Source of the DNA: Planctomycetota bacterium
GTDB lineage: Bacteria > Planctomycetota > Phycisphaerae > Tepidisphaerales > Tepidisphaeraceae
Length of the DNA stretch: 64,000 nucleotides
Reading direction: 5' to 3'
Assembly: GCA_039182125.1 (NCBI GenBank)
Contig: JBCDCH010000010.1
Span: 1-64,000, forward strand
The stretch's first letter is position 1. Every line of letters begins with the position of its first letter. The notes below the pieces were generated by a model. It saw nothing but the letters and a program-made list of their open reading frames with translations. It was not told where the DNA came from and did not search any database. Positions 1 through 64,000 of this stretch are shown here, in pieces. Made by a program: the position numbers and the translations under genes.

Positions 1-97
1 CAGGATGTACGAGTGGAGGCACGGCCAAAAAAGCCGTTAAACCGCCACCATGCATATCCTGACCGGCTCGCAACTCGTACCAACGAACCAGCAAACC

Positions 98-136
98 CAC
101 CGGCCTCAGGATTCGCTCCTGGGGCCGGTGTTTTTT
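98..136 (+). terminator. Rho-independent terminator (or leader hairpin) upstream of aroF
   Basis: Arms at 98-111 and 117-130 pair over 14 bp with one G-T wobble around a TTCGC loop, and six T follow at 131-136. It lies 53 bp before the DAHP synthase start. It may end an upstream gene outside the window. No Phe/Tyr/Trp-rich leader peptide was seen, so attenuation of aroF is only a possibility. Confidence 0.75.
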
Positions 137-188
137 CCCGGCCATTGTCCGCCGAACCAACACCGCACCTCAACAACGGAGCCCTCCG

Positions 189-1211
189 ATGATCGTCGTC
201 ATGAAGCCCGAGGCCGGGCAAAAAGAAGTGGAGCACGTCGTGCAACTCGTCCGCGAAATGGGACTCACCGACAACGTCATCAAGGGCACCGAGCGCACCG
301 TCGTCGCGTGTGTCGGCGATGAGCGGGCCAAGGACCGCACCAAGTTCGAATCCGTCGCCGGTGTCGAGAAGGTCGTGCCGATCCTCGCGCCGTACAAGAT
401 GGCCTCCCGCGAGATCAAGCAGGAGCGCACCATCGTCGAGTGCCCGCCCAACGGTGCGAGCTTTGGTGGCAAGAAGGTCGGCGTCATTGCCGGCCCGTGC
501 AGCGTGGAAGATCGTGAATCGCTCATCGACACGGCCCACGCGGTCAAGGAAGCGGGGGCGGTCGGCTTGCGTGGCGGGGCGTTCAAGCCACGCACGTCGC
601 CGTACGCCTTCCAGGGGCTGGCCGAAGACGGGCTCAAGATCCTCGCCGAGGCCCGCGACCAGACCGGGCTTCTCGTATGCACCGAGGTGATGAGCATCGA
701 CCAGATCGAGGTCGTCAACGAGTACGCCGACATGCTGCAACTCGGCGCGCGGAACATGCAGAACTTCAACCTGCTGGCCAAGATCGGCGAGCTGAGCGAC
801 AAGCCCGTGTTGCTCAAGCGTGGCCTCTCGGCAACGCTGGACGAGTTCCTCCTTGCCGCCGAGTACATCATCAACGCCGGCAATCCGAACGTCATCCTCT
901 GCGAGCGCGGCATCCGCACGTTCGAGAACTACGTCCGCAACACGCTGCCGCTGGCCATCGTTCCGGAGTTGCACCGCCTTTCGCACTTGCCCGTCGTCGT
1001 CGATCCGTCGCACGGCACCGGCAAGAGCTACCTCGTCGACAGCATGTGCAAGGCGAGCGTCGCCTGCGGTGCCGACGGGATCATCGTCGAAGTCCACCAT
1101 GATCCGGAGCACGCCAAGACCGACGGCGCGCAAAGCCTCACGCACGAAGCGTTCGCCGACATGATGGCCGGCATCAAGCGCGTCGCGGTGGCGGTCGATC
1201 GGGAAGTGTAA
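189..1211 (+). CDS. aroF: 3-deoxy-7-phosphoheptulonate (DAHP) synthase, type I-beta
   Basis: This cytosolic enzyme condenses phosphoenolpyruvate with erythrose-4-phosphate, the first step of the shikimate pathway. The 340-residue product has a ferredoxin-like regulatory domain at about residues 1-70 (starting [10 protein letters not shown]), which marks the I-beta class. A TIM-barrel catalytic domain follows. Visible active-site signatures are [24 protein letters not shown] and VDPSHGTGK. Length is normal for the class. The ATG follows a short AT-poor leader with a strong hairpin about 50 bp upstream. A GNAT gene starts 4 bp after its stop, so the two are probably co-transcribed. The N-terminal domain is the usual site of feedback inhibition in relatives, but the effector cannot be read from the sequence. 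Confidence 0.93.
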
Positions 1212-1215
1212 TGAC

Positions 1216-1782
1216 ATGAAACCGTTGACGCTCGACATCCCGCTGCAGTTCGAGACCGAGCGTCTCGTGCTTCGCCGGCCGGAGTTGAAGGACGTCGATG
1301 TGATCCATGGGTCGGCGCTCGCGGCGATGCCGGCGCTGGCGGAGTGGATGCCGTGGGCGGAACTGGACATGCCGCGGAGCGTGGCGGACGAGTGGGTCCG
1401 CGAAGTGCTCGGGCGCTGGTACGGGCGTACCGAACTGGCATACATGATTCTCCGCGACGGCCGACACATCGGAAACACCAGCGTGTTCGCTCTCGACTGG
1501 GACGTGCCCCGTGGCGAGATCGGTTACTGGCTCCGCAACGACGCACGCGGTCAGGGGCTGATGACCGAAGCACTCGCCGGGTTTCGTGACCTGCTCGCCG
1601 AGCGGCTCGGCTTCCAGCGCGTCGACCTACGCATCGAAGAACCCAACGCTCCCAGCCGCGCCGTCGCCGAACGTGCCGGCTTCACATGCGAGGCGACGAT
1701 GCGTCGCTACGGCAAGTTCGCTGACGGCCGATTCCAACACATGTGCATGTACGCCTGGACGCTGCAGGAGTCAGACCGATGA
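1216..1782 (+). CDS. GNAT-family N-acetyltransferase (RimJ/RimL type), copy 1
   Basis: A 188-residue acetyltransferase of the RimJ/RimL-like GNAT group, which moves acetyl from acetyl-CoA to an amine. It opens with FETERLVLRRPELKD, the typical beta-1 segment. The acetyl-CoA loop region reads RNDARGQGLMTEAL, and the C-terminal AVAERAGF segment is also typical. The substrate is unknown: relatives act on ribosomal-protein N-termini, antibiotics or small amines. The start is 4 bp downstream of the aroF stop. Its stop overlaps the start of a second GNAT gene that shares its layout, including EWMPWA and WDVPRGEIGYW, so the two look like a tandem duplication. Confidence 0.88.
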   Translation: MKPLTLDIPLQFETERLVLRRPELKDVDVIHGSALAAMPALAEWMPWAELDMPRSVADEWVREVLGRWYGRTELAYMILRDGRHIGNTSVFALDWDVPRGEIGYWLRNDARGQGLMTEALAGFRDLLAERLGFQRVDLRIEEPNAPSRAVAERAGFTCEATMRRYGKFADGRFQHMCMYAWTLQESDR

Positions 1783-2333
1783 ACCCGATGACAATCAACA
1801 TTCCCGAACGCCTTGAAACCGATCGTCTCGTCCTGCGTCTGCCGACGCTCGCCGATGCCGAGATCGTGGCGGCCGGCGTGCAGGCGTCGATCGAAGAACT
1901 GCATGAATGGATGCCGTGGGCGAAGAAGGACTACGGCGTCGACGACGCGACGACGTGGATCCACCAAACCCTCGCTGAATGGCATCAACGCAAAGGCGTG
2001 CCGTACTTGATCCTGCTCGACGGCGTGCATGTCGGCAACGTCGGTCTGTTCGACGTCGAGTGGGACGTCCCGCGAGGCGAGATCGGCTACTGGATGCGGA
2101 CCGACCACGTCGGCAAGGGTTACATGACCGAAGCCTGTAATGTGGTGACGGACCTCGCCATGGAGACGTTCGGCTTCCACCGCATCATCGTCACCTCGTC
2201 GGACAACAACGTGCGCAGTTGGGCCGTCGCCGAGCGGTGTGGGTACACGTTTGAAGGCGTGCTGCGCAACTATCGCCGACACACCGACGGCACGCTCGAC
2301 CACGCACGGATGTACGCCAAAACCTCGGCGTGA
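1779..2333 (+). CDS. GNAT-family N-acetyltransferase (RimJ/RimL type), copy 2
   Basis: A 184-residue GNAT acetyltransferase, a clear paralogue of the preceding gene. Shared landmarks are ETDRLVLRLPTLAD, EWMPWAKKD, WDVPRGEIGYW and AVAERCGY. I chose ATG 1779 because it overlaps the upstream stop as ATGA and has AGGAG just before it, although an in-frame GTG exists at 1743. The acetyl-CoA loop reads RTDHVGKGYMTEA, so both copies look catalytically competent. Its stop is one base from the convergent TSUP gene. The substrate is unknown. The pair may differ in substrate specificity. Confidence 0.88.
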   Translation: MNPMTINIPERLETDRLVLRLPTLADAEIVAAGVQASIEELHEWMPWAKKDYGVDDATTWIHQTLAEWHQRKGVPYLILLDGVHVGNVGLFDVEWDVPRGEIGYWMRTDHVGKGYMTEACNVVTDLAMETFGFHRIIVTSSDNNVRSWAVAERCGYTFEGVLRNYRRHTDGTLDHARMYAKTSA

Positions 2334-2334
2334 C

Positions 2335-3168
2335 TCACCACAGCGGCGCGGTGACGTGGATCAGTCCGAGGACCACGAGCACGCCGAGCATCACTTGCCG
2401 CAACCGCTCCCGTGGCAGCCGATCGCCGGCCCGAACGCCGATGAACGACGCCCCCGCCACCACCGGCAACGCGGCCAGGCCGTAGATCGCACCGGTTCGT
2501 GTGTCGGTTGGAAACTGCCATGCGAGCAACACGAACTGGACGGGAATCATCAGCACGAAGCTGAGCCAGAGAAACCCGCGCGTCCGACGTGTCGGCCAGT
2601 CACGCAGCGTGAGCCAGAGCACCAGCGGCGGGCCGCCCATGCCGGTTAGTCCGGCGAGGAAGCCCGAACTCGTGCCCGCCGTTGCGGTGGCCCAGATCGG
2701 CACATGTTCAGCCGGTCGCGGCCGGGCGACGGCGAGCAGCGCCACCGCCAGCAACAGCGCAGCCCCCACGACCTGCTTGACGATCTGCGGGTCGCTCACG
2801 GCGAGCTTTGTCAGCGCCGCGATGCCGAGCGGCAGCCCGAGCAGCCGCCAGCCGATCACCGTACCCACGTCACGCCACGGCAGTTCGCCACGTGCCTGCC
2901 AACAGGACAGCGCGGTCTGGACCACCACGCACACCAGCCCGATCGCGATCGTCTGCGGCAGCGACATGCCCAACGCGATCAACAACGGTGTGACCAGCAG
3001 AACAAACGCAAACCCGATGGCCCCCTGCACGAACGCCCCGAACGCCACCGCTGCGGTGAGGAGTAGGAGATGGGGCAGGTCGGCCGGCAAGGTGCGGAGG
3101 ATAGCGGGACAGACCACGTTGCAGAGCAACGCGGCTGTGCGCCTCCCCGCGTCGAGATCAGAATCCAC
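2335..3168 (-). CDS. TSUP (TauE/SafE) family membrane exporter
   Basis: An integral membrane protein of up to 277 residues with about eight hydrophobic segments in the two-half layout of TauE/SafE proteins. Each half begins with a small-residue-rich helix: FGAFVQGAIGFAF in the first and SGFLAGLTGMGGPPLVLWL in the second. Family members move sulfite, sulfonates or other organic anions across the inner membrane. The substrate here cannot be told. The first 27 or so residues are polar and unlike the family, so translation may begin further in, near LPADLPHLLLL. It stands alone, convergent with the GNAT pair and 42 bp after the MazG-like gene on the same strand. Confidence 0.85.
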   Translation of the reverse strand: MDSDLDAGRRTAALLCNVVCPAILRTLPADLPHLLLLTAAVAFGAFVQGAIGFAFVLLVTPLLIALGMSLPQTIAIGLVCVVVQTALSCWQARGELPWRDVGTVIGWRLLGLPLGIAALTKLAVSDPQIVKQVVGAALLLAVALLAVARPRPAEHVPIWATATAGTSSGFLAGLTGMGGPPLVLWLTLRDWPTRRTRGFLWLSFVLMIPVQFVLLAWQFPTDTRTGAIYGLAALPVVAGASFIGVRAGDRLPRERLRQVMLGVLVVLGLIHVTAPLW

Positions 3169-3210
3169 CGCGCCAAGCTGCGTTGCTCCGCAACACGGTT
3201 CGTTCCCCGA

Positions 3211-3495
3211 TCATTTCACTCCGGTCGGCCCATCGCCGTCGAGATACTTCCGTCGGATCGCTGCTTCGAGGTCGACGTCGTTGATGTTCGCCAACGTACA
3301 CAGCCACGCGACGACGTCGGCGAACTCTTCTTCGATGTTCGCACGATCATCGCCTTTGGCCAGCGCGCTCGACAGTTCGCCGACCTCTTCGATGAACCAC
3401 ATCCACGTCCCCGGCGTCCCGCGAGCCGCGTCGGTGTCGTGGTACTTCTCGCGGATGTGCCGTTGGAACTCCGCCAGGGTCAGTGATGGCTTCAT
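3211..3495 (-). CDS. MazG-like nucleotide pyrophosphohydrolase
   Basis: A 94-residue all-alpha protein of the MazG/dUTPase-2 superfamily. These Mg-dependent enzymes hydrolyse nucleoside triphosphates to monophosphates and pyrophosphate, often for housecleaning of aberrant nucleotides. The metal-binding pattern is visible: EEVGEL in the first half and EEFADVVAW in the second (ExxE then ExxD). It is the short single-domain form. Its ATG overlaps the stop of the long TPR/peptidase gene upstream by 4 bp, so the two are translationally coupled, although a functional link is not obvious. The nucleotide preference cannot be inferred. Confidence 0.85.
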   Translation of the reverse strand: MKPSLTLAEFQRHIREKYHDTDAARGTPGTWMWFIEEVGELSSALAKGDDRANIEEEFADVVAWLCTLANINDVDLEAAIRRKYLDGDGPTGVK

Positions 3496-6017
3496 CTGGT
3501 GTGTCCGTCCTTGCGACGCTGTTTCATCTGCTCGATGTACCCGATGATCTCGCGACTGCGGTCGGCGGCGGCATCGTCGCCGAGTGCTTCGTAAACATCG
3601 CCGAGCAGTGCATGCACGGCCGGGTCGTAGAAGTCGATGCGGGTGCCGTGTTCGAGGACGTCGCGCGCTTCGGCGAGTCGGCCATCTTCCTTGAGCAGGC
3701 GGCCGGCGAGTTTTGCGTAGCGGTTGTCCTGCTCCTCGCGATCGGTCAGCGCGACGAGCATCTCGATGGCCTGATCACGCTGACCCGTCCGCATGTACAG
3801 GCCGGCGAGACGCTGGTGTGGCAGCGGATCGTTGGGCCGCATCGCGAGCAGTTGTTCCCAGGCGTCCCGCGCGTCCTCCCACTGACGTGCCTTGACCAAG
3901 GCGTCGGCCTCGGGGCGAAGCTCGCCGTATCGCTTGGCGGTTTTCTCGTCGTAGCCCCACGACTCGGTTTGCGTCACCGCCCAGGCGCGAAACTTCTCGA
4001 AGACCGTGTTTTCGTCCTCGCCGAGCACTTCCTCGAACAGCGGCCCTTGCGCTTTGCCGTCGCGGAAGCCGATGAGCAGTTCGTTGATCGCGTCGGGGCC
4101 GTACGTCTCGTCGATGAACTCGCACACCCAGCCGGACTGTGCGTAGGCGAGCTGCCGGTCGAATGGTCGACGCGGCCGGACAAAGCCCCACGTCAATCGG
4201 TTCAGCGGGAACAGCTCGTCCTTGCTGACCGCCATGTTGAGCAGCGGGACGTAGCTCCAGGTGATCGGCCCGTACTCTTCGGTCACGCTCAGGCCTTCGG
4301 TCATCCAGTGGGCGATGCGGTTGCCGGTCTTGGTGAGCGTGATCGTGTGGGCGAACTCGTGGCGGAGCGTTTCCTGCCAGTCGTAGGTGCTCACCTTCGG
4401 ATCGCCCGGCGAGCGCATCGCCACGACCGGCCCGGTGCAGGCACCGAGCGCGCCGACGAACGGGTCGCCCGTGACCCGGACCGCGAACGCGTCGTTGGTC
4501 GGGAACCATTGGATGTGCGTCTTGAACGGGGGCTCGTAGTTGAACCGCTCGGTCATTTCGTCGTAAACCGATTCGAGATACTCGGCCGATATCCGCGCGA
4601 GCGGCTCGTCGAAGTCCGGGTGATAGCTGATGCGAAAGTGTTCGGTCTCGAAGCTGTCGAACCGAGACATCTGTTCGAGCACGCGCATGTAGTTGAGCGT
4701 CTGCCGGTTGTACGGGTCGATGGCGAACGCCTCTTCGAGGACGAGCCGGGCGGCGTCTTCCTTGCCGCTCTGCACGAGCAGATGGCCGAGGTCGTTGCGC
4801 GGCACCGACCACCACGGTGCCCGCTCGACGGCTTTGGTCAGCATCGCCTCGGCACGGTCGTACTGCCGCAGCCCCGCGAGGTGTCGGCCGATCGTGGCGA
4901 AAGCCGTCGCGTTGTCCGGGTCGAGTGCCTCGACTTGTTCGAGGACCGTCGCGGCTTCGTCGTCTCGCAACTGTAAGGCATGCAGCGCGGCCCGGACGCC
5001 CAGTATACGCAGGTGGTTCGGACGTACGGTCGTGAGTTCTTCGACGATTTGCTCGGCCGCGTCGGTGCGGCGTTGTTTGAGCAGGTTGTCGATCCGCGCT
5101 AGCGCCACGATGGGGCTGGCGGGATTGACCTGGGCCAGATCGGTGATCGCCCGGTCAGCTTTGGCGAAGTCCCAACGTGCGGTGTTGGTCTCGGCGAGCA
5201 GCGCGAGCACGTCGGCGTCGTGCGGATTGGCGTTGTAGGCGGCGATGAGTTCCTCGGTCGCCGCTTGGGCATCACCACGCTCCAGCAGGAACCGTGCGGC
5301 CGCCACCCGTGCCGGCCAATATTCACGGTCGAGCAGGTCGTAGCTGGTGGTGAAAGTGCGCAGGATCGTGTCGTTGAGGTCGAAGAACTCGCGGTACTTG
5401 CCGTTGAGCGTGGCCCACCGGTCGAGCGCGGTTCCGATCGCCGTGAGCGTCGCGGCGTCCTCGAACGCCGCCGACCACCGACCCCCCGTGTCGCCATCGG
5501 TCCATCGTTCGAGAAAGCTCTGCGGCTCGTCGACGAACCATTGGTAGATCTCACGCGCGCCGTCCAGATCGCCGACCTCTTCGAGCGCACGGCCCATGAC
5601 GACCTTCGCATTCAGGTCATCGCCATGTGGCCGAAGAATCTCGAGCGCGTCGTCGGGGCGCAGGTCACGGATCAGCAGGTCACCGAGCACCACGGCCGCG
5701 TCGGCGGTGTTGGCCGCTTCGAGAACGGCGCGGGCTTCGTCGAGCTTGCCGAGCCGGCCCAGCGCTTCGCCGCGGAGCGTGAGAACTTCCGGCGTGTCGT
5801 CGAGTTCGTGCAACGTGATCAGCGCTTGCCGATACCGCCCGGCATGAACTTCGGCGGCCGCGATGTCGAGTTGCTCGAAGTACGCGGGGTGTTCCAGCGC
5901 GCGGCCCCGTTCGGGCAGCGTCTGCGCGCGCCACTCCGGCGGCAGCACGTCGTGCAACGGCGAGCCCAAAGTCGCGGCGGCTACTGCAAACGACAGGAAA
6001 AAAGCTTGTCGCATCAC
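3492..6017 (-). CDS. Secreted TPR protein with gluzincin (peptidase MA-like) domain
   Basis: An 841-residue protein with an N-terminal signal peptide (MMRQAFFLSFAVAAATLGSP) and many tetratricopeptide-type helical repeats. A zinc metallopeptidase domain sits in the middle: HEFAH at residues 553-557, with E574 in TEGLSVTEE as the likely third ligand, the gluzincin arrangement of peptidase MA-like proteins. A further TPR block runs to the C-terminus. It is probably periplasmic or surface-exposed. TPRs flanking a protease suggest substrate recruitment, but no substrate can be named. It is divergent from the aminotransferase gene with about 55 bp between starts, and its stop overlaps the MazG-like gene. 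Confidence 0.85.
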   Translation of the reverse strand: MMRQAFFLSFAVAAATLGSPLHDVLPPEWRAQTLPERGRALEHPAYFEQLDIAAAEVHAGRYRQALITLHELDDTPEVLTLRGEALGRLGKLDEARAVLEAANTADAAVVLGDLLIRDLRPDDALEILRPHGDDLNAKVVMGRALEEVGDLDGAREIYQWFVDEPQSFLERWTDGDTGGRWSAAFEDAATLTAIGTALDRWATLNGKYREFFDLNDTILRTFTTSYDLLDREYWPARVAAARFLLERGDAQAATEELIAAYNANPHDADVLALLAETNTARWDFAKADRAITDLAQVNPASPIVALARIDNLLKQRRTDAAEQIVEELTTVRPNHLRILGVRAALHALQLRDDEAATVLEQVEALDPDNATAFATIGRHLAGLRQYDRAEAMLTKAVERAPWWSVPRNDLGHLLVQSGKEDAARLVLEEAFAIDPYNRQTLNYMRVLEQMSRFDSFETEHFRISYHPDFDEPLARISAEYLESVYDEMTERFNYEPPFKTHIQWFPTNDAFAVRVTGDPFVGALGACTGPVVAMRSPGDPKVSTYDWQETLRHEFAHTITLTKTGNRIAHWMTEGLSVTEEYGPITWSYVPLLNMAVSKDELFPLNRLTWGFVRPRRPFDRQLAYAQSGWVCEFIDETYGPDAINELLIGFRDGKAQGPLFEEVLGEDENTVFEKFRAWAVTQTESWGYDEKTAKRYGELRPEADALVKARQWEDARDAWEQLLAMRPNDPLPHQRLAGLYMRTGQRDQAIEMLVALTDREEQDNRYAKLAGRLLKEDGRLAEARDVLEHGTRIDFYDPAVHALLGDVYEALGDDAAADRSREIIGYIEQMKQRRKDGHTR

Positions 6018-6072
6018 GACCCGAGTTTATCACCCAATCGCCCGGTCGTCGGGAATGTGTAACCTGCCTCGC

Positions 6073-7227
6073 ATGCAGCTCTCCGACGTCATCGGCAACG
6101 ACACGCTTTTCCCCGTTCGCAAGAAGTGGCGGTACTTCAACCACGCCGGCGTGAGCCCGATGAACACCCGTGGCGGCGACGTGCTCAAGCATTGGGTCGA
6201 CGCTTGGCAGGACGATTGCATCATGGGCGGCGACTGGTTCGGCAAGATCCCCGAGCTCTGCGGCACCACCGGGCGGCTGATCAACGGCGACCCGATGCAA
6301 GTCGCGTTGCTCAAAAACACCGCCGAGGGGATCAGCACGGTCGCCTTCGGGCTCGACTGGCAGCGGGGCGACCGCATCGTCATCAACCAGAGCGAGTACC
6401 CGGCGAACCAGTATCCCTGGCTCGCGTTGGAGGAGCGTTTCGGCGTCGAAGTGGTCAAAGTGCCGGAAGTCGCCAACGACGACGGCAGCAACCGTCACGT
6501 CCCGACCGAAGCGATCCTCGCGGCACTCGATGATGACCGCGTGAAGCTGTGCAGCGTGAGCCATGTGCAATGGTCGACGGGCCAACGGATGGACCTGCCG
6601 GCGATCGGCGGGGTTTGTCGGAAGCGTGGGATCCTGTTCGGTGTCGACGCGATCCAGTCGTTGGGCGTGATGCCGGTCGACGTGGAGGCGGCGCAGTGCG
6701 ACTTCCTGTGGGCCGGCTGTCACAAGTGGCAGCTCGGGCCGATGGGGGTCGGCGTGTTTTGGTGTCGCCGAGAGGTCATGGATCGGGTGCGGCCGTTGAG
6801 CCTCGGGGCGTTCTCGGTGAAGGACCCGTTCGACTGGGGCACGATCGACCTGACCTTCGAGAACGACGCACGCCGCTACGCCTGCGGCACGCCGAACCTG
6901 TCCGGCTTTCTCGTGCTGCTGGAGAACCACAAGCTGCTTCACGAGATCGGTATCGAACCGATCTACGAGCACGTCACGCAACTCGGTGATCAGTTCGCTG
7001 CCGCGCTGCGGGACACCCAATGGGTACGCGTTTCCCCGCCGGCGGCACGGAGCCAGATCCTCACCTTCACACATCCCGAGGCGGACCTCGACGCGCTGCT
7101 CGTCAAGCTGCGCGAGGAGCATCACGTCGAACTGGCCGTGCGGAGCGGGCGTCTTCGGTTTAGCCCGCACCTGCACAACACGGCCCAGGAAGTCGACCAG
7201 GTCGCGGCGATCCTTCGAGACGTGTGA
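6073..7227 (+). CDS. Aminotransferase class V (PLP enzyme, NifS/kynureninase-like fold)
   Basis: A 384-residue fold-type I PLP enzyme. The start is placed at ATG 6073 because the conserved opening RKKWRYFNHAGVSPMN begins shortly after it; an open frame extends upstream but overlaps the divergent gene. The Schiff-base lysine is K218 in WAGCHKWQLGP, and the cofactor Asp is in FGVDAIQSLG. The group includes cysteine desulfurases, serine-pyruvate aminotransferases and isopenicillin epimerase-like enzymes. No desulfurase-type catalytic Cys loop was recognised, so an aminotransferase or epimerase role is likelier than sulfur transfer. Its stop overlaps the GTG of the next gene as GTGA. Confidence 0.85.
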   Translation: MQLSDVIGNDTLFPVRKKWRYFNHAGVSPMNTRGGDVLKHWVDAWQDDCIMGGDWFGKIPELCGTTGRLINGDPMQVALLKNTAEGISTVAFGLDWQRGDRIVINQSEYPANQYPWLALEERFGVEVVKVPEVANDDGSNRHVPTEAILAALDDDRVKLCSVSHVQWSTGQRMDLPAIGGVCRKRGILFGVDAIQSLGVMPVDVEAAQCDFLWAGCHKWQLGPMGVGVFWCRREVMDRVRPLSLGAFSVKDPFDWGTIDLTFENDARRYACGTPNLSGFLVLLENHKLLHEIGIEPIYEHVTQLGDQFAAALRDTQWVRVSPPAARSQILTFTHPEADLDALLVKLREEHHVELAVRSGRLRFSPHLHNTAQEVDQVAAILRDV

Positions 7228-8267
7228 AGATTTTCGAACATCGTCGAATGCCCGGGCGTTACCGTTACATGATGCGATATCTGCCGTTGGTGCTGATTCT
7301 GCCGTTGATGGGCATGCTCGACGTGCGCGGCGTTACCGTCGCGCACCTGCACCGGCGCGGCAGTGGTTACGGGTCGGTGGCATACGAGAAGCAGTTGGTC
7401 GAGCTGCGCGAGCTCGGTGCCAACTGGATCGCGCTCAACAACTTCTGCTACATGCCCGACATCGAGCAGCCGATGGTCCGCTGGGGCGGTGACCGAACGC
7501 TCACCGACGACGACATGCGTAAGGCCGTCGCCGACGCCCATGAGGAGCAGCTCAAGGTGTTGCTCAAACCGCACATCTGGGCGAGTTCGTTCTATCGCGG
7601 CAAGTGGCACGGCGATATCGCGATGACCAGCGAAGCGGACTGGGAAGCGTTCTTCGAAAACTACACCGAGTACGTTCTGGTCGAGGCACGAATCGCCGCC
7701 GAGACCGGGGCCGACGCGCTATGCATCGGCGTCGAGATGGAGGGCACCACGCACCGCAGCGCCGATTGGCGCAAGCTCATCGCCGAGGTGCGTGAGGTGT
7801 ACGACGGCCCGCTCACCTACAGCGCAGCGTTCGGAGAGTACCCCAACATCGACTGGTGGGACGCGGTCGACGTGGTGGGTATCAGCGCGTACTTCAAACT
7901 CTCCGACGAACGGCTCGCGTCCGAGGATGAACTTCGCCGGGGCTGGGCGGTTGTTTACGACGAGCTGGCCGAGTTTCACCGGAAGACGGGCAAGCCGATC
8001 GCGTTTCTGGAGCTCGGCTACACCGCCAGCGCGACTGCCGCCGCCGAGCCGTGGGCGTACGACGTGAACGACCCGGACGTTTCCTACCAGGCACGCCTGT
8101 ACCGGGTCGCGCTTGAGGAATGTGCCAAGCGTGACTTCATGGTCGGCGTGTTCGTGTGGAAGTGGTTCAGCGGCGGCGACCACGAACGCCTTGAGGGCCG
8201 AGACAACTTCGTCGTGCAAAGCCGGCCGGTCGTTCGTGACGCGATCAGGCAGGGCTGGTCAGGGTAG
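7224..8267 (+). CDS. GH113-like glycoside hydrolase (TIM barrel)
   Basis: A 347-residue protein with a hydrophobic N-terminal stretch (residues 15-31) that looks like a signal peptide or anchor. A TIM barrel follows, resembling clan-A family GH113, whose known members are beta-mannanases. Candidate catalytic acids are in CIGVEMEG (E171/E173, acid-base strand) and in IAFLELGY (E263, nucleophile strand). Other family-like segments are LLKPHIWA, DVVGISAYF and VFVWKWFSGG. The start is a GTG overlapping the upstream stop. An internal ATG at 7257 or 7272 would leave a cleaner signal peptide. The substrate is inferred from the family only. It may function in polysaccharide turnover outside the cytoplasm. 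Confidence 0.65.
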   Translation: MKIFEHRRMPGRYRYMMRYLPLVLILPLMGMLDVRGVTVAHLHRRGSGYGSVAYEKQLVELRELGANWIALNNFCYMPDIEQPMVRWGGDRTLTDDDMRKAVADAHEEQLKVLLKPHIWASSFYRGKWHGDIAMTSEADWEAFFENYTEYVLVEARIAAETGADALCIGVEMEGTTHRSADWRKLIAEVREVYDGPLTYSAAFGEYPNIDWWDAVDVVGISAYFKLSDERLASEDELRRGWAVVYDELAEFHRKTGKPIAFLELGYTASATAAAEPWAYDVNDPDVSYQARLYRVALEECAKRDFMVGVFVWKWFSGGDHERLEGRDNFVVQSRPVVRDAIRQGWSG

Positions 8268-8275
8268 CAGGGTGG

Positions 8276-9496
8276 TCAGAGTAGCTCCGGCTTCCGCAGC
8301 GGCCCGAACAGCAGCACGCCGATCAGCACAAGCGCGTACAACACCGGCACCGCCACCATCGCTCCCGACGCGATAAGTCCGGTGGCCGAAGACCCGTTGG
8401 GCATGGCGCTACTGAACATCGCGCTGCCGACGATGGCGAGCGCGGCCGACAGGAGCAATCCCGCAACCGCGAGCCAGTGCAACCAGGTGCCCGAGTGTTT
8501 GAGACGCACGGTCTGAATTCCCGCGGTGAGCAGGACGCCGCTCCCGGCGAACAAGCCCATCGCGCCCAGCAAGGCGAACCAGCCGCCGGTCGCCGCCGAT
8601 GGGTCGGTCGGCATGCCATTGTGCGCGACGTAGGTGGCGTTGGTCGAGCCGGCCGGCAGCGTGTAGGTGCCTTGTGCCAGTTGCAGCACCAGCGCACCGT
8701 CGGCGTCGCGCTCGCAGGAGAGTAGTTGTTCGTCGACGACCGACGCGTCGTATGCCCAGCCCAACGGCATCGCCGCTTCGTCGGCGAGATGGCCCCGGAC
8801 AAGCTCGGCGACGTCGGGTTCGAGCGGCGTGTCGAGGTCGGCATTGATCCGCCGAACCGCCGCGTCGAGCACGTCGTCCTCAATCTTCCAACCGTAGTAA
8901 CCGGTCTGCATGCCTGCGACGTCTTCCGGGTCGAGCAGGTCGGCCGAGGCGTGTCGGTTGCCGATCGGGTCGAGCCACTCGGCCCCGTCGGCGTCGACGT
9001 TGAACCGGCCGGCGGAGTTGAGCGCGTAGAAGACGCCGCCGACGCCGTCGGGCGCGGCCATCTGGATCGCGGCGGTGACGTCGTCGGCCGATGCCGCGTC
9101 CGGAAAAGCGCTACGGCCATGAGCGGCGAGAAGCCTGCGGAGGTGGTCTTCCTGCACATCCCCAAGCGGCTGGAGGGCTTGCATACCGGTGAGCATGAAC
9201 TCGACTTCGGTGTCGGTCGCGGTCGTGTCGAGGAAGCCGACGTTGCCGAGTGTCGCACCGGTGGGTGTGAGGGTCCAGGTGACGGCGGTGTTGCTCGCGA
9301 CGATCGCGGCCATGGAACCGACGAACAGCCCGCCGCCCATCGCAAGGAGCATCGTCACGGCCGCGACAACGATGCTGAGGATGCCCACGAACGTGAGCCC
9401 GCCCGACTGCGGTGCGACGGTCACGGGGGTGATGCGGTTGGGCTGGCCGTACGTCATGGTCGCGATCGTAACGACTGCGGCGGCAAAGCGGGCCAT
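8276..9496 (-). CDS. Membrane protein of unknown function with large extracytoplasmic domain
   Basis: A 406-residue protein that I do not recognise. A transmembrane helix lies at about residues 36-60 (FVGILSIVVAAVTMLLAM). A soluble region of roughly 230 residues, acidic and without an obvious motif, follows. Three or four hydrophobic segments fill the C-terminal third (WFALLGAMGLFAGSGVLL, WLAVAGLLLSAALAIVG, VPVLYALVLIGVLLFG). This suggests an extracytoplasmic domain held between membrane helices. An alternative start is ATG 9457. It is convergent with the GH113-like gene (8 bp apart) and divergent from alr. No function is proposed. Confidence 0.7.
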   Translation of the reverse strand: MARFAAAVVTIATMTYGQPNRITPVTVAPQSGGLTFVGILSIVVAAVTMLLAMGGGLFVGSMAAIVASNTAVTWTLTPTGATLGNVGFLDTTATDTEVEFMLTGMQALQPLGDVQEDHLRRLLAAHGRSAFPDAASADDVTAAIQMAAPDGVGGVFYALNSAGRFNVDADGAEWLDPIGNRHASADLLDPEDVAGMQTGYYGWKIEDDVLDAAVRRINADLDTPLEPDVAELVRGHLADEAAMPLGWAYDASVVDEQLLSCERDADGALVLQLAQGTYTLPAGSTNATYVAHNGMPTDPSAATGGWFALLGAMGLFAGSGVLLTAGIQTVRLKHSGTWLHWLAVAGLLLSAALAIVGSAMFSSAMPNGSSATGLIASGAMVAVPVLYALVLIGVLLFGPLRKPELL

Positions 9497-9636
9497 GTCG
9501 AACCTGTCGGCGGTGCTGGCGCGGCGGCAGACGATGTCTCTGGCCGCACGGACATTTACCCGGCCCGTGGTCCCGACGTCGTGTATAACTAGGCCGGCGG
9601 CGCCGGTGGTCGGTTCCGCGGGAAGGTAAATGCACC

Positions 9637-10908
9637 TTGGATCATGGAGCGGATGCGTTGAGCGGGTTGTCGTCAGGAGGTTGGTCGGACCCGGCGACCA
9701 CCGGCGGCGAAGCGCGTGCGCTGATCAGCCGGGCCGCGCTGCTGCACAACGCGCAGCTGTTGGCCGAACAGGCCGCCCCGGCTCGGTTGTGCCCGGTTGT
9801 CAAAGCCGACGCCTACGGCCACGGGGCTCCGATCGTCGCCGACGCCTTGTGCCGGCTATGCAAGTCCGACGGCCCGCAACGCCCGGCGGCGGCGATGCTC
9901 GCCGTGGTCACCATCGACGAGGCCGCCGAGATCGACGCGGTGCTCGGCGGCATCGGGATCCCGATCATCGTGTTACGCCCGGTCGCCAACACCTACGCCG
10001 GCCGCAACCGCAAACTCATCGAACACGCCATCCGTCGCGGGTACATCCTGACGCTGCTCGACGGTGGCGGTGCCGACGACATCGGTCGGGCCGCGGCACG
10101 AGTCGGCATGCGGGCCAACGTCCACGTCGGCCTCGACACGGGCATGAGTCGGGAAAACACCGACCGCCATCACTTCGCCGCGCTCATCGAGAAGGTCCGT
10201 GCGACGCCGCCGTTGAAGTTGCACAGCGTTTCGACGCACTTCTCTGATGCCGCCACGGAAGACGAGCCGCTGACGCAGATCCAGGCCGAAGCGTTTGCCG
10301 ACGCCACCGAGACGCTATCCGATCAGGGCGTGCTGCGGCACGCGGCCAACAGCGGCGGAACGTTCTTCTGCCATCGTGGCGTGTTCGACTTCGTCCGACC
10401 GGGCATCGCGTTGTACGGCTTGGACCCGACCGGCACGCCGGACGTCCGTCGACCGTTTCGGCCGGTGATGCGGCTGGTCGCACCGTTGATCCACATGCGC
10501 GACGTCAGCCCCGGGCAGAGCGTGGGGTACGGACGAACGTGGACCGCGCGGCGGCAGAGCCGGATCGGGTTGTTGCCGCTGGGTTACGCCGATGGCCTGC
10601 CGCGGCTGGCCAGCAACAAGGGCGCCGTCCGCATCGGTAGCCGCGAACGTCCGATCTATTGCCCGGTCGTCGGAACCCTCAGTATGGATTACGTCACCGT
10701 CGATCTGACCGACGCGCCCCACGCGGCGCTTGGCGACGAGGTCACGGTGATCGACGACGATCCGCTAAGCCCCGCCAGTGCTTACGCATGGGCCCGGCAC
10801 GCCCAGACGATTCCGTACGAGGTTCTCACCGGCATCGGCCGACGCATCCATCGCGTACCGACCGATCCTGGCGACACGGACATCGACGACGCCGACGCGG
10901 ATTTATGA
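9637..10908 (+). CDS. alr: Alanine racemase
   Basis: This PLP enzyme interconverts L- and D-alanine for peptidoglycan. The 423-residue product has the N-terminal TIM barrel with the Schiff-base lysine K56 in CPVVKADAYGHG. The C-terminal beta domain carries the catalytic tyrosine region GQSVGYGRTW and the conserved GTLSMDYVTVDLT. The start is uncertain: TTG 9637 has GGAAGG about 10 bp upstream, while the ATG at 9630 lies in another frame. It is somewhat longer than the usual 360-390 residues because of an N-terminal extension and an Asp-rich tail. Its 3' end overlaps the convergent ribD by 6 bp. A possible -10 box TATAAC sits at 9584-9589. Confidence 0.93.
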   Translation: MDHGADALSGLSSGGWSDPATTGGEARALISRAALLHNAQLLAEQAAPARLCPVVKADAYGHGAPIVADALCRLCKSDGPQRPAAAMLAVVTIDEAAEIDAVLGGIGIPIIVLRPVANTYAGRNRKLIEHAIRRGYILTLLDGGGADDIGRAAARVGMRANVHVGLDTGMSRENTDRHHFAALIEKVRATPPLKLHSVSTHFSDAATEDEPLTQIQAEAFADATETLSDQGVLRHAANSGGTFFCHRGVFDFVRPGIALYGLDPTGTPDVRRPFRPVMRLVAPLIHMRDVSPGQSVGYGRTWTARRQSRIGLLPLGYADGLPRLASNKGAVRIGSRERPIYCPVVGTLSMDYVTVDLTDAPHAALGDEVTVIDDDPLSPASAYAWARHAQTIPYEVLTGIGRRIHRVPTDPGDTDIDDADADL

Positions 10909-11952
10909 CTCGGGTGAACCGCCCGGAAAGTCTGCCGACGGTTCTGCCGCGAAGTAGACCGGGCTGTCAGGATTAAACGACTCGCGGAGCGTGTCGATCC
11001 CGAGTCGGGTTTCGTGGCCCGGCCAGTCCGGCAGGTCGATCGGTATCCCCTCGCCGAGTGTGCGAGGGCTGGTGAATGTCCAGAGCCGATCGACGTGCCG
11101 CCGGAGTGCGTCGAGCAGTCGCGGGCCCGTTTCGAGCAGGAGGTGCGTGTGTCCACGGCCGTGGAGGTCGGCGAGGAGTGCGCCGAAATCGCCTTGATGG
11201 AGGAGGGTTTCGGGGCCGCCATCGCTAAGCAGTTTTGCACGGGGCGGGACATCGCCGCTGCGTGTGAGGACGATGCGGAGCGGGGTGCGCGGCGGGGTGT
11301 CGATGCCTCGCACGGTTAGGGCCGGATCGTCGTTCCGCAGCGTGCGTCCACCGACGGCGATGGCGTCGCAGCGGGACCGCAGTCGCATCACGACCTTGTC
11401 CGACTCGGGGCCGGTGATGCGGACGGGTTCGCCGGCGGGGCCCGCAATCAGTCCGTCGGCGCTGACCGCGACCTTGGCGGTGACGTACGGCCGTTTCCGG
11501 ACCGTCCCGGCGATGAACGGTGCGAGTAGTTGTCGCGCCGCGGGGCTGTCGAGGAACGTGACCTCCACGCCGGCGTCGCGCAGTTGCCGAATGCCTTCGC
11601 CGTTGACTGCGGGGTTCGGATCAAGGGCACCGATGGCGACATGTGCAATGCCGGCCGAGATCAGCGTCGGCACACACGGCGGCGTCTTCTTGGCAATGTG
11701 GCAGCACGGCTCGAGCGTGACCACCGCCGTCGCGCCGGCCGGGTCGTTGCCGCGCCGGGCACAGTCGGCCAGTGCGGTCGGCTCCGCGTGCGGCTCACCG
11801 AAGCGTGCGTGAATCCCCTCACCGATGATCTCGCCGCCTGGGGAGACGAGTACGCAGCCGACCATCGGGTTAGGTTCGACGTGACCTCGGCCGGCCTTGG
11901 CAAGCTCGATCGCGCGTCGTAGCAGCGGGTCCAGATTCATGCCGTGGTTCAT
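10903..11952 (-). CDS. ribD: Bifunctional riboflavin deaminase/reductase
   Basis: RibD performs two consecutive steps of riboflavin synthesis: deamination of diaminohydroxyphosphoribosylaminopyrimidine, then NADPH-dependent reduction of the ribosyl chain. The 349-residue product has an N-terminal cytidine-deaminase-like domain with the zinc ligands visible (HAEPTAL, then EPCCHIAKKTPPC). The C-terminal dihydrofolate-reductase-like domain runs from about residue 150 (RPYVTAKVAVSADG). The conserved GHVEPNPMVGCV lies near the N-terminus. Length is normal. Its start overlaps the lspA stop by 4 bp, an uncommon operon pairing. No FMN riboswitch was seen upstream of the pair. Confidence 0.93.
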   Translation of the reverse strand: MNHGMNLDPLLRRAIELAKAGRGHVEPNPMVGCVLVSPGGEIIGEGIHARFGEPHAEPTALADCARRGNDPAGATAVVTLEPCCHIAKKTPPCVPTLISAGIAHVAIGALDPNPAVNGEGIRQLRDAGVEVTFLDSPAARQLLAPFIAGTVRKRPYVTAKVAVSADGLIAGPAGEPVRITGPESDKVVMRLRSRCDAIAVGGRTLRNDDPALTVRGIDTPPRTPLRIVLTRSGDVPPRAKLLSDGGPETLLHQGDFGALLADLHGRGHTHLLLETGPRLLDALRRHVDRLWTFTSPRTLGEGIPIDLPDWPGHETRLGIDTLRESFNPDSPVYFAAEPSADFPGGSPES

Positions 11953-12617
11953 GCGGCGACGGCTTCCGGCTTGGCCTCATCCTTGGGTGCGAGGACGCCG
12001 TGGAAGATCACCACGATCGCCACGCCGACGCACAGGAACATGTCGGCCAGATTGAACACCCAAGGAAACACATCGGTGTCCGGCAGGCTGCTCCAGAACT
12101 CAGACCACTGGCGATGGGGAAAAGCGTGGAACATGTCGCGGACGTATCCGTAGACGACCCGGTCGTAAAGGTTGCCCGCAACGCCGGCCAGTAAAAGCCC
12201 CAGCACGAGTTGGAAGAAACGCTTGTTCCCGGACTGCGCGAAAAAGTACGCCAGCAGTCCGATGGCGAAGAGAGAGCCGATGACGAACAGCCAACGCATG
12301 CCCTGCCCGATGCCAAGCGCCGCGCCATAGTTCTTGACGGCTGTGAAGTTGAGGTAGCCCGGAATGGCTTCGATGCTCCGCGGGCCGATGAAGATGACAT
12401 CCGGCTCGCTGGGGTAAAGCGCCTGCCACGAGATGTACTTGATGAGCAAGTCGGCCGTGAGCCCCAGCGCGAAAGCGAGCCCGAAAACGAGCAGAGCACC
12501 GCGCTGTCGGTAGGCCGGAACATCGGTCGGGCCGGGTGCGGGTTGGGGGGCCGTTTCCTCGGTCACGCGGACATGGTAGACCCGTCCGGGGCGGTACTGT
12601 TTCAGGTCGATCGCCAA
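11949..12617 (-). CDS. lspA: Lipoprotein signal peptidase (signal peptidase II)
   Basis: This inner-membrane aspartyl protease removes signal peptides from prolipoproteins ahead of the lipobox Cys. The 222-residue protein has four hydrophobic helices. The catalytic aspartates sit in AGNLYDRVVYGYVRDMF and FPWVFNLADMFLCVG. The family NYGAALG motif is present. The protein is longer than the usual 160 residues because of a polar N-terminal extension of about 40 residues and a loop with HRQWSEFWSSLPD before the last helix. The TTG start at 12617 is uncertain; a GTG at 12566 is an alternative. Several lipoproteins in this window would be its substrates. It overlaps ribD. Confidence 0.9.
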   Translation of the reverse strand: MAIDLKQYRPGRVYHVRVTEETAPQPAPGPTDVPAYRQRGALLVFGLAFALGLTADLLIKYISWQALYPSEPDVIFIGPRSIEAIPGYLNFTAVKNYGAALGIGQGMRWLFVIGSLFAIGLLAYFFAQSGNKRFFQLVLGLLLAGVAGNLYDRVVYGYVRDMFHAFPHRQWSEFWSSLPDTDVFPWVFNLADMFLCVGVAIVVIFHGVLAPKDEAKPEAVAA

Positions 12618-12738
12618 ATGGGCTACTTAAAATGCCAAGCGCCCGCCCCAAAGGGGCCGATGACCCCGTTAGGTCCATCGTTGCGTTCGCGCGGCAAGGA
12701 TGCCCGTGCGGGCCTCGATATCGGTAGCGGAGTCGTTC

Positions 12739-13764
12739 ATGTCCGATAAATCAGACAGCCACGCCATGTTCGGGGGAACGTTCCGCACGGACGGCAACGA
12801 GTCGGAGCAGCCGTCGGGAAATCGGTCGGCCATGTCGAGTTGGCACGGCACTTCGAACACCCGGTCGAGCCACGTCCTTCTCATCGACGACGCCCGCAGC
12901 ATCCATCGGCTCGTGGCCAGTTGGCTCAAACACGACGGTCACCGCGTCAGCATCGCCGTCGGAGGCCAGGAGGGGCTCGACTTTGCCCTCGAAAACGAGC
13001 CGGATCTGATTCTGCTCGACATCGACATCCCCGACCGCGACGGGTTTGAGGTCTGTCGCGCGCTCAAGAGCAACGCCGACACGATCGGCATTCCGGTGAT
13101 ATTTCTGACCGCGTCGTCGGACGTGGAGCAGAAGATCCTGGGGCTGGACCTCGGTGCCGTCGATTACATCAGCAAACCGTTCCACCCGGCCGAGTTCCGG
13201 GCCCGGGTCCGCGCGGCCCTGCGGACCAAGCACCTGCTCGACCTGCTGAGTGAGAAGGCCCAGGTCGACGGGCTGACCGGTCTGCGCAACCGCCGGCATC
13301 TCGATGAACGACTTGCTTCGTTGGCATCGCTCATGCGGCGTGGCGGTTCCCCGTTCAGCTGCATCATGGCCGACATCGATCACTTCAAGAGCGTCAACGA
13401 CCAGTACGGTCATGCGTTCGGCGATGAGGTGCTCGTCGAGGTGGCCGAGGCGTTCGTGCAAACCTGCCGCGCCGAGGATGTGTTGTGCCGTTACGGAGGT
13501 GAGGAGCTTTGCGTGCTCACGCCGGAAGTTCCGATGCAGGGAGCGGTCAAACTGGCCGGTCGTCTGCGTGAAGCGGTGGCGGCGATCGAGTTTCGCAAAG
13601 GCGTCGAGACGTTGAGCGTGACGGCCAGTTTTGGTGTCGCCGAGGCGGATCGGATCGACCCGATGGCCGTGGTGCGTAATGCCGACACGGCGCTTTACAC
13701 CGCGAAGGCGGCGGGTCGCAACTGTGTTCGGGCATTCTCCGCCGCCGAGGCCGAAGCCGCTTGA
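12739..13764 (+). CDS. Receiver-GGDEF response regulator (diguanylate cyclase)
   Basis: A 341-residue PleD-like protein that should make cyclic di-GMP when phosphorylated. The receiver domain spans about residues 45-165, with acidic pocket LLIDDARS, phospho-acceptor Asp in LILLDIDIPDRDG, and Lys in YISKPFHP. The GGDEF domain follows, with active site RYGGEEL. The allosteric inhibition site RAED lies exactly five residues upstream, so product feedback is expected. ATG 12739 is preferred over 12700 because GGAG stands 9 bp ahead of it. No cognate kinase is adjacent. A dps gene begins 40 bp downstream on the same strand and may be co-transcribed. Confidence 0.9.
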   Translation: MSDKSDSHAMFGGTFRTDGNESEQPSGNRSAMSSWHGTSNTRSSHVLLIDDARSIHRLVASWLKHDGHRVSIAVGGQEGLDFALENEPDLILLDIDIPDRDGFEVCRALKSNADTIGIPVIFLTASSDVEQKILGLDLGAVDYISKPFHPAEFRARVRAALRTKHLLDLLSEKAQVDGLTGLRNRRHLDERLASLASLMRRGGSPFSCIMADIDHFKSVNDQYGHAFGDEVLVEVAEAFVQTCRAEDVLCRYGGEELCVLTPEVPMQGAVKLAGRLREAVAAIEFRKGVETLSVTASFGVAEADRIDPMAVVRNADTALYTAKAAGRNCVRAFSAAEAEAA

Positions 13765-13804
13765 ATCGGGGCCGCTCTGGCGCGCCGGTTGCTGTCCTCA
13801 CAGC

Positions 13805-14392
13805 ATGTCAACCCAAACCACCGGCGACTTCGACACGCTCTGCACCGGCGACCTCCCGACCAAGCCCTGGCGGCCGCAGTCCGAACTCGAGGCCAATCCG
13901 ATCGGATTGCCGCGCGACGTGTGCGAAACACTCAGCGCGCAACTCGATCGGCACTTGGCCTCGCTCTACACGATGTGGCACCAGTACCGGAAGCATCACT
14001 GGCTTGTCACCGGTCCGCAGTTCATGGACCTGCACAAGTACCTCGAAGCCAACTACGACGAAATAGCCGAGGACGGTGACTTAGTGGCCGAACGCATGAC
14101 CGCGATCGGCGGAATCCCGACCTGCGCGCCGGCAGCCCAGGAAGCGCTCTCCTACATCGACCCCGAGCCGGAAGGCATGTTCCACATCCGCGACTCGCTC
14201 AAGCGCGATCGTGAGAGTGAGGGCATCATCGCGATCAACCTGCGCAAAACGATTCAAGAAGCCGGCAAGCATGGCGACTTCGGTACCGAACGCATCTTGA
14301 AGAAAGTGCTCGTGCATGCCGAGGATCGCGCCCATCACCTGGATCACTTCCTTGAGGAAGACAGCCTCGAAATCGGCCGCGCCGACGGCTGA
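13805..14392 (+). CDS. dps: Dps-family ferritin-like DNA-protection protein
   Basis: A 195-residue member of the Dps/miniferritin family. These form 12-subunit cages that oxidise Fe(II) with peroxide and protect DNA during starvation or oxidative stress. The ferroxidase pattern is visible: H and W in KHHWLVTGPQF, then DLHKYLEANYDEIAEDGDLVAERM, the inter-subunit iron site of the family. The N-terminal extension of about 30 residues lacks a Lys-rich tail, so DNA binding is uncertain. ATG 13805 was chosen because upstream extension runs into the GGDEF gene. A terminator follows at 14417-14449. Confidence 0.9.
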   Translation: MSTQTTGDFDTLCTGDLPTKPWRPQSELEANPIGLPRDVCETLSAQLDRHLASLYTMWHQYRKHHWLVTGPQFMDLHKYLEANYDEIAEDGDLVAERMTAIGGIPTCAPAAQEALSYIDPEPEGMFHIRDSLKRDRESEGIIAINLRKTIQEAGKHGDFGTERILKKVLVHAEDRAHHLDHFLEEDSLEIGRADG

Positions 14393-14416
14393 CACGGCCA
14401 CGCACGACATTTCCCC

Positions 14417-14449
14417 ACGGCCCGCTCGGACATCCGGGCGGGCCGTTTT
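14417..14449 (+). terminator. Rho-independent terminator after dps
   Basis: ACGGCCCGC at 14417-14425 pairs perfectly with GCGGGCCGT at 14438-14446, and TTTT follows. It lies 25 bp after the Dps stop and probably ends the GGDEF-dps unit. Confidence 0.8.
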
Positions 14450-14745
14450 GATGCGCAACATGCGTCAAAGGGCATGAATGCAGTCCGATATTGGATACGC
14501 ATTTATCCGAATGTTGATTCGCGACGTTGGAGGCTGCGTCAGCTAAGTCGCGTGCCTGCATGAGTTTGGCTAAGCGAATCGCGATCGGGTGGACGTGCCT
14601 GCCACAACCTGGAAGTGCTGACGGCCAGTTGTGCCGGTTGTTGGGGTTGAGTTGCTTCCCCCTTGGTCCGATGCCCAATCAAGACGCCAGCACGTGCGCT
14701 GGCGGTCAGTCTTGGCATTAGTCCGCACGTCGTGAGGAACCCGGC
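14450..14745. other. Intergenic region upstream of the PilZ gene
   Basis: Nearly 300 bp without a credible gene. It is noticeably more AT-rich at 14460-14520 than its surroundings, which fits a promoter region. A short dyad CCAGC/GCTGG lies at about 14690-14705. I saw no riboswitch match and no good sigma-54 site; TTGGCATTAGTCCGCA near 14712 has the wrong spacing. Confidence 0.4.
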
Positions 14746-15156
14746 ATGTTTGAATCTCTGCGGAGCAAAACTGAAAAGGAAGACGCGGAGCTGATCCGCG
14801 AACTTCAACACGGCACCACCGAAAGTGCCGCCTTCAACCGTGCCCACAGTCGGGTGCCGGTCGAAGGCCGGCTGCAAGCCTTGCCCGGAAACTTCAGCGA
14901 CGACCAACCCGGCATCGACGGCCAACTCGTCGACATCTCGGCCGGCGGCTGCATGGGCGTCTTTCGCAAACCGCTACAGGTCGGCGACGTGTACCGCGTG
15001 AATTTCGAAACCAAGCAGATATCCGTTCCGCCAACGTACGCCCGATGCCTTCGGGCCAGGGTGCTTCGGGACACCGCGTTCGAGGCAGGCTTCGCCTTCT
15101 TCCGCGCGGTCGATCTCGACAACTCGACCCAGCCCGCCAAAGAGCAAGCGGCATGA
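14746..15156 (+). CDS. PilZ-domain protein (putative c-di-GMP receptor)
   Basis: A 136-residue single-domain protein. The PilZ c-di-GMP-binding signature is visible: RxxxR as R32-A-H-S-R36 and DxSxxG as D63-I-S65-A-G-G68, followed by a beta-barrel-like segment (GDVYRVNFE, ARVLRDTAFEAGFAF). The N-terminal 30 residues are charged and probably helical. It is the first gene of a same-strand cluster with the GAF-HlyD protein 59 bp downstream and the M50-HlyD protein after that. It may therefore report c-di-GMP level to that membrane system. This partnership is an inference from neighbourhood. Confidence 0.8.
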   Translation: MFESLRSKTEKEDAELIRELQHGTTESAAFNRAHSRVPVEGRLQALPGNFSDDQPGIDGQLVDISAGGCMGVFRKPLQVGDVYRVNFETKQISVPPTYARCLRARVLRDTAFEAGFAFFRAVDLDNSTQPAKEQAA

Positions 15157-15215
15157 GCTGACCCGACGATGGCAACTGCACAGGGGGGCCTGACGCAGTT
15201 TGGAGCAAACCAGCC

Positions 15216-17135
15216 TTGGCATTGACGAATGACACATCCCGAACCGACGCGACCGAGCAGGTCCAGCGCAGTGGCGCGTCGTCCGGTGGTGCGCCCGAGC
15301 AGCAGGACGTTTTCGTCCGGCTGACCCGGCTTGCCGCCGAGTCGAGCGATCGCGTTGCCTTGTTGCGTGCCGGCTTCCGAGCGGCGGCCGAGTCCTGTGC
15401 GGCGGTTTACGCGCGCTTTGCCCTCCTCGACGCCGTCGCACCGATCGAGGATCAGTACCACCCCATCGGCGTCGATCCGAACTTCTGGGACGAGAAGGTT
15501 CGCGACGCCCTCGATGTCGCGACAAGCACGGCCCGTTCCGCCGCGACGGTCTACGGCAAGGAGGGCGGCCAACGTGTCGCCATCCTCTCGGCACCGCTGA
15601 CCTCGTCCACCGTCGACACACCCGCCGCACTCGCACTGGCCGCGCCGGTCGACGACGACAATCACGCTTACCAACTCCTCGCCCAGCTTCGCGGCATCGC
15701 CGGCTTGTTGCCGACGCTTGCCGAGCAGGTCGATCGCCGCATCGCCTTTCAACGTCACATCGAGAAAGCCGCCGCCGGCGCACAGCAGGGTGAGATTCTC
15801 GATGCCCTCGCCGTCGGTGCTTCTTCGGAGACCGTCACCGAGTTGGCGTTCTCCATCACGAACAACCTTCGAGCCAAGCTCGGCTGTGATCAGGTTGCCC
15901 TCGCGGCGACCAAGGGGCGGAAGCTCAAACTTGTGAGCATTTCCGGCTTCGCCGACGTGACGCCGCGTTCGCCCGGTGCGATGGCCATCCGCGCCGCTGC
16001 GGAAGAGGCCGCCGACCTGTGCGAGCCGATCATCGTTCAGAGCGGTTACCAGAACCAACACGCCCGGCACCGTCTCAACGAGGCTTGGCATCGCGAGGCC
16101 GATGGTGCCGCCGTTGTGACCATCCCGCTCGAGGCCGGTGGCAAGGTCGCCGCCGTGCTTGCCCTGCGTCACCGGCCCGGGGAACGTTGGGAACCCGAGC
16201 AGGTCGAGAAGATTTCACAGGTTGTCCGGCCTTATGCGTCGGCGCTGACCCTGGTCGAACGGGCCAACACTTCGCTGCTGAGCCACGCGGCATGGTCGAC
16301 CAAGCGAAACATCACCGGTCTGTTCAAGGGACGCGGCCTGGTCAAGCTCACCGCGCTGGCATGCCTGCTGACGTTTTCGATCTGGTTCTTCTTCGGCACG
16401 ATGACGTACACCGTCTCGGCCGTCGCGACGGTGGAGCCCGGGCGGACGCACCAACTGACCGCGCCGTTCAACGGCCGTGTGCTGGAGGTGAAAGTCCGTG
16501 CGGGCAGTGTCGTCGAAGCCGGCGATGTGTTGGCGGTACTCGATGATCTGCCGTTGCGTGCGGAGCAGGCCCGGCTCGAAGCCGAAGTTCAGGTACAGCG
16601 CTACGCCGCGGCTCGTGCCGAAGCCGAGGGCGACATGGGGGCTGCCCAAACCGCCAAGGCCGAAGCACGGGTGTTCGCCGCCGAACTCGCACTGGCCAAC
16701 GATCGCCTCGCCAACGCCGTGGTCCGCGCACCGGCTGCGGGGGTGGTCACCGAAGGCGATCTCGAGAAACTCATCGGCCAACAGGTGTCGCTCGGCACGC
16801 CGTTGCTGGAGTTGGCGCGGTGGGACGAGATGGAGTTCGACATTGCCGTGCCTGATAGTGCGAGTGCCGCGGTCGAAGATGGATTTACCGGAGTGATCGC
16901 GCTCGAAGCCCGACCCGACGATCCTCAGGCGTTCACCGTCAAACGTGTCGCGCCCAGCGGCGAAGTGCGCGATGGCAAGGTCGTGTTCATGGTCACCGCC
17001 ACGCCGGAAAGCCCCGAAGCATGGGTTCGCCCCGGCATGCACGGCACCGCGAAGGTCGACGCCGGTGAGCGCCGCGTCTGCTGGGTCGCCACCCACGACA
17101 TCATCGACTGGCTCCGACTCAAGTTCCTCCTGTGA
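15216..17135 (+). CDS. GAF-domain membrane-fusion (HlyD-like) protein
   Basis: A 639-residue protein with an unusual order of parts. A soluble N-terminal region of about 370 residues contains a GAF-type sensory domain (about 180-345, from LDALAVGASSETV to VVRPYASAL). One transmembrane helix follows at about 374-400. The rest is a HlyD/RND-adaptor domain: beta-barrel and lipoyl halves with RVLEVKVRAGSVVEAGDVLAVLDD, an alpha-helical hairpin (EQARLEAEVQVQRYAAARAEAE) and VRAPAAGVVTEG. The GAF part should face the cytosol and the adaptor part the periplasm. The start is TTG 15216 (or TTG 15222). It lies 7 bp upstream of the M50-HlyD gene. Similar pairs occur in other planctomycetes as far as I know, but a transport substrate is not established. 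Confidence 0.8.
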   Translation: MALTNDTSRTDATEQVQRSGASSGGAPEQQDVFVRLTRLAAESSDRVALLRAGFRAAAESCAAVYARFALLDAVAPIEDQYHPIGVDPNFWDEKVRDALDVATSTARSAATVYGKEGGQRVAILSAPLTSSTVDTPAALALAAPVDDDNHAYQLLAQLRGIAGLLPTLAEQVDRRIAFQRHIEKAAAGAQQGEILDALAVGASSETVTELAFSITNNLRAKLGCDQVALAATKGRKLKLVSISGFADVTPRSPGAMAIRAAAEEAADLCEPIIVQSGYQNQHARHRLNEAWHREADGAAVVTIPLEAGGKVAAVLALRHRPGERWEPEQVEKISQVVRPYASALTLVERANTSLLSHAAWSTKRNITGLFKGRGLVKLTALACLLTFSIWFFFGTMTYTVSAVATVEPGRTHQLTAPFNGRVLEVKVRAGSVVEAGDVLAVLDDLPLRAEQARLEAEVQVQRYAAARAEAEGDMGAAQTAKAEARVFAAELALANDRLANAVVRAPAAGVVTEGDLEKLIGQQVSLGTPLLELARWDEMEFDIAVPDSASAAVEDGFTGVIALEARPDDPQAFTVKRVAPSGEVRDGKVVFMVTATPESPEAWVRPGMHGTAKVDAGERRVCWVATHDIIDWLRLKFLL

Positions 17136-17142
17136 ATCGAAC

Positions 17143-19302
17143 GTGAGCACCGCTCCCGCACAACCCGCCACAGGCTCCCTCGCCGATCAGCTCCGCGAGG
17201 TGACCGTCAGTCTGCGCAGCGATCTGCACGTCTCGCGACACGTCTTTCACGGCGAAGTCTGCTACGTCGTGCGTGACCCGATCACTTTTCAGAGCCACAG
17301 CTTCGATGCCGGCGACTACGCCGTGCTCAGCCGGCTGACCGGAACTCGTCCGCTTGGCGAAGTCTTTACCGAGCTTGCCGGTCGGGGTGTGCTTTCGCCG
17401 GAACGCGAGGAGTCGTTCTACAAGTTCATCCTCCAACTGCACCGGCTGACTTTTCTCATGTTGCCGATCAACGACGCCAACGCGTTGTACAAACGGCACG
17501 AGCAGAACCAGACCCGCAAACGCCGCGCGATGGTCAAGGGTTTCCTTTTCCTCCGCGTGCCGCTCTGGAATCCCGACAACTATCTCGAGCGGACCAAGCA
17601 CTGGTTCGCACCGCTGTTTCATCCGGTCGCACTGATGTTCTGGGCCGTGTTGATGTTCATCACCGCCATCACTGTCGCGCGGCAATGGGAGGCACTGGCG
17701 AACACTTTCTCCGGCATGCTCAGCCTGCAGGGAATCCTGCTCGGCTGGATCATCCTCATCGGACTCAAGGCCGTCCACGAGTTCGGACACGCTTACTGCT
17801 GCAAGCACTTCGGCGGGCAGGTGCCGGAGATGGGGGCGTACTTCATCATCCTCACGCCTTGTGCCTACATGGATGCATCGGCGGCGTGGGGTTTCGTGAG
17901 CCAGTGGCGACGGATCGCCGTGTCGTTGGCGGGCATGTACTTCGAAAGTTGGGTCGCCGCCGCGGCGTTGTTCGTCTGGGCTTCGACACCGCCGGGCATG
18001 CTCAACTTCTTCGCGTTCCAGACGTTCTTCGTCGCGAGTGCGGTGACGCTGCTCTTCAACGCCAACCCGCTGATGCGGTTCGATGGTTACTTCATTCTCA
18101 GCGACCTGATCCGCGTTCCCAACCTGCGCAGCCGATCGACGGCATACACGCTTTCACTGTTCAATCGCGCCACCCTCGGCGTCACGACCGCGACCGCACC
18201 GCACGGGATCGCCATGCGGATCTTTTTCGTTGTCTTCGCGATCGCCTGTGGCATTTACCGGGTCGTGCTGGTGCTGAGCATCTGTGCGACGATCGCGGCC
18301 AAGTTCTTCCTCATCGGCATCGGCCTCGCGGCGTTCTACTGCGTGAGTGAACTGTTCGGCGCGATCAGCCGGACGTGCAAGTTTCTCTGGTTCGATCCGC
18401 GCACGGCGACCGCTCGGAAGCGCGGTGTCGCGCTCGGCGTGTTGTTGGTCTTCGCGTTGCCGACGATCCTGATCTTTTCGCCGACGCCGGGACATGCGTC
18501 GGCGGTCGGCGTGATCCGTGGCTCGGCGGAGCACGAGTTGACGATGCCGCAGGCGGGGTTGGTGGAAGCCGTCGCGTTGGAGGCGGGGCGGTTGATCCCG
18601 GCCGGTGCGGAAATCATGCGGATCGACAATCCGCAGCTCGACGCCGAGCTTGCTGTGGCGAAGCAGGAAGTCCGCGTTGCGGAAGCGCGCGTTCGTGCCG
18701 CCGACGGTGAAGACGCCGCCGCCGTCCGGCAGGCGCTCCTCAAACACGCGGCCAAGGTCCGTGCCTGGGAACTGATCGAGGAAAAACAGATCCGCATGAC
18801 CGTCCGCGCTCCGGCCGACGGCACGCTTGTGTCGACGCTGTCGCGGCGAGACATCGGCCGGTGGGTGATGCCCGGCGAGCCGGCGGCGAAAGTGGTCGAA
18901 GGCCCGTGGCATGTGCATGCGGTACTCGACGAATCCACCATGGCCGGCAGCGTCGTCAACGTCGGTGACGAGGTCTGGGTCCGCCCTGAGCGTCGGCCCG
19001 ATCTTCTCTTGCGTGGCACCGTCACCGAACTGGCGCCTGCGGGTAGCCGACAACTCCCGGACGAAGCGCTGTCGAGCAACGCGGGCGGTCCCGTGCCGCT
19101 GCACCCGATCACCGGTATGCCCGAACGCAATTGGTATCGCCTCACGGTGCGTCTCGACGACGTGCCGACCGATGCCCCGACCGACGCGCTGGCTTACGGC
19201 GGTCGTGCGTCGGTGAAGCTGCCCGGCGAGTACACGCTGCTCGGCCGCAAGGCCTGGCGTGGACTGCTCCGTTTCCGCGACCGCCTTATGCTCGGCGGTT
19301 GA
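17143..19302 (+). CDS. Site-2-protease-like M50 / HlyD fusion membrane protein
   Basis: A 719-residue polytopic protein starting at GTG 17143, 7 bp after the previous stop; the open frame further upstream overlaps that gene. Residues about 1-100 resemble a PqqD-like winged-helix domain (SFDAGDYAVLSRLTGTRPLGEV). A membrane metallopeptidase of family M50 follows, with zinc motif H212-E-F-G-H216 in a helix and the third ligand D314 in NPLMRFDGYF. About eight further hydrophobic segments are present. The C-terminal 200 residues form a HlyD-like adaptor (ELTMPQAGLVEAVALEAGRLIPAG, VRAPADGTLVS). Relatives include YydH-like peptide zinc metalloproteases. A role in intramembrane processing coupled to export is plausible but unproven. 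Confidence 0.82.
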   Translation: MSTAPAQPATGSLADQLREVTVSLRSDLHVSRHVFHGEVCYVVRDPITFQSHSFDAGDYAVLSRLTGTRPLGEVFTELAGRGVLSPEREESFYKFILQLHRLTFLMLPINDANALYKRHEQNQTRKRRAMVKGFLFLRVPLWNPDNYLERTKHWFAPLFHPVALMFWAVLMFITAITVARQWEALANTFSGMLSLQGILLGWIILIGLKAVHEFGHAYCCKHFGGQVPEMGAYFIILTPCAYMDASAAWGFVSQWRRIAVSLAGMYFESWVAAAALFVWASTPPGMLNFFAFQTFFVASAVTLLFNANPLMRFDGYFILSDLIRVPNLRSRSTAYTLSLFNRATLGVTTATAPHGIAMRIFFVVFAIACGIYRVVLVLSICATIAAKFFLIGIGLAAFYCVSELFGAISRTCKFLWFDPRTATARKRGVALGVLLVFALPTILIFSPTPGHASAVGVIRGSAEHELTMPQAGLVEAVALEAGRLIPAGAEIMRIDNPQLDAELAVAKQEVRVAEARVRAADGEDAAAVRQALLKHAAKVRAWELIEEKQIRMTVRAPADGTLVSTLSRRDIGRWVMPGEPAAKVVEGPWHVHAVLDESTMAGSVVNVGDEVWVRPERRPDLLLRGTVTELAPAGSRQLPDEALSSNAGGPVPLHPITGMPERNWYRLTVRLDDVPTDAPTDALAYGGRASVKLPGEYTLLGRKAWRGLLRFRDRLMLGG

Positions 19303-19324
19303 TCAGAGATGATTTACCGTGCGA

Positions 19325-20221
19325 CTACGAGCCGCGGACCGCACAGGCGAGCAACTTCCATGACAGCAGTTCGGCCGGCCGCATCTTCAACCGGTTCCAC
19401 GCGTGCTTGCGTGCCGCGTCGGGACGACCGTTGCGAAGCGCGTTCCATGTCCAGTTTTCCAGCCGCTTCTCGGCGGGCGGATCGGTGCGTGGTTCAAGCT
19501 CGAAATCGTCGGTCGGCATGCCACGATCACGCCGCGCGTCGGCGAGGATGATCCGCTTGAGCCGGTTCTGTTCGTCCATCTTCGTGCTGTTGTTGCTCGC
19601 GAGATGTCGGCGGTACTTCACCAACGGCGTCGGCAGGTTGGCGAGATCGCCGATGGTTGCGAGCCGCAGGAAGAAGTCGAGATCTTCGGCCCACTTCATC
19701 TCCGGCCTGTATCCGCCGATCGCGTCGGCGGCGGTCTTTCGGAGTGTTGTGACCGGTTGCGGCATCGCCCAGCCGCTGCCTCGCAACAGACGTTTCTCGA
19801 TCTTGGCGTGGCCGGTCGCGTGATCGGTCAGGCCCAGCGGCACGCCGTACGGATCGACCTCCATCATCACGCTGCCAACGGCAACGATGCCGGGATGATC
19901 GTCGAGGAATGCGACTTGCGCGGCGAGCCGGTTCGGGTCGGTGATGTCGTCGCCATCGACCCGCGCGATGTACTCGCCACGTGCCAGTTGCAACGCTTGG
20001 TTGAGCCGTTCGACGTAGTTGCCCGCGGGCCTCGGCTCGAACCGCAAACGTGGGTCGGTGTATGACGCGGTGATCTTGCGGGTCGCGTCGGTCGAGCCAT
20101 CGTCGAAGAGCACGACCTCGAAGTCGCCGAAGGTTTGTGCGAACATCGAGTCGAGCTGCTCGCGCAGGTGTCGCGCCGCATTGCGGACGCACATGACGAA
20201 ACTGACGCGGGGCGTGGACAT
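19325..20221 (-). CDS. Glycosyltransferase family 2
   Basis: A 298-residue GT-A-fold glycosyltransferase of family 2, using a nucleotide sugar donor. It opens with VSFVMCVRNAARHLREQLDS. The nucleotide-binding acidic motif is DDGSTDATRK, the metal-binding DxD-like motif is VDGDDITDP, and the ED motif of the acceptor side is KWAEDLDFFLR. The last 60 residues are Arg-rich and unlike the core. It begins 3 bp after the stop of another GT2 gene, so they are an operon, probably for a surface glycan. The sugar and acceptor cannot be named. Confidence 0.88.
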   Translation of the reverse strand: MSTPRVSFVMCVRNAARHLREQLDSMFAQTFGDFEVVLFDDGSTDATRKITASYTDPRLRFEPRPAGNYVERLNQALQLARGEYIARVDGDDITDPNRLAAQVAFLDDHPGIVAVGSVMMEVDPYGVPLGLTDHATGHAKIEKRLLRGSGWAMPQPVTTLRKTAADAIGGYRPEMKWAEDLDFFLRLATIGDLANLPTPLVKYRRHLASNNSTKMDEQNRLKRIILADARRDRGMPTDDFELEPRTDPPAEKRLENWTWNALRNGRPDAARKHAWNRLKMRPAELLSWKLLACAVRGS

Positions 20222-20224
20222 GGG

Positions 20225-21544
20225 TTACGTGCGAGTCTCGGCGACCCGTTTTTGCAGGGCATCGTGCGGCAGTGGGTTTACCGGGTTTACCCAAACGTGC
20301 AATTCGGATCGACACGCGTCCAGTAATGCGGCACGGGCGGACTTTTCGTCTTCGGGCACATCGACAAGCTTGGTCCGCACGTCCCGCTCGGACCAGCGTT
20401 GCAGCCGAGCGATGGTGTCGTCGGTGCTGCCGCGATCGCCGACGAGGATCTCGCGGTCCGGTGTTGTTTGACGCTTGAGCGATTCCATTACCGCGTCGAT
20501 GGTCGGGCCATCGTTTCGGGTCAGGACCAGCGCGGTGATCGCCGGCGGGCGGTCCGGGTCGGCGGGAGCGGCGTGCATGGTCCTGCCACGCTGCGGGAAC
20601 ATCTCGGCGGGCCACTTCGTGCGGAGCTTGTCTTCCCGGCGTTTGGTGCTCCGTGGGTCGCGGCCGTACATCGTCGGCAAGCCTTGCACGTACCGTCGCC
20701 AGTTGACCACGCCCGCGCGCCGAAGTGCGGTCCATTCCGTTCGCGCGTCGCGGCGATGCACACGCTCGGCGAGTGTCCGTACGGCCTGCCAGCCGAGGCC
20801 TTCCAACAGCAATTGCCGTCGCGGCGTGAGTCGATCATGCTCCGTTAGCAGTTGGTTCAAGTGTTGCACGAACCCCGGCATGGCGCGGGCGTGTTGCTTG
20901 TTGAACGAGTCGCCGCTGATGCTCCGACGCGTCGCACCGGTGATGCGATAGTGGAGGTCGATGGTGTCGTGTTTCGCGTAGCGCAGCCCCCGACACAGGG
21001 CATGAACGTGGTACTCCATGTCCTGTCGGCTGGGCAAACCCTCGAGCCAGCGTGGGGCCGCCGATCGTCGCCAGAGCGGACTGCTCGTCTGCCAGACCGT
21101 GTCGAGTGCGAGGAACCGATCGAGATCGTCCACGCTGTTGTCGAGGACGTTCCAAAGACAGTTCACATCCCCTGGCTCGTGTTCGAAAAGCTGGCACCCG
21201 AAGACGACGGCATCCAACTTGTCGGTGAACGCATCGAGTCGATGTTCGAGGCAAGTCAGTTCGATCAGGTCGTCATCGTCGAGGAAGAGCACGAACTCGC
21301 CGGCCGCGCGATCGAGGCCGAAGTTGCGTGCGACTGGCGCACCGCCGTTCTCGCCGAGAAGCTTGTGGTACGCGATGCGGTCGTCGCCGAGCCCCGCAAC
21401 CCGGTCGGCCGCATCGTCGGTGCCGTTGTCATCGACGACGATCGTCTCCCAGTCGCCGAAGGTTTGTGCCCGCACCGACGCAAGCGTCTCGCCAAGCAGC
21501 GGCCCGCGGTTGTGCGTCGGAATGACAATGGAAACGCGCGGCAC
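20225..21544 (-). CDS. Glycosyltransferase family 2 with a second partial GT2 domain
   Basis: A 439-residue protein. Residues 1-230 form a complete GT2 domain: VSIVIPTHNRGPLLGETLAS, VDDNGTDDAADR, LFLDDDDLIEL. After a linker, residues about 330-439 restart as a second GT2 opening (PPAITALVLTRNDGPTIDAV, VGDRGSTDDTIAR), but the chain ends near the place where the DxD would be. The C-terminal unit is thus half a domain and unlikely to be active alone. It may be a remnant of gene fusion or a dimerisation module. The gene directly precedes the other GT2 gene (3 bp). Confidence 0.85.
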   Translation of the reverse strand: MPRVSIVIPTHNRGPLLGETLASVRAQTFGDWETIVVDDNGTDDAADRVAGLGDDRIAYHKLLGENGGAPVARNFGLDRAAGEFVLFLDDDDLIELTCLEHRLDAFTDKLDAVVFGCQLFEHEPGDVNCLWNVLDNSVDDLDRFLALDTVWQTSSPLWRRSAAPRWLEGLPSRQDMEYHVHALCRGLRYAKHDTIDLHYRITGATRRSISGDSFNKQHARAMPGFVQHLNQLLTEHDRLTPRRQLLLEGLGWQAVRTLAERVHRRDARTEWTALRRAGVVNWRRYVQGLPTMYGRDPRSTKRREDKLRTKWPAEMFPQRGRTMHAAPADPDRPPAITALVLTRNDGPTIDAVMESLKRQTTPDREILVGDRGSTDDTIARLQRWSERDVRTKLVDVPEDEKSARAALLDACRSELHVWVNPVNPLPHDALQKRVAETRT

Positions 21545-21688
21545 GTCATCACCGTATCGGCCAGCAGGGCGAAATCGAACACGACCATTGCACCATCAGC
21601 CCACATCAAAACCCGACCTGTTTCGCAACGGCAACGAGTCAGCAGTTCAGAGCCGCATATGCGGGGGCAACCCTTGTTACAGGATGCC

Positions 21689-23392
21689 TCACGGCAGTTC
21701 GATCCAGTCGAGTCGGCCGTCCTCGCTGCCGTGGGTGATCAGGTACCGGCCGTCGCCTGAGATGGTCGCGCTCCATGAGTGCGGTGTCTTGGGTAGGCGG
21801 TGAAGCGTTGGCGGTTCGGTGCCGAAGTCGACCACCATGAATCGGTCACGGCCCGTGTGGCCGTCGAGAACGACGCGTTGACCGAAGACGCTTTTGATGC
21901 GGCGGAAATGGATGCCGGTGGTGTAGAACTTGCGTGGCTCGGACTGGGCGGCTACCGGCGAGATTGTGAGCGTGTCGCTCGAAACACCGATCAGCCCGAT
22001 GGAATCAATCAAGGCCAGGTAACTCGCCGAGTCATAAGTTGCGACGTCATCGGTAATGGTAAAGGGTTCCCATTGTGTGTTGGCGGGATCGCTTATGGCA
22101 CGATCGAGGTTTAGCAAGCGGTTCGTCTGGTCGTTCCAAAGGTAGTGGGGCCAGATGAAGTCGAAGTAGTCCGGCACATCGTCGGCCGGCAGCGGGTGAA
22201 TTCCGTTGGCGTTCAGATACCGTGGCGTGTTGGTGTCTCGATCGGATTCGATAAAGCCTTCGTGAAAATGGATCAGGCGGCTGCCGTTGATGCGATCAAC
22301 GATCGCTCCGGTTTTGGTGTTGCGAATCTGGCCCCGATTCTCGGAGTCTCTCTCCCAGTCTTCGTAAAGTGGCCAAAGTCCGGGACTGAGCTTCTTTCGC
22401 ACTCCACCGATCGCGAGCCAATCCACCGCCTTGCCCGTATCCGGGTTGAATCGCAGGCAGCGGTCGTCGAACCAGATCAGAAAATCGCCGCCGGGCTCGG
22501 TGGTGATATGCCTGACGTCGCCGTCGACATGGGTGGTTTGCCAGATGCCGGGGAAGTCGACGACGGTCATGTCCGGCGGCGCAAGGTGCCAGACCCGTGT
22601 TGGCCCGATCTGACCGTGCGTGGCACGCCAGTCGACGCGTCCGTCGCGGATGGTGTCGGGCCAACGGTAATCGTCGATCGGTGTGCTCTCCGGCGGGATG
22701 ATCGCGAGTACGCCGGGCTCGCCATTGATCTCGAACGGCAGCTCGATTTCCGACGCTTTCACAACCGCGGGGAAGAACGTGAGTTTGTCGTTGGGGCCGC
22801 GGTTGATCGGCAGTGAGGCTTTCCAACGCACCATCGGGTCAATGGCGCCGGCGACATCCCGCGTCGGCCCGGTCGCCACGGTGATGCGGTACGGCTCGAT
22901 CGTGATAAGCAGCGTCCCTTCGTCGGCCCCGTCGACGATCGGCATGACCAACGCGACCGCTTCGTCGGGCAACGGGTCGTAACGCGGGAACGCATCCAGC
23001 AGACGCTTGGCTTTCAGGTGTGGCTCGTTGGCGAGTGCGATGTGACCGTTCACGGCGGCGAGCGCCGTCGGACCCGGCCGTACGTCATACCGCGCGTCGA
23101 GCGTTGGAGCATCTGCGGCAAAACGCGGATATTGATCTGGAAGCGATCCGGGCGGCTCGATGTCTCGATAGACCGGCTCATCGCCGCCGACCGTGTCGCC
23201 GGCGATCAACGCCTCGAACGCCCGGTCGGCCGCGCGACGATGGTGGGCCCGCTGCAGGTCGCTGAGATAGCCGAGCAAGCGGTCAGCCTGCCAAGCACCG
23301 ACACTGACCAGCACGAGCAAGCCGACCAGTAGTGCCGGCTTCCATCGCCGACGTGCCGTCTTGCCGTGCGCATACTCCAAAGCCTCGGGCAT
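21689..23392 (-). CDS. Membrane-anchored protein of unknown function (beta-rich ectodomain)
   Basis: A 567-residue protein that I do not recognise. It has one N-terminal transmembrane helix (ALLVGLLVLVSVGAW, residues about 19-33) preceded by an Arg/Lys-rich cytoplasmic tip, so the rest is probably periplasmic. The ectodomain is beta-strand-rich. Its last part has repeats reminiscent of a propeller (HSWSATISGDGRYLITHGSEDG). Codon use is less GC-extreme in the middle than in the neighbours. It lies 144 bp upstream of the two glycosyltransferases on the same strand and about 100 bp after the frameshifted TPR gene. A link to glycan assembly is possible from context only. Confidence 0.7.
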   Translation of the reverse strand: MPEALEYAHGKTARRRWKPALLVGLLVLVSVGAWQADRLLGYLSDLQRAHHRRAADRAFEALIAGDTVGGDEPVYRDIEPPGSLPDQYPRFAADAPTLDARYDVRPGPTALAAVNGHIALANEPHLKAKRLLDAFPRYDPLPDEAVALVMPIVDGADEGTLLITIEPYRITVATGPTRDVAGAIDPMVRWKASLPINRGPNDKLTFFPAVVKASEIELPFEINGEPGVLAIIPPESTPIDDYRWPDTIRDGRVDWRATHGQIGPTRVWHLAPPDMTVVDFPGIWQTTHVDGDVRHITTEPGGDFLIWFDDRCLRFNPDTGKAVDWLAIGGVRKKLSPGLWPLYEDWERDSENRGQIRNTKTGAIVDRINGSRLIHFHEGFIESDRDTNTPRYLNANGIHPLPADDVPDYFDFIWPHYLWNDQTNRLLNLDRAISDPANTQWEPFTITDDVATYDSASYLALIDSIGLIGVSSDTLTISPVAAQSEPRKFYTTGIHFRRIKSVFGQRVVLDGHTGRDRFMVVDFGTEPPTLHRLPKTPHSWSATISGDGRYLITHGSEDGRLDWIELP

Positions 23393-23494
23393 GCCGACAC
23401 ACTACCAGAACTTCATGCAGCGGAGGACAGAACGGGCAAAGCCGCGAATCTACCGCAATCGCCCGGCGACACGGATCATCGGGGCGGGTCGGCG

Positions 23495-25238
23495 TCACGG
23501 CAACGCTTCGACCGCCTCGATGGGCTGCTGTGTCTTCTCGATGTCGTTCCGGCTCTCCCACGTCTCGCCGTACCGCTCGACGAGTCGGGTGAAGATGTCG
23601 AGCGCCTCCCGAAGGTCGGCGAGGCCTTCGTCCTTGTGCCCGGTCAGAGCCGTGCAGTACCCGACCCGCTGGAGACTGCTTGCGACGTCGCGTAGCGCCT
23701 GTGGCGTCTCGCCGAACTGTTCGACGATGCGGCGGGCGATGTCGAGCGCCTCGGCGTAGCGCGGCGGCGGACCCGTCGGTGGCGTTTTCCACGTTGCCAA
23801 TCTCGCATGCGATCCACGCTCGGGATCGGTCGTCATTTACTAAGGCCTGAGCGCGTTGAAGGACGTCGATGGCCGCCGGGAACTCGTGGAGCGCGAGGTG
23901 GGTACGGGCGAGGTGTGCAAGCAAAACAAACTCGTCACCGGTGAGCGTGAGGGTTTCGAGTAGGCGCTGCTGGGCAGCGGCGAAGGCGAGGGTCACCAAC
24001 TGCTGTTCGATGATGCGTAGGCAGCCGGTGACGAGGTTGTGATTTTCATGCTCACGGTCGGCGGCCTCGGCCGTGCGTTTGCGGCGCACGCGTTCAAGTT
24101 CGTCATCATGGGCGGGGACGAGCAGGGCGAGGATCGCGTTGACGTTCTTCTCCCGCTCGGCGGCGGCGAGGGCGGCAGCGTAGGCTGTGTCACCGGCATC
24201 GGCTTCCAACTCGGCTTTCTTCAGCAGTTCATACAGGCGGTCGCGCTCGGCCCGCAGTGCGTCGGTTTCCTTGCCGGCGTCGTCGAGCATGCCGACGAGC
24301 CGGGCGTTGGTGTCGATGAGCTTGGTGTGCTTGGCCTGTTCCTTGGCAATCTCCTGGGCGAGGTGGAGCAGCGTGTCGAGCTTGGTTCCGATCTCGGCAA
24401 AAGCGTCGGCGAACTGTTTGAACTGCTGTTCGTCGAGCCGGACGGCGGCGATGATGCTGGCGCGGCCCGTGACGTGTTGCTCGATGTTGTCGAGCTTGAG
24501 CTTGAGGTCGGACAGCTGCTGCTTCTGCTGCCGCGCCAGCGCGAGGGTGGCGTGACTGGTGGCGAGCTGGATGGCGGCGTAGGCCTGACCGTCGTTGGCG
24601 AAGTCGTGCTTGAGGGCTTCGACAAGGTGCCAGTGGAAGCGTTCGACCAGCGCGGGTGCGAGTTCGTCGAGGCTGTCGCCGAAGCCCTTGCTGTGTTTGA
24701 GGTGCGGGGCGAGTTTCACGAGCCATCGCCGCCAGGTCGTTTCGTCGAGGCAAGGGGGAAGTTTGTCGGAGGTGCCGCTCTCACGTGCTTCGGCAGCGGC
24801 GACGAGAAGCCCCTGCGGGTCGGGCAGTTCAAGGTCGCTGGCCACGTCGTGCTTGATGAGCATCCCACGCCACTCGGCAGCGACTTCGTACTTCAAGAGA
24901 TGTTCGTAGAGTTTTGCGTGGGGCGAACCTTCGCGGACGAGCGTTCGCATGACGCCCTCGATCGTCTTGCCAACGACCAACTCGACGTCGTGGTTGAGCT
25001 TCTCCGTGGCGGTGAGCGAGTCGTCGGGGAACCAACGCTCGAAGATCGAGGCGAAAAGGTTGCCGCCGATACCGCCAAGCGCCTCGCCGGCTGCCGCGCC
25101 ACCAAGGGCTACCGCCCCTGCCGCCGCGCCTGCTGGTAGGAACACCGCCGCTGCACCACCAATGCCGATCAGCCCGGTCGCCACGGCGAGCTTGCTCAGG
25201 CAGGTCTTGCGTCGGAACTTGTACCCCCACGGCTCCAT
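23495..25238 (-). pseudogene. Frameshifted coiled-coil/TPR protein
   Basis: The intact reading would be about 580 residues. The first frame runs from ATG 25238 with a small-residue-rich hydrophobic segment (residues about 15-60, many Gly/Ala). A helical domain follows, then a long coiled coil (ALRAERDRLYELLKKAELEA) and TPR-like helices. Near 23760-23775 the coding sense jumps: the first frame becomes Arg-rich nonsense, while a second frame continues in TPR style (YAEALDIARRIVEQFGETP, YGETWESRNDIEKTQQPIEA) and stops at 23495. A single-base indel in a GCGGCGGCGG run explains this. It could be real decay or a sequencing error. The N-terminal parts do not match a family I know. Confidence 0.75.
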
Positions 25239-25273
25239 CTGGCCGGCATGTTAGCAGACTTCGAAAACTGGTA

Positions 25274-26506
25274 TTACGCTGCGGCGTGGACCAAGTCCTT
25301 GGGTTGGAGGACTGCGTCGGTGGATTCGTCGCGGACGACTTGGCGGTAGATGGTGTCGCGCTCGACGGCTTCGAGACCCGACTCGGTGGCGAGGCGGTGG
25401 ATGGTGCCGACGTGGAGTTGTTGCTTGTTGGTGCCGTCGCCGGCGTTGAGGTTGTTGGCGCGTTTGGTGATGTCGTACCAGACGACGGTGCCGTCGAGGT
25501 CGTCGCAGCCGTAGTTGAGCGCGACCTGCGAGAGGTAGGTTCCTTGCATGACCCAGAAGGCCTTGATGTGGGCGATGTTCTGGCACATGAGCCGGGCGAG
25601 GGCGAGGGTGCGCAGGTCGGTCAGGCCGGTCGGGCCGGGTAGTTCGCCGAGTTCACTGTGCTCAGGGATGAAGCTGAGCGGGATGAGGCAGTTGAAGTAC
25701 GCGGCATCGACATCGGTGCCGTCCTGCGTCGGCGCGACATCGGGGTCGAGCCCGGCGTTGGCGAGCGACTCCGCCTGATGCTCGCGGAGCTTGATCATGT
25801 GATTGACGCGTTCCTCGTTGCCCTCGATGTGGCCGTAGAGCATCGTCGCGTTGGTGAACAGGCCGATGTCGTGGGCGTTGCGGTGGACGTCGAACCACTT
25901 GTCGGCGCGGACCTTGCCTTTGAACGCCTCGTCGTGAACGCGATCGTCGAAGATTTCCGCACCGCCACCGGGCAAGCTGCCAAGGCCGGCGTCGCGGAGC
26001 TGTTCGAGCACCTCCCGAACGCTCATCCGGGCGATGCGTGAGAAGTGAACGATCTCGATCGCGGTGAACGCTTTGACGTGCAGTCCCGGGCACTCGCTGC
26101 GGATGCCACGCAGGAAGTCGAGGTAGTAGTCGAACTTGAGCCAGGGGTGCAGGCCGCCGACGATGTGGACTTCGGTCGCGCCTTCGTCGTAGGCCTTGCG
26201 GGCGGTGGCGACAACCTGCTCGACGGGCATCTCGTAAGCGCCCGCCTCGCCACGCTTGCGGTAGAAGCTGCAGAACTTGCAGCTCAGCGCGCAGACGTTG
26301 GAGTAGTTGATGTGGCGGTTGCGGTTGTAGAAGACGCGGTTGCCGTGAAGACGTTCACGCATGAAGTTGGCCATGCGTCCGACGCCGTGGAGATCGCGGG
26401 ACGCGAAGCAAGCCATTCCGTCTTCGAAGGAAAGCGGCTCGCCGGTGGCGACTTTCTCGGCGGTGGGTTGGAGGGCAGGATCAGCGACACGCGGTGCGGT
26501 GGCCAT
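25274..26506 (-). CDS. mqnE: Aminodeoxyfutalosine synthase (radical SAM)
   Basis: MqnE adds a radical derived from S-adenosylmethionine to the chorismate-derived MqnA product, in the futalosine route to menaquinone. The 410-residue protein has the radical-SAM iron-sulfur motif CALSCKFC (CxxxCxxC) in NYSNVCALSCKFCSFYRKRGE, followed by the family segments EVHIVGGLHPW and GLGSLPGGGAEIFDDRV. MqnC shares the fold, but the overall sequence style and the GGGAEIF segment favour MqnE. No other menaquinone genes are in the window. It is transcribed away from the lipoprotein pair, whose nearest member ends 67 bp upstream. Confidence 0.9.
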   Translation of the reverse strand: MATAPRVADPALQPTAEKVATGEPLSFEDGMACFASRDLHGVGRMANFMRERLHGNRVFYNRNRHINYSNVCALSCKFCSFYRKRGEAGAYEMPVEQVVATARKAYDEGATEVHIVGGLHPWLKFDYYLDFLRGIRSECPGLHVKAFTAIEIVHFSRIARMSVREVLEQLRDAGLGSLPGGGAEIFDDRVHDEAFKGKVRADKWFDVHRNAHDIGLFTNATMLYGHIEGNEERVNHMIKLREHQAESLANAGLDPDVAPTQDGTDVDAAYFNCLIPLSFIPEHSELGELPGPTGLTDLRTLALARLMCQNIAHIKAFWVMQGTYLSQVALNYGCDDLDGTVVWYDITKRANNLNAGDGTNKQQLHVGTIHRLATESGLEAVERDTIYRQVVRDESTDAVLQPKDLVHAAA

Positions 26507-26572
26507 ACGACAGTATACGACGCTTTCTGAGATTCTTGTCGGAAGTGAAAACCCTTGGCGCCGGCGTGCTGA

Positions 26573-27244
26573 TCACCGGCGACCGCGCCCTCGGCCACGA
26601 CTGCGGAAGCCACCACGGCTACGGAACCCGCGACCCCTGAACCCACGACCCCTGAACCCACGACCCCTGAACCCACGGCCCCTGAACCCGCGACCCCTGA
26701 ACCCGCGACCCCTGAACCCGCGGCCCCTGAATCCGCGACCACGGAATCCGCGGCCCCTGAAACCTTGGCCTCGGAAGCCACGTCCGCGGAAGACTCTCTG
26801 TGAATGGAACCTTGAGTGACGGTTCCAGTGATTGCCATGGCCATCGAAGCGCACAAGTTGGAGATTCTCGCGCTCGCCAATGTTGGACGCATGGGGGTCG
26901 TAGAACCCGATGAAGTACGCCTCTTCGCCGGTTTCGTCGACTTGCATCTCCATCTGCACTATTTCGCAGTCGGGATACTCTTCCATGAATGCCTTGCGTA
27001 CCGGGTCGGGGGTGTGGGCGAGCATGTCTTCGTGCTCGTCGACCTCGATGATCTCCATGTCATCGTCGGTCATCAGCTCGGCGGTCGAAGGCCGCGTCTC
27101 TGGCGAAGCGACCCGTGGTACGGTGGAACGTGTTTGACCTGCGTCGCTGAAGGTGGCGCTTTTCTGTGCACAGCCGGTGAGCATGCTGATTGACAGAACA
27201 GATACGGTCATCGCGAGAGAGCCGCGAGGGTGGGGTGTGATCAT
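26573..27244 (-). CDS. Lipoprotein with PepSY-like domain and Arg/Gly/Phe pentapeptide-repeat tail
   Basis: A 223-residue protein. The signal peptide ends in a lipobox (SMLTGC, Cys 25). After a polar linker, residues about 65-120 form a small domain of PepSY-like style (VRKAFMEEYPDCEIVQMEMQ then EEAYFIGFYD). The tail from about residue 145 is roughly eleven copies of GFRGR, ending in a run of RG dipeptides. The tail is encoded by a 15-bp tandem repeat. It is strongly basic and resembles RGG-box sequences, yet it should lie outside the cytoplasm. The next gene upstream on the same strand is a paralogue with a non-repetitive basic tail. Function unknown. Confidence 0.78.
   Translation of the reverse strand: MITPHPRGSLAMTVSVLSISMLTGCAQKSATFSDAGQTRSTVPRVASPETRPSTAELMTDDDMEIIEVDEHEDMLAHTPDPVRKAFMEEYPDCEIVQMEMQVDETGEEAYFIGFYDPHASNIGERENLQLVRFDGHGNHWNRHSRFHSQRVFRGRGFRGQGFRGRGFRGRGFRGRGFRGRGFRGRGFRGRGFRGRGFRGRGFRGRGFRSRGGFRSRGRGRGRR
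26625..26770. repeat. 15-bp tandem minisatellite within the lipoprotein gene
   Basis: About ten direct copies of a 15-bp unit, top-strand form close to CCTGAACCCGCGACC, with a few substitutions, mostly at third codon positions. Each unit encodes one GFRGR pentapeptide on the minus strand. Copy number is likely to vary among strains through slippage without shifting the frame. Boundaries are approximate. Confidence 0.85.
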
Positions 27245-27282
27245 TCTTCGCGGTATTGCGAAGTCGGTTCCACCAGCGGCCG

Positions 27283-27302
27283 AATGCCGAAGTGGTTAGA
27301 CG
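27283..27302 (-). promoter_or_regulatory. Conserved upstream element, copy 1
   Basis: AATGCCGAAGTGGTTAGACG (top strand) recurs exactly at 28166-28185. Both copies start 38-39 bp upstream of a paralogous lipoprotein gene on the minus strand. Similarity extends over the whole interval down to each start codon. It is either a shared promoter or operator, or a trace of the duplication. Confidence 0.55.
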
Positions 27303-27576
27303 TGACTTCCCCGGTCGAGTCAGGTCCGCCCGCGCCGGCAGTCGTAACGGCCCAAGTGCCCGATAACATTGGCGCTCATGCCGCGACACATCGGTTGTCG
27401 CGCTTGCACAAGTGTCGTTGCCGATTGGGTTTGGAAAGCCAGCGACACCGCCGAAGGCAAGATGCCCGCGGCAGTGAAGAGGCGTAGAGCACAGAGTCGC
27501 GTGTAGTTGCCGATGTGCTCTATGCGTTCGGTGGTCATGCGATCGCACACCGCGCTTCCGGTGGGTTTTGTGGACG

Positions 27577-27619
27577 TGAAAACAGACGAGGCCTGCGGTT
27601 CAGTACCGCAGGCCTCGTC
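27577..27619 (-). terminator. Rho-independent terminator of the second lipoprotein gene
   Basis: A perfect 15-bp inverted repeat (27585-27599 with 27605-27619) around a 5-base loop. Read on the minus strand it is followed by TGTTTTC. It lies 20 bp after the stop of the gene ending at 27640. Confidence 0.85.
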
Positions 27620-27639
27620 GTGGGCTTTCCTGGGTGGGT

Positions 27640-28128
27640 TTAGCGACGCCGGCCGCCGCGACCCCGGCTAAAGCCCCGGCCGTAACCGCGGTAGTAGCGG
27701 CGCGACTTGAACCGCGATCGCTTGTTCCAGATGCCGCCGCGACGGTTGAATCGAACCCGGCGGAAGCTGTGGCGCTTCTGCGGGTGAATGCCGCGACCGT
27801 CGTAGAAGCCGATGTAGTAAGCTTCTTCACCCAGCTCGTCGACCTGCATCTCCATTTCCATCACCTCGGCGTCCGGGAATTCGCTCATGAACGCATCGCG
27901 GACCGGCTCAGGGGCGTACTTGAGCATGTCGTCGCCCGGCTCCATCTCCACGACTTCGATTTCGTCTGCGTCGTTGGATAGCGCGGCGCGTGTCGAGGGC
28001 TGCGTTGCCGGCCGTGTGGCTGCTTGCAGCGAGACGGTGTCGTCGCCCGAAGCGCAACCGGACACGAGGCCGGTGGTGAGGAGGGACGCGGCGAGCAGGA
28101 AAAAGCCGAGAGGTTTGGGTGATTTCAT
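27640..28128 (-). CDS. Lipoprotein with PepSY-like domain and basic tail (paralogue)
   Basis: A 162-residue protein starting at ATG 28128, chosen because a signal peptide with lipobox (LVSGC, Cys 25) begins there. The PepSY-like domain aligns closely with the neighbouring lipoprotein: VRDAFMSEFPDAEVMEMEMQ, then EEAYYIGFYD. The tail is Arg/Tyr/Gly-rich (RSRFKSRRYYRGYGRGFSRG) but not a strict repeat. This copy may represent the state before expansion of the GFRGR minisatellite. It is probably anchored in the outer or inner membrane after processing by LspA. It is divergent from the secreted 593-residue protein at 28419. Function unknown. Confidence 0.78.
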   Translation of the reverse strand: MKSPKPLGFFLLAASLLTTGLVSGCASGDDTVSLQAATRPATQPSTRAALSNDADEIEVVEMEPGDDMLKYAPEPVRDAFMSEFPDAEVMEMEMQVDELGEEAYYIGFYDGRGIHPQKRHSFRRVRFNRRGGIWNKRSRFKSRRYYRGYGRGFSRGRGGRRR

Positions 28129-28165
28129 GCCAAGCCGATTGCGAAGCTCGTTCCGCAGCGTGCCA

Positions 28166-28185
28166 AATGCCGAAGTGGTTAGACG
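28166..28185 (-). promoter_or_regulatory. Conserved upstream element, copy 2
   Basis: Identical over 20 bp to 27283-27302 and placed at the same distance from its gene, the lipoprotein starting at 28128. The adjoining ATTGCGAAG and CAGCG blocks are shared too. Confidence 0.55.
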
Positions 28186-28418
28186 CCGGTGACCCGGCCT
28201 GCTTAGCCCGGACACGCTCACGTCCTGTCGTGGGGGTTCGGCGGACCAAGTGGGCATCCGTTGCACGACAAAGCGACCGGGCACTCGCAGACAAAGCGTC
28301 GGGTCGGTGTTCGTCGACCCGAGGAATGACCCACCACTTGCGATTGTTCGACGCACCCGCAACCTTGCATCGCCTGCTGCATGGCAGACATGTTGGGAAA
28401 CAAAAAGGAGACCAATTG

Positions 28419-30200
28419 ATGAAACTACAAACCCTGACTCGGCCGCTCGTTCTGGCCGCCGCGACCATTCTGACCCCCGTGCTGGGCTTCGGCGCGCCGC
28501 TGGCCGACCGCGTCCCGGCGCAGACCAACGTTTATGTCGGCTGGTCCGGCAACGAGGCCATGGTCGAGAAGATCGAAGGAACGCCCGCGGGCAACCTGCT
28601 CGACGCGAGCAATTTGCCGGCGGTGCTGGATGTGCTCGTGCCGCGGATCGCCGACCGTATTGCCCGTGAAGACGAGCGGGCCGGCGAGCTGGTGGCTCAC
28701 ATCGGCGAACTGGTGGAGGTGCTGGCCGACAAGCCGGGCGCGTTGTTCTTCGGCGGCATTGGCGAGAACGCCTTCGATCCCGGCGAGCCGGCCCCGCGCA
28801 TCGGGCTGATCATCGACGCCGGCGACGAAGTGCTCGAAGTCCGCGGCCGGTTCGAGCAACTCTTCCGCGATTTCGACCAGGACATCCTCCGCGCCTTGCT
28901 CAAGAACGACGACCGGTACGTGATGATGTACTTCGGTTATGAAGATCTCGAAATGGTCGAGGCCGCGAACGGCGCGGCGGCGCTGGCCGATGACGAACAG
29001 TTCGTCGAGGCGACCACGTCGGTCGGCGATGGTGCCGAGGGCGGCCGTGATGTCGTGACCTACATCGACGTGCAAGGACTGCTTCGCTTGATCGACGACG
29101 CCGTTGCCAATGGCGATGATCTCGAGGCACAGCAGAATTGGCCGATCTTACGTGACACGCTCGGCCTGTCCGGCATCGAGTACTTCGCCGCCAGCGCCGG
29201 CTTCGACGCGCAATGGGATGGGCTGTGGAACACCCGCGCGTTTCTCAAGTCGCCGGCCCCGCGCAGCGGTCTGCTCGGGTTCAACGACGGCTCGCTCGAC
29301 ACCGCGTTGCTCGCCGCCGTGCCGCAGGACGCGAACTTCGTCAACGCCAACAAGTTCGACCTGCAGGCGTTCTTCGACACGCTCAAAGCCACCGCGACCG
29401 CGATCGATCCCGAAGCCGACGCGGGCATCCGCCAGGGACTCGGGTTCGCCAATCTGTTCGTGGGTCGCAACATCGAGCGTGACATCTTCCAGCAGCTCGG
29501 TTCCGAATGGGCCGTCTATCGCAGCGATTCGGTCGCGACCGGCATCGGCGGGTGGATCGCCGTCAACAAGGTCAAGGACGAGGACAAGCTCCGCACGTCG
29601 CTCGTCATGCTCGGTACCGCGTTGGTCAACGGCGCTCGCTCGCAGATCGGTCGCGACGACCCGATCGACTTCGATGCCCGCCGCGCGACGATCGACGGGG
29701 TCGACGTGTACTACCTCGGCACGCCGGTGCTCTCGCCATCGTTCGCGGTGAAGGATGGTTACTTGTTCGCCGCGCTGCAACCCCAGAGCGCTGCGGCTGC
29801 CGCCAACGCGATGGACGCGGGCGGGTCGATCCTCGACAACCCGGCTTTCCAGCAGTATGCCATGTCCATGCAGGCCGAAGGCACGGAGCTACGCGGCGTG
29901 CAGTTTTACGACGTGCCCACGACGGCACCGAAGGCGTACGCCGTTTACATCGCGCTCACCCGTGGCATCAACGGCGGTGCCGACCTGTTCAAGGTTGATC
30001 CGATCGACCCGATCCTGCCCACGCTACCAACGCTGCTCAAGAATCTGACCCCCGGCGGCGGCGTGACGTATGCGACCGAAGACGGCATTCGGTTCGAATC
30101 GGTCGGCACGTTCCCGGGCGCGAACATGCTCTTGGCCGACCCGGCGGATGATGAGTTCGGCCTCCTGCTCCCGCTCGGTGCGGCGGCTCAGGCCCAGTAA
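28419..30200 (+). CDS. Secreted protein of unknown function (DUF3352-like)
   Basis: A 593-residue protein starting at ATG 28419, with AAAGGAG 9 bp upstream and a clear signal peptide (LVLAAATILTPVLGFGAP). The mature part starts LADRVPAQTNVYVGWSGNE, an opening seen in planctomycete proteins loosely assigned to DUF3352. It alternates predicted strands and amphipathic helices and has no Cys pairs or catalytic motif that I can identify. Asp and Ala are frequent. The last 20 residues (LLLPLGAAAQAQ) are mildly hydrophobic. The gene is monocistronic, with a strong terminator directly after it. No function is proposed. Confidence 0.75.
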   Translation: MKLQTLTRPLVLAAATILTPVLGFGAPLADRVPAQTNVYVGWSGNEAMVEKIEGTPAGNLLDASNLPAVLDVLVPRIADRIAREDERAGELVAHIGELVEVLADKPGALFFGGIGENAFDPGEPAPRIGLIIDAGDEVLEVRGRFEQLFRDFDQDILRALLKNDDRYVMMYFGYEDLEMVEAANGAAALADDEQFVEATTSVGDGAEGGRDVVTYIDVQGLLRLIDDAVANGDDLEAQQNWPILRDTLGLSGIEYFAASAGFDAQWDGLWNTRAFLKSPAPRSGLLGFNDGSLDTALLAAVPQDANFVNANKFDLQAFFDTLKATATAIDPEADAGIRQGLGFANLFVGRNIERDIFQQLGSEWAVYRSDSVATGIGGWIAVNKVKDEDKLRTSLVMLGTALVNGARSQIGRDDPIDFDARRATIDGVDVYYLGTPVLSPSFAVKDGYLFAALQPQSAAAAANAMDAGGSILDNPAFQQYAMSMQAEGTELRGVQFYDVPTTAPKAYAVYIALTRGINGGADLFKVDPIDPILPTLPTLLKNLTPGGGVTYATEDGIRFESVGTFPGANMLLADPADDEFGLLLPLGAAAQAQ

Positions 30201-30220
30201 CCGTTTTGGGCTTCTGGTGA

Positions 30221-30261
30221 AAAACCGGCGGCGTGTGTCATCGACACACGCCGCCGGTTTT
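30221..30261. terminator. Strong bidirectional terminator
   Basis: A perfect 19-bp inverted repeat (30221-30239 with 30243-30261) with a 3-base loop, AAAA at the 5' end and TTTT at the 3' end. It serves both the gene ending at 30200 and the convergent gene ending at 30293. Confidence 0.9.
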
Positions 30262-30292
30262 GTTTGGGATGGGTGCCATCCGCAAGGGTGGA

Positions 30293-31510
30293 CTATCCGA
30301 GCGGGTTGTTGCCGCCGCCACCACCGCCGCCCTGTTTGGTGAGGTTGTAGGTGGTTTGGCCGGTGGTGAAGGTGGCGTTGTTGCCGTTGATGGTGCCGGA
30401 AAAGTCGAACATGCTGCCGGCCGCGTTGAACTGGCCGCGGTAGTTCTGGCCGTCGAACTGCTGGAGTTGGCCCTGGAACTTCTGGCCGTTGAGGTCGATG
30501 CTCACGGACTGATCGGGGTTGATGACGAAGGTAAGGCCGTCGCCGGCGTACGTGCCGATGGCGTTGTTGGCCGGCGGTTGGGGCACGTTACCGCCACCGC
30601 CCAGGTCGCCACCCATTCCACCGCCGCCTAGCCCACCGTCACCAAACCCGCCGCCACCCAGTCCGCCGCCGGCTCCGGTTTGCAGATTGGTAATCTGGGC
30701 ACCGGTGCGCATCTGGCCGGTGCCTTCGACGTTGGCGACCATGCCCTGTTGCTGCTGCTGGCCCGAGAGGTTCATCTGTCCCTGAAGATCGACTTTGACG
30801 ACCAGCCCGGTCTCAAGGTCGACGAGCACGGGGCCGGCCATCTCGACACGCGTCTGCATGCCTTGGTCCATGCCCTGCATCTGGGTTTGGGTTTGCAGGA
30901 CCGCGACCTGTCGGCCGGCGAGGTTTTGCACGCCGTCGAAGCGGACATTGACCGAGCCCTGTGCGCCCGCGGCGTCGAGCAGATCGGCGGCGTTGACCTG
31001 CCAGCTGTCACCGGGGCCGACGGGTCGGCCGGGGAAGAGCTCTTCGTCGACGGTCACGATCTGGGAGATCGCCTGCATGGTGGCCGGGTCGGCGTTGCCG
31101 GCCGGTTGAAGCGAGACGTTGCCTTGTGGGTCGATCGTCGCGGTGACGGTTTGGCCGGCGAGGGCGAAGGGGATTTGCTGGTTGCCCATCGGCCCCTGAA
31201 CCTGTCCTCCGGACTGGGCGTCGAAGGTGACTTCGACTTTGGAAGGCTTGCCATTTTGGGATTCGAGCACCTTGAGCGAGCCGCCGGTCCGTGACGCGAT
31301 CTGCTGTTGCATCTGCTGGGGCGGCATGCCCTGCATCATCATCTGCATGTTCAGATCGACCGATTCCTGGCTCTGGAACTGGTAGGTCGTGCCGGCGGGG
31401 ACGTTGACCTGAAGGTTGACCTGCTGGGCCAACGCTGCGGCCCCGGTGACAAGGAGCCCGGCGGCGAAGCCCAGGGCACGGACGGCGAGAGTTCGTTTGA
31501 CGTGTTTCAT
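30293..31510 (-). CDS. Secreted protein with Gly-rich linker (DUF6263-like)
   Basis: A 405-residue protein starting at ATG 31510 (GAAAGG lies upstream), with a signal peptide (AVRALGFAAGLLVTGAAALAQ). Residues about 25-280 are a Gln/Met-rich beta domain that resembles DUF6263 (LQVNVPAGTTYQFQSQESVD, DEELFPGRPVGPGDSW). Next comes a Gly-rich linker of about 40 residues (GGGLGGGGFGDGGLGGGG). A small C-terminal beta domain (TYAGDGLTFVINPDQSVSID) ends in a Gly run. It is probably periplasmic or cell-surface. The linker suggests two independently moving domains. It is convergent with the secreted protein upstream, sharing the terminator. Function unknown. Confidence 0.75.
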   Translation of the reverse strand: MKHVKRTLAVRALGFAAGLLVTGAAALAQQVNLQVNVPAGTTYQFQSQESVDLNMQMMMQGMPPQQMQQQIASRTGGSLKVLESQNGKPSKVEVTFDAQSGGQVQGPMGNQQIPFALAGQTVTATIDPQGNVSLQPAGNADPATMQAISQIVTVDEELFPGRPVGPGDSWQVNAADLLDAAGAQGSVNVRFDGVQNLAGRQVAVLQTQTQMQGMDQGMQTRVEMAGPVLVDLETGLVVKVDLQGQMNLSGQQQQQGMVANVEGTGQMRTGAQITNLQTGAGGGLGGGGFGDGGLGGGGMGGDLGGGGNVPQPPANNAIGTYAGDGLTFVINPDQSVSIDLNGQKFQGQLQQFDGQNYRGQFNAAGSMFDFSGTINGNNATFTTGQTTYNLTKQGGGGGGGNNPLG

Positions 31511-31689
31511 GTTGAGAATGCCTTTCGCCGGGCCATGCGTCGGTCGGCCGGGGGTGGGGTCGTGGAAAATGCCGAATGCGAAACCAGACACCGAAATGGT
31601 CGGTCGGCTAGGTCCGCCCGTCAAACGTTCTAGCGCTTCTTCCTTCGATGCACCGCGAATCTGCTCCCTCGGCTTCAAGCCGGCGAGCC

Positions 31690-32175
31690 TTACTGCAAGT
31701 CCGTCTCGCCGAGGATTTTGAACTGCCGTCGAATGAGAACGCGGCAGGCGAGGGTGATGTCGTCGACGTACAACGCCATCGCCGGCTCGCTCTTGGCGCG
31801 GAGCAGCGGGTAGGCGTAGTGGATGTTGATCTCGGCCCCGAGCAGGGCCGTGCAGACCGAGATCAGCGGCTGCGAATCGTCGCGCGGCACCTCGATGGCG
31901 AGGACGTTGGTCTCGGTGAAGCTGAACTCGCCGTCCCGCAGGCATTGCCGACCGACTTCACAGTTGGAGCAGATGACGCGGACCAGGGCGGTGTCGGCGG
32001 ATTCCTCGACGGCCAAGGCGTTGACCCGCAGGCCGGCCTTGGCGAACGAGGAGAGCATGTGCGTGAGCTTGCCGACACGGTTTTCGAGGAAGATGGTGAA
32101 CTGCCGCACGGTCGGCTGTTCGTAGCCGCCGCCGGAGGCAGTCATGGGTTCAACGGTGCCCTGCATTACGCACAC
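31690..32175 (-). CDS. ACT-domain protein
   Basis: A 161-residue protein of two ACT-like halves. The first begins VRQFTIFLENRVGKLTHMLSSFAKAGLRVNAL, the classical ACT opening that binds small regulatory ligands such as amino acids. The second includes DDSQPLISVCTALLGAEINI. Similar stand-alone two-ACT proteins occur in planctomycetes and are annotated as acetolactate-synthase-like regulators, but no enzyme partner is adjacent. ATG 32145 is an alternative start that removes ten residues. The gene is 60 bp downstream of the GT1 gene on the same strand. Confidence 0.82.
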   Translation of the reverse strand: MCVMQGTVEPMTASGGGYEQPTVRQFTIFLENRVGKLTHMLSSFAKAGLRVNALAVEESADTALVRVICSNCEVGRQCLRDGEFSFTETNVLAIEVPRDDSQPLISVCTALLGAEINIHYAYPLLRAKSEPAMALYVDDITLACRVLIRRQFKILGETDLQ

Positions 32176-32235
32176 GCTACGGGAAAGGGGCGGTCGGCAT
32201 CAATGGGAAAGGGCTTGCGCGTCCGGAATGCCCGT

Positions 32236-33501
32236 TCATGCAACGCCGTTGGCCGATTCGGTCGCGGGTTGGGCGATCGCTTCGAGCAGCTCGGCCGCTC
32301 GGGTCAGTCCGTCGACCCCGGCAAGCCGCTCCGCTAACGCCGACGCGGCCGGCTGCTTGGTGATGACCCGTGGGAGCAGCCGTCCGACACGCCCGGGCCG
32401 GAATCGGCGGACGCTGGTCCACTCCCCCACGCCCAGCCGGGCGATCCGCTCGGCGTTGTCGAACTGATCGTGGGCCATCGGCATCACCAGTTGCGGAATG
32501 CCCGCGGCCAACGCCTGGCTCATCGTCCCGATCCCGCCGTGGTGGACCAGTGCCGCACACCTTGGCAGTAGTTGGCTGAACGGTGCATACGGCACGTGCA
32601 GCATTCCCGGCGGCAGATCGTCGGCAACGTTCTCCGCATGGCGTGTGAGCAGAAGCCCACGCACGCCGGCCTTTTGGCAGGCACGAACCGCGACGTCAAA
32701 GAACCGTCGGCCGTGCCGCATCGCGCTACCAGGCGTGAATGCGATCGGCGGATCGTCGTCGTCGATCCACTCCCGCAAGTGCTCGGGCATCGGTGTGACG
32801 TCCTTTTCGTCGTACAACGGGAAGCCGGCGAGCTTCGCGTTGGTCGGCCAGTCGGCTTGGGGTGGTGCGAACCAATCGGGCCACATGCCCAGCGATAACG
32901 CGCCTTCGTGGACATACTTGCTCATCACCCGTGCCACCGGTGGCAGGCCGATGCCGGCGCGGAAGTCGTTGAGTTCCGGGGCGATCTTCGGGTCCAGCAC
33001 CATCTTGTCCGCGCCGTCGTAAAAGCGCTCGAGCACGAACCGTGGCATGCGGTTGACGATCGCCGGCACCCCCGGCAAGCGCGGCGGGGCGTGGACGCTC
33101 CAAAGCACCGTCGGCTGGAGATGGACCGATGCGCACGGAATGCCGTGTTGCTCCGCTGCTTGCTTCGCGCCGAGTGCCAAGGTTGATGCGACCACCACGT
33201 CAGCGGCACCGATACGTTGCTCGACCGCTTCGTACGTGTCGGGCAGCGTGTCCAGCACCGCGCGGAGGACGAGCAGCCCGCCGCGGCGCGGGTGCCAGAC
33301 GTCGGGGTCGGCGGTGAACTTGTGAAAGTCTTCGTCAGTGCCGACGCCGACCGCATCGACGCCCGCTTCTCGGGCCAACTCGACGAACGGCGTCGCGGTG
33401 ACCAACGTTGCCGAATGCCCACGGCTTTGGAGGGTTTGTGCCAGGCCGACGAACGGATGCACGTCGCCGTGGGAGCCAAAAGTGGCAATGAGGAACCGCA
33501 T
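32236..33501 (-). CDS. GT1-family glycosyltransferase (UGT/MGT-like)
   Basis: A 421-residue GT-B-fold enzyme. The start is set at ATG 33501 because the conserved opening MRFLIATFGSHGDVHPFVGLA begins there. The C-terminal donor-binding region reads HHGGIGTMSQALAAGIPQLVMPMAHDQFDNA in order, the UGT-type signature of family GT1 (glycosides of sterols, macrolides, phenolics or lipids). The catalytic His is probably H13 in SHGDVHP or its neighbour. The acceptor is not predictable. It is in line with the ACT-domain gene downstream and follows the amt terminator. Length is typical. Confidence 0.88.
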   Translation of the reverse strand: MRFLIATFGSHGDVHPFVGLAQTLQSRGHSATLVTATPFVELAREAGVDAVGVGTDEDFHKFTADPDVWHPRRGGLLVLRAVLDTLPDTYEAVEQRIGAADVVVASTLALGAKQAAEQHGIPCASVHLQPTVLWSVHAPPRLPGVPAIVNRMPRFVLERFYDGADKMVLDPKIAPELNDFRAGIGLPPVARVMSKYVHEGALSLGMWPDWFAPPQADWPTNAKLAGFPLYDEKDVTPMPEHLREWIDDDDPPIAFTPGSAMRHGRRFFDVAVRACQKAGVRGLLLTRHAENVADDLPPGMLHVPYAPFSQLLPRCAALVHHGGIGTMSQALAAGIPQLVMPMAHDQFDNAERIARLGVGEWTSVRRFRPGRVGRLLPRVITKQPAASALAERLAGVDGLTRAAELLEAIAQPATESANGVA

Positions 33502-33529
33502 GCGGGCAGAGGGTAGGTGAGGCGTCAAC

Positions 33530-33566
33530 AAAAGAACGTGGGTCGGCGTGAAGCCGACCCACGTTC
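33530..33566 (-). terminator. Rho-independent terminator of amt
   Basis: A perfect 14-bp inverted repeat (33534-33547 with 33553-33566). On the minus strand it is followed by TTTTGTTG. It lies 28 bp after the amt stop. Confidence 0.88.
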
Positions 33567-33594
33567 GGGTTCGAGCAACGATCGTGGGGATCGT

Positions 33595-35106
33595 TTAGCT
33601 GCCGGGCGTGAGCGTGTGATACGCGCCCATGCCGTGTTCGCCGAGGTCGAGGCCTTCGACTTCTTCTTCCTCGGAGACGCGGATGCCGCCGGCAACCTTC
33701 AGGATGCCGAAGATCGCGAAAGCGATGAGGAACGCGGTGACCGAGACGAGGACCGTACCGATCAACTGCGATACGAAGCTGTGATCGGGGTTGGACGAGA
33801 AGATGCCCACGGCGAGGGTGCCCCAGACGCCGCAGACGCCGTGGACGCTGATGGCACCGACGGGGTCGTCGATCTTGATGCGGTCGAAGCCAAGGACGGA
33901 CACGACCACGAGCACGCCAGCGATACCGCCGACGACGATGGACCAGCCCGGCGAGATCGAGTCCGCACCGGCGGTGATACCGACCAGCCCCGCGAGCATG
34001 CCGTTGAGACCCATGGTGAGGTCGGGCTTGCCGATCGCACCCCACGAGGTCAGCAGCGCGACCATGCCACCGGCGAAGCCGGCCAAGGCGGTGGTGACAA
34101 ACACGAACGACACGCCGGCTTCATCGGCCGAGAGGACCGAGCCGCCGTTGAAGCCGAACCAGCCGAGGAACAGCAGGAACACGCCGACGTTGACCAATGG
34201 CAGGTTGTGGCCGGGGATACCTTTGATCGAACCGTCGGAGCCGTACTTGCCAAGGCGGGGTCCGAGCAGGATGACGCCCGCGAGAGCGCCCCAACCGCCG
34301 AAGGCGTGGACGACGGACGAGCCGGCGAAGTCGTAGAACGCGCCGGTGGGCAGCGAGCCGAGGCCGCCGCCACCCCAGTGCCAGCTACCGACGAACGGGT
34401 AACCAAAGCCGACGAACACGACGGCGAAGATCATGAAGGCCGGGAGCTTGATGCGTTCGGCCACGGCACCCGAGACGATCGTCGCGGCGGTGGCGGCGAA
34501 CATCGCCTGGAAAATGAAGTCGGTGTAGATCGTGTAACTGCCGCCGTAGTAGGAAGCAGTCACGGCCCCGTCGCCGGTCGGATCAAGCCATGGCGCGGGG
34601 AACGGCAGTGCAAGGATGCCGTCGATCACCCAGTCGCTCGGGTAGTGGGCGTTGAAGCCCCAAACCCAGTACAGTAGCACACCAGTGCAGATGATCCAGA
34701 GGTTCTTGGTCAACACGTTGACCGAGTTCTTCGCACGGGTGAGGCCCGTCTCGACGCAACCGAAACCAAGGTGCATGATAAAGACCAAAGCTGCGGCGAT
34801 CAGCACCCAGATGTTGTTGGCGCGGTACTGACCGGGCGAGACGAACTGCGGATTACCATCATCATCGTCACCGGCGTAGACCATCTCGACCGCGCCGCCC
34901 GACGGCAGTACCGTGGCCGCGACTCTTTCGGTCAAGGCTTCGACCAGGGGCTCGACCTCGGGTGAGGCGTCTGGCTTGTCCTGAGCCATGGTTGGCGTCG
35001 TTGCAAGGCCGATGACGGCGACCAAGGCGAGCAGAGCGAGACTCAGGCCGGTGAAGCCTTTCTTGTCTCGACGACGGCGGGGTGTTTTGTTCTGAATCGA
35101 AAGCAT
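33595..35106 (-). CDS. amt: Ammonium transporter
   Basis: An inner-membrane Amt/MEP/Rh-family channel for ammonium uptake. The 503-residue protein starts at ATG 35106 behind GAGGA. It has a signal-peptide-like helix (residues about 22-40), a 50-residue acidic periplasmic stretch (DDDDGNPQ), then about eleven transmembrane helices. Family segments are visible: ETGLTRAKNSVNVLTKN, AERIKLPAF, FAGSSVVHAFGGWGALAG (channel His), LLFLGWFGFNGGS, and VHGVCGVWGTLAVG (second channel His). The tail is acidic. No glnK/P-II gene adjoins it, which is unusual. The upstream intergenic region is 574 bp, leaving room for nitrogen control. Confidence 0.93.
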   Translation of the reverse strand: MLSIQNKTPRRRRDKKGFTGLSLALLALVAVIGLATTPTMAQDKPDASPEVEPLVEALTERVAATVLPSGGAVEMVYAGDDDDGNPQFVSPGQYRANNIWVLIAAALVFIMHLGFGCVETGLTRAKNSVNVLTKNLWIICTGVLLYWVWGFNAHYPSDWVIDGILALPFPAPWLDPTGDGAVTASYYGGSYTIYTDFIFQAMFAATAATIVSGAVAERIKLPAFMIFAVVFVGFGYPFVGSWHWGGGGLGSLPTGAFYDFAGSSVVHAFGGWGALAGVILLGPRLGKYGSDGSIKGIPGHNLPLVNVGVFLLFLGWFGFNGGSVLSADEAGVSFVFVTTALAGFAGGMVALLTSWGAIGKPDLTMGLNGMLAGLVGITAGADSISPGWSIVVGGIAGVLVVVSVLGFDRIKIDDPVGAISVHGVCGVWGTLAVGIFSSNPDHSFVSQLIGTVLVSVTAFLIAFAIFGILKVAGGIRVSEEEEVEGLDLGEHGMGAYHTLTPGS

Positions 35107-35680
35107 CTGCGGGGTCCTCAAGCGCGGCGTGTCGGTTGGGCAAGCCGGTTTGGCTGATTGGGTCGACCGCCGCCGCGGGGGCGGGGAATTGAAGATGTAA
35201 GGCGAACGCGGTGGGGTGAGGCGGCCGTGTGCCTTCGGGCCGAGAAACCGGAGACGATTCGCATGTGCCGGGATCGGCCAAAATCGTCTCGGGTTGTGGT
35301 ACAGATGATCGTCAGCCGGCGCGCAGCCATCTTGGGATGGCATCGAGACGTCTGATTGGCGAAGGCGGCAGCGTCCGGCTGCGGGGCAATGGAAGCCCGT
35401 GATTGTTGGCCCTGTGTGAGCAGCGGGCCGGTTGGTTCGGGGACGAGTGTGGGGCGGTTGTTGCAAAGATTCAAGTCCCAACTCCTTTATTCCGCCAGAA
35501 TTTCGCGCGCCCGTGTCCGTTTGGTCCGGTAATCGATGATGAGAAGCGCCGAGTTGTTCGATCGTCCGAAGCGTTGTGATCGCTCGTGTCCCGGACAGGT
35601 TCGGCAACTCGCAATTGAAACGGGGCGTGACCCGCTAAGGTCACGCCCCGTGTTGCTTTAGATTCGGAAATCCGGTCGGC
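35107..35680. other. Long intergenic region upstream of amt
   Basis: This 574-bp stretch carries the terminator of the beta-barrel gene at 35620-35651 and presumably the amt promoter. An AT-richer patch lies at about 35475-35500. I found no P-II gene, riboswitch match or convincing sigma-54 site. The remainder holds nothing I can support. Confidence 0.4.
35610..35651 (-). terminator. Terminator of the interrupted beta-barrel gene
   Basis: A perfect 13-bp inverted repeat (35620-35632 with 35639-35651) with a 6-base loop, followed on the minus strand by TTTCAATT. It is 30 bp after the stop at 35681. Confidence 0.8.
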
Positions 35681-36586
35681 TTAGTAAGTGCCGGAGATAC
35701 CGATCGTGCCGATGACCTCGTGGTCTTGGCCGGAGTTGATGTCCTGGGTGTGGTCGTTGAGCCACAACAGGGTCACACCAGCGGCGAACGAGTATTCACC
35801 GTAACGGTCCGGGATGGCGTCGATCGGCACTTCGCCGAAGAGCCCGACCTGGATGTAACCGACGGTGTCGTCGTCGGTCCCACCGCCAGCCTCGGCCTGC
35901 TCGTAGTAGTCATCGACCGACAGGCCGATGACCATCGGCAGGCTCATCGTCACTTCCGTGTCGAACACGGTCACGGGCGTGCTGGGCGTGAAGCCGATCT
36001 CGGCGTAGATGCCTTCCTCGAAGCCGTCGGCACCGTTGTCCACTTCGAAGTAGATGCCGGCGTGAGCTTCGTAATCGAGGGCAATCCCGGCGACTTCGAC
36101 CGAGTTTCCGTATGAACCGTACACGCCGATTTCCTGAACGGTGCTGAAGGCGCCGTTCGGGGAGGTGTAGGCGGTGTAGATGACACCGACGCTCGTGGAA
36201 TCGGAGATGGCCAGGTCGAACGAGGCGAACAGGTCGGCCTCGTACCAGAAGTCGGCACCTTCACCGGGGCCGGCACCGGTCTGCTCCTCGTGGAAGCTGT
36301 TCCAGATACCGAGAGTGGCCGTCAGGTCGCCCTGGTCGGTTTCGAGCAGGTCGATGGTGACATCGGCGTAGGGCTGGATGATGACACCGGCGTTTTCCTG
36401 GAAGATACCACGGAAGTAGTAGTCGGTGGTGACGTCGACGCCCCAGCTCAACGAAAGGCCGCCGGTGTTGGGGCCGTCGCTTTAATCAGGGGTGAGGGTG
36501 GCGTCTTGGGCGAACGTCGAGGCCGTGAGGCCGAGAGTGGCGGCGAGTGCCGCGGCGAAAAGGGTGTTGGATTTAAGATTCCGCAT
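35681..36586 (-). pseudogene. Outer-membrane beta-barrel-like protein interrupted by an in-frame TAA
   Basis: From ATG 36586, with AGGAGA 8 bp upstream, a signal peptide is encoded (LFAAALAATLGLTASTFAQ). Then DATLTPD is followed by TAA at 36484-36482. Without any frame change, the codons after the stop read SDGPNTGGLSLSWGVDVTTD and continue for about 265 residues of alternating strands with an aromatic C-terminus, ending GTIGISGTY. The segment TTDYYFRGIFQENAG resembles TorF/Gcw_chp-type barrels. The downstream part keeps excellent coding character and a terminator, so the nonsense change is either very recent, a sequencing error, or read through. Without it the product would be 301 residues. 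Confidence 0.82.
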
Positions 36587-36964
36587 GGAATGGGTCTCCT
36601 TCAGGGGCATGGGTCCGTGTCCCGCACACGCGCGGTGTAGTGGGTTGGTGTCCCGTTTGAGTTCGTGCCGGTGGCACGGGTCGCAGTTGTCTTGTGTGAT
36701 CAGGCGCGGTTTGCGGTTGTCGGGGGCGGTCAGTGTCGGCGTGGAGCGGGTCGCCTTGGTTTGGGCTGGGAACGCCGACAAACGGAACACCCGGCCGGAC
36801 CGGTCTGAACATGCACCTCGGCAAGATCGGCATATCTTGCTACTTTGGCATCGAAAATCTAGCCGGATTTTCATATTCCGCCTAATGCCGGGGTGAAAAG
36901 CGACGGATCGTCGGTGGCGCTACTATCGCAACGGATCGGCTCCAAAGGCCGATTTCACATCCGT
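36587..36964. other. Divergent intergenic region, beta-barrel gene / lepA
   Basis: A 378-bp region between divergent starts. It contains the 15-bp dyad CGTGCCGGTGGCACG at 36664-36678, about 80 bp upstream of the barrel gene and a possible operator. An AT-rich patch lies at 36826-36885, where promoters are likely. I see no gene. Confidence 0.4.
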
Positions 36965-38755
36965 ATGCCCATCCGAAACTTCTCCATCGTCGCCCACATC
37001 GACCACGGCAAGTCCACCCTATCGGACCGCTTGCTCATGCGTGCCGGGGCCATCACCGAGCGCGAGTTCCGTGCGCAAACCCTTGACGACATGGATCTTG
37101 AGCGCGAACGCGGCATCACGATCAAGGCGTCCGCCGTCTCCATCAATCACCAGCACAACGGTGAAAATTTCCTGCTCAACTTCATCGACACGCCAGGCCA
37201 CGTCGACTTCCATTACGAGGTCCAGAAAGCCCTGCAGGCGTGCGAAGGGGCGATTCTCGTCGTCGATGCGGCTCAGGGGGTGCAGGCACAAACTGTCGCG
37301 AACGCATACGCCGCGATCGAGGCCGATCTCGAGATCATCCCGGTGATCAACAAGATCGATCTGCCCAGTGCCCGCCCGGAGCACATGGCCGAAGAGCTCG
37401 AACAGGTGCTGGGCATCGACGCGACCGAGTGCATCTACGTTTCCGCCAAGACCGGCCAAGGCATCGATGAACTGATCGATCGCCTCTGCACCCAACTTCC
37501 CGGCCCGTCCGGAAAGGCCGACCAGCCGCTGCGGGCGCTGATCTTCGATTCGCTTTACGACGACTACCGCGGCGTGGTCGCTTACATCCGGGTCGTCGAT
37601 GGCGAAATCCGCAAGGGCCAAAAGATCAAGTTCATGGGCCAGGGCGAACGCGAATATGTCGTGTCGTCGCTCGGCCGACACACGCCCAAGCGGACCGACA
37701 TCGACGCGCTCAAGACCGGTGAGGTCGGCTACGTCGTGGCCAACATCAAGGAGCTCGGCGACGTCCGCATCGGTGACACCATCACCGACGCCGACAACCC
37801 CGCTCCCGAAGCGCTGCCCGGGTACGAGCCGGTGAGCCAGATGGTGTTCTGCGACTTCTACCCCGGTGGTCGGACTCAGTACGACGAACTTCGCGACGCC
37901 ATGGACCGGCTCGTGCTCAACGACTCGTCCTTCTCGTTCAGCCCCGAGTCGTCCGACGCGTTGGGCTTCGGCTTCCGCTGCGGCTTCCTCGGCCTGCTCC
38001 ACATGGAGATCATCCAGGAACGCCTCGAACGCGAGTTCAACATCGAGGTCGTCCAGACCGCTCCGACGGTCACTTACGAAATCGAGAAGGTCGACGGCGA
38101 GGTCTTTACGATCGACGCCCCGTCGCAGTTGCCCGACCCGTCGCACATCGAAGAGATCCGCGAGCCGTTCATCCGCATGGCGATCATGACCCCGGCCAAC
38201 GGCGTCGGTGCGATCATGAAGCTCTGCGACGACCGACGCGGCGAGTACAAGAAGACCGAGTACGTCGGCACCGAGCGCGTGATCCTCACCTACGAGATCC
38301 CGCTCGCCGAAGTCATCTACGACTTCTACGACCGGCTCAAATCCGCCACCAGCGGCTACGGGACGATGGACTACGAAGTCATCGGCTTCCGCGCCGGCAA
38401 CCTCGTTCGCGTCGATATCCTCGTCAACGGCGACCGCGTTGATGCCTTGTCCATGATCTGCCACCGCTCGAACGCGGAGCAGCGCGGCCGCAAGCTGCTG
38501 GTCAAACTCAAGGGCGAGATCGACCGCCACCTCTTCGAGATCCCCCTCCAGGCCGCCATCGGCGGCAAGATCATCGCCCGCGAGACCATCAAGTCCGTCG
38601 GCAAGAACGTCACCGCCAAGTGCTACGGCGGCGACGTCTCTCGTAAACGCAAGCTGCTGGAGAAACAGAAGGAAGGCAAAAAGCGCATGAAGCGCGTCGG
38701 CAGCGTCGACATTCCGCAGGGAGCCTTCCTCGCCATCCTCGAAGCGGGCGAGTGA
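36965..38755 (+). CDS. lepA: Elongation factor 4 (back-translocating GTPase)
   Basis: LepA/EF-4 is a ribosome-dependent GTPase related to EF-G that acts during translation and ribosome maturation. The 596-residue product has G1 AHIDHGKSTL, G2 GITIKASAV, G3 DTPGHVDF and G4 NKIDLP, then domain II and the EF-4-specific C-terminal domain (GGKIIARETIKSVGKNVTAK, SRKRKLLEKQKEGKKRMK). Length is canonical. ATG 36965 was chosen because the family begins with RNFSIVAHIDHGK; upstream ATG/GTG codons add non-conserved residues. It stands alone on its strand, with the damaged Uma2 gene following. Confidence 0.97.
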   Translation: MPIRNFSIVAHIDHGKSTLSDRLLMRAGAITEREFRAQTLDDMDLERERGITIKASAVSINHQHNGENFLLNFIDTPGHVDFHYEVQKALQACEGAILVVDAAQGVQAQTVANAYAAIEADLEIIPVINKIDLPSARPEHMAEELEQVLGIDATECIYVSAKTGQGIDELIDRLCTQLPGPSGKADQPLRALIFDSLYDDYRGVVAYIRVVDGEIRKGQKIKFMGQGEREYVVSSLGRHTPKRTDIDALKTGEVGYVVANIKELGDVRIGDTITDADNPAPEALPGYEPVSQMVFCDFYPGGRTQYDELRDAMDRLVLNDSSFSFSPESSDALGFGFRCGFLGLLHMEIIQERLEREFNIEVVQTAPTVTYEIEKVDGEVFTIDAPSQLPDPSHIEEIREPFIRMAIMTPANGVGAIMKLCDDRRGEYKKTEYVGTERVILTYEIPLAEVIYDFYDRLKSATSGYGTMDYEVIGFRAGNLVRVDILVNGDRVDALSMICHRSNAEQRGRKLLVKLKGEIDRHLFEIPLQAAIGGKIIARETIKSVGKNVTAKCYGGDVSRKRKLLEKQKEGKKRMKRVGSVDIPQGAFLAILEAGE

Positions 38756-38809
38756 GCGGCGACCAACGGGAGCTTCCGCCGGATGCGATTAGAGTGTTAC
38801 AATCGTCCA

Positions 38810-39420
38810 ATGGCATCCGTGACGGCCCAGCCAACCTCATCCATTGACTCCCCTTCACCGCGGGTTGAGCGTTTGACCGTCGAAGAGTTTGTGGCTCTAC
38901 CGACAAAACCCGGTGCTGGGAAACGGGAACTCGTTGATGGAAAAGTGATCGAGATGGCCCCACCCGACTATGCCACGGGCGAAGTCAACTGTCGTTGGGT
39001 AAGTTGCTCGACACGTTCGTCGAAGAACGAAACCTTGGTGTGATCGTGCCCGAGGTGGCATTTGTGCTTCATCGGGAGCCGAGTGTGGTTCGGCTGCCGG
39101 ACTTGGCTTTCCTGCGGCTCGATCGCGTCCCGCCTGATGACGTCGATAACGAAGGCCAGATCGAGGGGCCACCCGATTTGGCCATTGAGGTTCGGTCTCC
39201 CTCGGAACGCACTGCTGATGTGCAGGACAAGATTGACGATTACTTGGAATATGACATCAAAATGGTCTGGGTTCTCGACCGTCCACGACAGACACTGACG
39301 GTTTATCGTCGAGGGGTACCACCGGAAATTCTCGGCTTAGAGGACACCGTCGACAGCTACGAGATATTGCCCGGCTTTTCCGCAAAAGTGGACAGTCTTT
39401 TTCCGAGTCCACGTCGCTAA
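38810..39420 (+). pseudogene. Frameshifted Uma2 (DUF820) family nuclease-like protein
   Basis: Uma2 proteins have a PD-(D/E)xK nuclease-like fold and are abundant in planctomycetes and cyanobacteria; their role is unknown. The 5' part, from ATG 38810, reads VERLTVEEFVALP, RELVDGKVIEMAPPDYATGE, then leaves the family at about 38992. The other frame resumes with LGKLLDTFVEERNLGVIVPE and continues to LPDLAFL, DLAIEVRSPSERTADVQDKI and VWVLDRPRQTLTVY, including the family's D..E.K-like residues. One missing base at 38990-38996 would join them into about 203 residues. Decay or sequencing error are both possible. Confidence 0.85.
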
Positions 39421-39429
39421 GCTTCGCGA

Positions 39430-39921
39430 ATGATCCCCACCGCCCACCTCGTCGAACAGTTCAAGTACACCACCGAGAAGATGATCGAGATCGCCGAGTC
39501 GGTCGATCGCGAGCACTGGGCCTCGCAACCCGGCGGTGTGCGAAACCATCCGGCGTGGACACTGCCGCACTGTGCGATGGGCAACGGGATGCTGCTCGGA
39601 TTCCTCGGCAAGGACGGCCTTTGTCCCGAGGCTTGGGGCGAGAACACCGGCAACGGTTCGATGCCCTCGATGGACCGCACCGAGTACCCGCCCGATGCCG
39701 ACGTGGTTGATGTGCTCCGCAAACAGGCCGCGGAGATCACGGTCGAGGCAATCGAGGCCGCCGATCTTGGCGCTGAGATGCCGCATGAAGGCATGCGTGA
39801 GTTTTGGCCGACCGTCGGTCATGCCGTCGCATACATGCTCGTCCATCACCTCGCCGACCACAAAGGCCAACTCCTGGCTTGGCGCCGGGCCCTGAAGGCG
39901 TCGCTCGAACACGAGAAGTAA
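39430..39921 (+). CDS. DinB-family protein
   Basis: A 163-residue four-helix-bundle protein of the DinB/YfiT superfamily, which contains putative metal-dependent thiol transferases and many proteins of unknown role. The three-His metal pattern is visible: a His in VRNHPAWTLPHCAMGN near the first third and the pair in MLVHHLADHKGQL near the end. It may serve bacillithiol-linked chemistry, since a BshB1-like gene lies elsewhere in the window (61.7 kb), but this is speculation. It follows the damaged Uma2 gene by 9 bp and is probably expressed with it. Confidence 0.85.
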   Translation: MIPTAHLVEQFKYTTEKMIEIAESVDREHWASQPGGVRNHPAWTLPHCAMGNGMLLGFLGKDGLCPEAWGENTGNGSMPSMDRTEYPPDADVVDVLRKQAAEITVEAIEAADLGAEMPHEGMREFWPTVGHAVAYMLVHHLADHKGQLLAWRRALKASLEHEK

Positions 39922-40017
39922 CGCGTCGTCAGTGGCCGACCAAAGCGGCTACCTGTTCGGGCCGATAGTCGTCGTAGCGACAGGGCTGGCACTCACGCCA
40001 GCCGTCGCACGGAGACG

Positions 40018-40560
40018 ATGATGCAATTCAATACCAACGGCCCCCTCGAACTCGAACCCGCTCCCAGCCACACCGTCGACGAGCAGAATCGCGGCATGCC
40101 CATCGGGGAGTTGCTGGTGGAGCGTGGCTTGCTCACCGACGAGCAGGTCGCCCACATCCTCGACGTCCAGCGGCGGGGCGGTCGGCCTTTCGGCGATCTG
40201 GCCGAACGGCTGTACGGCATCGACGCGCTGGCAATCGAGGACGCGTGGATTCAGCAGTACAAACTCATCGCCGGCGAGTGCGACCTGAAACAAATCGAGG
40301 CCGACGAGCAGTGTCTGCGGCTCATCAACCGCCGGCAGGCGTGGCAGTTCGGCATCGTCCCCATGAACCGCGATAGCGGCCACCTCAACGTCGCGACCGA
40401 CGCGGACAACCTCGTGCGCGGGCTCAACTTCTCCACCCGCCATTTCGCCGAGCCGGTGAGCATGCTGCTCGCCGAGCGGGGGCAGTTGCGGGACTTTCTC
40501 ATGCGGCACTACCCGGTGCCTGATCACATCAGCAAGTACGCCGATTCGCTACGCAAGTGA
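40018..40560 (+). CDS. Stand-alone MshEN/GspE-N-like domain protein
   Basis: A 180-residue protein without an ATPase domain. Residues about 27-160 follow the GspE N-terminal (MshEN) fold: MPIGELLVERGLLTDEQVAHILDVQ, a Leu-patterned motif whose relatives bind c-di-GMP, then GRPFGDLAERLYGIDALAIEDAW and CLRLINRRQAWQFGIVPMNRD. The Arg-Leu-Gly start of the canonical c-di-GMP motif is replaced by Pro-Ile-Gly in the first copy, so ligand binding is uncertain. Stand-alone versions may act as adaptors. It heads a same-strand row with a lipoprotein, a histidine kinase and two response regulators. Confidence 0.75.
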   Translation: MMQFNTNGPLELEPAPSHTVDEQNRGMPIGELLVERGLLTDEQVAHILDVQRRGGRPFGDLAERLYGIDALAIEDAWIQQYKLIAGECDLKQIEADEQCLRLINRRQAWQFGIVPMNRDSGHLNVATDADNLVRGLNFSTRHFAEPVSMLLAERGQLRDFLMRHYPVPDHISKYADSLRK

Positions 40561-40633
40561 TCCGGTTATGGGCCGCCGTGATTGGTTGGCAAGCGATTGA
40601 CTTGCGCTGCGACCGAGGAACGATCCAAGCGTC

Positions 40634-41671
40634 ATGCGATGGATCATCGCGGTCGCGCTAGCGACGTTGGGCATGTCGTTCGGTTGTAGCGAGAACGCCG
40701 TCAATCTCGGCGGTGGTGGTGTGCTCGCGATCGCCAAGCCCGACAACGTATTTGCCGATGAGCGGTACTTCACGCTCCTCGACGCGGAGATGCAAAGCGA
40801 CCAGTTTTTCACGCGCAGCGAACGCACCTACGGCGATGCATTTGGCGGCCAATACGGGTTCGCGGTCGACGGCGAGTTGAGCGTGCCGCTCGGCAATCTC
40901 TGGCCCGGCGGCGACCAGGTCGGCGCGGTGCCGGGCATTTGGCAACTCCTCGCGTGGTACGTTCGCCCGCGGTTCGACGGCCCGGTCACGCTCACGCTTT
41001 TGCACGACGGCTCGCCGGTGAGTTCTTCCAAGCTCGACCTGCGTGCCGATCTCTGGCAGCCGATCGCGGTGGACCTCCAGCCGCTTCGCGACATGGGCAT
41101 CGACCGCAGCGGTGGCTTGCTACTGCGACTGACCTTCGACGGGACCGCCGATGAACTTATGCTCGTCGACAACCAACGCGACCTCCACGACAACGGCTGG
41201 ACCGTCGCCCAGCGAGGCCTGGTCCGTAACGCGGGCGGTATCGACCTGATCGGCGTTGAGCCCGTGGTCGAGGCCAACGACCTGCGATTCCGTGCCGGCG
41301 GTGAAACGGTGTATCGCAACGGCCAGCGCTACACGCTCGGTCGCCAACTGCCGACTCCCGGCAAGATCGTTGGTCCGGACGTCCGCGTGGTTCGCACAAG
41401 CCCGACCGACATCGACGGCGACGGGTTCGATGACGGCCGGGGCGCGTTCGTGCTGGTCGTCAATGAGCCACGCGCGGCGCTGATGCTCGAGCCGCGCCGA
41501 CCGATCACCGACCCGGCGTTCGAAATGACCGGGCTGCCCCCCGGCGAGGTGATCGTGACGTTCGCCGGGGCGTTATCGGCCCAGCACACGCGATTGCCGG
41601 ACGGGACGGTGCTCTTCGTCCTGCCCGGCACGTTCGAGCAGGCCACCCCCATCCAGATCCGCGTGAGGTGA
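40634..41671 (+). CDS. Lipoprotein of unknown function
   Basis: A 345-residue protein with a lipoprotein signal (IIAVALATLGMSFGC, Cys 18). The mature part is beta-rich, with one Ca-binding-like loop DIDGDGFDDGRG at about residue 260. The middle part (LDLRADLWQPIAVDLQPLRDMG) looks like a carbohydrate-binding-module-like sandwich. I do not recognise a family. It lies 73 bp after the MshEN-like gene and 37 bp before the histidine kinase gene, on the same strand. A sensory or cell-surface partner role for that kinase is possible from context only. Confidence 0.72.
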   Translation: MRWIIAVALATLGMSFGCSENAVNLGGGGVLAIAKPDNVFADERYFTLLDAEMQSDQFFTRSERTYGDAFGGQYGFAVDGELSVPLGNLWPGGDQVGAVPGIWQLLAWYVRPRFDGPVTLTLLHDGSPVSSSKLDLRADLWQPIAVDLQPLRDMGIDRSGGLLLRLTFDGTADELMLVDNQRDLHDNGWTVAQRGLVRNAGGIDLIGVEPVVEANDLRFRAGGETVYRNGQRYTLGRQLPTPGKIVGPDVRVVRTSPTDIDGDGFDDGRGAFVLVVNEPRAALMLEPRRPITDPAFEMTGLPPGEVIVTFAGALSAQHTRLPDGTVLFVLPGTFEQATPIQIRVR

Positions 41672-41708
41672 CATTAACTCCGCTTCGGATCACGCCGATG
41701 CGAAGTTT

Positions 41709-43334
41709 GTGGCTCGACGAAGTAAGTGGGCAAAACGTGATTGGGACCAGGAGTCGCTCGTGCGTCGTGCGCTAGCGCCGGTGTTCCGCAGTATCGGACT
41801 CGGTGGCAAGCTCATGCTCGCGACCACGGGGGTGCTGTTGCTCACGGTGTCGTTGTGCGGCTTCGGCATCCGTTGGGAGGCCGGCCGACAGCTCGACGCG
41901 ATGCTCGCTCACCAAGCCCGGCAAAGCGCGGAAGCCGTCGCGTTGGCCGTGAGCGAGCCCCTTGCCGCGGGCGACGTCGATCGCATCAACGATATCCTTC
42001 ACAGCGCGTCCGCACCCGCCGGCGTCGGCTTCATTCGACTCATCGACAGCAACAACCGCCCGGTCGCTTCGGCCTCCGTGGCGGACTACGAAAACGTGGT
42101 ACATGGGACGTCGGTCGTCCTGCTCCCCGACCGTGGTGAGACCTCGCCGATGGGCACGATCACGGTCGGCCTCGACACCGCCGGCCACGACGCGGCGTTG
42201 GAGAAAATCGAAGCCCGTCTCATCGTTCTCGGCCTCGCGTGCTGTGCGCTGGGCCAGGTCTTGATCAGCTTGTTCGTGCGGCAGACGTCGCGCCCTCTGG
42301 CGGCGTTCGAGCGGGCCAGTCGCAAGATCGCCCAAGGCGAAAGCGTCGACACGTTCGACCTGCGTCGCACCGACATCCTCGGTGACCTTGGGCGCTCGTT
42401 CCAGCACATGGCCGACGAGATCGAGCGGCAACGCCAGTCGGTCCAGCGAGTCAACAGTGAACTCGCCCAGGTCAACCGCGAACTGGAAACACGCATCGCG
42501 CACCGGACGACCCAGCTCGAAACGGCCAACGGTCGCCTTGCGGGGGAAATTGCGGAGAAGGAAGACTTTCTCCGTGCCATCAGCCACGACCTCAACGCGC
42601 CGCTCCGCAACATCGCGGGCATGGTCACGATGCTTCGCCGCAAGGCCGGTGACACGCTCAGCGACGACACACTCCACCGCCTCGATCGGATCGAAAAGAA
42701 CGTCGAGCACGAGATGGACCTCATCAACGAGTTGCTCGAACTGTCCCGCATCAAGACACGCCAGACCGACTTCGCGGAAATGGAGTTGGTGAATCTCGAG
42801 CAAATGGTCTGGGACCTGCGGGGCATGTTCGAGAGCGACCTGCGCGAGAAGCACATCGAGGTCTCGCTGGCGACCGCGCTTCCCAAGGTCCGCTGCGAAC
42901 GCCCGCGCATCCGGCAGGTGCTCCAGAACCTCATCGACAACGCCATCAAGTACATGGGCGACGGCTCGCTTGACGACAACGGCGTGGTTCACAAGACCAT
43001 CTCTGTCGGCTGCGTCGTGCGGCCCAACGAGGCCGAGTTCTTCGTCCGTGACACCGGCAAGGGCATCGCCGCCGAAGATATCGACAAGGTGTTCTACGTC
43101 TTCCGGCGCGCGTCCAATCACGGTGACGCGCAGGGCAAGGGCGTGGGACTTGCCAGCGTCAAGAGCATTGTCGAAACGTACAACGGAACGATCTGGGCCG
43201 AGTCCGAACTGGGCAAGGGGACAACGTTCCGGTTCACCATCAACGCGAAGTACGTCGAGGCCGGGCTGGCCAAACAGCCCACGTCCGACGCTGCCCCGAT
43301 CAACCCGGCCAGCGTATCGGCCGATGCAGCTTGA
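41709..43334 (+). CDS. Sensor histidine kinase
   Basis: A 541-residue inner-membrane kinase. The first transmembrane helix is at about residues 33-53 (GGKLMLATTGVLLLTVSLCG). A periplasmic sensor of about 125 residues follows, then the second helix (VLGLACCALGQVLISLFV), a HAMP-type linker (RPLAAFERASRKIAQGE), a coiled coil and the phospho-acceptor H293 in AISHDLNAPLRN. The ATPase domain has N-box NLIDNAIKY, G1 DTGKGIAAED and G2 GKGVGLASVK. The start is GTG 41709. The two response-regulator genes downstream (40 and about 50 bp gaps) are likely partners. The signal is unknown. Confidence 0.92.
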   Translation: MARRSKWAKRDWDQESLVRRALAPVFRSIGLGGKLMLATTGVLLLTVSLCGFGIRWEAGRQLDAMLAHQARQSAEAVALAVSEPLAAGDVDRINDILHSASAPAGVGFIRLIDSNNRPVASASVADYENVVHGTSVVLLPDRGETSPMGTITVGLDTAGHDAALEKIEARLIVLGLACCALGQVLISLFVRQTSRPLAAFERASRKIAQGESVDTFDLRRTDILGDLGRSFQHMADEIERQRQSVQRVNSELAQVNRELETRIAHRTTQLETANGRLAGEIAEKEDFLRAISHDLNAPLRNIAGMVTMLRRKAGDTLSDDTLHRLDRIEKNVEHEMDLINELLELSRIKTRQTDFAEMELVNLEQMVWDLRGMFESDLREKHIEVSLATALPKVRCERPRIRQVLQNLIDNAIKYMGDGSLDDNGVVHKTISVGCVVRPNEAEFFVRDTGKGIAAEDIDKVFYVFRRASNHGDAQGKGVGLASVKSIVETYNGTIWAESELGKGTTFRFTINAKYVEAGLAKQPTSDAAPINPASVSADAA

Positions 43335-43374
43335 AGACCCCGTTGGGAACGCTGCCCCAAATCAAAGGTGCTTT

Positions 43375-43827
43375 ATGTCCAGGAAGACTGTTGAATTTGG
43401 TAAGCCGCCGGTTCGGATCATGTTGATCGACGACGACCCGGACTGCCGCATGCTCGTGCGCGATGCGCTCGATGAGACCGGCGTGAACTTTGACGCGACC
43501 GAGGCGGAGAACGGCGCGGATGCGTTGGCAGTCTTGCGGCGCGGTGCGCCGCCGGATCTGATTTTCCTCGACCTCGAAATGCCGCGGATGGACGGGCTGG
43601 AGACGCTCGAGCGGATCAAGTCCGACCCGCGTTTGCATCATGTTCCGGTCGTGATGATGACCGGCGTCGACGATGCCGAGCGGATCAATGCCGCCGCGGA
43701 GCTCGGTGCCAACAGCTATACCGTCAAGCCCAGCGATGGGGCGACGTTTATCGACATGGTCCGCCAGTCCGTGGGGTACTGGCTACAAGTTCACCGTCGG
43801 CCGGCCAGGACCGGCACTGACGGCTGA
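43375..43827 (+). CDS. Single-domain response regulator
   Basis: A 150-residue CheY-like receiver without output domain. The acidic pocket is IMLIDDDPD, the phospho-acceptor Asp is in LIFLDLEMPRMDG, the switch Thr in VVMMTG and the Lys in YTVKPSD. ATG 43375 was chosen because AAAGGTG precedes it and the frame upstream overlaps the kinase gene. It sits between the kinase and a receiver-GGDEF gene, so it may be a phosphorelay intermediate or competitor for the diguanylate cyclase. The C-terminal 20 residues are Arg-rich and unstructured. Confidence 0.9.
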   Translation: MSRKTVEFGKPPVRIMLIDDDPDCRMLVRDALDETGVNFDATEAENGADALAVLRRGAPPDLIFLDLEMPRMDGLETLERIKSDPRLHHVPVVMMTGVDDAERINAAAELGANSYTVKPSDGATFIDMVRQSVGYWLQVHRRPARTGTDG

Positions 43828-43883
43828 GCAGGCGTTTGTCTTGCTCGTGATTCGATCGGACTTTGTATCGGAGATCCCACCCC

Positions 43884-44879
43884 GTGCCCACTGCACCTGA
43901 ACAACCCGACCGGCTCGCCAGGCTCCTGGTCATCGAGGATGATCCGGACCAGCTGGAGCTGATGACCGAGACGCTCGAGGACAGTCTCGGCGAGGGCTGC
44001 GTCATCAGCGCGGTTTGCCGCAAGGACGCGCTCGGACATGATTTCCAGGCCTTCGACCTGATCCTCACCGACTACAACCTGCCCGACGGGACCGGGCTGG
44101 AGATGCTCGCCGATATCCGCGCGACCTGCTCGACGCCCGTCATCATGGTCACCGGCGAGAATGCCGTCGACATCGCCACCAGCGCGATCCGCAACGGTGC
44201 GACCGACTACGTTGTCAAGACGCCCGACTACATCGACACCGTCCCGCTCGTCGTGCAGAAAAGCCTCGCGATGACGCAGATGTTGCGTGAGCGCGAAACC
44301 GTTCACCGGCAGGCGTTGTCGCAGTTGCAAAGCGACGTCCAGCGTGCCGAGCAGGAGGCCGCGACCGATCCGTTGACCGGGTTGTACAACCGCCGGAACT
44401 TCGAAAAACACCTCAACCAACTCTTCGCCGAGTGCCAGCGTTATCCGAGCAATCTCAGCGCGGTGATGCTCGACCTCGACCACTTCAAATCGATCAACGA
44501 CACGCTCGGCCATCAGGTCGGCGACGACATGATCGTGCTGGCCGGCAAGACGATCGCCGAGGTGCTGCGAACCATGGATGTCGCGAGTCGGTACGGCGGC
44601 GACGAGTTCGTTCTCTTGTTCCCGAAGGCCGACGCACAGACGACGGCGGGGATCATGCAGCGGTTGCGTAACTCGTTCTGGAACCGCAGCGGCCAAGCCT
44701 TGGCCCGCGAGGTGGGCCTGACGATGAGCATCGGCATCGCCGACGTGGCGGGCAGCGGGGTGTCGACACCCGAGGCGCTGATCGCCGCGGCGGATGAGGC
44801 GCTGTACCGCGCCAAGGCGGCCGGCCGTGATTGCATCGCCGGGCCAGACTTCACCATGCCCCGTGCCGACGCGGCGTAG
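43884..44879 (+). CDS. Receiver-GGDEF response regulator (diguanylate cyclase)
   Basis: A 331-residue protein expected to synthesise c-di-GMP under control of the adjacent kinase. The receiver spans about residues 12-130: LLVIEDDPDQ, phospho-acceptor Asp in LILTDYNLPDGTG, and Lys in YVVKTPDY. A coiled linker leads to the GGDEF domain with intact active site SRYGGDEFVLLF. The inhibitory site RTMD lies five residues upstream, so feedback inhibition is expected. I prefer GTG 43884, which has GGAG about 9 bp ahead, over TTG 43863. Compared with the other GGDEF protein in this window, this one has the canonical GGDEF rather than GGEEL. Confidence 0.9.
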   Translation: MPTAPEQPDRLARLLVIEDDPDQLELMTETLEDSLGEGCVISAVCRKDALGHDFQAFDLILTDYNLPDGTGLEMLADIRATCSTPVIMVTGENAVDIATSAIRNGATDYVVKTPDYIDTVPLVVQKSLAMTQMLRERETVHRQALSQLQSDVQRAEQEAATDPLTGLYNRRNFEKHLNQLFAECQRYPSNLSAVMLDLDHFKSINDTLGHQVGDDMIVLAGKTIAEVLRTMDVASRYGGDEFVLLFPKADAQTTAGIMQRLRNSFWNRSGQALAREVGLTMSIGIADVAGSGVSTPEALIAAADEALYRAKAAGRDCIAGPDFTMPRADAA

Positions 44880-44893
44880 TTAAGGCAATCCAA

Positions 44894-45673
44894 TCACAGC
44901 AGGGCGGCGAGATCGCTGGGTGCGAAGGTCACGCGATTCCGGCCGGTGGTCAGCACGTTTCTCGTCCGCAGCTCGCCGAGGCACAGGCTAACCGATTCAC
45001 GCGCGACGCCGATCGCCTGTGCGATCTGGTGGTGCGTGACGCGTAGTTCGATCGTGCCGTCGGAGAACGCGGTGGCGGCAGACGTTTTGCTCAGCGTGAG
45101 CAGCTTGCGAACGAGCCGGCGGTGACAGTCGTCGAACATCAAGCTCGTGGCTTCGGTACAGGCGTCTTCGAGCTTGGCCGCGAGGTCGCGGGTAAACGCA
45201 AGCAACGCCGCCGGCTCATCGGCCAGCGCCGCGAGCAAGCGATTGACGTCGATGCTGCTCACCACGGCCGGGCCGTGGGTCACGGCGCGGAGTTCTGCCT
45301 GCGGTTTGCCGGCGACGGCGGCGAACCCGAACCAATCGTCCGGGCCGAGAATGGACACGAGCCGCTCGCCGCGGAGCCCGGTGGGGGTGTCGGCCAGACC
45401 CTGCTCCGGCCGCGCTTGCTCGGTATGCGAGATGTCGTGGTAGAGCCGAACTTGTCCGCGGTGGATGAGGAACACTTCGTCCGCCGGCTCGTGAGTGTCG
45501 ACGATCGTCTCGCCGTCGTGGAACGCACGACGCTTGGCGTTGACCGCCGGGCTGGCCACGATGCTCTGGGCGAGCCCGGGATTGAGCGCTTGGCTCGTCG
45601 CCAGTCCCTGTCCCGACCGCAACGGCTTCTCGTTACCCGACTGTCCCGAAATGTGATGGCTTAAAATTTTCAT
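44894..45673 (-). CDS. Crp/Fnr-family transcriptional regulator
   Basis: A 259-residue regulator with an N-terminal cyclic-nucleotide-binding-type beta-barrel (GETIVDTHEPADEVFLIHRGQVRLYH, split by a 30-residue insertion before LVSILGPDDWFGFAAV). A dimerisation helix and a winged helix-turn-helix follow, with recognition region HHQIAQAIGVARESVSLCLGEL. There is no N-terminal Cys cluster, so it is not an iron-sulfur FNR. ATG 45673, with GGAGCAT upstream, is preferred over the GTG 21 bp earlier. It is convergent with the GGDEF gene (14 bp) and 164 bp downstream of galU. The effector and targets are unknown. Confidence 0.88.
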   Translation of the reverse strand: MKILSHHISGQSGNEKPLRSGQGLATSQALNPGLAQSIVASPAVNAKRRAFHDGETIVDTHEPADEVFLIHRGQVRLYHDISHTEQARPEQGLADTPTGLRGERLVSILGPDDWFGFAAVAGKPQAELRAVTHGPAVVSSIDVNRLLAALADEPAALLAFTRDLAAKLEDACTEATSLMFDDCHRRLVRKLLTLSKTSAATAFSDGTIELRVTHHQIAQAIGVARESVSLCLGELRTRNVLTTGRNRVTFAPSDLAALL

Positions 45674-45837
45674 GGGATGCTCCGCATCAACCACAAGCGT
45701 CCAATACCGCGACGAGTTTTGCAGTTACCGGCGATTACTGCGGCGTGTCACCACCTTTACGCCATTCGCCATCATGTTGTACGCGGGCGGGCGTCGATGT
45801 GTTCGCGCCATCGCAAAATGCGGTCGGAACTGAAAGC

Positions 45838-46794
45838 TCACACGCGCTGCTGGGTCGCGAGGATCCGTGCGATGGATTCGCACATCTCCTGGCGGTGTTT
45901 TCCGGACAGTGCCAGGCCGAGTTGCGTCTCCATCAATCCCAGAGGGATTCCGGTGTCGTAGCGCTGGCCCTGGTTGATGACGGCCCAGTACTTGCCGCAG
46001 TTGGCGCGGAGGTGTTCCTGGCTGGAGGTGAGCTGGATTTCGCCGCCGTCGCGGAGGTCGTTGTCGATGTGGTAGCCCAACGAGTCCATAATCGCCGGGG
46101 AAAAGATGTGGATACCGAAGTGGCACAGGTAGTTGCCCGCCTGTAGGCCCGGCGTCGTGAGTTTCGCGCGGGCTTCCTCGATGCTGGGCTTTTCGATGAT
46201 CAACTCGGCCTTGTAGATGCCCGCGTCCTGGTCGACGGGGTTCCCCTTGATCGTGCCGAACAGGTGTAGCTGTTTTTCAAGCGTCGGCTGCACGCCGGTC
46301 ACCGCGTCGAGGCCGTACTTCTCGAACACCTTCACCAGCTGCAGCACGCAGCGGTCCTGCACGTCGGAAATGTAGACGTGGTCGCCCAGCAGCAAGACGA
46401 ACGGGTCGTCGCCGACGAAGTCCTTGGCTTGATATACGGCATGGCCAAAGCCCTGCGGGTCGTGCTGGATGACGTAGGAGAGCCGCTCGCCGAGACTGCC
46501 GAGGCGTTCGGATTCGAGGATGGCCCAGTCCTTGCCGCGATACGCGCGGACGTCCTTGTCGTCGAGACGTTTGAAGTAGTTGCGTAGTGCCTCGTCGCCG
46601 CCTGGGCTGCAGACGATGCAGATCTCCTCAATGCCGGATTCGACGCACTCCTCAATGATGAGTTGGAGCGTCGGCTTGGTCAGCCCGTCGCGGTCGACCA
46701 GACTCAGCATCTCTTTCTGAACCGCCGAGGTGGCCGGGTACTGGCGGGTTCCACGGCCGGCGGCGGTGATGACGGCTTTGCGTACGCGGGACAT
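45838..46794 (-). CDS. galU: UTP-glucose-1-phosphate uridylyltransferase
   Basis: GalU makes UDP-glucose from UTP and glucose-1-phosphate for glycan synthesis. The 318-residue protein has the nucleotidyltransferase opening VRKAVITAAGRGTRQYPATSAVQKEML, the uridine/Mg motif LLLGDHVYI, and the family segments EKYGLDAVTGVQ and IIEKPSIEEA. Length is normal. ATG 46794 was chosen because the conserved N-terminus begins there. It would supply donor sugar to glycosyltransferases such as those at 19-21 kb and 32 kb. Its divergent upstream region holds a 12-bp triple repeat. Confidence 0.93.
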   Translation of the reverse strand: MSRVRKAVITAAGRGTRQYPATSAVQKEMLSLVDRDGLTKPTLQLIIEECVESGIEEICIVCSPGGDEALRNYFKRLDDKDVRAYRGKDWAILESERLGSLGERLSYVIQHDPQGFGHAVYQAKDFVGDDPFVLLLGDHVYISDVQDRCVLQLVKVFEKYGLDAVTGVQPTLEKQLHLFGTIKGNPVDQDAGIYKAELIIEKPSIEEARAKLTTPGLQAGNYLCHFGIHIFSPAIMDSLGYHIDNDLRDGGEIQLTSSQEHLRANCGKYWAVINQGQRYDTGIPLGLMETQLGLALSGKHRQEMCESIARILATQQRV

Positions 46795-46841
46795 GGTGGG
46801 CAGGGTAGTGTTTTCGCACGTCCGGGGAACCGGCGTCGGCG

Positions 46842-46877
46842 TGATTCCCCGCTTGATTCCCCGCTTGATTCCCTGCG
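46842..46877. repeat. Three tandem 12-bp repeats in a divergent promoter region
   Basis: Two exact copies of TGATTCCCCGCT and a third with two changes (TGATTCCCTGCG) lie between galU and the gene starting at 46901. CGGGGAA at 46823-46829 is complementary to part of the first copy and could form a hairpin. The repeats may be operator sites or a slippage product. Confidence 0.7.
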
Positions 46878-46900
46878 TCGAACGGCAACGATCATCGGCC

Positions 46901-47341
46901 ATGCCCGAGACCTCCACCGCCAACGCCGCCATCCCCGAGTTCGCCCGTGATCACGGCACCAAGGGCAAGGTGCTCTCGGTCGACGGCGACACGCTGGTGT
47001 TCGCACCCAGCGGCACGACGTACAAGTTTCACCTCGACGCGGCCGGCTTCGACGGCGCGACCGCCAAGCTGCTCAAGGGCGCGGTGCAGGTGAAGGCTCG
47101 CAAGATGTACAGCGTGCCCAGCGGCGGAAACTTCATCGCCCCGATCGTCGGCGAGCCACGCACGGTGCAGGGCCGCGTCATCGCCGGTGATGACCGGACG
47201 TTGGTGCTGCATGCGGGCTGCACGGTCATCGTCGAACTGCCCCGAACGGCCGACGCGATCGACCTCAACAGCGGGCAGATCGAGACCGGCATGATAGTCA
47301 ACGTCGTGTGCGTGCCGGGTGCGAAGTTCGTGGCGTACTGA
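46901..47341 (+). CDS. Hypothetical protein with two repeated beta units
   Basis: A 146-residue cytosolic-looking protein of unknown function. Two halves resemble each other: KGKVLSVDGDTLVFAPSGTTYKFHL and, about 70 residues later, QGRVIAGDDRTLVLHAGCTVIVELP. This pattern suggests a pair of small beta-barrels (OB- or SH3-like). There is no signal peptide. ATG 46901 was chosen because upstream residues overlap the repeat region and galU's 5' end. It precedes the Tad locus by 364 bp, and a transcriptional link is not evident. Confidence 0.65.
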   Translation: MPETSTANAAIPEFARDHGTKGKVLSVDGDTLVFAPSGTTYKFHLDAAGFDGATAKLLKGAVQVKARKMYSVPSGGNFIAPIVGEPRTVQGRVIAGDDRTLVLHAGCTVIVELPRTADAIDLNSGQIETGMIVNVVCVPGAKFVAY

Positions 47342-47705
47342 TTTTCTCACCGCCCGATAACGCACTGTTTTCCAGGGTTGTTTCGCGCGAAAACCGGCCT
47401 GAGCTTCCCTAATCGGGCTTGCAGGTCAGCAGTTCGTGTGCGCGTTCGTCGTGAGCGGGAGAACCTGTTGGCTTGCAATCAAGCTGACCCAATTCGAAGT
47501 CGATGTTGGAAATGCAACCCCGATCGTTTCGGGGCGGATCGGTCCGAGCGGATCGGTTTGGCGCAATAAGCGTTTGTCCCTGGGGCCGATGAGTTGCCCG
47601 GCGAAAATGCTCCGGCGGTTGTCGGCAGGGGAAAGACATAAACGTCCGCGGAGCCGGCAACGTGGCAACGCTATTCGGCCCAAGGACACCATCGGGAGAG
47701 TCATC
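47342..47705. other. Upstream region of the Tad locus
   Basis: This 364-bp stretch before the first pilin must hold the Tad promoter. It contains a perfect 12-bp palindrome TTTCGCGCGAAA at 47381-47392. Several GC-rich dyads lie at 47515-47600. I saw no good sigma-54 or c-di-GMP riboswitch match. Its 3' part could be a structured leader. Confidence 0.45.
47381..47392. promoter_or_regulatory. 12-bp palindrome, candidate operator of the Tad locus
   Basis: TTTCGCGCGAAA is a perfect inverted repeat located 314 bp upstream of flp1 and 40 bp after the preceding gene. It could be a dimeric repressor site. No terminator T-run adjoins it. Confidence 0.4.
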
Positions 47706-47891
47706 ATGAAGACTTTGAAGAACCAGTTCGATCGTCTTGTCAAGGACGAGCAGGGCGGCGAGATGCTCGAGTACGCTCTGATCGCCGGTCTGATCGTTGT
47801 CGCCGCCATCGCCGTCATTGGTCTGGTCGGTAAGCAGGTCAAGGCGACTTGGACGAAGATCAACACCGACTTCACCTCGGCCAGCTCCTAA
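47706..47891 (+). CDS. flp: Flp/Fap-type pilin, copy 1
   Basis: A 61-residue prepilin, the major subunit of Tad pili. A short polar leader (MKTLKNQFDRLVKDEQGG) ends at the prepilin peptidase site. The mature N-terminus is EMLEYALIAGLIVVAAIAVIGLVG, with the conserved Glu and Tyr of Flp pilins, followed by a short polar tail. GGGAGAG lies upstream of ATG 47706. CpaA, encoded two genes later, should process it. A second pilin follows 179 bp downstream after a stem-loop. Confidence 0.93.
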   Translation: MKTLKNQFDRLVKDEQGGEMLEYALIAGLIVVAAIAVIGLVGKQVKATWTKINTDFTSASS

Positions 47892-47946
47892 GCGGGCGAC
47901 CGACCAACCAGAGTCTGGCTCTTTCGTTGCCAACTCGATTCACGCC

Positions 47947-47970
47947 CCGCACCGCTTGATCGCGGTGCGG
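47947..47970 (+). terminator. Intergenic stem-loop between the two pilin genes
   Basis: CCGCACCGC and GCGGTGCGG form a perfect 9-bp stem with a 6-base loop. No long T-run follows, so it may be a weak attenuator or an RNA-stabilising structure that raises flp1 mRNA above the downstream genes. Confidence 0.5.
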
Positions 47971-48070
47971 TGGCATTTACCGGCCTGGCCTTTCCGCCAA
48001 GCAAGGTTCAGCGCCCGCCGCAACCAACCGATGTCAGCCATGGGGAGCATTCGTCAAAAACGGAGTAGAA

Positions 48071-48250
48071 ATGCTGAGTTCTCTCGAGCGATTGGTACAT
48101 GAAGACCACGGCGGCGAAGTTCTGGAGTACGCGATGGTCGTCGGTCTGTTGATCGTTGCTTCGATCGCGGTATTGCTGACCTTCTCGGCCGCGCCGGCGA
48201 AGATGTGGAAAGCCGCCCAGGAAGAGTTCGCCACCGGTGCTCCCGAATAG
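48071..48250 (+). CDS. Flp/Fap-type pilin, copy 2 (59 residues)
   Basis: A second small prepilin that is easy to miss because of its length. GGAG precedes ATG 48071. The leader MLSSLERLVHEDHGG is followed by the mature start EVLEYAMVVGLLIVASIAVL, with Glu at position +1 and Glu-Tyr two residues later, as in copy 1. The tail (PAKMWKAAQEEFATGAPE) differs from copy 1. It may be a minor pilin or a condition-specific subunit. The cpaA gene begins 18 bp after its stop. Confidence 0.9.
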   Translation: MLSSLERLVHEDHGGEVLEYAMVVGLLIVASIAVLLTFSAAPAKMWKAAQEEFATGAPE

Positions 48251-48268
48251 ACCGCCGAGTCCAACACC

Positions 48269-48859
48269 ATGAACCTCGACTGGCTCACATCTCCCCCGAC
48301 CGACGCCCCGTTGATCACGCTGGTGCCGATGCTCGCGCTATTGGCCTACGCGGCGGTGACCGACATTCGGTCCCGACGCATTCCCAACGCACTGGTCGCG
48401 ATCCTGCTGCTCGGCGGGTTGGGACACTCGTTCTGGCACGGCGGGCTCGCCGGCTTCGGCTCGGCATGGCTTGGGTTGCTGCTCGGCTTCGGGCTCACCT
48501 TTCCCGCGTTCGTCGTTCGTGCCGTGGGTGGGGGGGACGTCAAACTTCTCGCCGGCGTCGGCGCATGGTTCGGGCCGCTGGGCGTGTTGAGTGTTTTTTG
48601 CATCAGCGCGATCTTCGGCCTCGTGATCATTCTCGCCCAGTCCGCCAGGGCCGGCACGCTCGGGCGTCTGTTCAAGAACACCGCGCTGCTCATCGGACAG
48701 CTGATCAACGTCCGCAAGATCGGCGTCGACCACGTCGCCGATCTGGGCAACCACGTCGCCACCGCCGAGACCAGCCGCAGCGTGGATAAGCCGCTGCCGT
48801 ACGCCGTGCCCGTGTTATTGGCCGTGCTCACCGGCCTGGCCTGGCCGTTGTTTGTATGA
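48269..48859 (+). CDS. cpaA: Prepilin peptidase CpaA/TadV (A24 family)
   Basis: An inner-membrane aspartyl protease of 196 residues that cleaves the Flp leader peptides. The two catalytic aspartates are in VTDIRSRRIPN and GGGDVKLL (GxGD-type motif). The lack of a methylase domain fits the Tad class. About five to six hydrophobic segments are seen. An extra stretch at residues 130-180 (IGQLINVRKIGVDHVADLGN) precedes the last helix. The gene lies between the second pilin and tadE with short gaps. Confidence 0.92.
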   Translation: MNLDWLTSPPTDAPLITLVPMLALLAYAAVTDIRSRRIPNALVAILLLGGLGHSFWHGGLAGFGSAWLGLLLGFGLTFPAFVVRAVGGGDVKLLAGVGAWFGPLGVLSVFCISAIFGLVIILAQSARAGTLGRLFKNTALLIGQLINVRKIGVDHVADLGNHVATAETSRSVDKPLPYAVPVLLAVLTGLAWPLFV

Positions 48860-48888
48860 CAGGTTTCGGACACTCAAAGGACTGACCC

Positions 48889-49338
48889 ATGTTCAGGAAG
48901 CTCAAACAACAACGCCGCCAACGCAAACGCGGCGTTAGTGTGCTCGAAACAGCACTGGTCCTGCCGCTGCTCGCGGCACTGACCTTCGGGATCATCGAGT
49001 ACGGCTATTTCTTCTACGTCCACCACTCTGTCCAAGGCGCGGCCCGCCAGGGCGCCCGCGCCGGTGCGGTCGATGGCGGAACCAACACCGACGTCAACGC
49101 CGCCATCGCCCAAGCCATGGATAACGCGTCTCTCAAGAACATCAACTACACCGTGAAGATCCACGACGGCAGTGGCACGGTGACTGCCGCCGAGTCGGCC
49201 TCTGCCGGTTCGTCCGTCGCGGTCGAGGTCGATATCAACTGGCAGGACGCCTCGCTCGTGAAGCTCGGCAGCTTCGCGTACGGCGCGATACTCCCGTCGA
49301 AGGTTCACGGCAGCACGGTTATGCGGAAAGAGGGCTGA
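48889..49338 (+). CDS. tadE: TadE-like pseudopilin/assembly protein
   Basis: A 149-residue protein with the TadE signature: a basic N-terminus (RQRKRGVSVLETALVLPLLAAL) with the conserved Glu at position +5 in the hydrophobic helix, then GIIEYGYFFYVHHSVQGAARQGAR. It may be processed by CpaA and act as a minor pilin that helps pilus assembly. No second TadE-like gene (TadF) or TadG with a von Willebrand domain is present in the locus. It is followed by a 319-bp gap before cpaB. Confidence 0.9.
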   Translation: MFRKLKQQRRQRKRGVSVLETALVLPLLAALTFGIIEYGYFFYVHHSVQGAARQGARAGAVDGGTNTDVNAAIAQAMDNASLKNINYTVKIHDGSGTVTAAESASAGSSVAVEVDINWQDASLVKLGSFAYGAILPSKVHGSTVMRKEG

Positions 49339-49657
49339 CGCCTGGGACGCATCTCCGACGGCCATCAACATTTTGGGAGGAGCCGACGGCCCGACACGTG
49401 AGTGTCGGGCTGTTCGCGTTGTCGCGGGTCCATTTCTTCAAAATGCCAACGTCCGAGAAACGTCGAGATTCCCCCTGCAGCACTGGGCTGGGGCGGGTGC
49501 CGGGAATTTCGATTTGTCGGGGACGGCCGTCTCAACCGGTACAGGCGTATCGCCGACGCAGATGTTGGAAACGGATGTGTTTTCGTTGCGGCCCGTGCCC
49601 GGCGAGCGCTCCGGAGGCAGTGCATCGAAACGACCTCAGACAAGACCGAGGATAGAC
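49339..49657. other. Gap inside the Tad locus between tadE and cpaB
   Basis: A 319-bp stretch without a credible gene. It contains a perfect 9-bp stem (GCCCGACAC / GTGTCGGGC at 49389-49410) 50 bp after tadE. This could terminate or attenuate the pilin transcript, leaving the assembly genes under a second promoter at about 49450-49650. Confidence 0.45.
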
Positions 49658-50743
49658 ATGAATCTCAAGATCTGGTTACCCCTGATACTGGCCGTCGTGC
49701 TCGGCTTGGTCGCGGCCTTCATGGCCCTGAACCTCGCGAGCGCCCCAGCGGCGGCTCCCGAGGTCGAAGCACCCCAGTACGCCGACATCGTCGTGACCGT
49801 CCGGCCCATCCCGGCCGGCACGCGCATCACGCCCGACGCCTTGCGAGTTTCGCGCGTCGAGATCGAGAACGTCGCCCCGGGCGCGTTCGCCGATCCGAGC
49901 GAGGTCGCCAAGCGTATCGCACTGGTCAGCTACGGCGAAGGGCAGACCGTCCTCGCCGACCAGACTGCGGACCCCGAAAGCCCCGCCGGTATCGCCGCGC
50001 TGCTTTCGCCCGGCACCCGCGCGGTCGTCGTGAAGATTGACGACGAAATCGCCAAGAGCGGTGTGCTGATGCCCGAGAGCCGCGTCGACGTGGTCGGCAC
50101 CGTGTTCGGCTCGGGCGAGTTGCCCGACATCAGCCGCACGTTCGTGAAGGACGTGAAGGTCATCGCGATCGGCCGGCAGACCAGCCGACACCTCGCCGAG
50201 AATGGCGAAGGCACCGAGCCTCAGGAACTGCAGACGCCGACCGCGACGCTGGAAGTGACCACCGAAGAAGCGCAGGTGTTGGAACTGGCCTTCCGCAGTG
50301 CCAAAGCCCGCCTGGTGCTGCGGCCCATGAACGACGGTGAGCCGATCGAGATTCCGGCCTTTACGCTTAACGACCTTCGCGGTCAGAGCGACTTCGGCGA
50401 CGAGCTCGGCTTTGCCGGCGTCGGTGCCGACAACGACCCGTTCGCCGAGCGTGACTTCGACGCCCAGGGCGATGCGGACATGTTCGCCGACGTTGCCCCC
50501 GAGCCGAAGACACGCCAAATCACCGTCATTCGCGGCGGCGTCGAGACCCGGATCACCGTGCCGGTCCGCGAGAAGAAAGCGGACGCCGAGACCGAAGCCA
50601 CGCCTGCCGCCGGTGAGGTTGAGCCGGTCACGCCCAAGACCCCTGGCAGTTTTTGGACCTGGATGTGGAACAACGAAGAACGGGACGAGCAAACACCGGT
50701 GATCGCCGGCGATCACACCGGCTTCGAGGAACTGACCGACTAA
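49658..50743 (+). CDS. cpaB: Tad pilus assembly protein CpaB/RcpC
   Basis: A 361-residue periplasmic or outer-membrane-associated protein. An N-terminal membrane helix (ILAVVLGLVAAFMALNLASAP) is followed by an SAF-type domain (VTVRPIPAGTRITPDALRVSRVE) and an RcpC/CpaB domain (SPGTRAVVVKIDDEIAKSGVLMPESRVDVVGTV). The C-terminal third is acidic and probably disordered, ending in WTWMWNNEERDEQ. ATG 49658 was chosen at the conserved membrane helix. It probably stabilises or gates the secretin encoded next. Confidence 0.92.
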   Translation: MNLKIWLPLILAVVLGLVAAFMALNLASAPAAAPEVEAPQYADIVVTVRPIPAGTRITPDALRVSRVEIENVAPGAFADPSEVAKRIALVSYGEGQTVLADQTADPESPAGIAALLSPGTRAVVVKIDDEIAKSGVLMPESRVDVVGTVFGSGELPDISRTFVKDVKVIAIGRQTSRHLAENGEGTEPQELQTPTATLEVTTEEAQVLELAFRSAKARLVLRPMNDGEPIEIPAFTLNDLRGQSDFGDELGFAGVGADNDPFAERDFDAQGDADMFADVAPEPKTRQITVIRGGVETRITVPVREKKADAETEATPAAGEVEPVTPKTPGSFWTWMWNNEERDEQTPVIAGDHTGFEELTD

Positions 50744-50828
50744 TCGGGTGCTCCGTCGCCCACCCCTTGCGCCGTGCGGCTTGCCGGCGCTGACCCAAAT
50801 ACGACTGACACCCTCACGGGACAAAACG

Positions 50829-53048
50829 ATGAGCAACCTGAACCAAGACAACACCCAGACGCGCAAGGTTGTGCCGGCCATTCTGATGGCGGCCGGTGCG
50901 GTCGGCCTGATCGGCCTCGCGGCCCACAGCATGTTCAACGGCCCGGCCGATGCGCTGTCGGCGTCGCCGGACTTCCTGGCCGAGACCGCGATGCTCCAGA
51001 GCGAAGTGAGCGATGAGCCGACCAACGAGGTCGCCGCGATCGCAGCTCCCATCGATATCCCCGCCGACACGACCGACGAAACGGCGATCGGTGCCCCGCG
51101 GTTCGTCCGCGACGCCGTCGCTACCGCGATCGCCGCGCCCACGCCTGTCGCGGAAGCCGAGACGTTCGAGGAGATCGTCGACCCGTATGAGGTTGTCGAG
51201 GCCGACGGTTTCGAGAAGCCGATCGATCAGATCGAACTATCGACCGTGTCGCTGACCGACATCGTCGCGGACGCCGAACCGCTGGCCGAGCCTGTTCCGA
51301 CGCCCGTCGTGATCGAAACACCCGCGCCCATCAAGGTCGCCGAGGCCACCGAAGAGATCGAGCCGGCCCCGCTGGCCGACATCGACGGAGCCACTGACAG
51401 TTTCGTCCGCGAAGGCCTCTCCGAGCGGGGGGATGTGCGTATGCCCGTCGCCGGTTCGCAGGTCATCACGACCAACCGGCCGTTCACCCGCGTGAGCGTC
51501 GGCTCGCCCGACATCGCCGAGGTCAATCCGCTGGGCGTCGACTCCCTGCTCGTCACCGCCAAGGCCACCGGCCACACGCAGCTCATCCTGTGGGACGAGG
51601 ACGATCAGAGCGAGATGATCCAGCTCGCGGTGGAGCCGGACTTTGCCGCACTTCGGGATGCGATGCTCGTGGCGTTTCCGAACGAAGACATCAGCATCAC
51701 GCCGGTCGGTAACACGATCGCCTTGCAGGGCCGCGTGTCGGACATCGACACCGCCGAGCAGATCCTCGAAGTCGCCAGTACGTTCGCCGATGAAGTCGTG
51801 AACCTGCTCGAAATCGGTGGCGGACAGACCGTGATGCTTCGCGTTCGGTTCGCCGAGGTCAGCCGTGACATGTCACGCGAGTTGGGCATCAACTTCGGCT
51901 TCCAGGACGGACCGACGATCTTCGGCAGCAACATCGGCGCAATCGCCCCGATCGGCCAGGCCGGCGGTTCGATCATCACGCCGCTGGGCAGTTCGCCGGG
52001 CGTGCAGGCTTTCGCCACCGGCAGCATCGATGGCGATCCGTTCTTCGGCTTCGTCAACGCGCTCAAGGAGGCCAACCTTCTGCGGATGCTCAGCGAGCCG
52101 AACGTCACCGTCATGAGCGGCCAGAAGGGCACGATGCTCGCCGGTGGCGAAATCCCCGTCCCTGTGCCGCAGGAAGAAACGATTACGATCGAATACAAAG
52201 AGTTCGGTGTGCGGCTCGACTACGTGCCGACCGTGCTCGGCGACGGGCGTATCCGTCTCAAGCTCGACACACGTTCCAGCGACCTCGACTTTGCCCGAGC
52301 GGTCACGATCGCCGGCCTGCAGATCCCGGCCCTGAACACCAAGGAAAACTCGACCACGGTCGAACTCGCCCCGGGCCAGACGCTGATGATCGGCGGGCTG
52401 CTCGAGAGCCGGGTCACCGCGAACCGCTCGTCCGTGCCGGGCCTGGGCGAACTTCCGATCGTCGGTGCACTGTTCCGTTCGGTTCGCTACGAGCGTGCCG
52501 AGACCGAGCTAGTCGTGATGGTCACGCCGACGCTCGTTGAAGGGATGAACCCGGACGTGACACCGGAAGTCCCCGGCGATCGCTGGCGGCACCCGGATGA
52601 TCTTGAACTCTTCGGGTTCGGCGAGTTCGGTGAGGACATCTCCAACAAACCCGAGCCGGCACCGGTGGTCGAGCCCGTCGTCGATGGTGAAGTAAGCGAT
52701 ACCGAAACCGTGCTGGCCAACGAAGGCGAAGCAGAACCCGACGTCACCGAAGTGATCGCGGTCAAGGAAGACGAAGACGTCATGGTTGAAGACCAGGCCG
52801 TCGAGACCGACACCGTGCCCGCCGCCGAAGACGCGAAGCTCGAAGCACCGGCCGAGGTGGAAGAAGCGATCGAGCAGAGCACCGAGGCGATCGACGATCA
52901 GCCCCGTCGCGAGACGGCTGCACCCATGGTCATCGAACCCGCCACCGCAAAAGACGCCGCCGAGCCGACGCCATTCTCGGCGACCACGCAACGCGAGCTG
53001 CCCACCGGGCCGCGCTTCATCGGGTTCATCGGCTTCAGCGAAAAATAA
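50829..53048 (+). CDS. cpaC: Tad secretin CpaC/RcpA with long acidic extensions
   Basis: A 739-residue outer-membrane secretin. An N-terminal hydrophobic segment (AILMAAGAVGLIGLAAHSMF) is followed by an unusually long Glu/Ala/Pro-rich linker to about residue 200. Next come the pilus N-domain (NRPFTRVSVGSPDIAEVNPLG), a BON-like or N1 domain (ITPVGNTIALQGRVSD) and the secretin beta-domain (VMLRVRFAEVSRDM to SVPGLGELPIVGALFRS and ELVVMVTPTLV). A C-terminal acidic extension of about 155 residues ends PTGPRFIGFIGFSEK. Most CpaC proteins are about 450-550 residues, so both extensions are notable. Confidence 0.92.
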   Translation: MSNLNQDNTQTRKVVPAILMAAGAVGLIGLAAHSMFNGPADALSASPDFLAETAMLQSEVSDEPTNEVAAIAAPIDIPADTTDETAIGAPRFVRDAVATAIAAPTPVAEAETFEEIVDPYEVVEADGFEKPIDQIELSTVSLTDIVADAEPLAEPVPTPVVIETPAPIKVAEATEEIEPAPLADIDGATDSFVREGLSERGDVRMPVAGSQVITTNRPFTRVSVGSPDIAEVNPLGVDSLLVTAKATGHTQLILWDEDDQSEMIQLAVEPDFAALRDAMLVAFPNEDISITPVGNTIALQGRVSDIDTAEQILEVASTFADEVVNLLEIGGGQTVMLRVRFAEVSRDMSRELGINFGFQDGPTIFGSNIGAIAPIGQAGGSIITPLGSSPGVQAFATGSIDGDPFFGFVNALKEANLLRMLSEPNVTVMSGQKGTMLAGGEIPVPVPQEETITIEYKEFGVRLDYVPTVLGDGRIRLKLDTRSSDLDFARAVTIAGLQIPALNTKENSTTVELAPGQTLMIGGLLESRVTANRSSVPGLGELPIVGALFRSVRYERAETELVVMVTPTLVEGMNPDVTPEVPGDRWRHPDDLELFGFGEFGEDISNKPEPAPVVEPVVDGEVSDTETVLANEGEAEPDVTEVIAVKEDEDVMVEDQAVETDTVPAAEDAKLEAPAEVEEAIEQSTEAIDDQPRRETAAPMVIEPATAKDAAEPTPFSATTQRELPTGPRFIGFIGFSEK

Positions 53049-53127
53049 GCACGCCCACCCATCCACGCACGCAAGTAGTTAGACACGCAGCAATCCGCCG
53101 GCAAATGACCGGCCAATAGGACAAACC

Positions 53128-54264
53128 ATGTTCATTCAGCTCTCCGCCATCATCGTGGACTCCGACGCCGAAAACCGCGTCGAACTGTGCGAGTTCCTCA
53201 ACGGGCTCGGCGTCAACGTCGCCCAGCAACTCGACAGTGTCGAGCACCTCGACACTTACCTCGCACGGTCTGAAGCCCCGCAGCTTGCGATCGTCAACCT
53301 CGATCCCAACGCGGCGGACATGCTCCACACGATCAGCGACCTGCCGGGTAAGTACCCCGGCGTGGCGTTCTTCGTGATGAGCCAGGTGCTCGATCCTCAG
53401 TTGCTGATGGACGCGATGGCCCACGGCTTCCGCGAGTTCGTTCCGCTGCCAATCCAGGAACAGAAGTTCGGCGCGAGCCTTGAGCGTGTCGCCAAGGTTC
53501 ACAACGTCGGCCGCAAGGGCAAGATCATTCAGGTCATCCCGACGATCGGCGGCTGTGGTAGCACCACCGTTGCGTGCAACATCGCGGCGAGCCTCGCCGA
53601 ACAGGGCAAGGCGTGCCTCGTCGACATGGACTTGGTTCGTGGCGGCTGTGCCTCGGCCTTCGACGCCGAGCCGCGCTACAACCTCGCCGATGTGATGGAC
53701 AATGCCCAGCAGGTCGATCCGCAAGTGCTCGATCGTGCCCTGTGGGTTCACGAGAACAGCGGCCTGAACATCCTGCCGCGCCCCGACCTCCCCGAGGACA
53801 CCCAACGGATCAACCAGGCCGGCATCAACAAGCTGATGAACCTGCTCGGCCGCATGTTCGACTACACCGTGGTCGACTCGGTGATGAGCATCGACCCGGT
53901 TTATTCGACGACGATCCAGTTGGCCGACATGAACGTGATCGTGATGCAGCTCAACGTGCCTAGTGCGCGTAACGCGGAACGTTTCGTAGGCACGCTCCGC
54001 CGCATGGGCGTCGAAAGCAGCAAGATCAAGGTCGTCGTGAACCGCTATGTGAAAAAGGGCTGGGACATCAATCCGCGTGAGGTCGAGAAGGCCCTGGGGT
54101 TGGAGATCGCCTGGATGGTGCCCAACGACTTCAAGAACGCGATCGCCGCGATCAACTATGGCGAGCCGGTGGTGCTGCGTGCGCCGCGTAGCGAGATTTC
54201 ACAGTCACTGCGTCAGTTCGCCAACTCGATCAACGCGCTGGCCGACACCAAACAGGCCGCCTGA
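53128..54264 (+). CDS. cpaE: Tad locus polar-localisation ATPase CpaE/TadZ with degenerate P-loop
   Basis: A 378-residue protein: an N-terminal receiver-like domain (LSAIIVDSDAENRVELCEFL, with Asp in IVNLDPNAAD) and a C-terminal ParA/MinD-type domain from about residue 133. The Walker A region reads PTIGGCGSTTVACN at about residues 138-151. Both lysines of the deviant KGGxGK(S/T) motif are missing. The Mg-site Asp is present in CLVDMDLV. TadZ proteins are known to vary here, and nucleotide binding without hydrolysis is plausible. It probably positions the pilus machine. Confidence 0.92.
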   Translation: MFIQLSAIIVDSDAENRVELCEFLNGLGVNVAQQLDSVEHLDTYLARSEAPQLAIVNLDPNAADMLHTISDLPGKYPGVAFFVMSQVLDPQLLMDAMAHGFREFVPLPIQEQKFGASLERVAKVHNVGRKGKIIQVIPTIGGCGSTTVACNIAASLAEQGKACLVDMDLVRGGCASAFDAEPRYNLADVMDNAQQVDPQVLDRALWVHENSGLNILPRPDLPEDTQRINQAGINKLMNLLGRMFDYTVVDSVMSIDPVYSTTIQLADMNVIVMQLNVPSARNAERFVGTLRRMGVESSKIKVVVNRYVKKGWDINPREVEKALGLEIAWMVPNDFKNAIAAINYGEPVVLRAPRSEISQSLRQFANSINALADTKQAA

Positions 54265-54325
54265 ACCCGCTGCCAAGTCGGACACCGAATTGGACACTGC
54301 AGTAGCCACACCGAGGACATAAGCC

Positions 54326-55837
54326 ATGGGCCTATTCACCAAAAGCAGCGGCGTCACGCTCCCGGACCCCAAGATGCTCCCGAGCTTCGACGGAAAGAAG
54401 GAAGACGATCAGCAGGCCGCGCCCGAATCCGCGCCGTCTGCCAAAGCACCTTCGCCCGCGTCGGGAGGAGACGGTGACAAGCCGGTCTTCAGCGCCGCCG
54501 CCCACGCCGCCGCCGAGGCCAAGCGGACCAAACTCGTCGTCCCGCCGGCCGCCCCCGAACGCCAGCAGAAGCTCACGCAGATGAAGGTGCGCATCCACCA
54601 ACAGTTGGTGGATCGGCTCGACATGCAGAACATGCGCAACCTCCCCGCGGACGTCGTCCGCGCCGAGGTGCGCAACCTGGTCCGCGAACTGTGTCGCGAT
54701 GAAGATTCGTTGCTCACCGGAAGCGAACAGGAAACGTTGATGGAAGAGGTGATGGACGAGACGTTCGGTCTCGGCCCGCTCGAAACCATCCTCAAGGATC
54801 CCAAGGTCAGCGACATCCTCATCAACCGCCATGACCAGATTTATGTCGAGAAGGGCGGCAAGCTTGAGGTCTCCGACGTCAACTTCCGCGACAACACCCA
54901 CCTGCGTCAGATCATCGACCGCATCTGTGCGGGCGTGGGTCGGCGCGTGGACGAAACCTCGCCGATGGTCGACGCGCGTTTGAGCGACGGCTCTCGTGTG
55001 AACGCGATCATCCCGCCGCTGGCACTCGACGGTTGTGCGATGTCGATTCGTCGCTTCGGTTCCAAGCCGTTGCAGTTGGAGGACCTCATTCGATTCGGGG
55101 CGTTCCCGGCGGAAGTGATGGACTTCCTCGCCGCCGCGGTGCAGGCCCGCTGCAACATTCTCATCTCCGGTGGTACGGGTTCTGGTAAGACGACGCTATT
55201 GAACTCGCTGAGCCGTTACGTGCCGGCCGACGAACGTGTGATCACGATCGAGGACGCCGCGGAACTGCAACTGCAACAACCGCACGTCGTCCGCCTCGAA
55301 ACCCGCCCGGCCAACATCGAAGGCAAGGGCGAGGTCACCGCTCGCGAGCTGGTGAAGAACTGTCTGCGTATGCGTCCGGACCGGATCATCGTCGGCGAAT
55401 GTCGTGCGGGTGAGGCACTGGACATGCTCCAGGCCATGAACACCGGTCACGACGGTTCGATGACCACGATCCACGCCAACACGCCACGCGATGCCATCAG
55501 CCGTCTCGAAGTGATGATCGCCATGGCCGGCTACGACATCCCCGTCCGCGGCATGCGGCAACAGATCGGCAGCGCAGTCGACATCATCGTTCAGGCTCGC
55601 CGACTCACGGGTGGCCCCCGAAAAGTCACGCACGTTACCGAAGTCGTCGGTATGGAAGGCGAGCAGATCACCATGCACGATCTGTTCCGGTTCAACCAGG
55701 ACGGCATCGACGAACACGGCAAAGCCCGCGGCCACTTCGAAGCCACCGGCATGCGACCTGCCGTGAGCGATCGCATCGAACACCGCGGCATCCGCCTGCC
55801 CGCCGACATGTTCGAGAAGCGGCGGATCGAAGTGTGA
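54326..55837 (+). CDS. cpaF: Tad pilus assembly ATPase CpaF/TadA
   Basis: A 503-residue cytosolic secretion ATPase of the VirB11/PilT class that powers Flp pilus assembly. The N-terminal about 90 residues are disordered, Ala/Pro/Lys-rich. The core has [19 protein letters not shown], Walker [15 protein letters not shown] at about 281-294, the Asp box [10 protein letters not shown], the His box and Walker B region ([26 protein letters not shown] in order), and [13 protein letters not shown]. All catalytic motifs are intact. It is followed by the two GspF-like membrane proteins with which it works. Confidence 0.95.
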
Positions 55838-55883
55838 CACGTTCCAGATTGCCTGTTCGATTTACTTCCGACACGTTCCCGCC

Positions 55884-56870
55884 ATGAGCCCCATCATCCT
55901 CACCATCTTCGCGTTTCTCGCCGTGGGTTGTCTCGTGTTCGGGGCAACGCAGGTGATCCTGTCGATGACCGACAAGGACGCCAAGCAGCTCAAACGGCGT
56001 CTGGACCGCACGGAGAAACCCAAGGAAGCCGAGGACAAGCAAGGCCGACTCGTCGACCCGCGCTCGATGATCATCAGCGCCGAGGACGACTTCCCCGGCT
56101 GGACGGCCAAGATCGCCAAGTACCGTCTAGTTCAGAACGTCAGCCAGTTGCTTGTGCAGGCGTACCCGGACTTCGGGCTCGACAAGTTCTTCTATCTCGT
56201 GGCCGGCTTCGGCGGCGGGGCGGCGCTGATCGTCCTGCTCTTTACCGGATCGGCCTTCGTTGCGTTGGTCGCGGCGATCATGTTCGGGCTCATGCCGTTC
56301 ATGTGGCTCACCCGCAAACGCAACAAGCGTCAGCGGCTCATGGAAGACCAGATTCCGGACTCGCTCGACTTCCTCGCCCGAAGCCTCAAGGCCGGCCATT
56401 CGCTCTCGACCGGCTTCCAGATGATGGGCGAGGAACTGCCCGCGCCGATCAACGAGGAGTTCGCCCGCGCCTACGACCGGCACTCGCTCGGCACGAGCAT
56501 GGAGGACGCGCTCAAGCAGATGATCAAGCACGTCGAGTCGACCGACTTCGCGTTCTTCGTCACCGCGGTACTCATCCAACGCCAGACGGGCGGCGACTTG
56601 TGCAAAGTGCTCGAGAACATCTCCGAGATGATCCGCCAGCGCATCCGGCTGCAGAAGTCGGTCAAGGCCAAGACCGCCGAAGGCCGCTTCACCGGCTACA
56701 TCCTCACCGCCTTCCCCGCCGTTCTGTTCGTGATTTGCTACGTCATGGCACCGGACAACTGGGGCGTGCTGCTCGAAGACTCGTTGGGCCAGATGATGCT
56801 CGGCGGTGCGTTCTGCATGCAGCTCATGGGGCTGTTCATGATCCGCAAGATGACCACGCTCAAGGTGTAA
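55884..56870 (+). CDS. tadB: Tad pilus inner-membrane platform protein TadB
   Basis: A 328-residue inner-membrane protein with N-terminal helix (IILTIFAFLAVGCLVFGATQ), two central helices and two C-terminal helices. They flank a cytoplasmic GspF-type domain: DSLDFLARSLKAGHSLSTGFQMM then IKHVESTDFAFFVTAVLIQRQTGGDL. It forms the assembly platform with TadC. The gene lies 46 bp after cpaF and 19 bp before tadC. Confidence 0.92.
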   Translation: MSPIILTIFAFLAVGCLVFGATQVILSMTDKDAKQLKRRLDRTEKPKEAEDKQGRLVDPRSMIISAEDDFPGWTAKIAKYRLVQNVSQLLVQAYPDFGLDKFFYLVAGFGGGAALIVLLFTGSAFVALVAAIMFGLMPFMWLTRKRNKRQRLMEDQIPDSLDFLARSLKAGHSLSTGFQMMGEELPAPINEEFARAYDRHSLGTSMEDALKQMIKHVESTDFAFFVTAVLIQRQTGGDLCKVLENISEMIRQRIRLQKSVKAKTAEGRFTGYILTAFPAVLFVICYVMAPDNWGVLLEDSLGQMMLGGAFCMQLMGLFMIRKMTTLKV

Positions 56871-56889
56871 CCCGCACGGGGATTTTCAT

Positions 56890-57840
56890 ATGACACACTC
56901 ACTTCTTCATCTGGCCGCGTCCGGTGCGATGCCGATCATGTTCGCCATCTGTGCCGCGGGGACCGTCGGCCTGATCGCTTATGGTGTCGGACAGCTCGTG
57001 CTTAGCGGTACGGGCAACAAGCTCGGCGACCGCCTCCGCGGTGGCAAGGGGCAGGCCGTTGCGATCACCAAGGAAAAGCCGTCGGCCGCCACCCACATCA
57101 AGGCGCTGTTCCAGAAGGTCGCCAAGCCGTTCCTGCCCGAAGACGGCGGCGCGCTCGGCAACCTGCGAGGCAAGATGATCGCCGCCGGGATCTACTCGCC
57201 CAGCGCGGTGCATGTGTTCATCGGCTTCCGCGTCGCCGGCCTGATGGGCGGGGCCATCCTCGGATTGCTACTCGGTTCGATCTTCGGGAAGTTCGCGTTG
57301 TTCATCGCCGTGTTCGGCTTCATCGGATACTTCCTGCCCAGCTTCTGGCTCAAGAACAAGATCAGCGGCAACCAGAAGGAGTTGCAGTTCGGCCTGCCCG
57401 ATGCGTTGGACTTGTTGGTGGTTTGTGTCGAGGCGGGCCTGACGATCGACGCGGCCATGCAGCGCGTGGCCGAGGAGTTGTCCGTCGCTCACCCGGCGAT
57501 CGCGCGTGAGTTCGGCATCATGAACATGGAGACCCGTATCGGCATCGGCCGGTCCGACGCGCTCAAGAACCTCGGGCAACGCACGCAGAACCCGCCGTTG
57601 CAGGGTCTGGCCGCGATGCTTGTTCAGGCCGAGCGGTTCGGCACGAGCGTCTCGACCGCACTGCACGTCCAGGCCGATAGCCTCCGCCAGCAACGCCACT
57701 TCAAGGCCGAGGAGAAGGCTGCCAAGGCCACGGTGAAGCTTAACTTCCCGTTGGTGTTGTTCATCTTCCCGGCCACGTTCATCGTTCTGCTCGGCCCGCC
57801 CGTGCTCGGCTTCCTGTCCGGCATGTCGCAGGCGCAATAA
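56890..57840 (+). CDS. tadC: Tad pilus inner-membrane platform protein TadC
   Basis: A 316-residue membrane protein with the same architecture as TadB: N-terminal helix, central helices, a GspF-type domain (LPDALDLLVVCVEAGLTIDAAMQRV, then GLAAMLVQAERFGTSVSTALHVQAD) and C-terminal helices (FPLVLFIFPATFIVLLGPPVL). It is the second half of the platform. The following lipoprotein gene begins 72 bp downstream and completes the Tad row. Confidence 0.92.
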   Translation: MTHSLLHLAASGAMPIMFAICAAGTVGLIAYGVGQLVLSGTGNKLGDRLRGGKGQAVAITKEKPSAATHIKALFQKVAKPFLPEDGGALGNLRGKMIAAGIYSPSAVHVFIGFRVAGLMGGAILGLLLGSIFGKFALFIAVFGFIGYFLPSFWLKNKISGNQKELQFGLPDALDLLVVCVEAGLTIDAAMQRVAEELSVAHPAIAREFGIMNMETRIGIGRSDALKNLGQRTQNPPLQGLAAMLVQAERFGTSVSTALHVQADSLRQQRHFKAEEKAAKATVKLNFPLVLFIFPATFIVLLGPPVLGFLSGMSQAQ

Positions 57841-57912
57841 CCACGCCCCGGCAAAGTCGACCCGCCCGATCACCGATCCCATCCAAAGACACACCCGCCA
57901 GAAAGAAACGTC

Positions 57913-58443
57913 ATGACCTCCAAGCTCACCAAAATCCCGTTGATGATCGGTACCGCGACGGTGCTGATCGCCGGCTGTGGCAAACTCCCCGAGAGCAACG
58001 ACAAAGCGTTCTTCCCCGAGCGCGACGATCGTCACGCACTGCTCATGGCCGAGCGGCAGGCGGAGATCGGCGCCGCCAAGGACGGCACGCTCTACGCGTT
58101 CCACTTCGACGGTGACGAACTCAACAGCCTCGGCCGGCAGAAGCTCGGCCGGATTGATCGCGGTACGTCGCCGGCGGCCGACCTGACGATCTATGTCGAT
58201 ATCGACATCGACGACGATGCCACCGACGCCCGCAAGGCTTCGGTCGCTGCGTACCTCGACACCCTCGGCGTTCCGGTCGATCGCATCGCCATGAACGACG
58301 GCCCGAACCCGCGTACGCATTCGGTCGCCAAGACGCTCAAAGCCGAGGCAGCCGGCGATCTCGGTCCGGCCGGGAACGACACCGGCGGAATCGGCGGCGC
58401 GACCGGGGGTGGTGAAACGCCCCAAAAGGGCGGGCCGCTCTGA
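57913..58443 (+). CDS. Tad-locus lipoprotein (CpaD/OmpA-like position)
   Basis: A 176-residue lipoprotein with lipobox VLIAGC (Cys 22). The mature part has an OmpA/CpaD-like flavour: LYAFHFDGDELNSLGRQKLGRI, then LTIYVDIDIDDDATDARKASVAAYLDTLGVP in sequence order, with the strand-helix spacing of such domains. The end is Gly-rich and disordered. In other Tad loci CpaD or TadD lipoproteins help place the secretin. This gene occupies that place, but the sequence match is weak. It is the last gene of the locus, convergent with the sigma-54 activator. Confidence 0.7.
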   Translation: MTSKLTKIPLMIGTATVLIAGCGKLPESNDKAFFPERDDRHALLMAERQAEIGAAKDGTLYAFHFDGDELNSLGRQKLGRIDRGTSPAADLTIYVDIDIDDDATDARKASVAAYLDTLGVPVDRIAMNDGPNPRTHSVAKTLKAEAAGDLGPAGNDTGGIGGATGGGETPQKGGPL

Positions 58444-58490
58444 GTGGTTCACCACTGCGGTAAGCAGTTCACCAGATGTGTCTTCCGGAG

Positions 58491-58540
58491 CGGCCTCGGG
58501 TCGTGCGATGCCATGGATGGCCCAGCACGATCCGGGGCCG
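58491..58540. terminator. Stem-loop between convergent transcripts
   Basis: Arms at 58491-58506 and 58525-58540 pair over 16 bp with two G-T pairs. There is no T-run on either strand, so termination is plausible but not certain. It lies between the Tad lipoprotein and the sigma-54 activator gene. Confidence 0.5.
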
Positions 58541-58573
58541 GAGATGTGCGCCGTGGCGGCAAGAGCCGCCGAG

Positions 58574-59701
58574 TCAGCGTGAAGCGATCACGACACCGAG
58601 CTTCCGCATGCGACGGGTGAGCTTTTGCACATGCACGCCCAGCAGCCGCGCGGCGGCGGTCTTGTTCCCGGCCGTCTGCTCGAGGGCGCGCTCAATTGCC
58701 CGGCGTTCGAGCGCGTCGAGGTTGAACTCGGTTTCGATCCGGGCGTGCGTCTCGTCGGCGAACTGCGTCGGTAAGTCCGCCCGTGTCACTGTCGGGCCGG
58801 CCATCACGTGGAGGTATTCGGCCACGTTGGCGACCTCGCGGACGTTGCCCGACCAGCGGTGCCCTAGTAGCGCCGCCGTCGCGTCAGCGTCGACCCACTT
58901 GACCGGCTCATCGTACAAAGCCGCCTGACTGGCCAAAAAGTGATTGACCAGCGGCATGATGTCTTCGCGCCGCTCACGCAACGGAGGGATGTCGAGCGTG
59001 ATCACGTTGAGCCGGAAATATAGGTCTTCGCGGAACTCGCCGCGTTTGACCATGGCCGGCAAATCGCGGTGGGTGGCGCAGACGAGCCGGACATCGACCG
59101 GGTGAGCGGTGGTCGAGCCGACGGGCGTGACGCTGCGATCCTGGATGGCTCGCAGGAGCTTGGCTTGGTGCGCGGGCGAGAGTTCGCCGACCTCGTCGAG
59201 GAAAAGCGTACCCCCCTCGGCCGCGCGGAAGAAACCAACCGCGTCACGGACAGCCCCGGTGAAGGCACCACGGACGTGGCCGAACATCTGACTTTCGAAC
59301 AGAGATTCTGTAAGGGTCGAGCAGTCGACAGCGACCATTGGCCCGTCGGAGCCATGGACTCCTCGGTCCGAAAGGTGGTGGATCGTGCGGGCGAAGAGTT
59401 CCTTGCCCACGCCTGTCTCGCCGAGGACCATGACCGTGGACCGGCGTGGGGCGACATTGCCGGCCACGCGGGCCAACTGGCGCAAGACCGTCGACTCGCC
59501 GACGAGGAGCGGAGCGTCGTCAGGTTTTGACGTGTCAGCGAGGGAGGGGGAGCGGAGGCGCTGGTCTTGAACGAATCCGTCGACGTGCTTTTCATCGACG
59601 ACCCGCGAGGGGTCGTCGGCACACATCACGTCGCGTCGCACCACGCCCTCACGGGCGGAATGGCGGCCCGACATGTCGGAATCGGCCCTGACTGCGGCCA
59701 T
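58574..59701 (-). CDS. Sigma-54-dependent transcriptional activator (enhancer-binding protein)
   Basis: A 375-residue activator. The start is set at ATG 59701, where AAAGGAGAGGGGAG precedes it; the open frame further upstream is not coding-like. The N-terminal 60 residues have no recognisable sensory domain. The AAA+ core has Walker A GETGVGKE (94-101), the sigma-54-contact loop GAFTGA (145-150), Walker B GGTLFLDEVGEL and R-finger segment FREDLYFRLNV. The C-terminal Fis-type helix-turn-helix reads NKTAAARLLGVHVQKLTRRM. Lacking a receiver, it may be controlled by level or by a partner. Targets are unknown; the Tad locus is nearest. Confidence 0.92.
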   Translation of the reverse strand: MAAVRADSDMSGRHSAREGVVRRDVMCADDPSRVVDEKHVDGFVQDQRLRSPSLADTSKPDDAPLLVGESTVLRQLARVAGNVAPRRSTVMVLGETGVGKELFARTIHHLSDRGVHGSDGPMVAVDCSTLTESLFESQMFGHVRGAFTGAVRDAVGFFRAAEGGTLFLDEVGELSPAHQAKLLRAIQDRSVTPVGSTTAHPVDVRLVCATHRDLPAMVKRGEFREDLYFRLNVITLDIPPLRERREDIMPLVNHFLASQAALYDEPVKWVDADATAALLGHRWSGNVREVANVAEYLHVMAGPTVTRADLPTQFADETHARIETEFNLDALERRAIERALEQTAGNKTAAARLLGVHVQKLTRRMRKLGVVIASR

Positions 59702-60030
59702 CGAACGCTCCCCTCTCCTTTCGCGGTGACGGTCAGGAGCATCCTCCTCACAGGTGCCCGGCCGACCGTCGTTAACTGGTTCGCCGCATGCGCGGCTTTC
59801 GTGGAATCTTGGCGCCCCATGTGCGACACCCGAGTTGCCCCGCCGCGGAACGTCCGCGACACCGGGCTTGGCCCGTTCGGGTACCCAGAGATACCCGTCG
59901 GGGTATAACAAATAACCGGAAGGGCGTCCTTGGGCAACGAAAATCCACACGATCGCCGCCTTTTTACGCGGTTTTTGGCCTAAATCGGGGAGGTGCCTAA
60001 ATGTTCCGCAGTGCCGGTGGCCGCAACATG
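59702..60030. other. Upstream region of the sigma-54 activator gene
   Basis: This 329-bp region contains two dyads about 12 bp apart: CCCGTTCGGG at 59872-59881 and TACCCGTCGGGGTA at 59892-59905. They may be binding sites for autoregulation. An AT-rich stretch TATAACAAATAA follows at 59904-59915. I see no gene in it. Confidence 0.45.
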
Positions 60031-61080
60031 TCAATATCGGCCGAAACGCACCATCCTGTGGCCCGGCAGGTCGAGATCGCGCGCTTGTTGTGCAGCGGCG
60101 CGAACATGGGGATCGCTCGCTTCCTGGGCGAGGCGAAACACCTCCGCCTCGGCGGCGACCTGATCGGGCCGACGGGCCGCGTTGAAGCGGTGACGACCCA
60201 GCGTCAAGACCGATTCGATCCGCCAGACCGGTTCCTCTGACGCCTCGGCCAGCGCGATGTAGTCGCCGACATGGACGCCCGTCACCGCCGCGTCCTCGAC
60301 GAGAAACACTTGTCGCATGGGTTCGAGCCGCTCGGCTTGCCAGGTCTGAAGGGCTTTGGCCACCGCACGCGGGACCGTCGAATCACCGCCGGCCGACTCA
60401 CGGACACTGGCCAGACCCTCGGAAGCCTCCCGCATGAGCATCACTCCGTAATGCAGTTGCTCCTCGACGAGCCGTTGTTGGAAAAGGCGTCGGCCCAATA
60501 GGAACGCGGCCTCGTAGTCCGCTGTTGCCGCTTCGAGGTCGCCGCGGGTCTCGCGGAGCAGGCCGGCGTGCAACAGGGCCTTGCCAAGATTCTTGATCGC
60601 CCGTAGCTCTTGGCGGGTGTCGTTTCGCGGATACACCAGCACGGCGGCGGGATCGCGGAACAGGGTGAGCGATTCCCGGCCGGTGGCATCTCGCACCGTC
60701 GCGAGGATCGGCTCGACGCTCGCCGGGTCGGCCCGACCGCCCTGGCCGAGAAAGTCTTCGAGTAGGCCGGGACGTTCGACAACCTGGGCGGTGGCACCCG
60801 CGAGCAGGGCACCGCCGTCGCCGGGGGTCGTGGCCGGGACCATGCGGTCGAGTTGTTCGTCGCGGGCCGGGAGTTGAAGTCGTTCGAGGTTTGCCGGCTC
60901 GAGCGAGAGGGCCGTCCGCCCGGTGTTTCCGCCGCCAACGTAGGTCAGAGCCAACAGCGCGACGAGAGCGAGCAGCAGGAATGTCGCGATGATCCAGCCG
61001 TTGCGATTGCCCCAGATTGCCCACGACGGAAGGTCCAGGGCGGCGTCGGGCATGCGTGCGGAAGTTCGGGCGGCGCTCAC
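60031..61080 (-). CDS. Single-pass membrane protein of unknown function
   Basis: A 349-residue protein with a cytoplasmic tip of about 28 residues, one transmembrane helix (GWIIATFLLLALVALLALTYV) and an Ala/Leu/Arg-rich helical ectodomain. Parts look like degenerate TPRs (LGKALLHAGLLRETRGDLEAA, ADYEAAFLLGRRLFQQRLVE). No signature residues were recognised. It lies 76 bp after the acidic-tail gene and 330 bp upstream of the sigma-54 activator on the same strand. The C-terminus is basic (GHRMVRFGRY). Function unknown. Confidence 0.7.
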   Translation of the reverse strand: MSAARTSARMPDAALDLPSWAIWGNRNGWIIATFLLLALVALLALTYVGGGNTGRTALSLEPANLERLQLPARDEQLDRMVPATTPGDGGALLAGATAQVVERPGLLEDFLGQGGRADPASVEPILATVRDATGRESLTLFRDPAAVLVYPRNDTRQELRAIKNLGKALLHAGLLRETRGDLEAATADYEAAFLLGRRLFQQRLVEEQLHYGVMLMREASEGLASVRESAGGDSTVPRAVAKALQTWQAERLEPMRQVFLVEDAAVTGVHVGDYIALAEASEEPVWRIESVLTLGRHRFNAARRPDQVAAEAEVFRLAQEASDPHVRAAAQQARDLDLPGHRMVRFGRY

Positions 61081-61156
61081 GGCGAAACGCTATCCCGCGA
61101 TTGCTCACCGCACAACCGTCCACGGCCCAACGGCCAGTCACGCAACCGAGTGCGGC

Positions 61157-61555
61157 CTACTCGTCGTCGAGGAACTCGTCATCTTCTTCGTCCTCGTCGA
61201 AGTCGTCCTCATCGTCGAAATCATCGTCTTCGTCGAAGTCGTCTTCGTCATCGAAGTCTTCGTCGAAGTCGTCATCCTCGTCGTCGAGGTCGTCGTCGTA
61301 GTCATCGTCGTCGTCGCCGAAAGCGACCGGGTCCGGAGGCAAGGCGGTGTCGGGATGATCCGAGCCGGCCATGAGCGCGACGGCGAAGCGTTGAAGACTC
61401 GCCTGCCCGCCATGCGCGGTCTCGGAGATGGCAAGCCCCTTGAGTTCAAGCAGCGTGGTGGCGAAATCGTCGGCGGTGGCCTGATCGGCCGCGGGCCCGT
61501 CGGTTGCCGGGCCGGTGTTCGTGGCGGAAGAACGGCGGGATGCATTGGGGGTCAT
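61157..61555 (-). CDS. Small protein with extreme Asp/Glu tail
   Basis: A 132-residue protein. The first 80 residues are ordinary, with one helix (ADDFATTLLELKGLAISE) and FAVALMAGSDHPD. From about residue 80 to the end, nearly every residue is Asp, Glu, Phe or Tyr (DDDDDYDDDLDDEDDDFDED is typical), ending EEDDEFLDDE. Such tails can bind basic proteins or metal ions, or mimic nucleic acid; none is proven here. The DNA is a GAC/GAT/GAA-type simple repeat and may vary in length. It is upstream of the membrane protein gene on the same strand. Confidence 0.7.
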   Translation of the reverse strand: MTPNASRRSSATNTGPATDGPAADQATADDFATTLLELKGLAISETAHGGQASLQRFAVALMAGSDHPDTALPPDPVAFGDDDDDYDDDLDDEDDDFDEDFDDEDDFDEDDDFDDEDDFDEDEEDDEFLDDE

Positions 61556-61718
61556 GGCAAACTCGCAGGTCAGGGACGAATGGGAGGATCAAACGCGCAC
61601 ATCTCGGGCGACTCCGGCACAAAAGCCATCACCCACAAGCGTCGTTTAACGCTCGGCCGACCCGGCGTCAATACCTGATCGTCGGACAAACCGCGCCGAC
61701 CCGCGACTAAGCTCGCTC

Positions 61719-62450
61719 ATGCTCGACGCGTTGCACCTGGATGACTCGGTACGGAAGTTGCGTTTCTTGTGTCTTGCGCCCCACCCCGACGATGCCGAGC
61801 TCGGCATGGGCGGCACGCTCATCAAGCTCGCCAAGCAGGGGCATTACGTTCACATCTGCGAACTGACCAACGGCGAGCCCACGCCCAACGGCAGCGTCGA
61901 GATTCGCATGAAGGAAGCCGCCGCGGCCGCGAAGGTCATGGGCGTCGAGCGGACGATCCTCACGTTGAAAAATCGCGAGGTGACGCACGACATCCGCAGT
62001 CGGCACCTGATTGCCGCGGAGATCCGCAAGCACAAGCCGGACGTGCTGTTCATCCCGTACTACCCCGACGCTCACCCGGATCACCGTGCCGCCCATCATC
62101 TCGGCTACGACGCCCGCTTCGACGCCAAGCTGACCAAGAGCGACATCCCCGGCGAGCCGCACCACCCGGCCCGCGTGATCCAGTACTACTGCACGCATCT
62201 CAAGAAGGCGTTCGACCCGACGTTCTGCATCGACGTGAGCGACACGTTCGAGCAGAAGATCGAGGCGTGCAACTGCTACGAAAGCCAAGGCGTCGGCAAG
62301 GAGGGCGGGCTCGGCGACTACGTCCGCACCCTGCACGGCTACTTCGGCGGCCGGCTGGGCGTGAAGTACGCGGAGCCTTTCTTCACGGACGAGGTCTTGG
62401 GATTCAGCGGACTGGCGGAGTTGGTGTGCGTGCCGGGGCAGGGGGGGTGA
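61719..62450 (+). CDS. bshB1: BshB1-like GlcNAc-malate deacetylase (PIG-L/LmbE family)
   Basis: A 243-residue zinc deacetylase. The family metal motif is APHPDDAELGMGG near the N-terminus and the third ligand region is DAHPDHRAAHHLG. The length, the ELTNGEPTPNGSVEIRMKEA segment and the C-terminal KYAEPFFTDEVLG fit BshB1, which deacetylates N-acetylglucosaminyl-malate in bacillithiol synthesis. No bshA or bshC is in the window. A few other PIG-L deacetylases share the core, so substrate assignment is by resemblance. The start at ATG 61719 is in a clear coding context. Confidence 0.85.
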   Translation: MLDALHLDDSVRKLRFLCLAPHPDDAELGMGGTLIKLAKQGHYVHICELTNGEPTPNGSVEIRMKEAAAAAKVMGVERTILTLKNREVTHDIRSRHLIAAEIRKHKPDVLFIPYYPDAHPDHRAAHHLGYDARFDAKLTKSDIPGEPHHPARVIQYYCTHLKKAFDPTFCIDVSDTFEQKIEACNCYESQGVGKEGGLGDYVRTLHGYFGGRLGVKYAEPFFTDEVLGFSGLAELVCVPGQGG

Positions 62451-62452
62451 AA

Positions 62453-62510
62453 ACCCGAATGACGAGTTCCCGAATGACGAATGAAACCTGAAATCCGAAT
62501 GACGAAAGTT
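62453..62510. repeat. GAATGACGA repeat cluster, left flank
   Basis: Four near-copies of CCGAATGACGA lie between the deacetylase stop and the four-helix-bundle gene. The same unit in inverted orientation follows that gene at 62868-62918. Such repeats are common next to this gene family in planctomycetes. Confidence 0.75.
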
Positions 62511-62554
62511 CCAAGCGGGATCTGGAGGAACGGACTGCTCGTTTTGGCGAGGAC

Positions 62555-62848
62555 GTGATTCGGTTTGCGCGGACGATTCCGAAGGATGAGGTGACTCGGT
62601 CTTTGATCGACCAGCTTGTGCGTGCCGGGACGAGTGTCGGGGCGAACTACTGCGAGGCTGACGACGCCGACAGTCGGAAGGACTTCAAGTTCAAGATCGG
62701 CCTCTGCCGCCGCGAGTCGAAAGAGTCGCGTCATTGGCTTCGAATGGTCGTCGCCGCCATCCCGGAACTTCGAGAGCCAGCCGCCAAACTCTGGCAGGAA
62801 GCCAAGGAACTGAACCTCATCTTCGGAGCCATCCGCCGCAAGCTCTGA
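62555..62848 (+). CDS. Four-helix-bundle protein (S23 / 23S-rRNA-intervening-sequence type)
   Basis: A 97-residue protein from GTG 62555. The family pattern is clear: PKDEVTRSLIDQLVRAGTSVGANYCEADD, KIGLCRRESKESRHWLRMVV and AKLWQEAKELNLIFGAI, in that order. The same frame is open upstream to 62492 and reads LEERTARFGEDVIRF, which is also family-like. The true start is therefore probably earlier, within the repeat cluster, with no standard start codon visible. These proteins were first noted in intervening sequences of 23S rRNA genes; the function is unknown. The flanking inverted repeats suggest transfer as a unit. Confidence 0.85.
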   Translation: MIRFARTIPKDEVTRSLIDQLVRAGTSVGANYCEADDADSRKDFKFKIGLCRRESKESRHWLRMVVAAIPELREPAAKLWQEAKELNLIFGAIRRKL

Positions 62849-62867
62849 GTCCCTTCGGATTTCGACC

Positions 62868-62918
62868 TTCGGATTTCCTTCGTCATTCTGGAATTCGTCA
62901 TTCGGCTTTGTTATCAAC
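62868..62918. repeat. GAATGACGA repeat cluster, right flank (inverted)
   Basis: TTCGGATTTCCTTCGTCATT and ATTCGTCATTCGG are inverted versions of the left-flank units. With the left cluster they bracket the four-helix-bundle gene. Confidence 0.75.
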
Positions 62919-62989
62919 CCGCCCCCGCATCCGACCGATGCGCTCATCCGGACGCTCCACTCTTACCTGGCGATCGCCGGGAGGTCCGT

Positions 62990-63379
62990 ATGACTTGGGT
63001 TTCTTCGGCCGTTTCCGGCCGCGACATTCTGGACGTGGCTCGCACCCACCTGCCCGAGCAGGACCGGCCCATCCGCGTGATGGCCTTGGCCGTCTGTCTT
63101 TGGGTACTTGCCGCGGCGGACTTGCACCTCACGCTTTGGGCAGAAACCTACACGGTTTTCGTCGAGCTCAACCCGCTGGCGGCACTCATGCTCGACCGTG
63201 ACGCGATCGAACTGCTCGTGGCGTTCAAGGTCACAGCGACGCTGCTGGGCACGGGGATCTTCATGTGGTTCCGCACCGACCACCGCGGCGAGATCGCGGC
63301 GTGGTTCGGGTTTGCCGTCTACTTCGGGCTCGCGGTGCATTGGTCGAACTACACGTACCTCGCGACGGGCATTCACTGA
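62990..63379 (+). CDS. Small membrane protein (DUF5658-like)
   Basis: A 129-residue protein with a polar N-terminus of about 28 residues and three hydrophobic helices: VMALAVCLWVLAAADLHLTL, LLVAFKVTATLLGTGIFMWF and IAAWFGFAVYFGLAVHW. The segment FVELNPLAALML between helices resembles DUF5658 proteins. No function is known for that family. It lies 20 bp upstream of the oxidoreductase gene on the same strand. Confidence 0.7.
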   Translation: MTWVSSAVSGRDILDVARTHLPEQDRPIRVMALAVCLWVLAAADLHLTLWAETYTVFVELNPLAALMLDRDAIELLVAFKVTATLLGTGIFMWFRTDHRGEIAAWFGFAVYFGLAVHWSNYTYLATGIH

Positions 63380-63399
63380 TCCGCTATGGTGCGGCGGGC

Positions 63400-64000
63400 A
63401 TGATCGAAGCGAGGAACTTTCGAGACCAGCCGCTGCGGGTGGCGATCGTCGGGGCGGGGCGGGTGGCGCGGTACCACGCCGGTGCCGTGCGCACCGTCGG
63501 CCGCAAGGCCCGCCTGGTCGGCGTCGCCGACACCACGCCCGGCAAGGCCCAGGCCCTCATCGACGAACACGCCGGCCCCGAGGTCCCTGCCTTCGAAGAC
63601 GCCGAGCACCTGCTGTCTGAAACCCGGCCCGAGCTAGTGTGCGTCTGCACGCCGCCGGGCAATCACGCGGCAACCGCGCTGCTCGCGCTTCGGCATGGCG
63701 CGTGGGCGTTCGTGGAGAAGCCGTTGTGTGAGTCGCTCGCGCAGGTGGATCAACTCGCCGCCGCCGAGGAAGAGACCGGCAATCGTGTCGTCGGCGTGCA
63801 GCAGTGGCGCGCCGGTTCGGGGGCGAAGTTGGTCAAGCGGTTCATGGACGAAGGCGTCTTCGGCCGGGCGCTGGCAGTCGTGGCCAACACGCTCTGGTAC
63901 CGCGATGACGCGTACTACGCGGTCGACTGGCGTGGCAAGTGGGCCACCGAGGTCGGCGGCACCACCGTCGGCCACGGCATCCACACGCTCGACCTGATGC
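63400..64000 (+). CDS. Gfo/Idh/MocA-family oxidoreductase (5' part, truncated by window end)
   Basis: The reading frame is open from ATG 63400 to the window edge, 200 codons. The N-terminal Rossmann fold starts RVAIVGAGRVARYHAGAV, with adjacent VGVADTTPGK. The family EKP motif is in AFVEKPLCESL and the catalytic-side His motif in GHGIHTLDLM at the very end. These NAD(P)-dependent enzymes oxidise sugars, inositols or related compounds; the substrate cannot be told. The C-terminal half lies outside the window. It starts 20 bp after the small membrane protein gene. Confidence 0.9.
   Translation, partial: MIEARNFRDQPLRVAIVGAGRVARYHAGAVRTVGRKARLVGVADTTPGKAQALIDEHAGPEVPAFEDAEHLLSETRPELVCVCTPPGNHAATALLALRHGAWAFVEKPLCESLAQVDQLAAAEEETGNRVVGVQQWRAGSGAKLVKRFMDEGVFGRALAVVANTLWYRDDAYYAVDWRGKWATEVGGTTVGHGIHTLDLM

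Follow-up and report, generated by a model that had tools for sequence, protein, structure and literature searches.

A PilZ, GAF-HlyD and M50-HlyD gene trio in Planctomycetota and its association with large LEPR-XLL surface proteins

Three adjacent genes in the window (the whole 64,000-nt stretch of Planctomycetota DNA analysed here) probably encode those core components of a type-I-like secretion system that lie in the inner membrane and the periplasm. The system lacks an ABC transporter and would serve surface proteins of the LEPR-XLL (Planc_extracel) class, which range from large to giant. What carries this reading is the organisation of the genes, a PilZ slot kept in relatives, invariant catalytic residues, an RRE-like fold, and a linkage to cargo seen both in gene neighborhoods and in co-occurrence across genomes. 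The original prediction had been of a system, linked to c-di-GMP and lacking an ABC pump, that processes and exports small secreted substrates. The conserved PilZ gene and the lack of an ABC transporter hold up, the small substrates do not, and c-di-GMP binding and proteolysis keep the status of predictions.

Table 1. Trio genes, their domains and motifs, and a nearby GGDEF gene, in window coordinates.
Feature	Position	Strand	Basis
REC-GGDEF protein, active site GGEEL	12700..13764	+	Pfam GGDEF 151 bits, Response_reg 89 bits
PilZ-domain protein, 136 aa	14746..15156	+	Pfam PF07238 35.0 bits
PilZ c-di-GMP motif, intact: RxxxR = R32-R36, DxSxxG = D63-G68			
GAF-HlyD membrane-fusion protein, 639 aa, TTG start	15216..17135	+	Pfam, AlphaFold, Foldseek
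RRE-M50-HlyD fusion, 719 aa, GTG start at 17143	17143..19302	+	
PqqD/RRE-like N-terminal domain of the M50 protein, residues 20-109	17200..17469	+	VIA-align to 5v1v_A
HExxH zinc-protease motif (H212, E213, H216)	17776..17790	+	Alignment of relatives
D314 in NPLxRxD motif, third M50 ligand	18082..18084	+	Alignment of relatives
HlyD/MexA-like periplasmic adaptor domain, residues 448-704 of the M50 protein	18484..19254	+	Structure matches

The genes lie on the forward strand as originally described (Table 1), with gaps of 59 bp between PilZ and GAF-HlyD and 7 bp between GAF-HlyD and M50-HlyD. The PilZ protein has the RxxxR plus (D/N)xSxxG pattern of c-di-GMP-binding PilZ domains and is predicted from it to bind the messenger. 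In Pfam searches the GAF-HlyD protein matches HlyD_3 (62.1 bits) and GAF (29.5 bits), and the M50-HlyD protein matches HlyD_3 (27.9 bits); together with the structure matches, these place both among the HlyD-type membrane-fusion proteins of type I secretion systems. The Peptidase_M50 score of 25.5 bits is slightly below the Pfam cut-off of 27.2, and reaches 29.9 bits with neighboring pieces. By sequence and model, the HExxH motif and the distal aspartate of a site-2 protease lie in transmembrane helices. The residues named in the original prediction, H212, E213, H216 and D314, are all in place and invariant in 37 of 37 aligned relatives, and the protein is predicted to be proteolytic.

AlphaFold models of the M50-HlyD (pLDDT 87.5) and GAF-HlyD (pLDDT 88.8) proteins add to this. 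The N-terminus of the M50 protein, called PqqD-like beforehand, has no Pfam match, but in the model it superposes on the RRE TbiB1 with its leader peptide (lasso-peptide complex 5v1v; Z 10.8, 86 residues aligned, 2.6 A; VIA-align), which suggests leader recognition and cleavage. Its adaptor domain matches MacA, MexA, AcrA and EmrA (Z 13-16, VIA-align). No solved M50 structure is among the VIA-align matches listed for this model, because the adaptor domain dominates them, and this is not evidence against an M50 fold. The cytosolic half of the GAF-HlyD protein, expected to be a GAF sensor, is modeled as two GAF-like folds (residues 27-145 and 207-318), the first of them without a Pfam match, followed by a single transmembrane helix (374-393) and a periplasmic adaptor domain (395-620); the best Foldseek match is MacA (3fpp).

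Relatives were collected by an alignment-based scan of genome contigs, giving 80 named loci, 44 in a PilZ-type clade and 36 others. PilZ presence was counted only in the 37 of the 44 with more than 2.4 kb of DNA upstream of the M50 gene, and 36 of these have it next to the pair, so the partner singled out in the original prediction is conserved. The pump that it had reported missing is missing here too: a motif scan found no LSGGQ-type ORF beside the window trio or in the 44 clade loci, and none of the 44 has a SecA. In the sister clade 31 of 36 loci have a dedicated SecA-like ATPase and one has an ABC signature; PilZ is absent from all 36. There are two kinds of locus in the phylum, with PilZ before GAF-HlyD, as in the window, or with the gene for a SecA-like ATPase immediately following that for M50. 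The window's genome has both, since a separate SecA-type copy (L061, on contig C32) consists of adaptor, GAF-HlyD, M50-HlyD, SecA-like ATPase and RTX protein genes; the RTX protein has a LEPR-like start. The window M50 protein has a 31 percent identical paralog in its own genome. In a FastTree reconstruction of 103 M50-HlyD proteins, a branch with local support 100 has all 45 PilZ-labeled rows to one side of it. That side contains no SecA row, and also holds seven unlabeled ones, six at contig edges and one (L205) without PilZ. The PilZ c-di-GMP motif itself is mostly, not always, kept in sequence: it is found in 9 of 10 loci of a first set and in 33 of 37 PilZ proteins of a second that overlaps it by at least two genomes (L187 is G207, L203 is G300). 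Four of the second set are without the full motif, the G300 copy being degenerate and that of L189 truncated.

Further partners vary. An extra small adaptor and TolC recur beside the trio in some relatives (in L089 both are in the same operon, with an OEP match of 161.8 bits), while neither is found beside the trio in the window. The original prediction did not mention the extra adaptor or TolC partners, the diguanylate-cyclase-like gene considered below, or the sister system with SecA, described in 2015. At L048, L049, L074, L077, L117, L120, L218, L220, L227, L231 and L251, a DUF3467 (PF11950) gene stands just before GAF-HlyD, the slot of PilZ in the window's clade, and may be an alternative regulator. 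One genome has a ParA/BcsQ-like ATPase (AAA_31; L063:5777-6553) between PilZ and GAF-HlyD, and its GAF-HlyD frame is unusually long (851 codons). A type II Cas9 gene lies near one SecA-type locus (L042:10251-13529), and one PilZ-type locus is on a contig labeled Myxococcales (L190, JALSIO010000773.1), through either transfer or a binning error.

The neighborhoods of these relatives also point to a cargo. Genes for long repeat proteins, which contain PKD, cadherin, Big_9 or RTX domains, adjoin the trio, some directly upstream; complete examples have 660 aa (L197), 766 aa (L191) and 913 aa (L215), or are in frames of 3199 codons (G037) and 3899 codons (G207, the cultured Planctomycetes bacterium Pla86, CP036296.1). 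The expectation of small secreted substrates thus gives way to large to giant surface proteins. Among ORFs of at least 60 aa no conserved short gene was found beside the trio, the recurrent neighbors being large. At their N-termini the cargo proteins have a LEPR-XLL-class motif in an extended form, LExRxLLS(A/G)TWxDAD, and at their C-termini they have in common LWxLhRG, a short hydrophobic motif, and after it a charged tail. These neighbors bear on another possible role, in which a small RiPP-like peptide is processed by the M50 protein, in the manner of daptide and epipeptide proteases, and exported by the HlyD pair, with PilZ incidental. The RRE-like domain would suit such a role, and in NCBIfam the M50 half comes closest to the daptide protease NF041824 (147 bits), then to YydH/LiaK, but the recurrence of large, doubly tagged repeat proteins, with no short precursor family among ORFs of that size, and the conservation of PilZ make it very unlikely.

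Profiles were made of both tags. The C-terminal one, built from six cargoes, was run on 1357 ORF ends from the 80 loci. At E<0.05 it matched 18, every one of them in a PilZ-clade locus; one (L187) is a protein that also served as a training row. The N-terminal profile of the extended signal has eight rows, seven of them from trio genomes; G032 and G224 were not used in building it. This profile matched nine of 294 Planctomycetota genomes at E<=1e-7, with all others at E 1e-3 or weaker. Eight of the nine have a PilZ-type pair, and in the ninth, G224, a PilZ-type M50 gene is cut by the contig edge, with adaptor and cargo genes alongside on the same contig; the association is partly circular because of the origin of the profile rows, and genomes of close kin do not count as independent.

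In the window's genome the sole match to the extended signal (G000:C3:10032-10124) is in an ORF of 7527 codons (G000:C3:9852-32435) that ends with GLWLMLRQMVG, and so has both tags. The other four complete LEPR-class giants of this genome (on contigs C22, C72, C46 and C1) are without the C-terminal motif. By its sequence, the 7527-codon ORF is therefore the probable cargo of the trio, from which it is unlinked, being on another contig. A LEPR motif flagged by regular expression in the window itself (21689-23392) was judged spurious, since the N-terminal segment of the ORF is hydrophobic and no Pfam domain matches it.

At the level of whole genomes, the LEPR-XLL domain (NF012209) closely follows the M50-HlyD protein. 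Among 61 relatives, 42 of the 47 genomes that have M50-HlyD carry it and none of the 14 that lack M50-HlyD do (Fisher p 5e-10, with one weak match, in G045, counted as without). Outside the window's own family 16 of 21 carry it, again against none of 14 (p 1e-5). For the 294 Planctomycetota genomes the figures are 26 of 67 and 1 of 227 (p 5e-18), so that 26 of 27 LEPR-positive genomes carry M50-HlyD; all of these p values ignore shared ancestry. The same module is found outside the phylum on plasmid records. One from Thalassospira has an annotated LEPR-XLL giant with DUF3467, HlyD, M50-HlyD, adaptor and TolC genes, and in one from Pseudosulfitobacter a 38.8 kb LEPR-XLL gene adjoins HlyD and M50-HlyD. 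The third, from E. coli (NZ_CP081687.1; L276:4830-24581), encodes a DUF4347/cadherin protein of 4459 aa starting LESRQLFDGAA. Its gene is followed by TolC, adaptor, HlyD and M50-HlyD genes, with neither SecA nor PilZ alongside. Planctomycetes encode some very large bacterial proteins, and the co-occurrence and the tags together point to a concrete pair of machine and cargo, amenable to deletion experiments in a cultured species.

On the grounds of fold, residue conservation and association between genes, an order of recognition, cleavage, transport and c-di-GMP control can be proposed. The RRE domain of the M50 protein would bind the N-terminal LExRxLLS(A/G)TWxDAD leader of the cargo, and the intramembrane M50 site would cut at or near it while the chain enters the complex. 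The two HlyD-type proteins, with a third, small adaptor and a TolC-type channel, would form the conduit through periplasm and outer membrane; the C-terminal LWxLhRG and charged tail could be an end-of-cargo signal for secretion or retention, and c-di-GMP-bound PilZ and the tandem GAF domains might gate the machine in the cytosol. Energy would perhaps come from the housekeeping SecA; G207, G250, G254, G300 and G315, all PilZ-type, have a single SecA each, of housekeeping length. In its full form, as a c-di-GMP-gated machine with no dedicated ATPase, in which the M50 protease and RRE act as channel and signal peptidase in place of an ABC transporter and read a code of N-terminal LEPR and C-terminal LWxLhRG, the proposal is tentative. 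If true, it would describe a protein exporter with a protease in the place of the ABC pump and under second-messenger control.

A different division of labor, possible though doubtful, would have the cargo translocated by the housekeeping SecA and Sec pathway, with the trio acting downstream as adaptor and LEPR signal protease, HlyD tethering TolC and PilZ controlling display or release. Site-2 proteases of the M50 family classically cut signal or anchor segments, PilZ-type genomes are without a dedicated ATPase, and the sister clade uses a SecA paralog, so SecA chemistry fits the machine. The missing dedicated SecA does not, however, show that the housekeeping one has taken over, and the cargo N-termini look by eye unlike classical Sec signal peptides, being long, basic and hydrophobic over a short stretch only.

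Two other sets of genes in the window lie close to the trio. The REC-GGDEF protein (Table 1), whose gene precedes PilZ on the forward strand and is separated from it by a ferritin-like gene, is by its sequence a candidate local source of c-di-GMP. A motif scan found no such gene in 51 related loci, so it is not a conserved diguanylate cyclase partner and its membership in the system is doubtful. Downstream, two GT2 glycosyltransferase genes (19325-21544) are on the opposite strand, and a link of these to the trio is unsupported. The trio could otherwise recall Alg44 of alginate synthesis, where PilZ is known together with a HlyD-like domain, and a c-di-GMP-controlled export or modification of polysaccharide in which the GT2 genes take part. 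Besides the orientation of those genes, the conserved neighbors seen at related loci, which are cargo proteins, a small adaptor and TolC, argue against this, and it is the least probable of the readings considered.

The proposed secretion of large surface proteins by the trio also has to be set against systems already described. The nearest is the SecA_DEAD / Peptidase_M50 / HlyD / GAF-HlyD locus that Kamneva, Poudel and Ward described (2015; PMC4452313). They suggested that it works in the manner of a T1SS, M50 being a possible membrane pore, and called its biological role completely unknown; they name no cargo, and neither PilZ nor LEPR is mentioned in their main text. That locus shares with the window the order of the homologous genes, GAF-HlyD then M50-HlyD, and the lack of an ABC transporter; it has an additional HlyD adaptor and sometimes OEP/TolC. 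The window form differs in having PilZ in the slot before GAF-HlyD, and the secondary SecA_DEAD ATPase is absent from the trio and from the 44 clade loci, where the pair is present. Among open-licence PMC papers no other earlier description of the system was found, and none linking the LEPR-XLL tag to an exporter. The proposed mechanism, if true, would explain the purpose of the 2015 loci.

Type I secretion (HlyB-HlyD-TolC), and particularly the giant-adhesin systems with LapD/LapG, share with the trio HlyD adaptors, a TolC that lies beside the trio in some relatives, candidate giant cargo of RTX or cadherin type, a C-terminal tag and a predicted c-di-GMP connection. The differences are a polytopic M50 protease in place of the ABC transporter, a PilZ rather than LapD-type receptor, and an N-terminal leader besides the C-terminal tag. 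The daptide and epipeptide M50 proteases (NF041824, NF058609) have an intramembrane HExxH core resembling residues 104-401 of the window protein, which falls short of the cut-offs of these families (147.2 bits against NF041824, where the cut-off is 300) and has a fused HlyD domain. Alg44 (PilZ-HlyD) and Bcs-type c-di-GMP exporters likewise couple PilZ to a HlyD-like periplasmic adaptor, whereas the window has separate genes, an M50 partner and a candidate protein cargo, with no synthase seen at the locus. The cargo N-terminus belongs to the LEPR-XLL (NF012209) / Planc_extracel (PF07595) class, NCBIfam and Pfam names that carry no export machinery; the PilZ-type cargo stands apart from it by its own extended LExRxLLSxTWxDAD form and the C-terminal LWxLhRG. 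The SecA/M50/HlyD kind of locus is thus already known, although uncharacterised, and what is new here is the PilZ clade, the assignment of a probable cargo with its tags, and the RRE-like fold.
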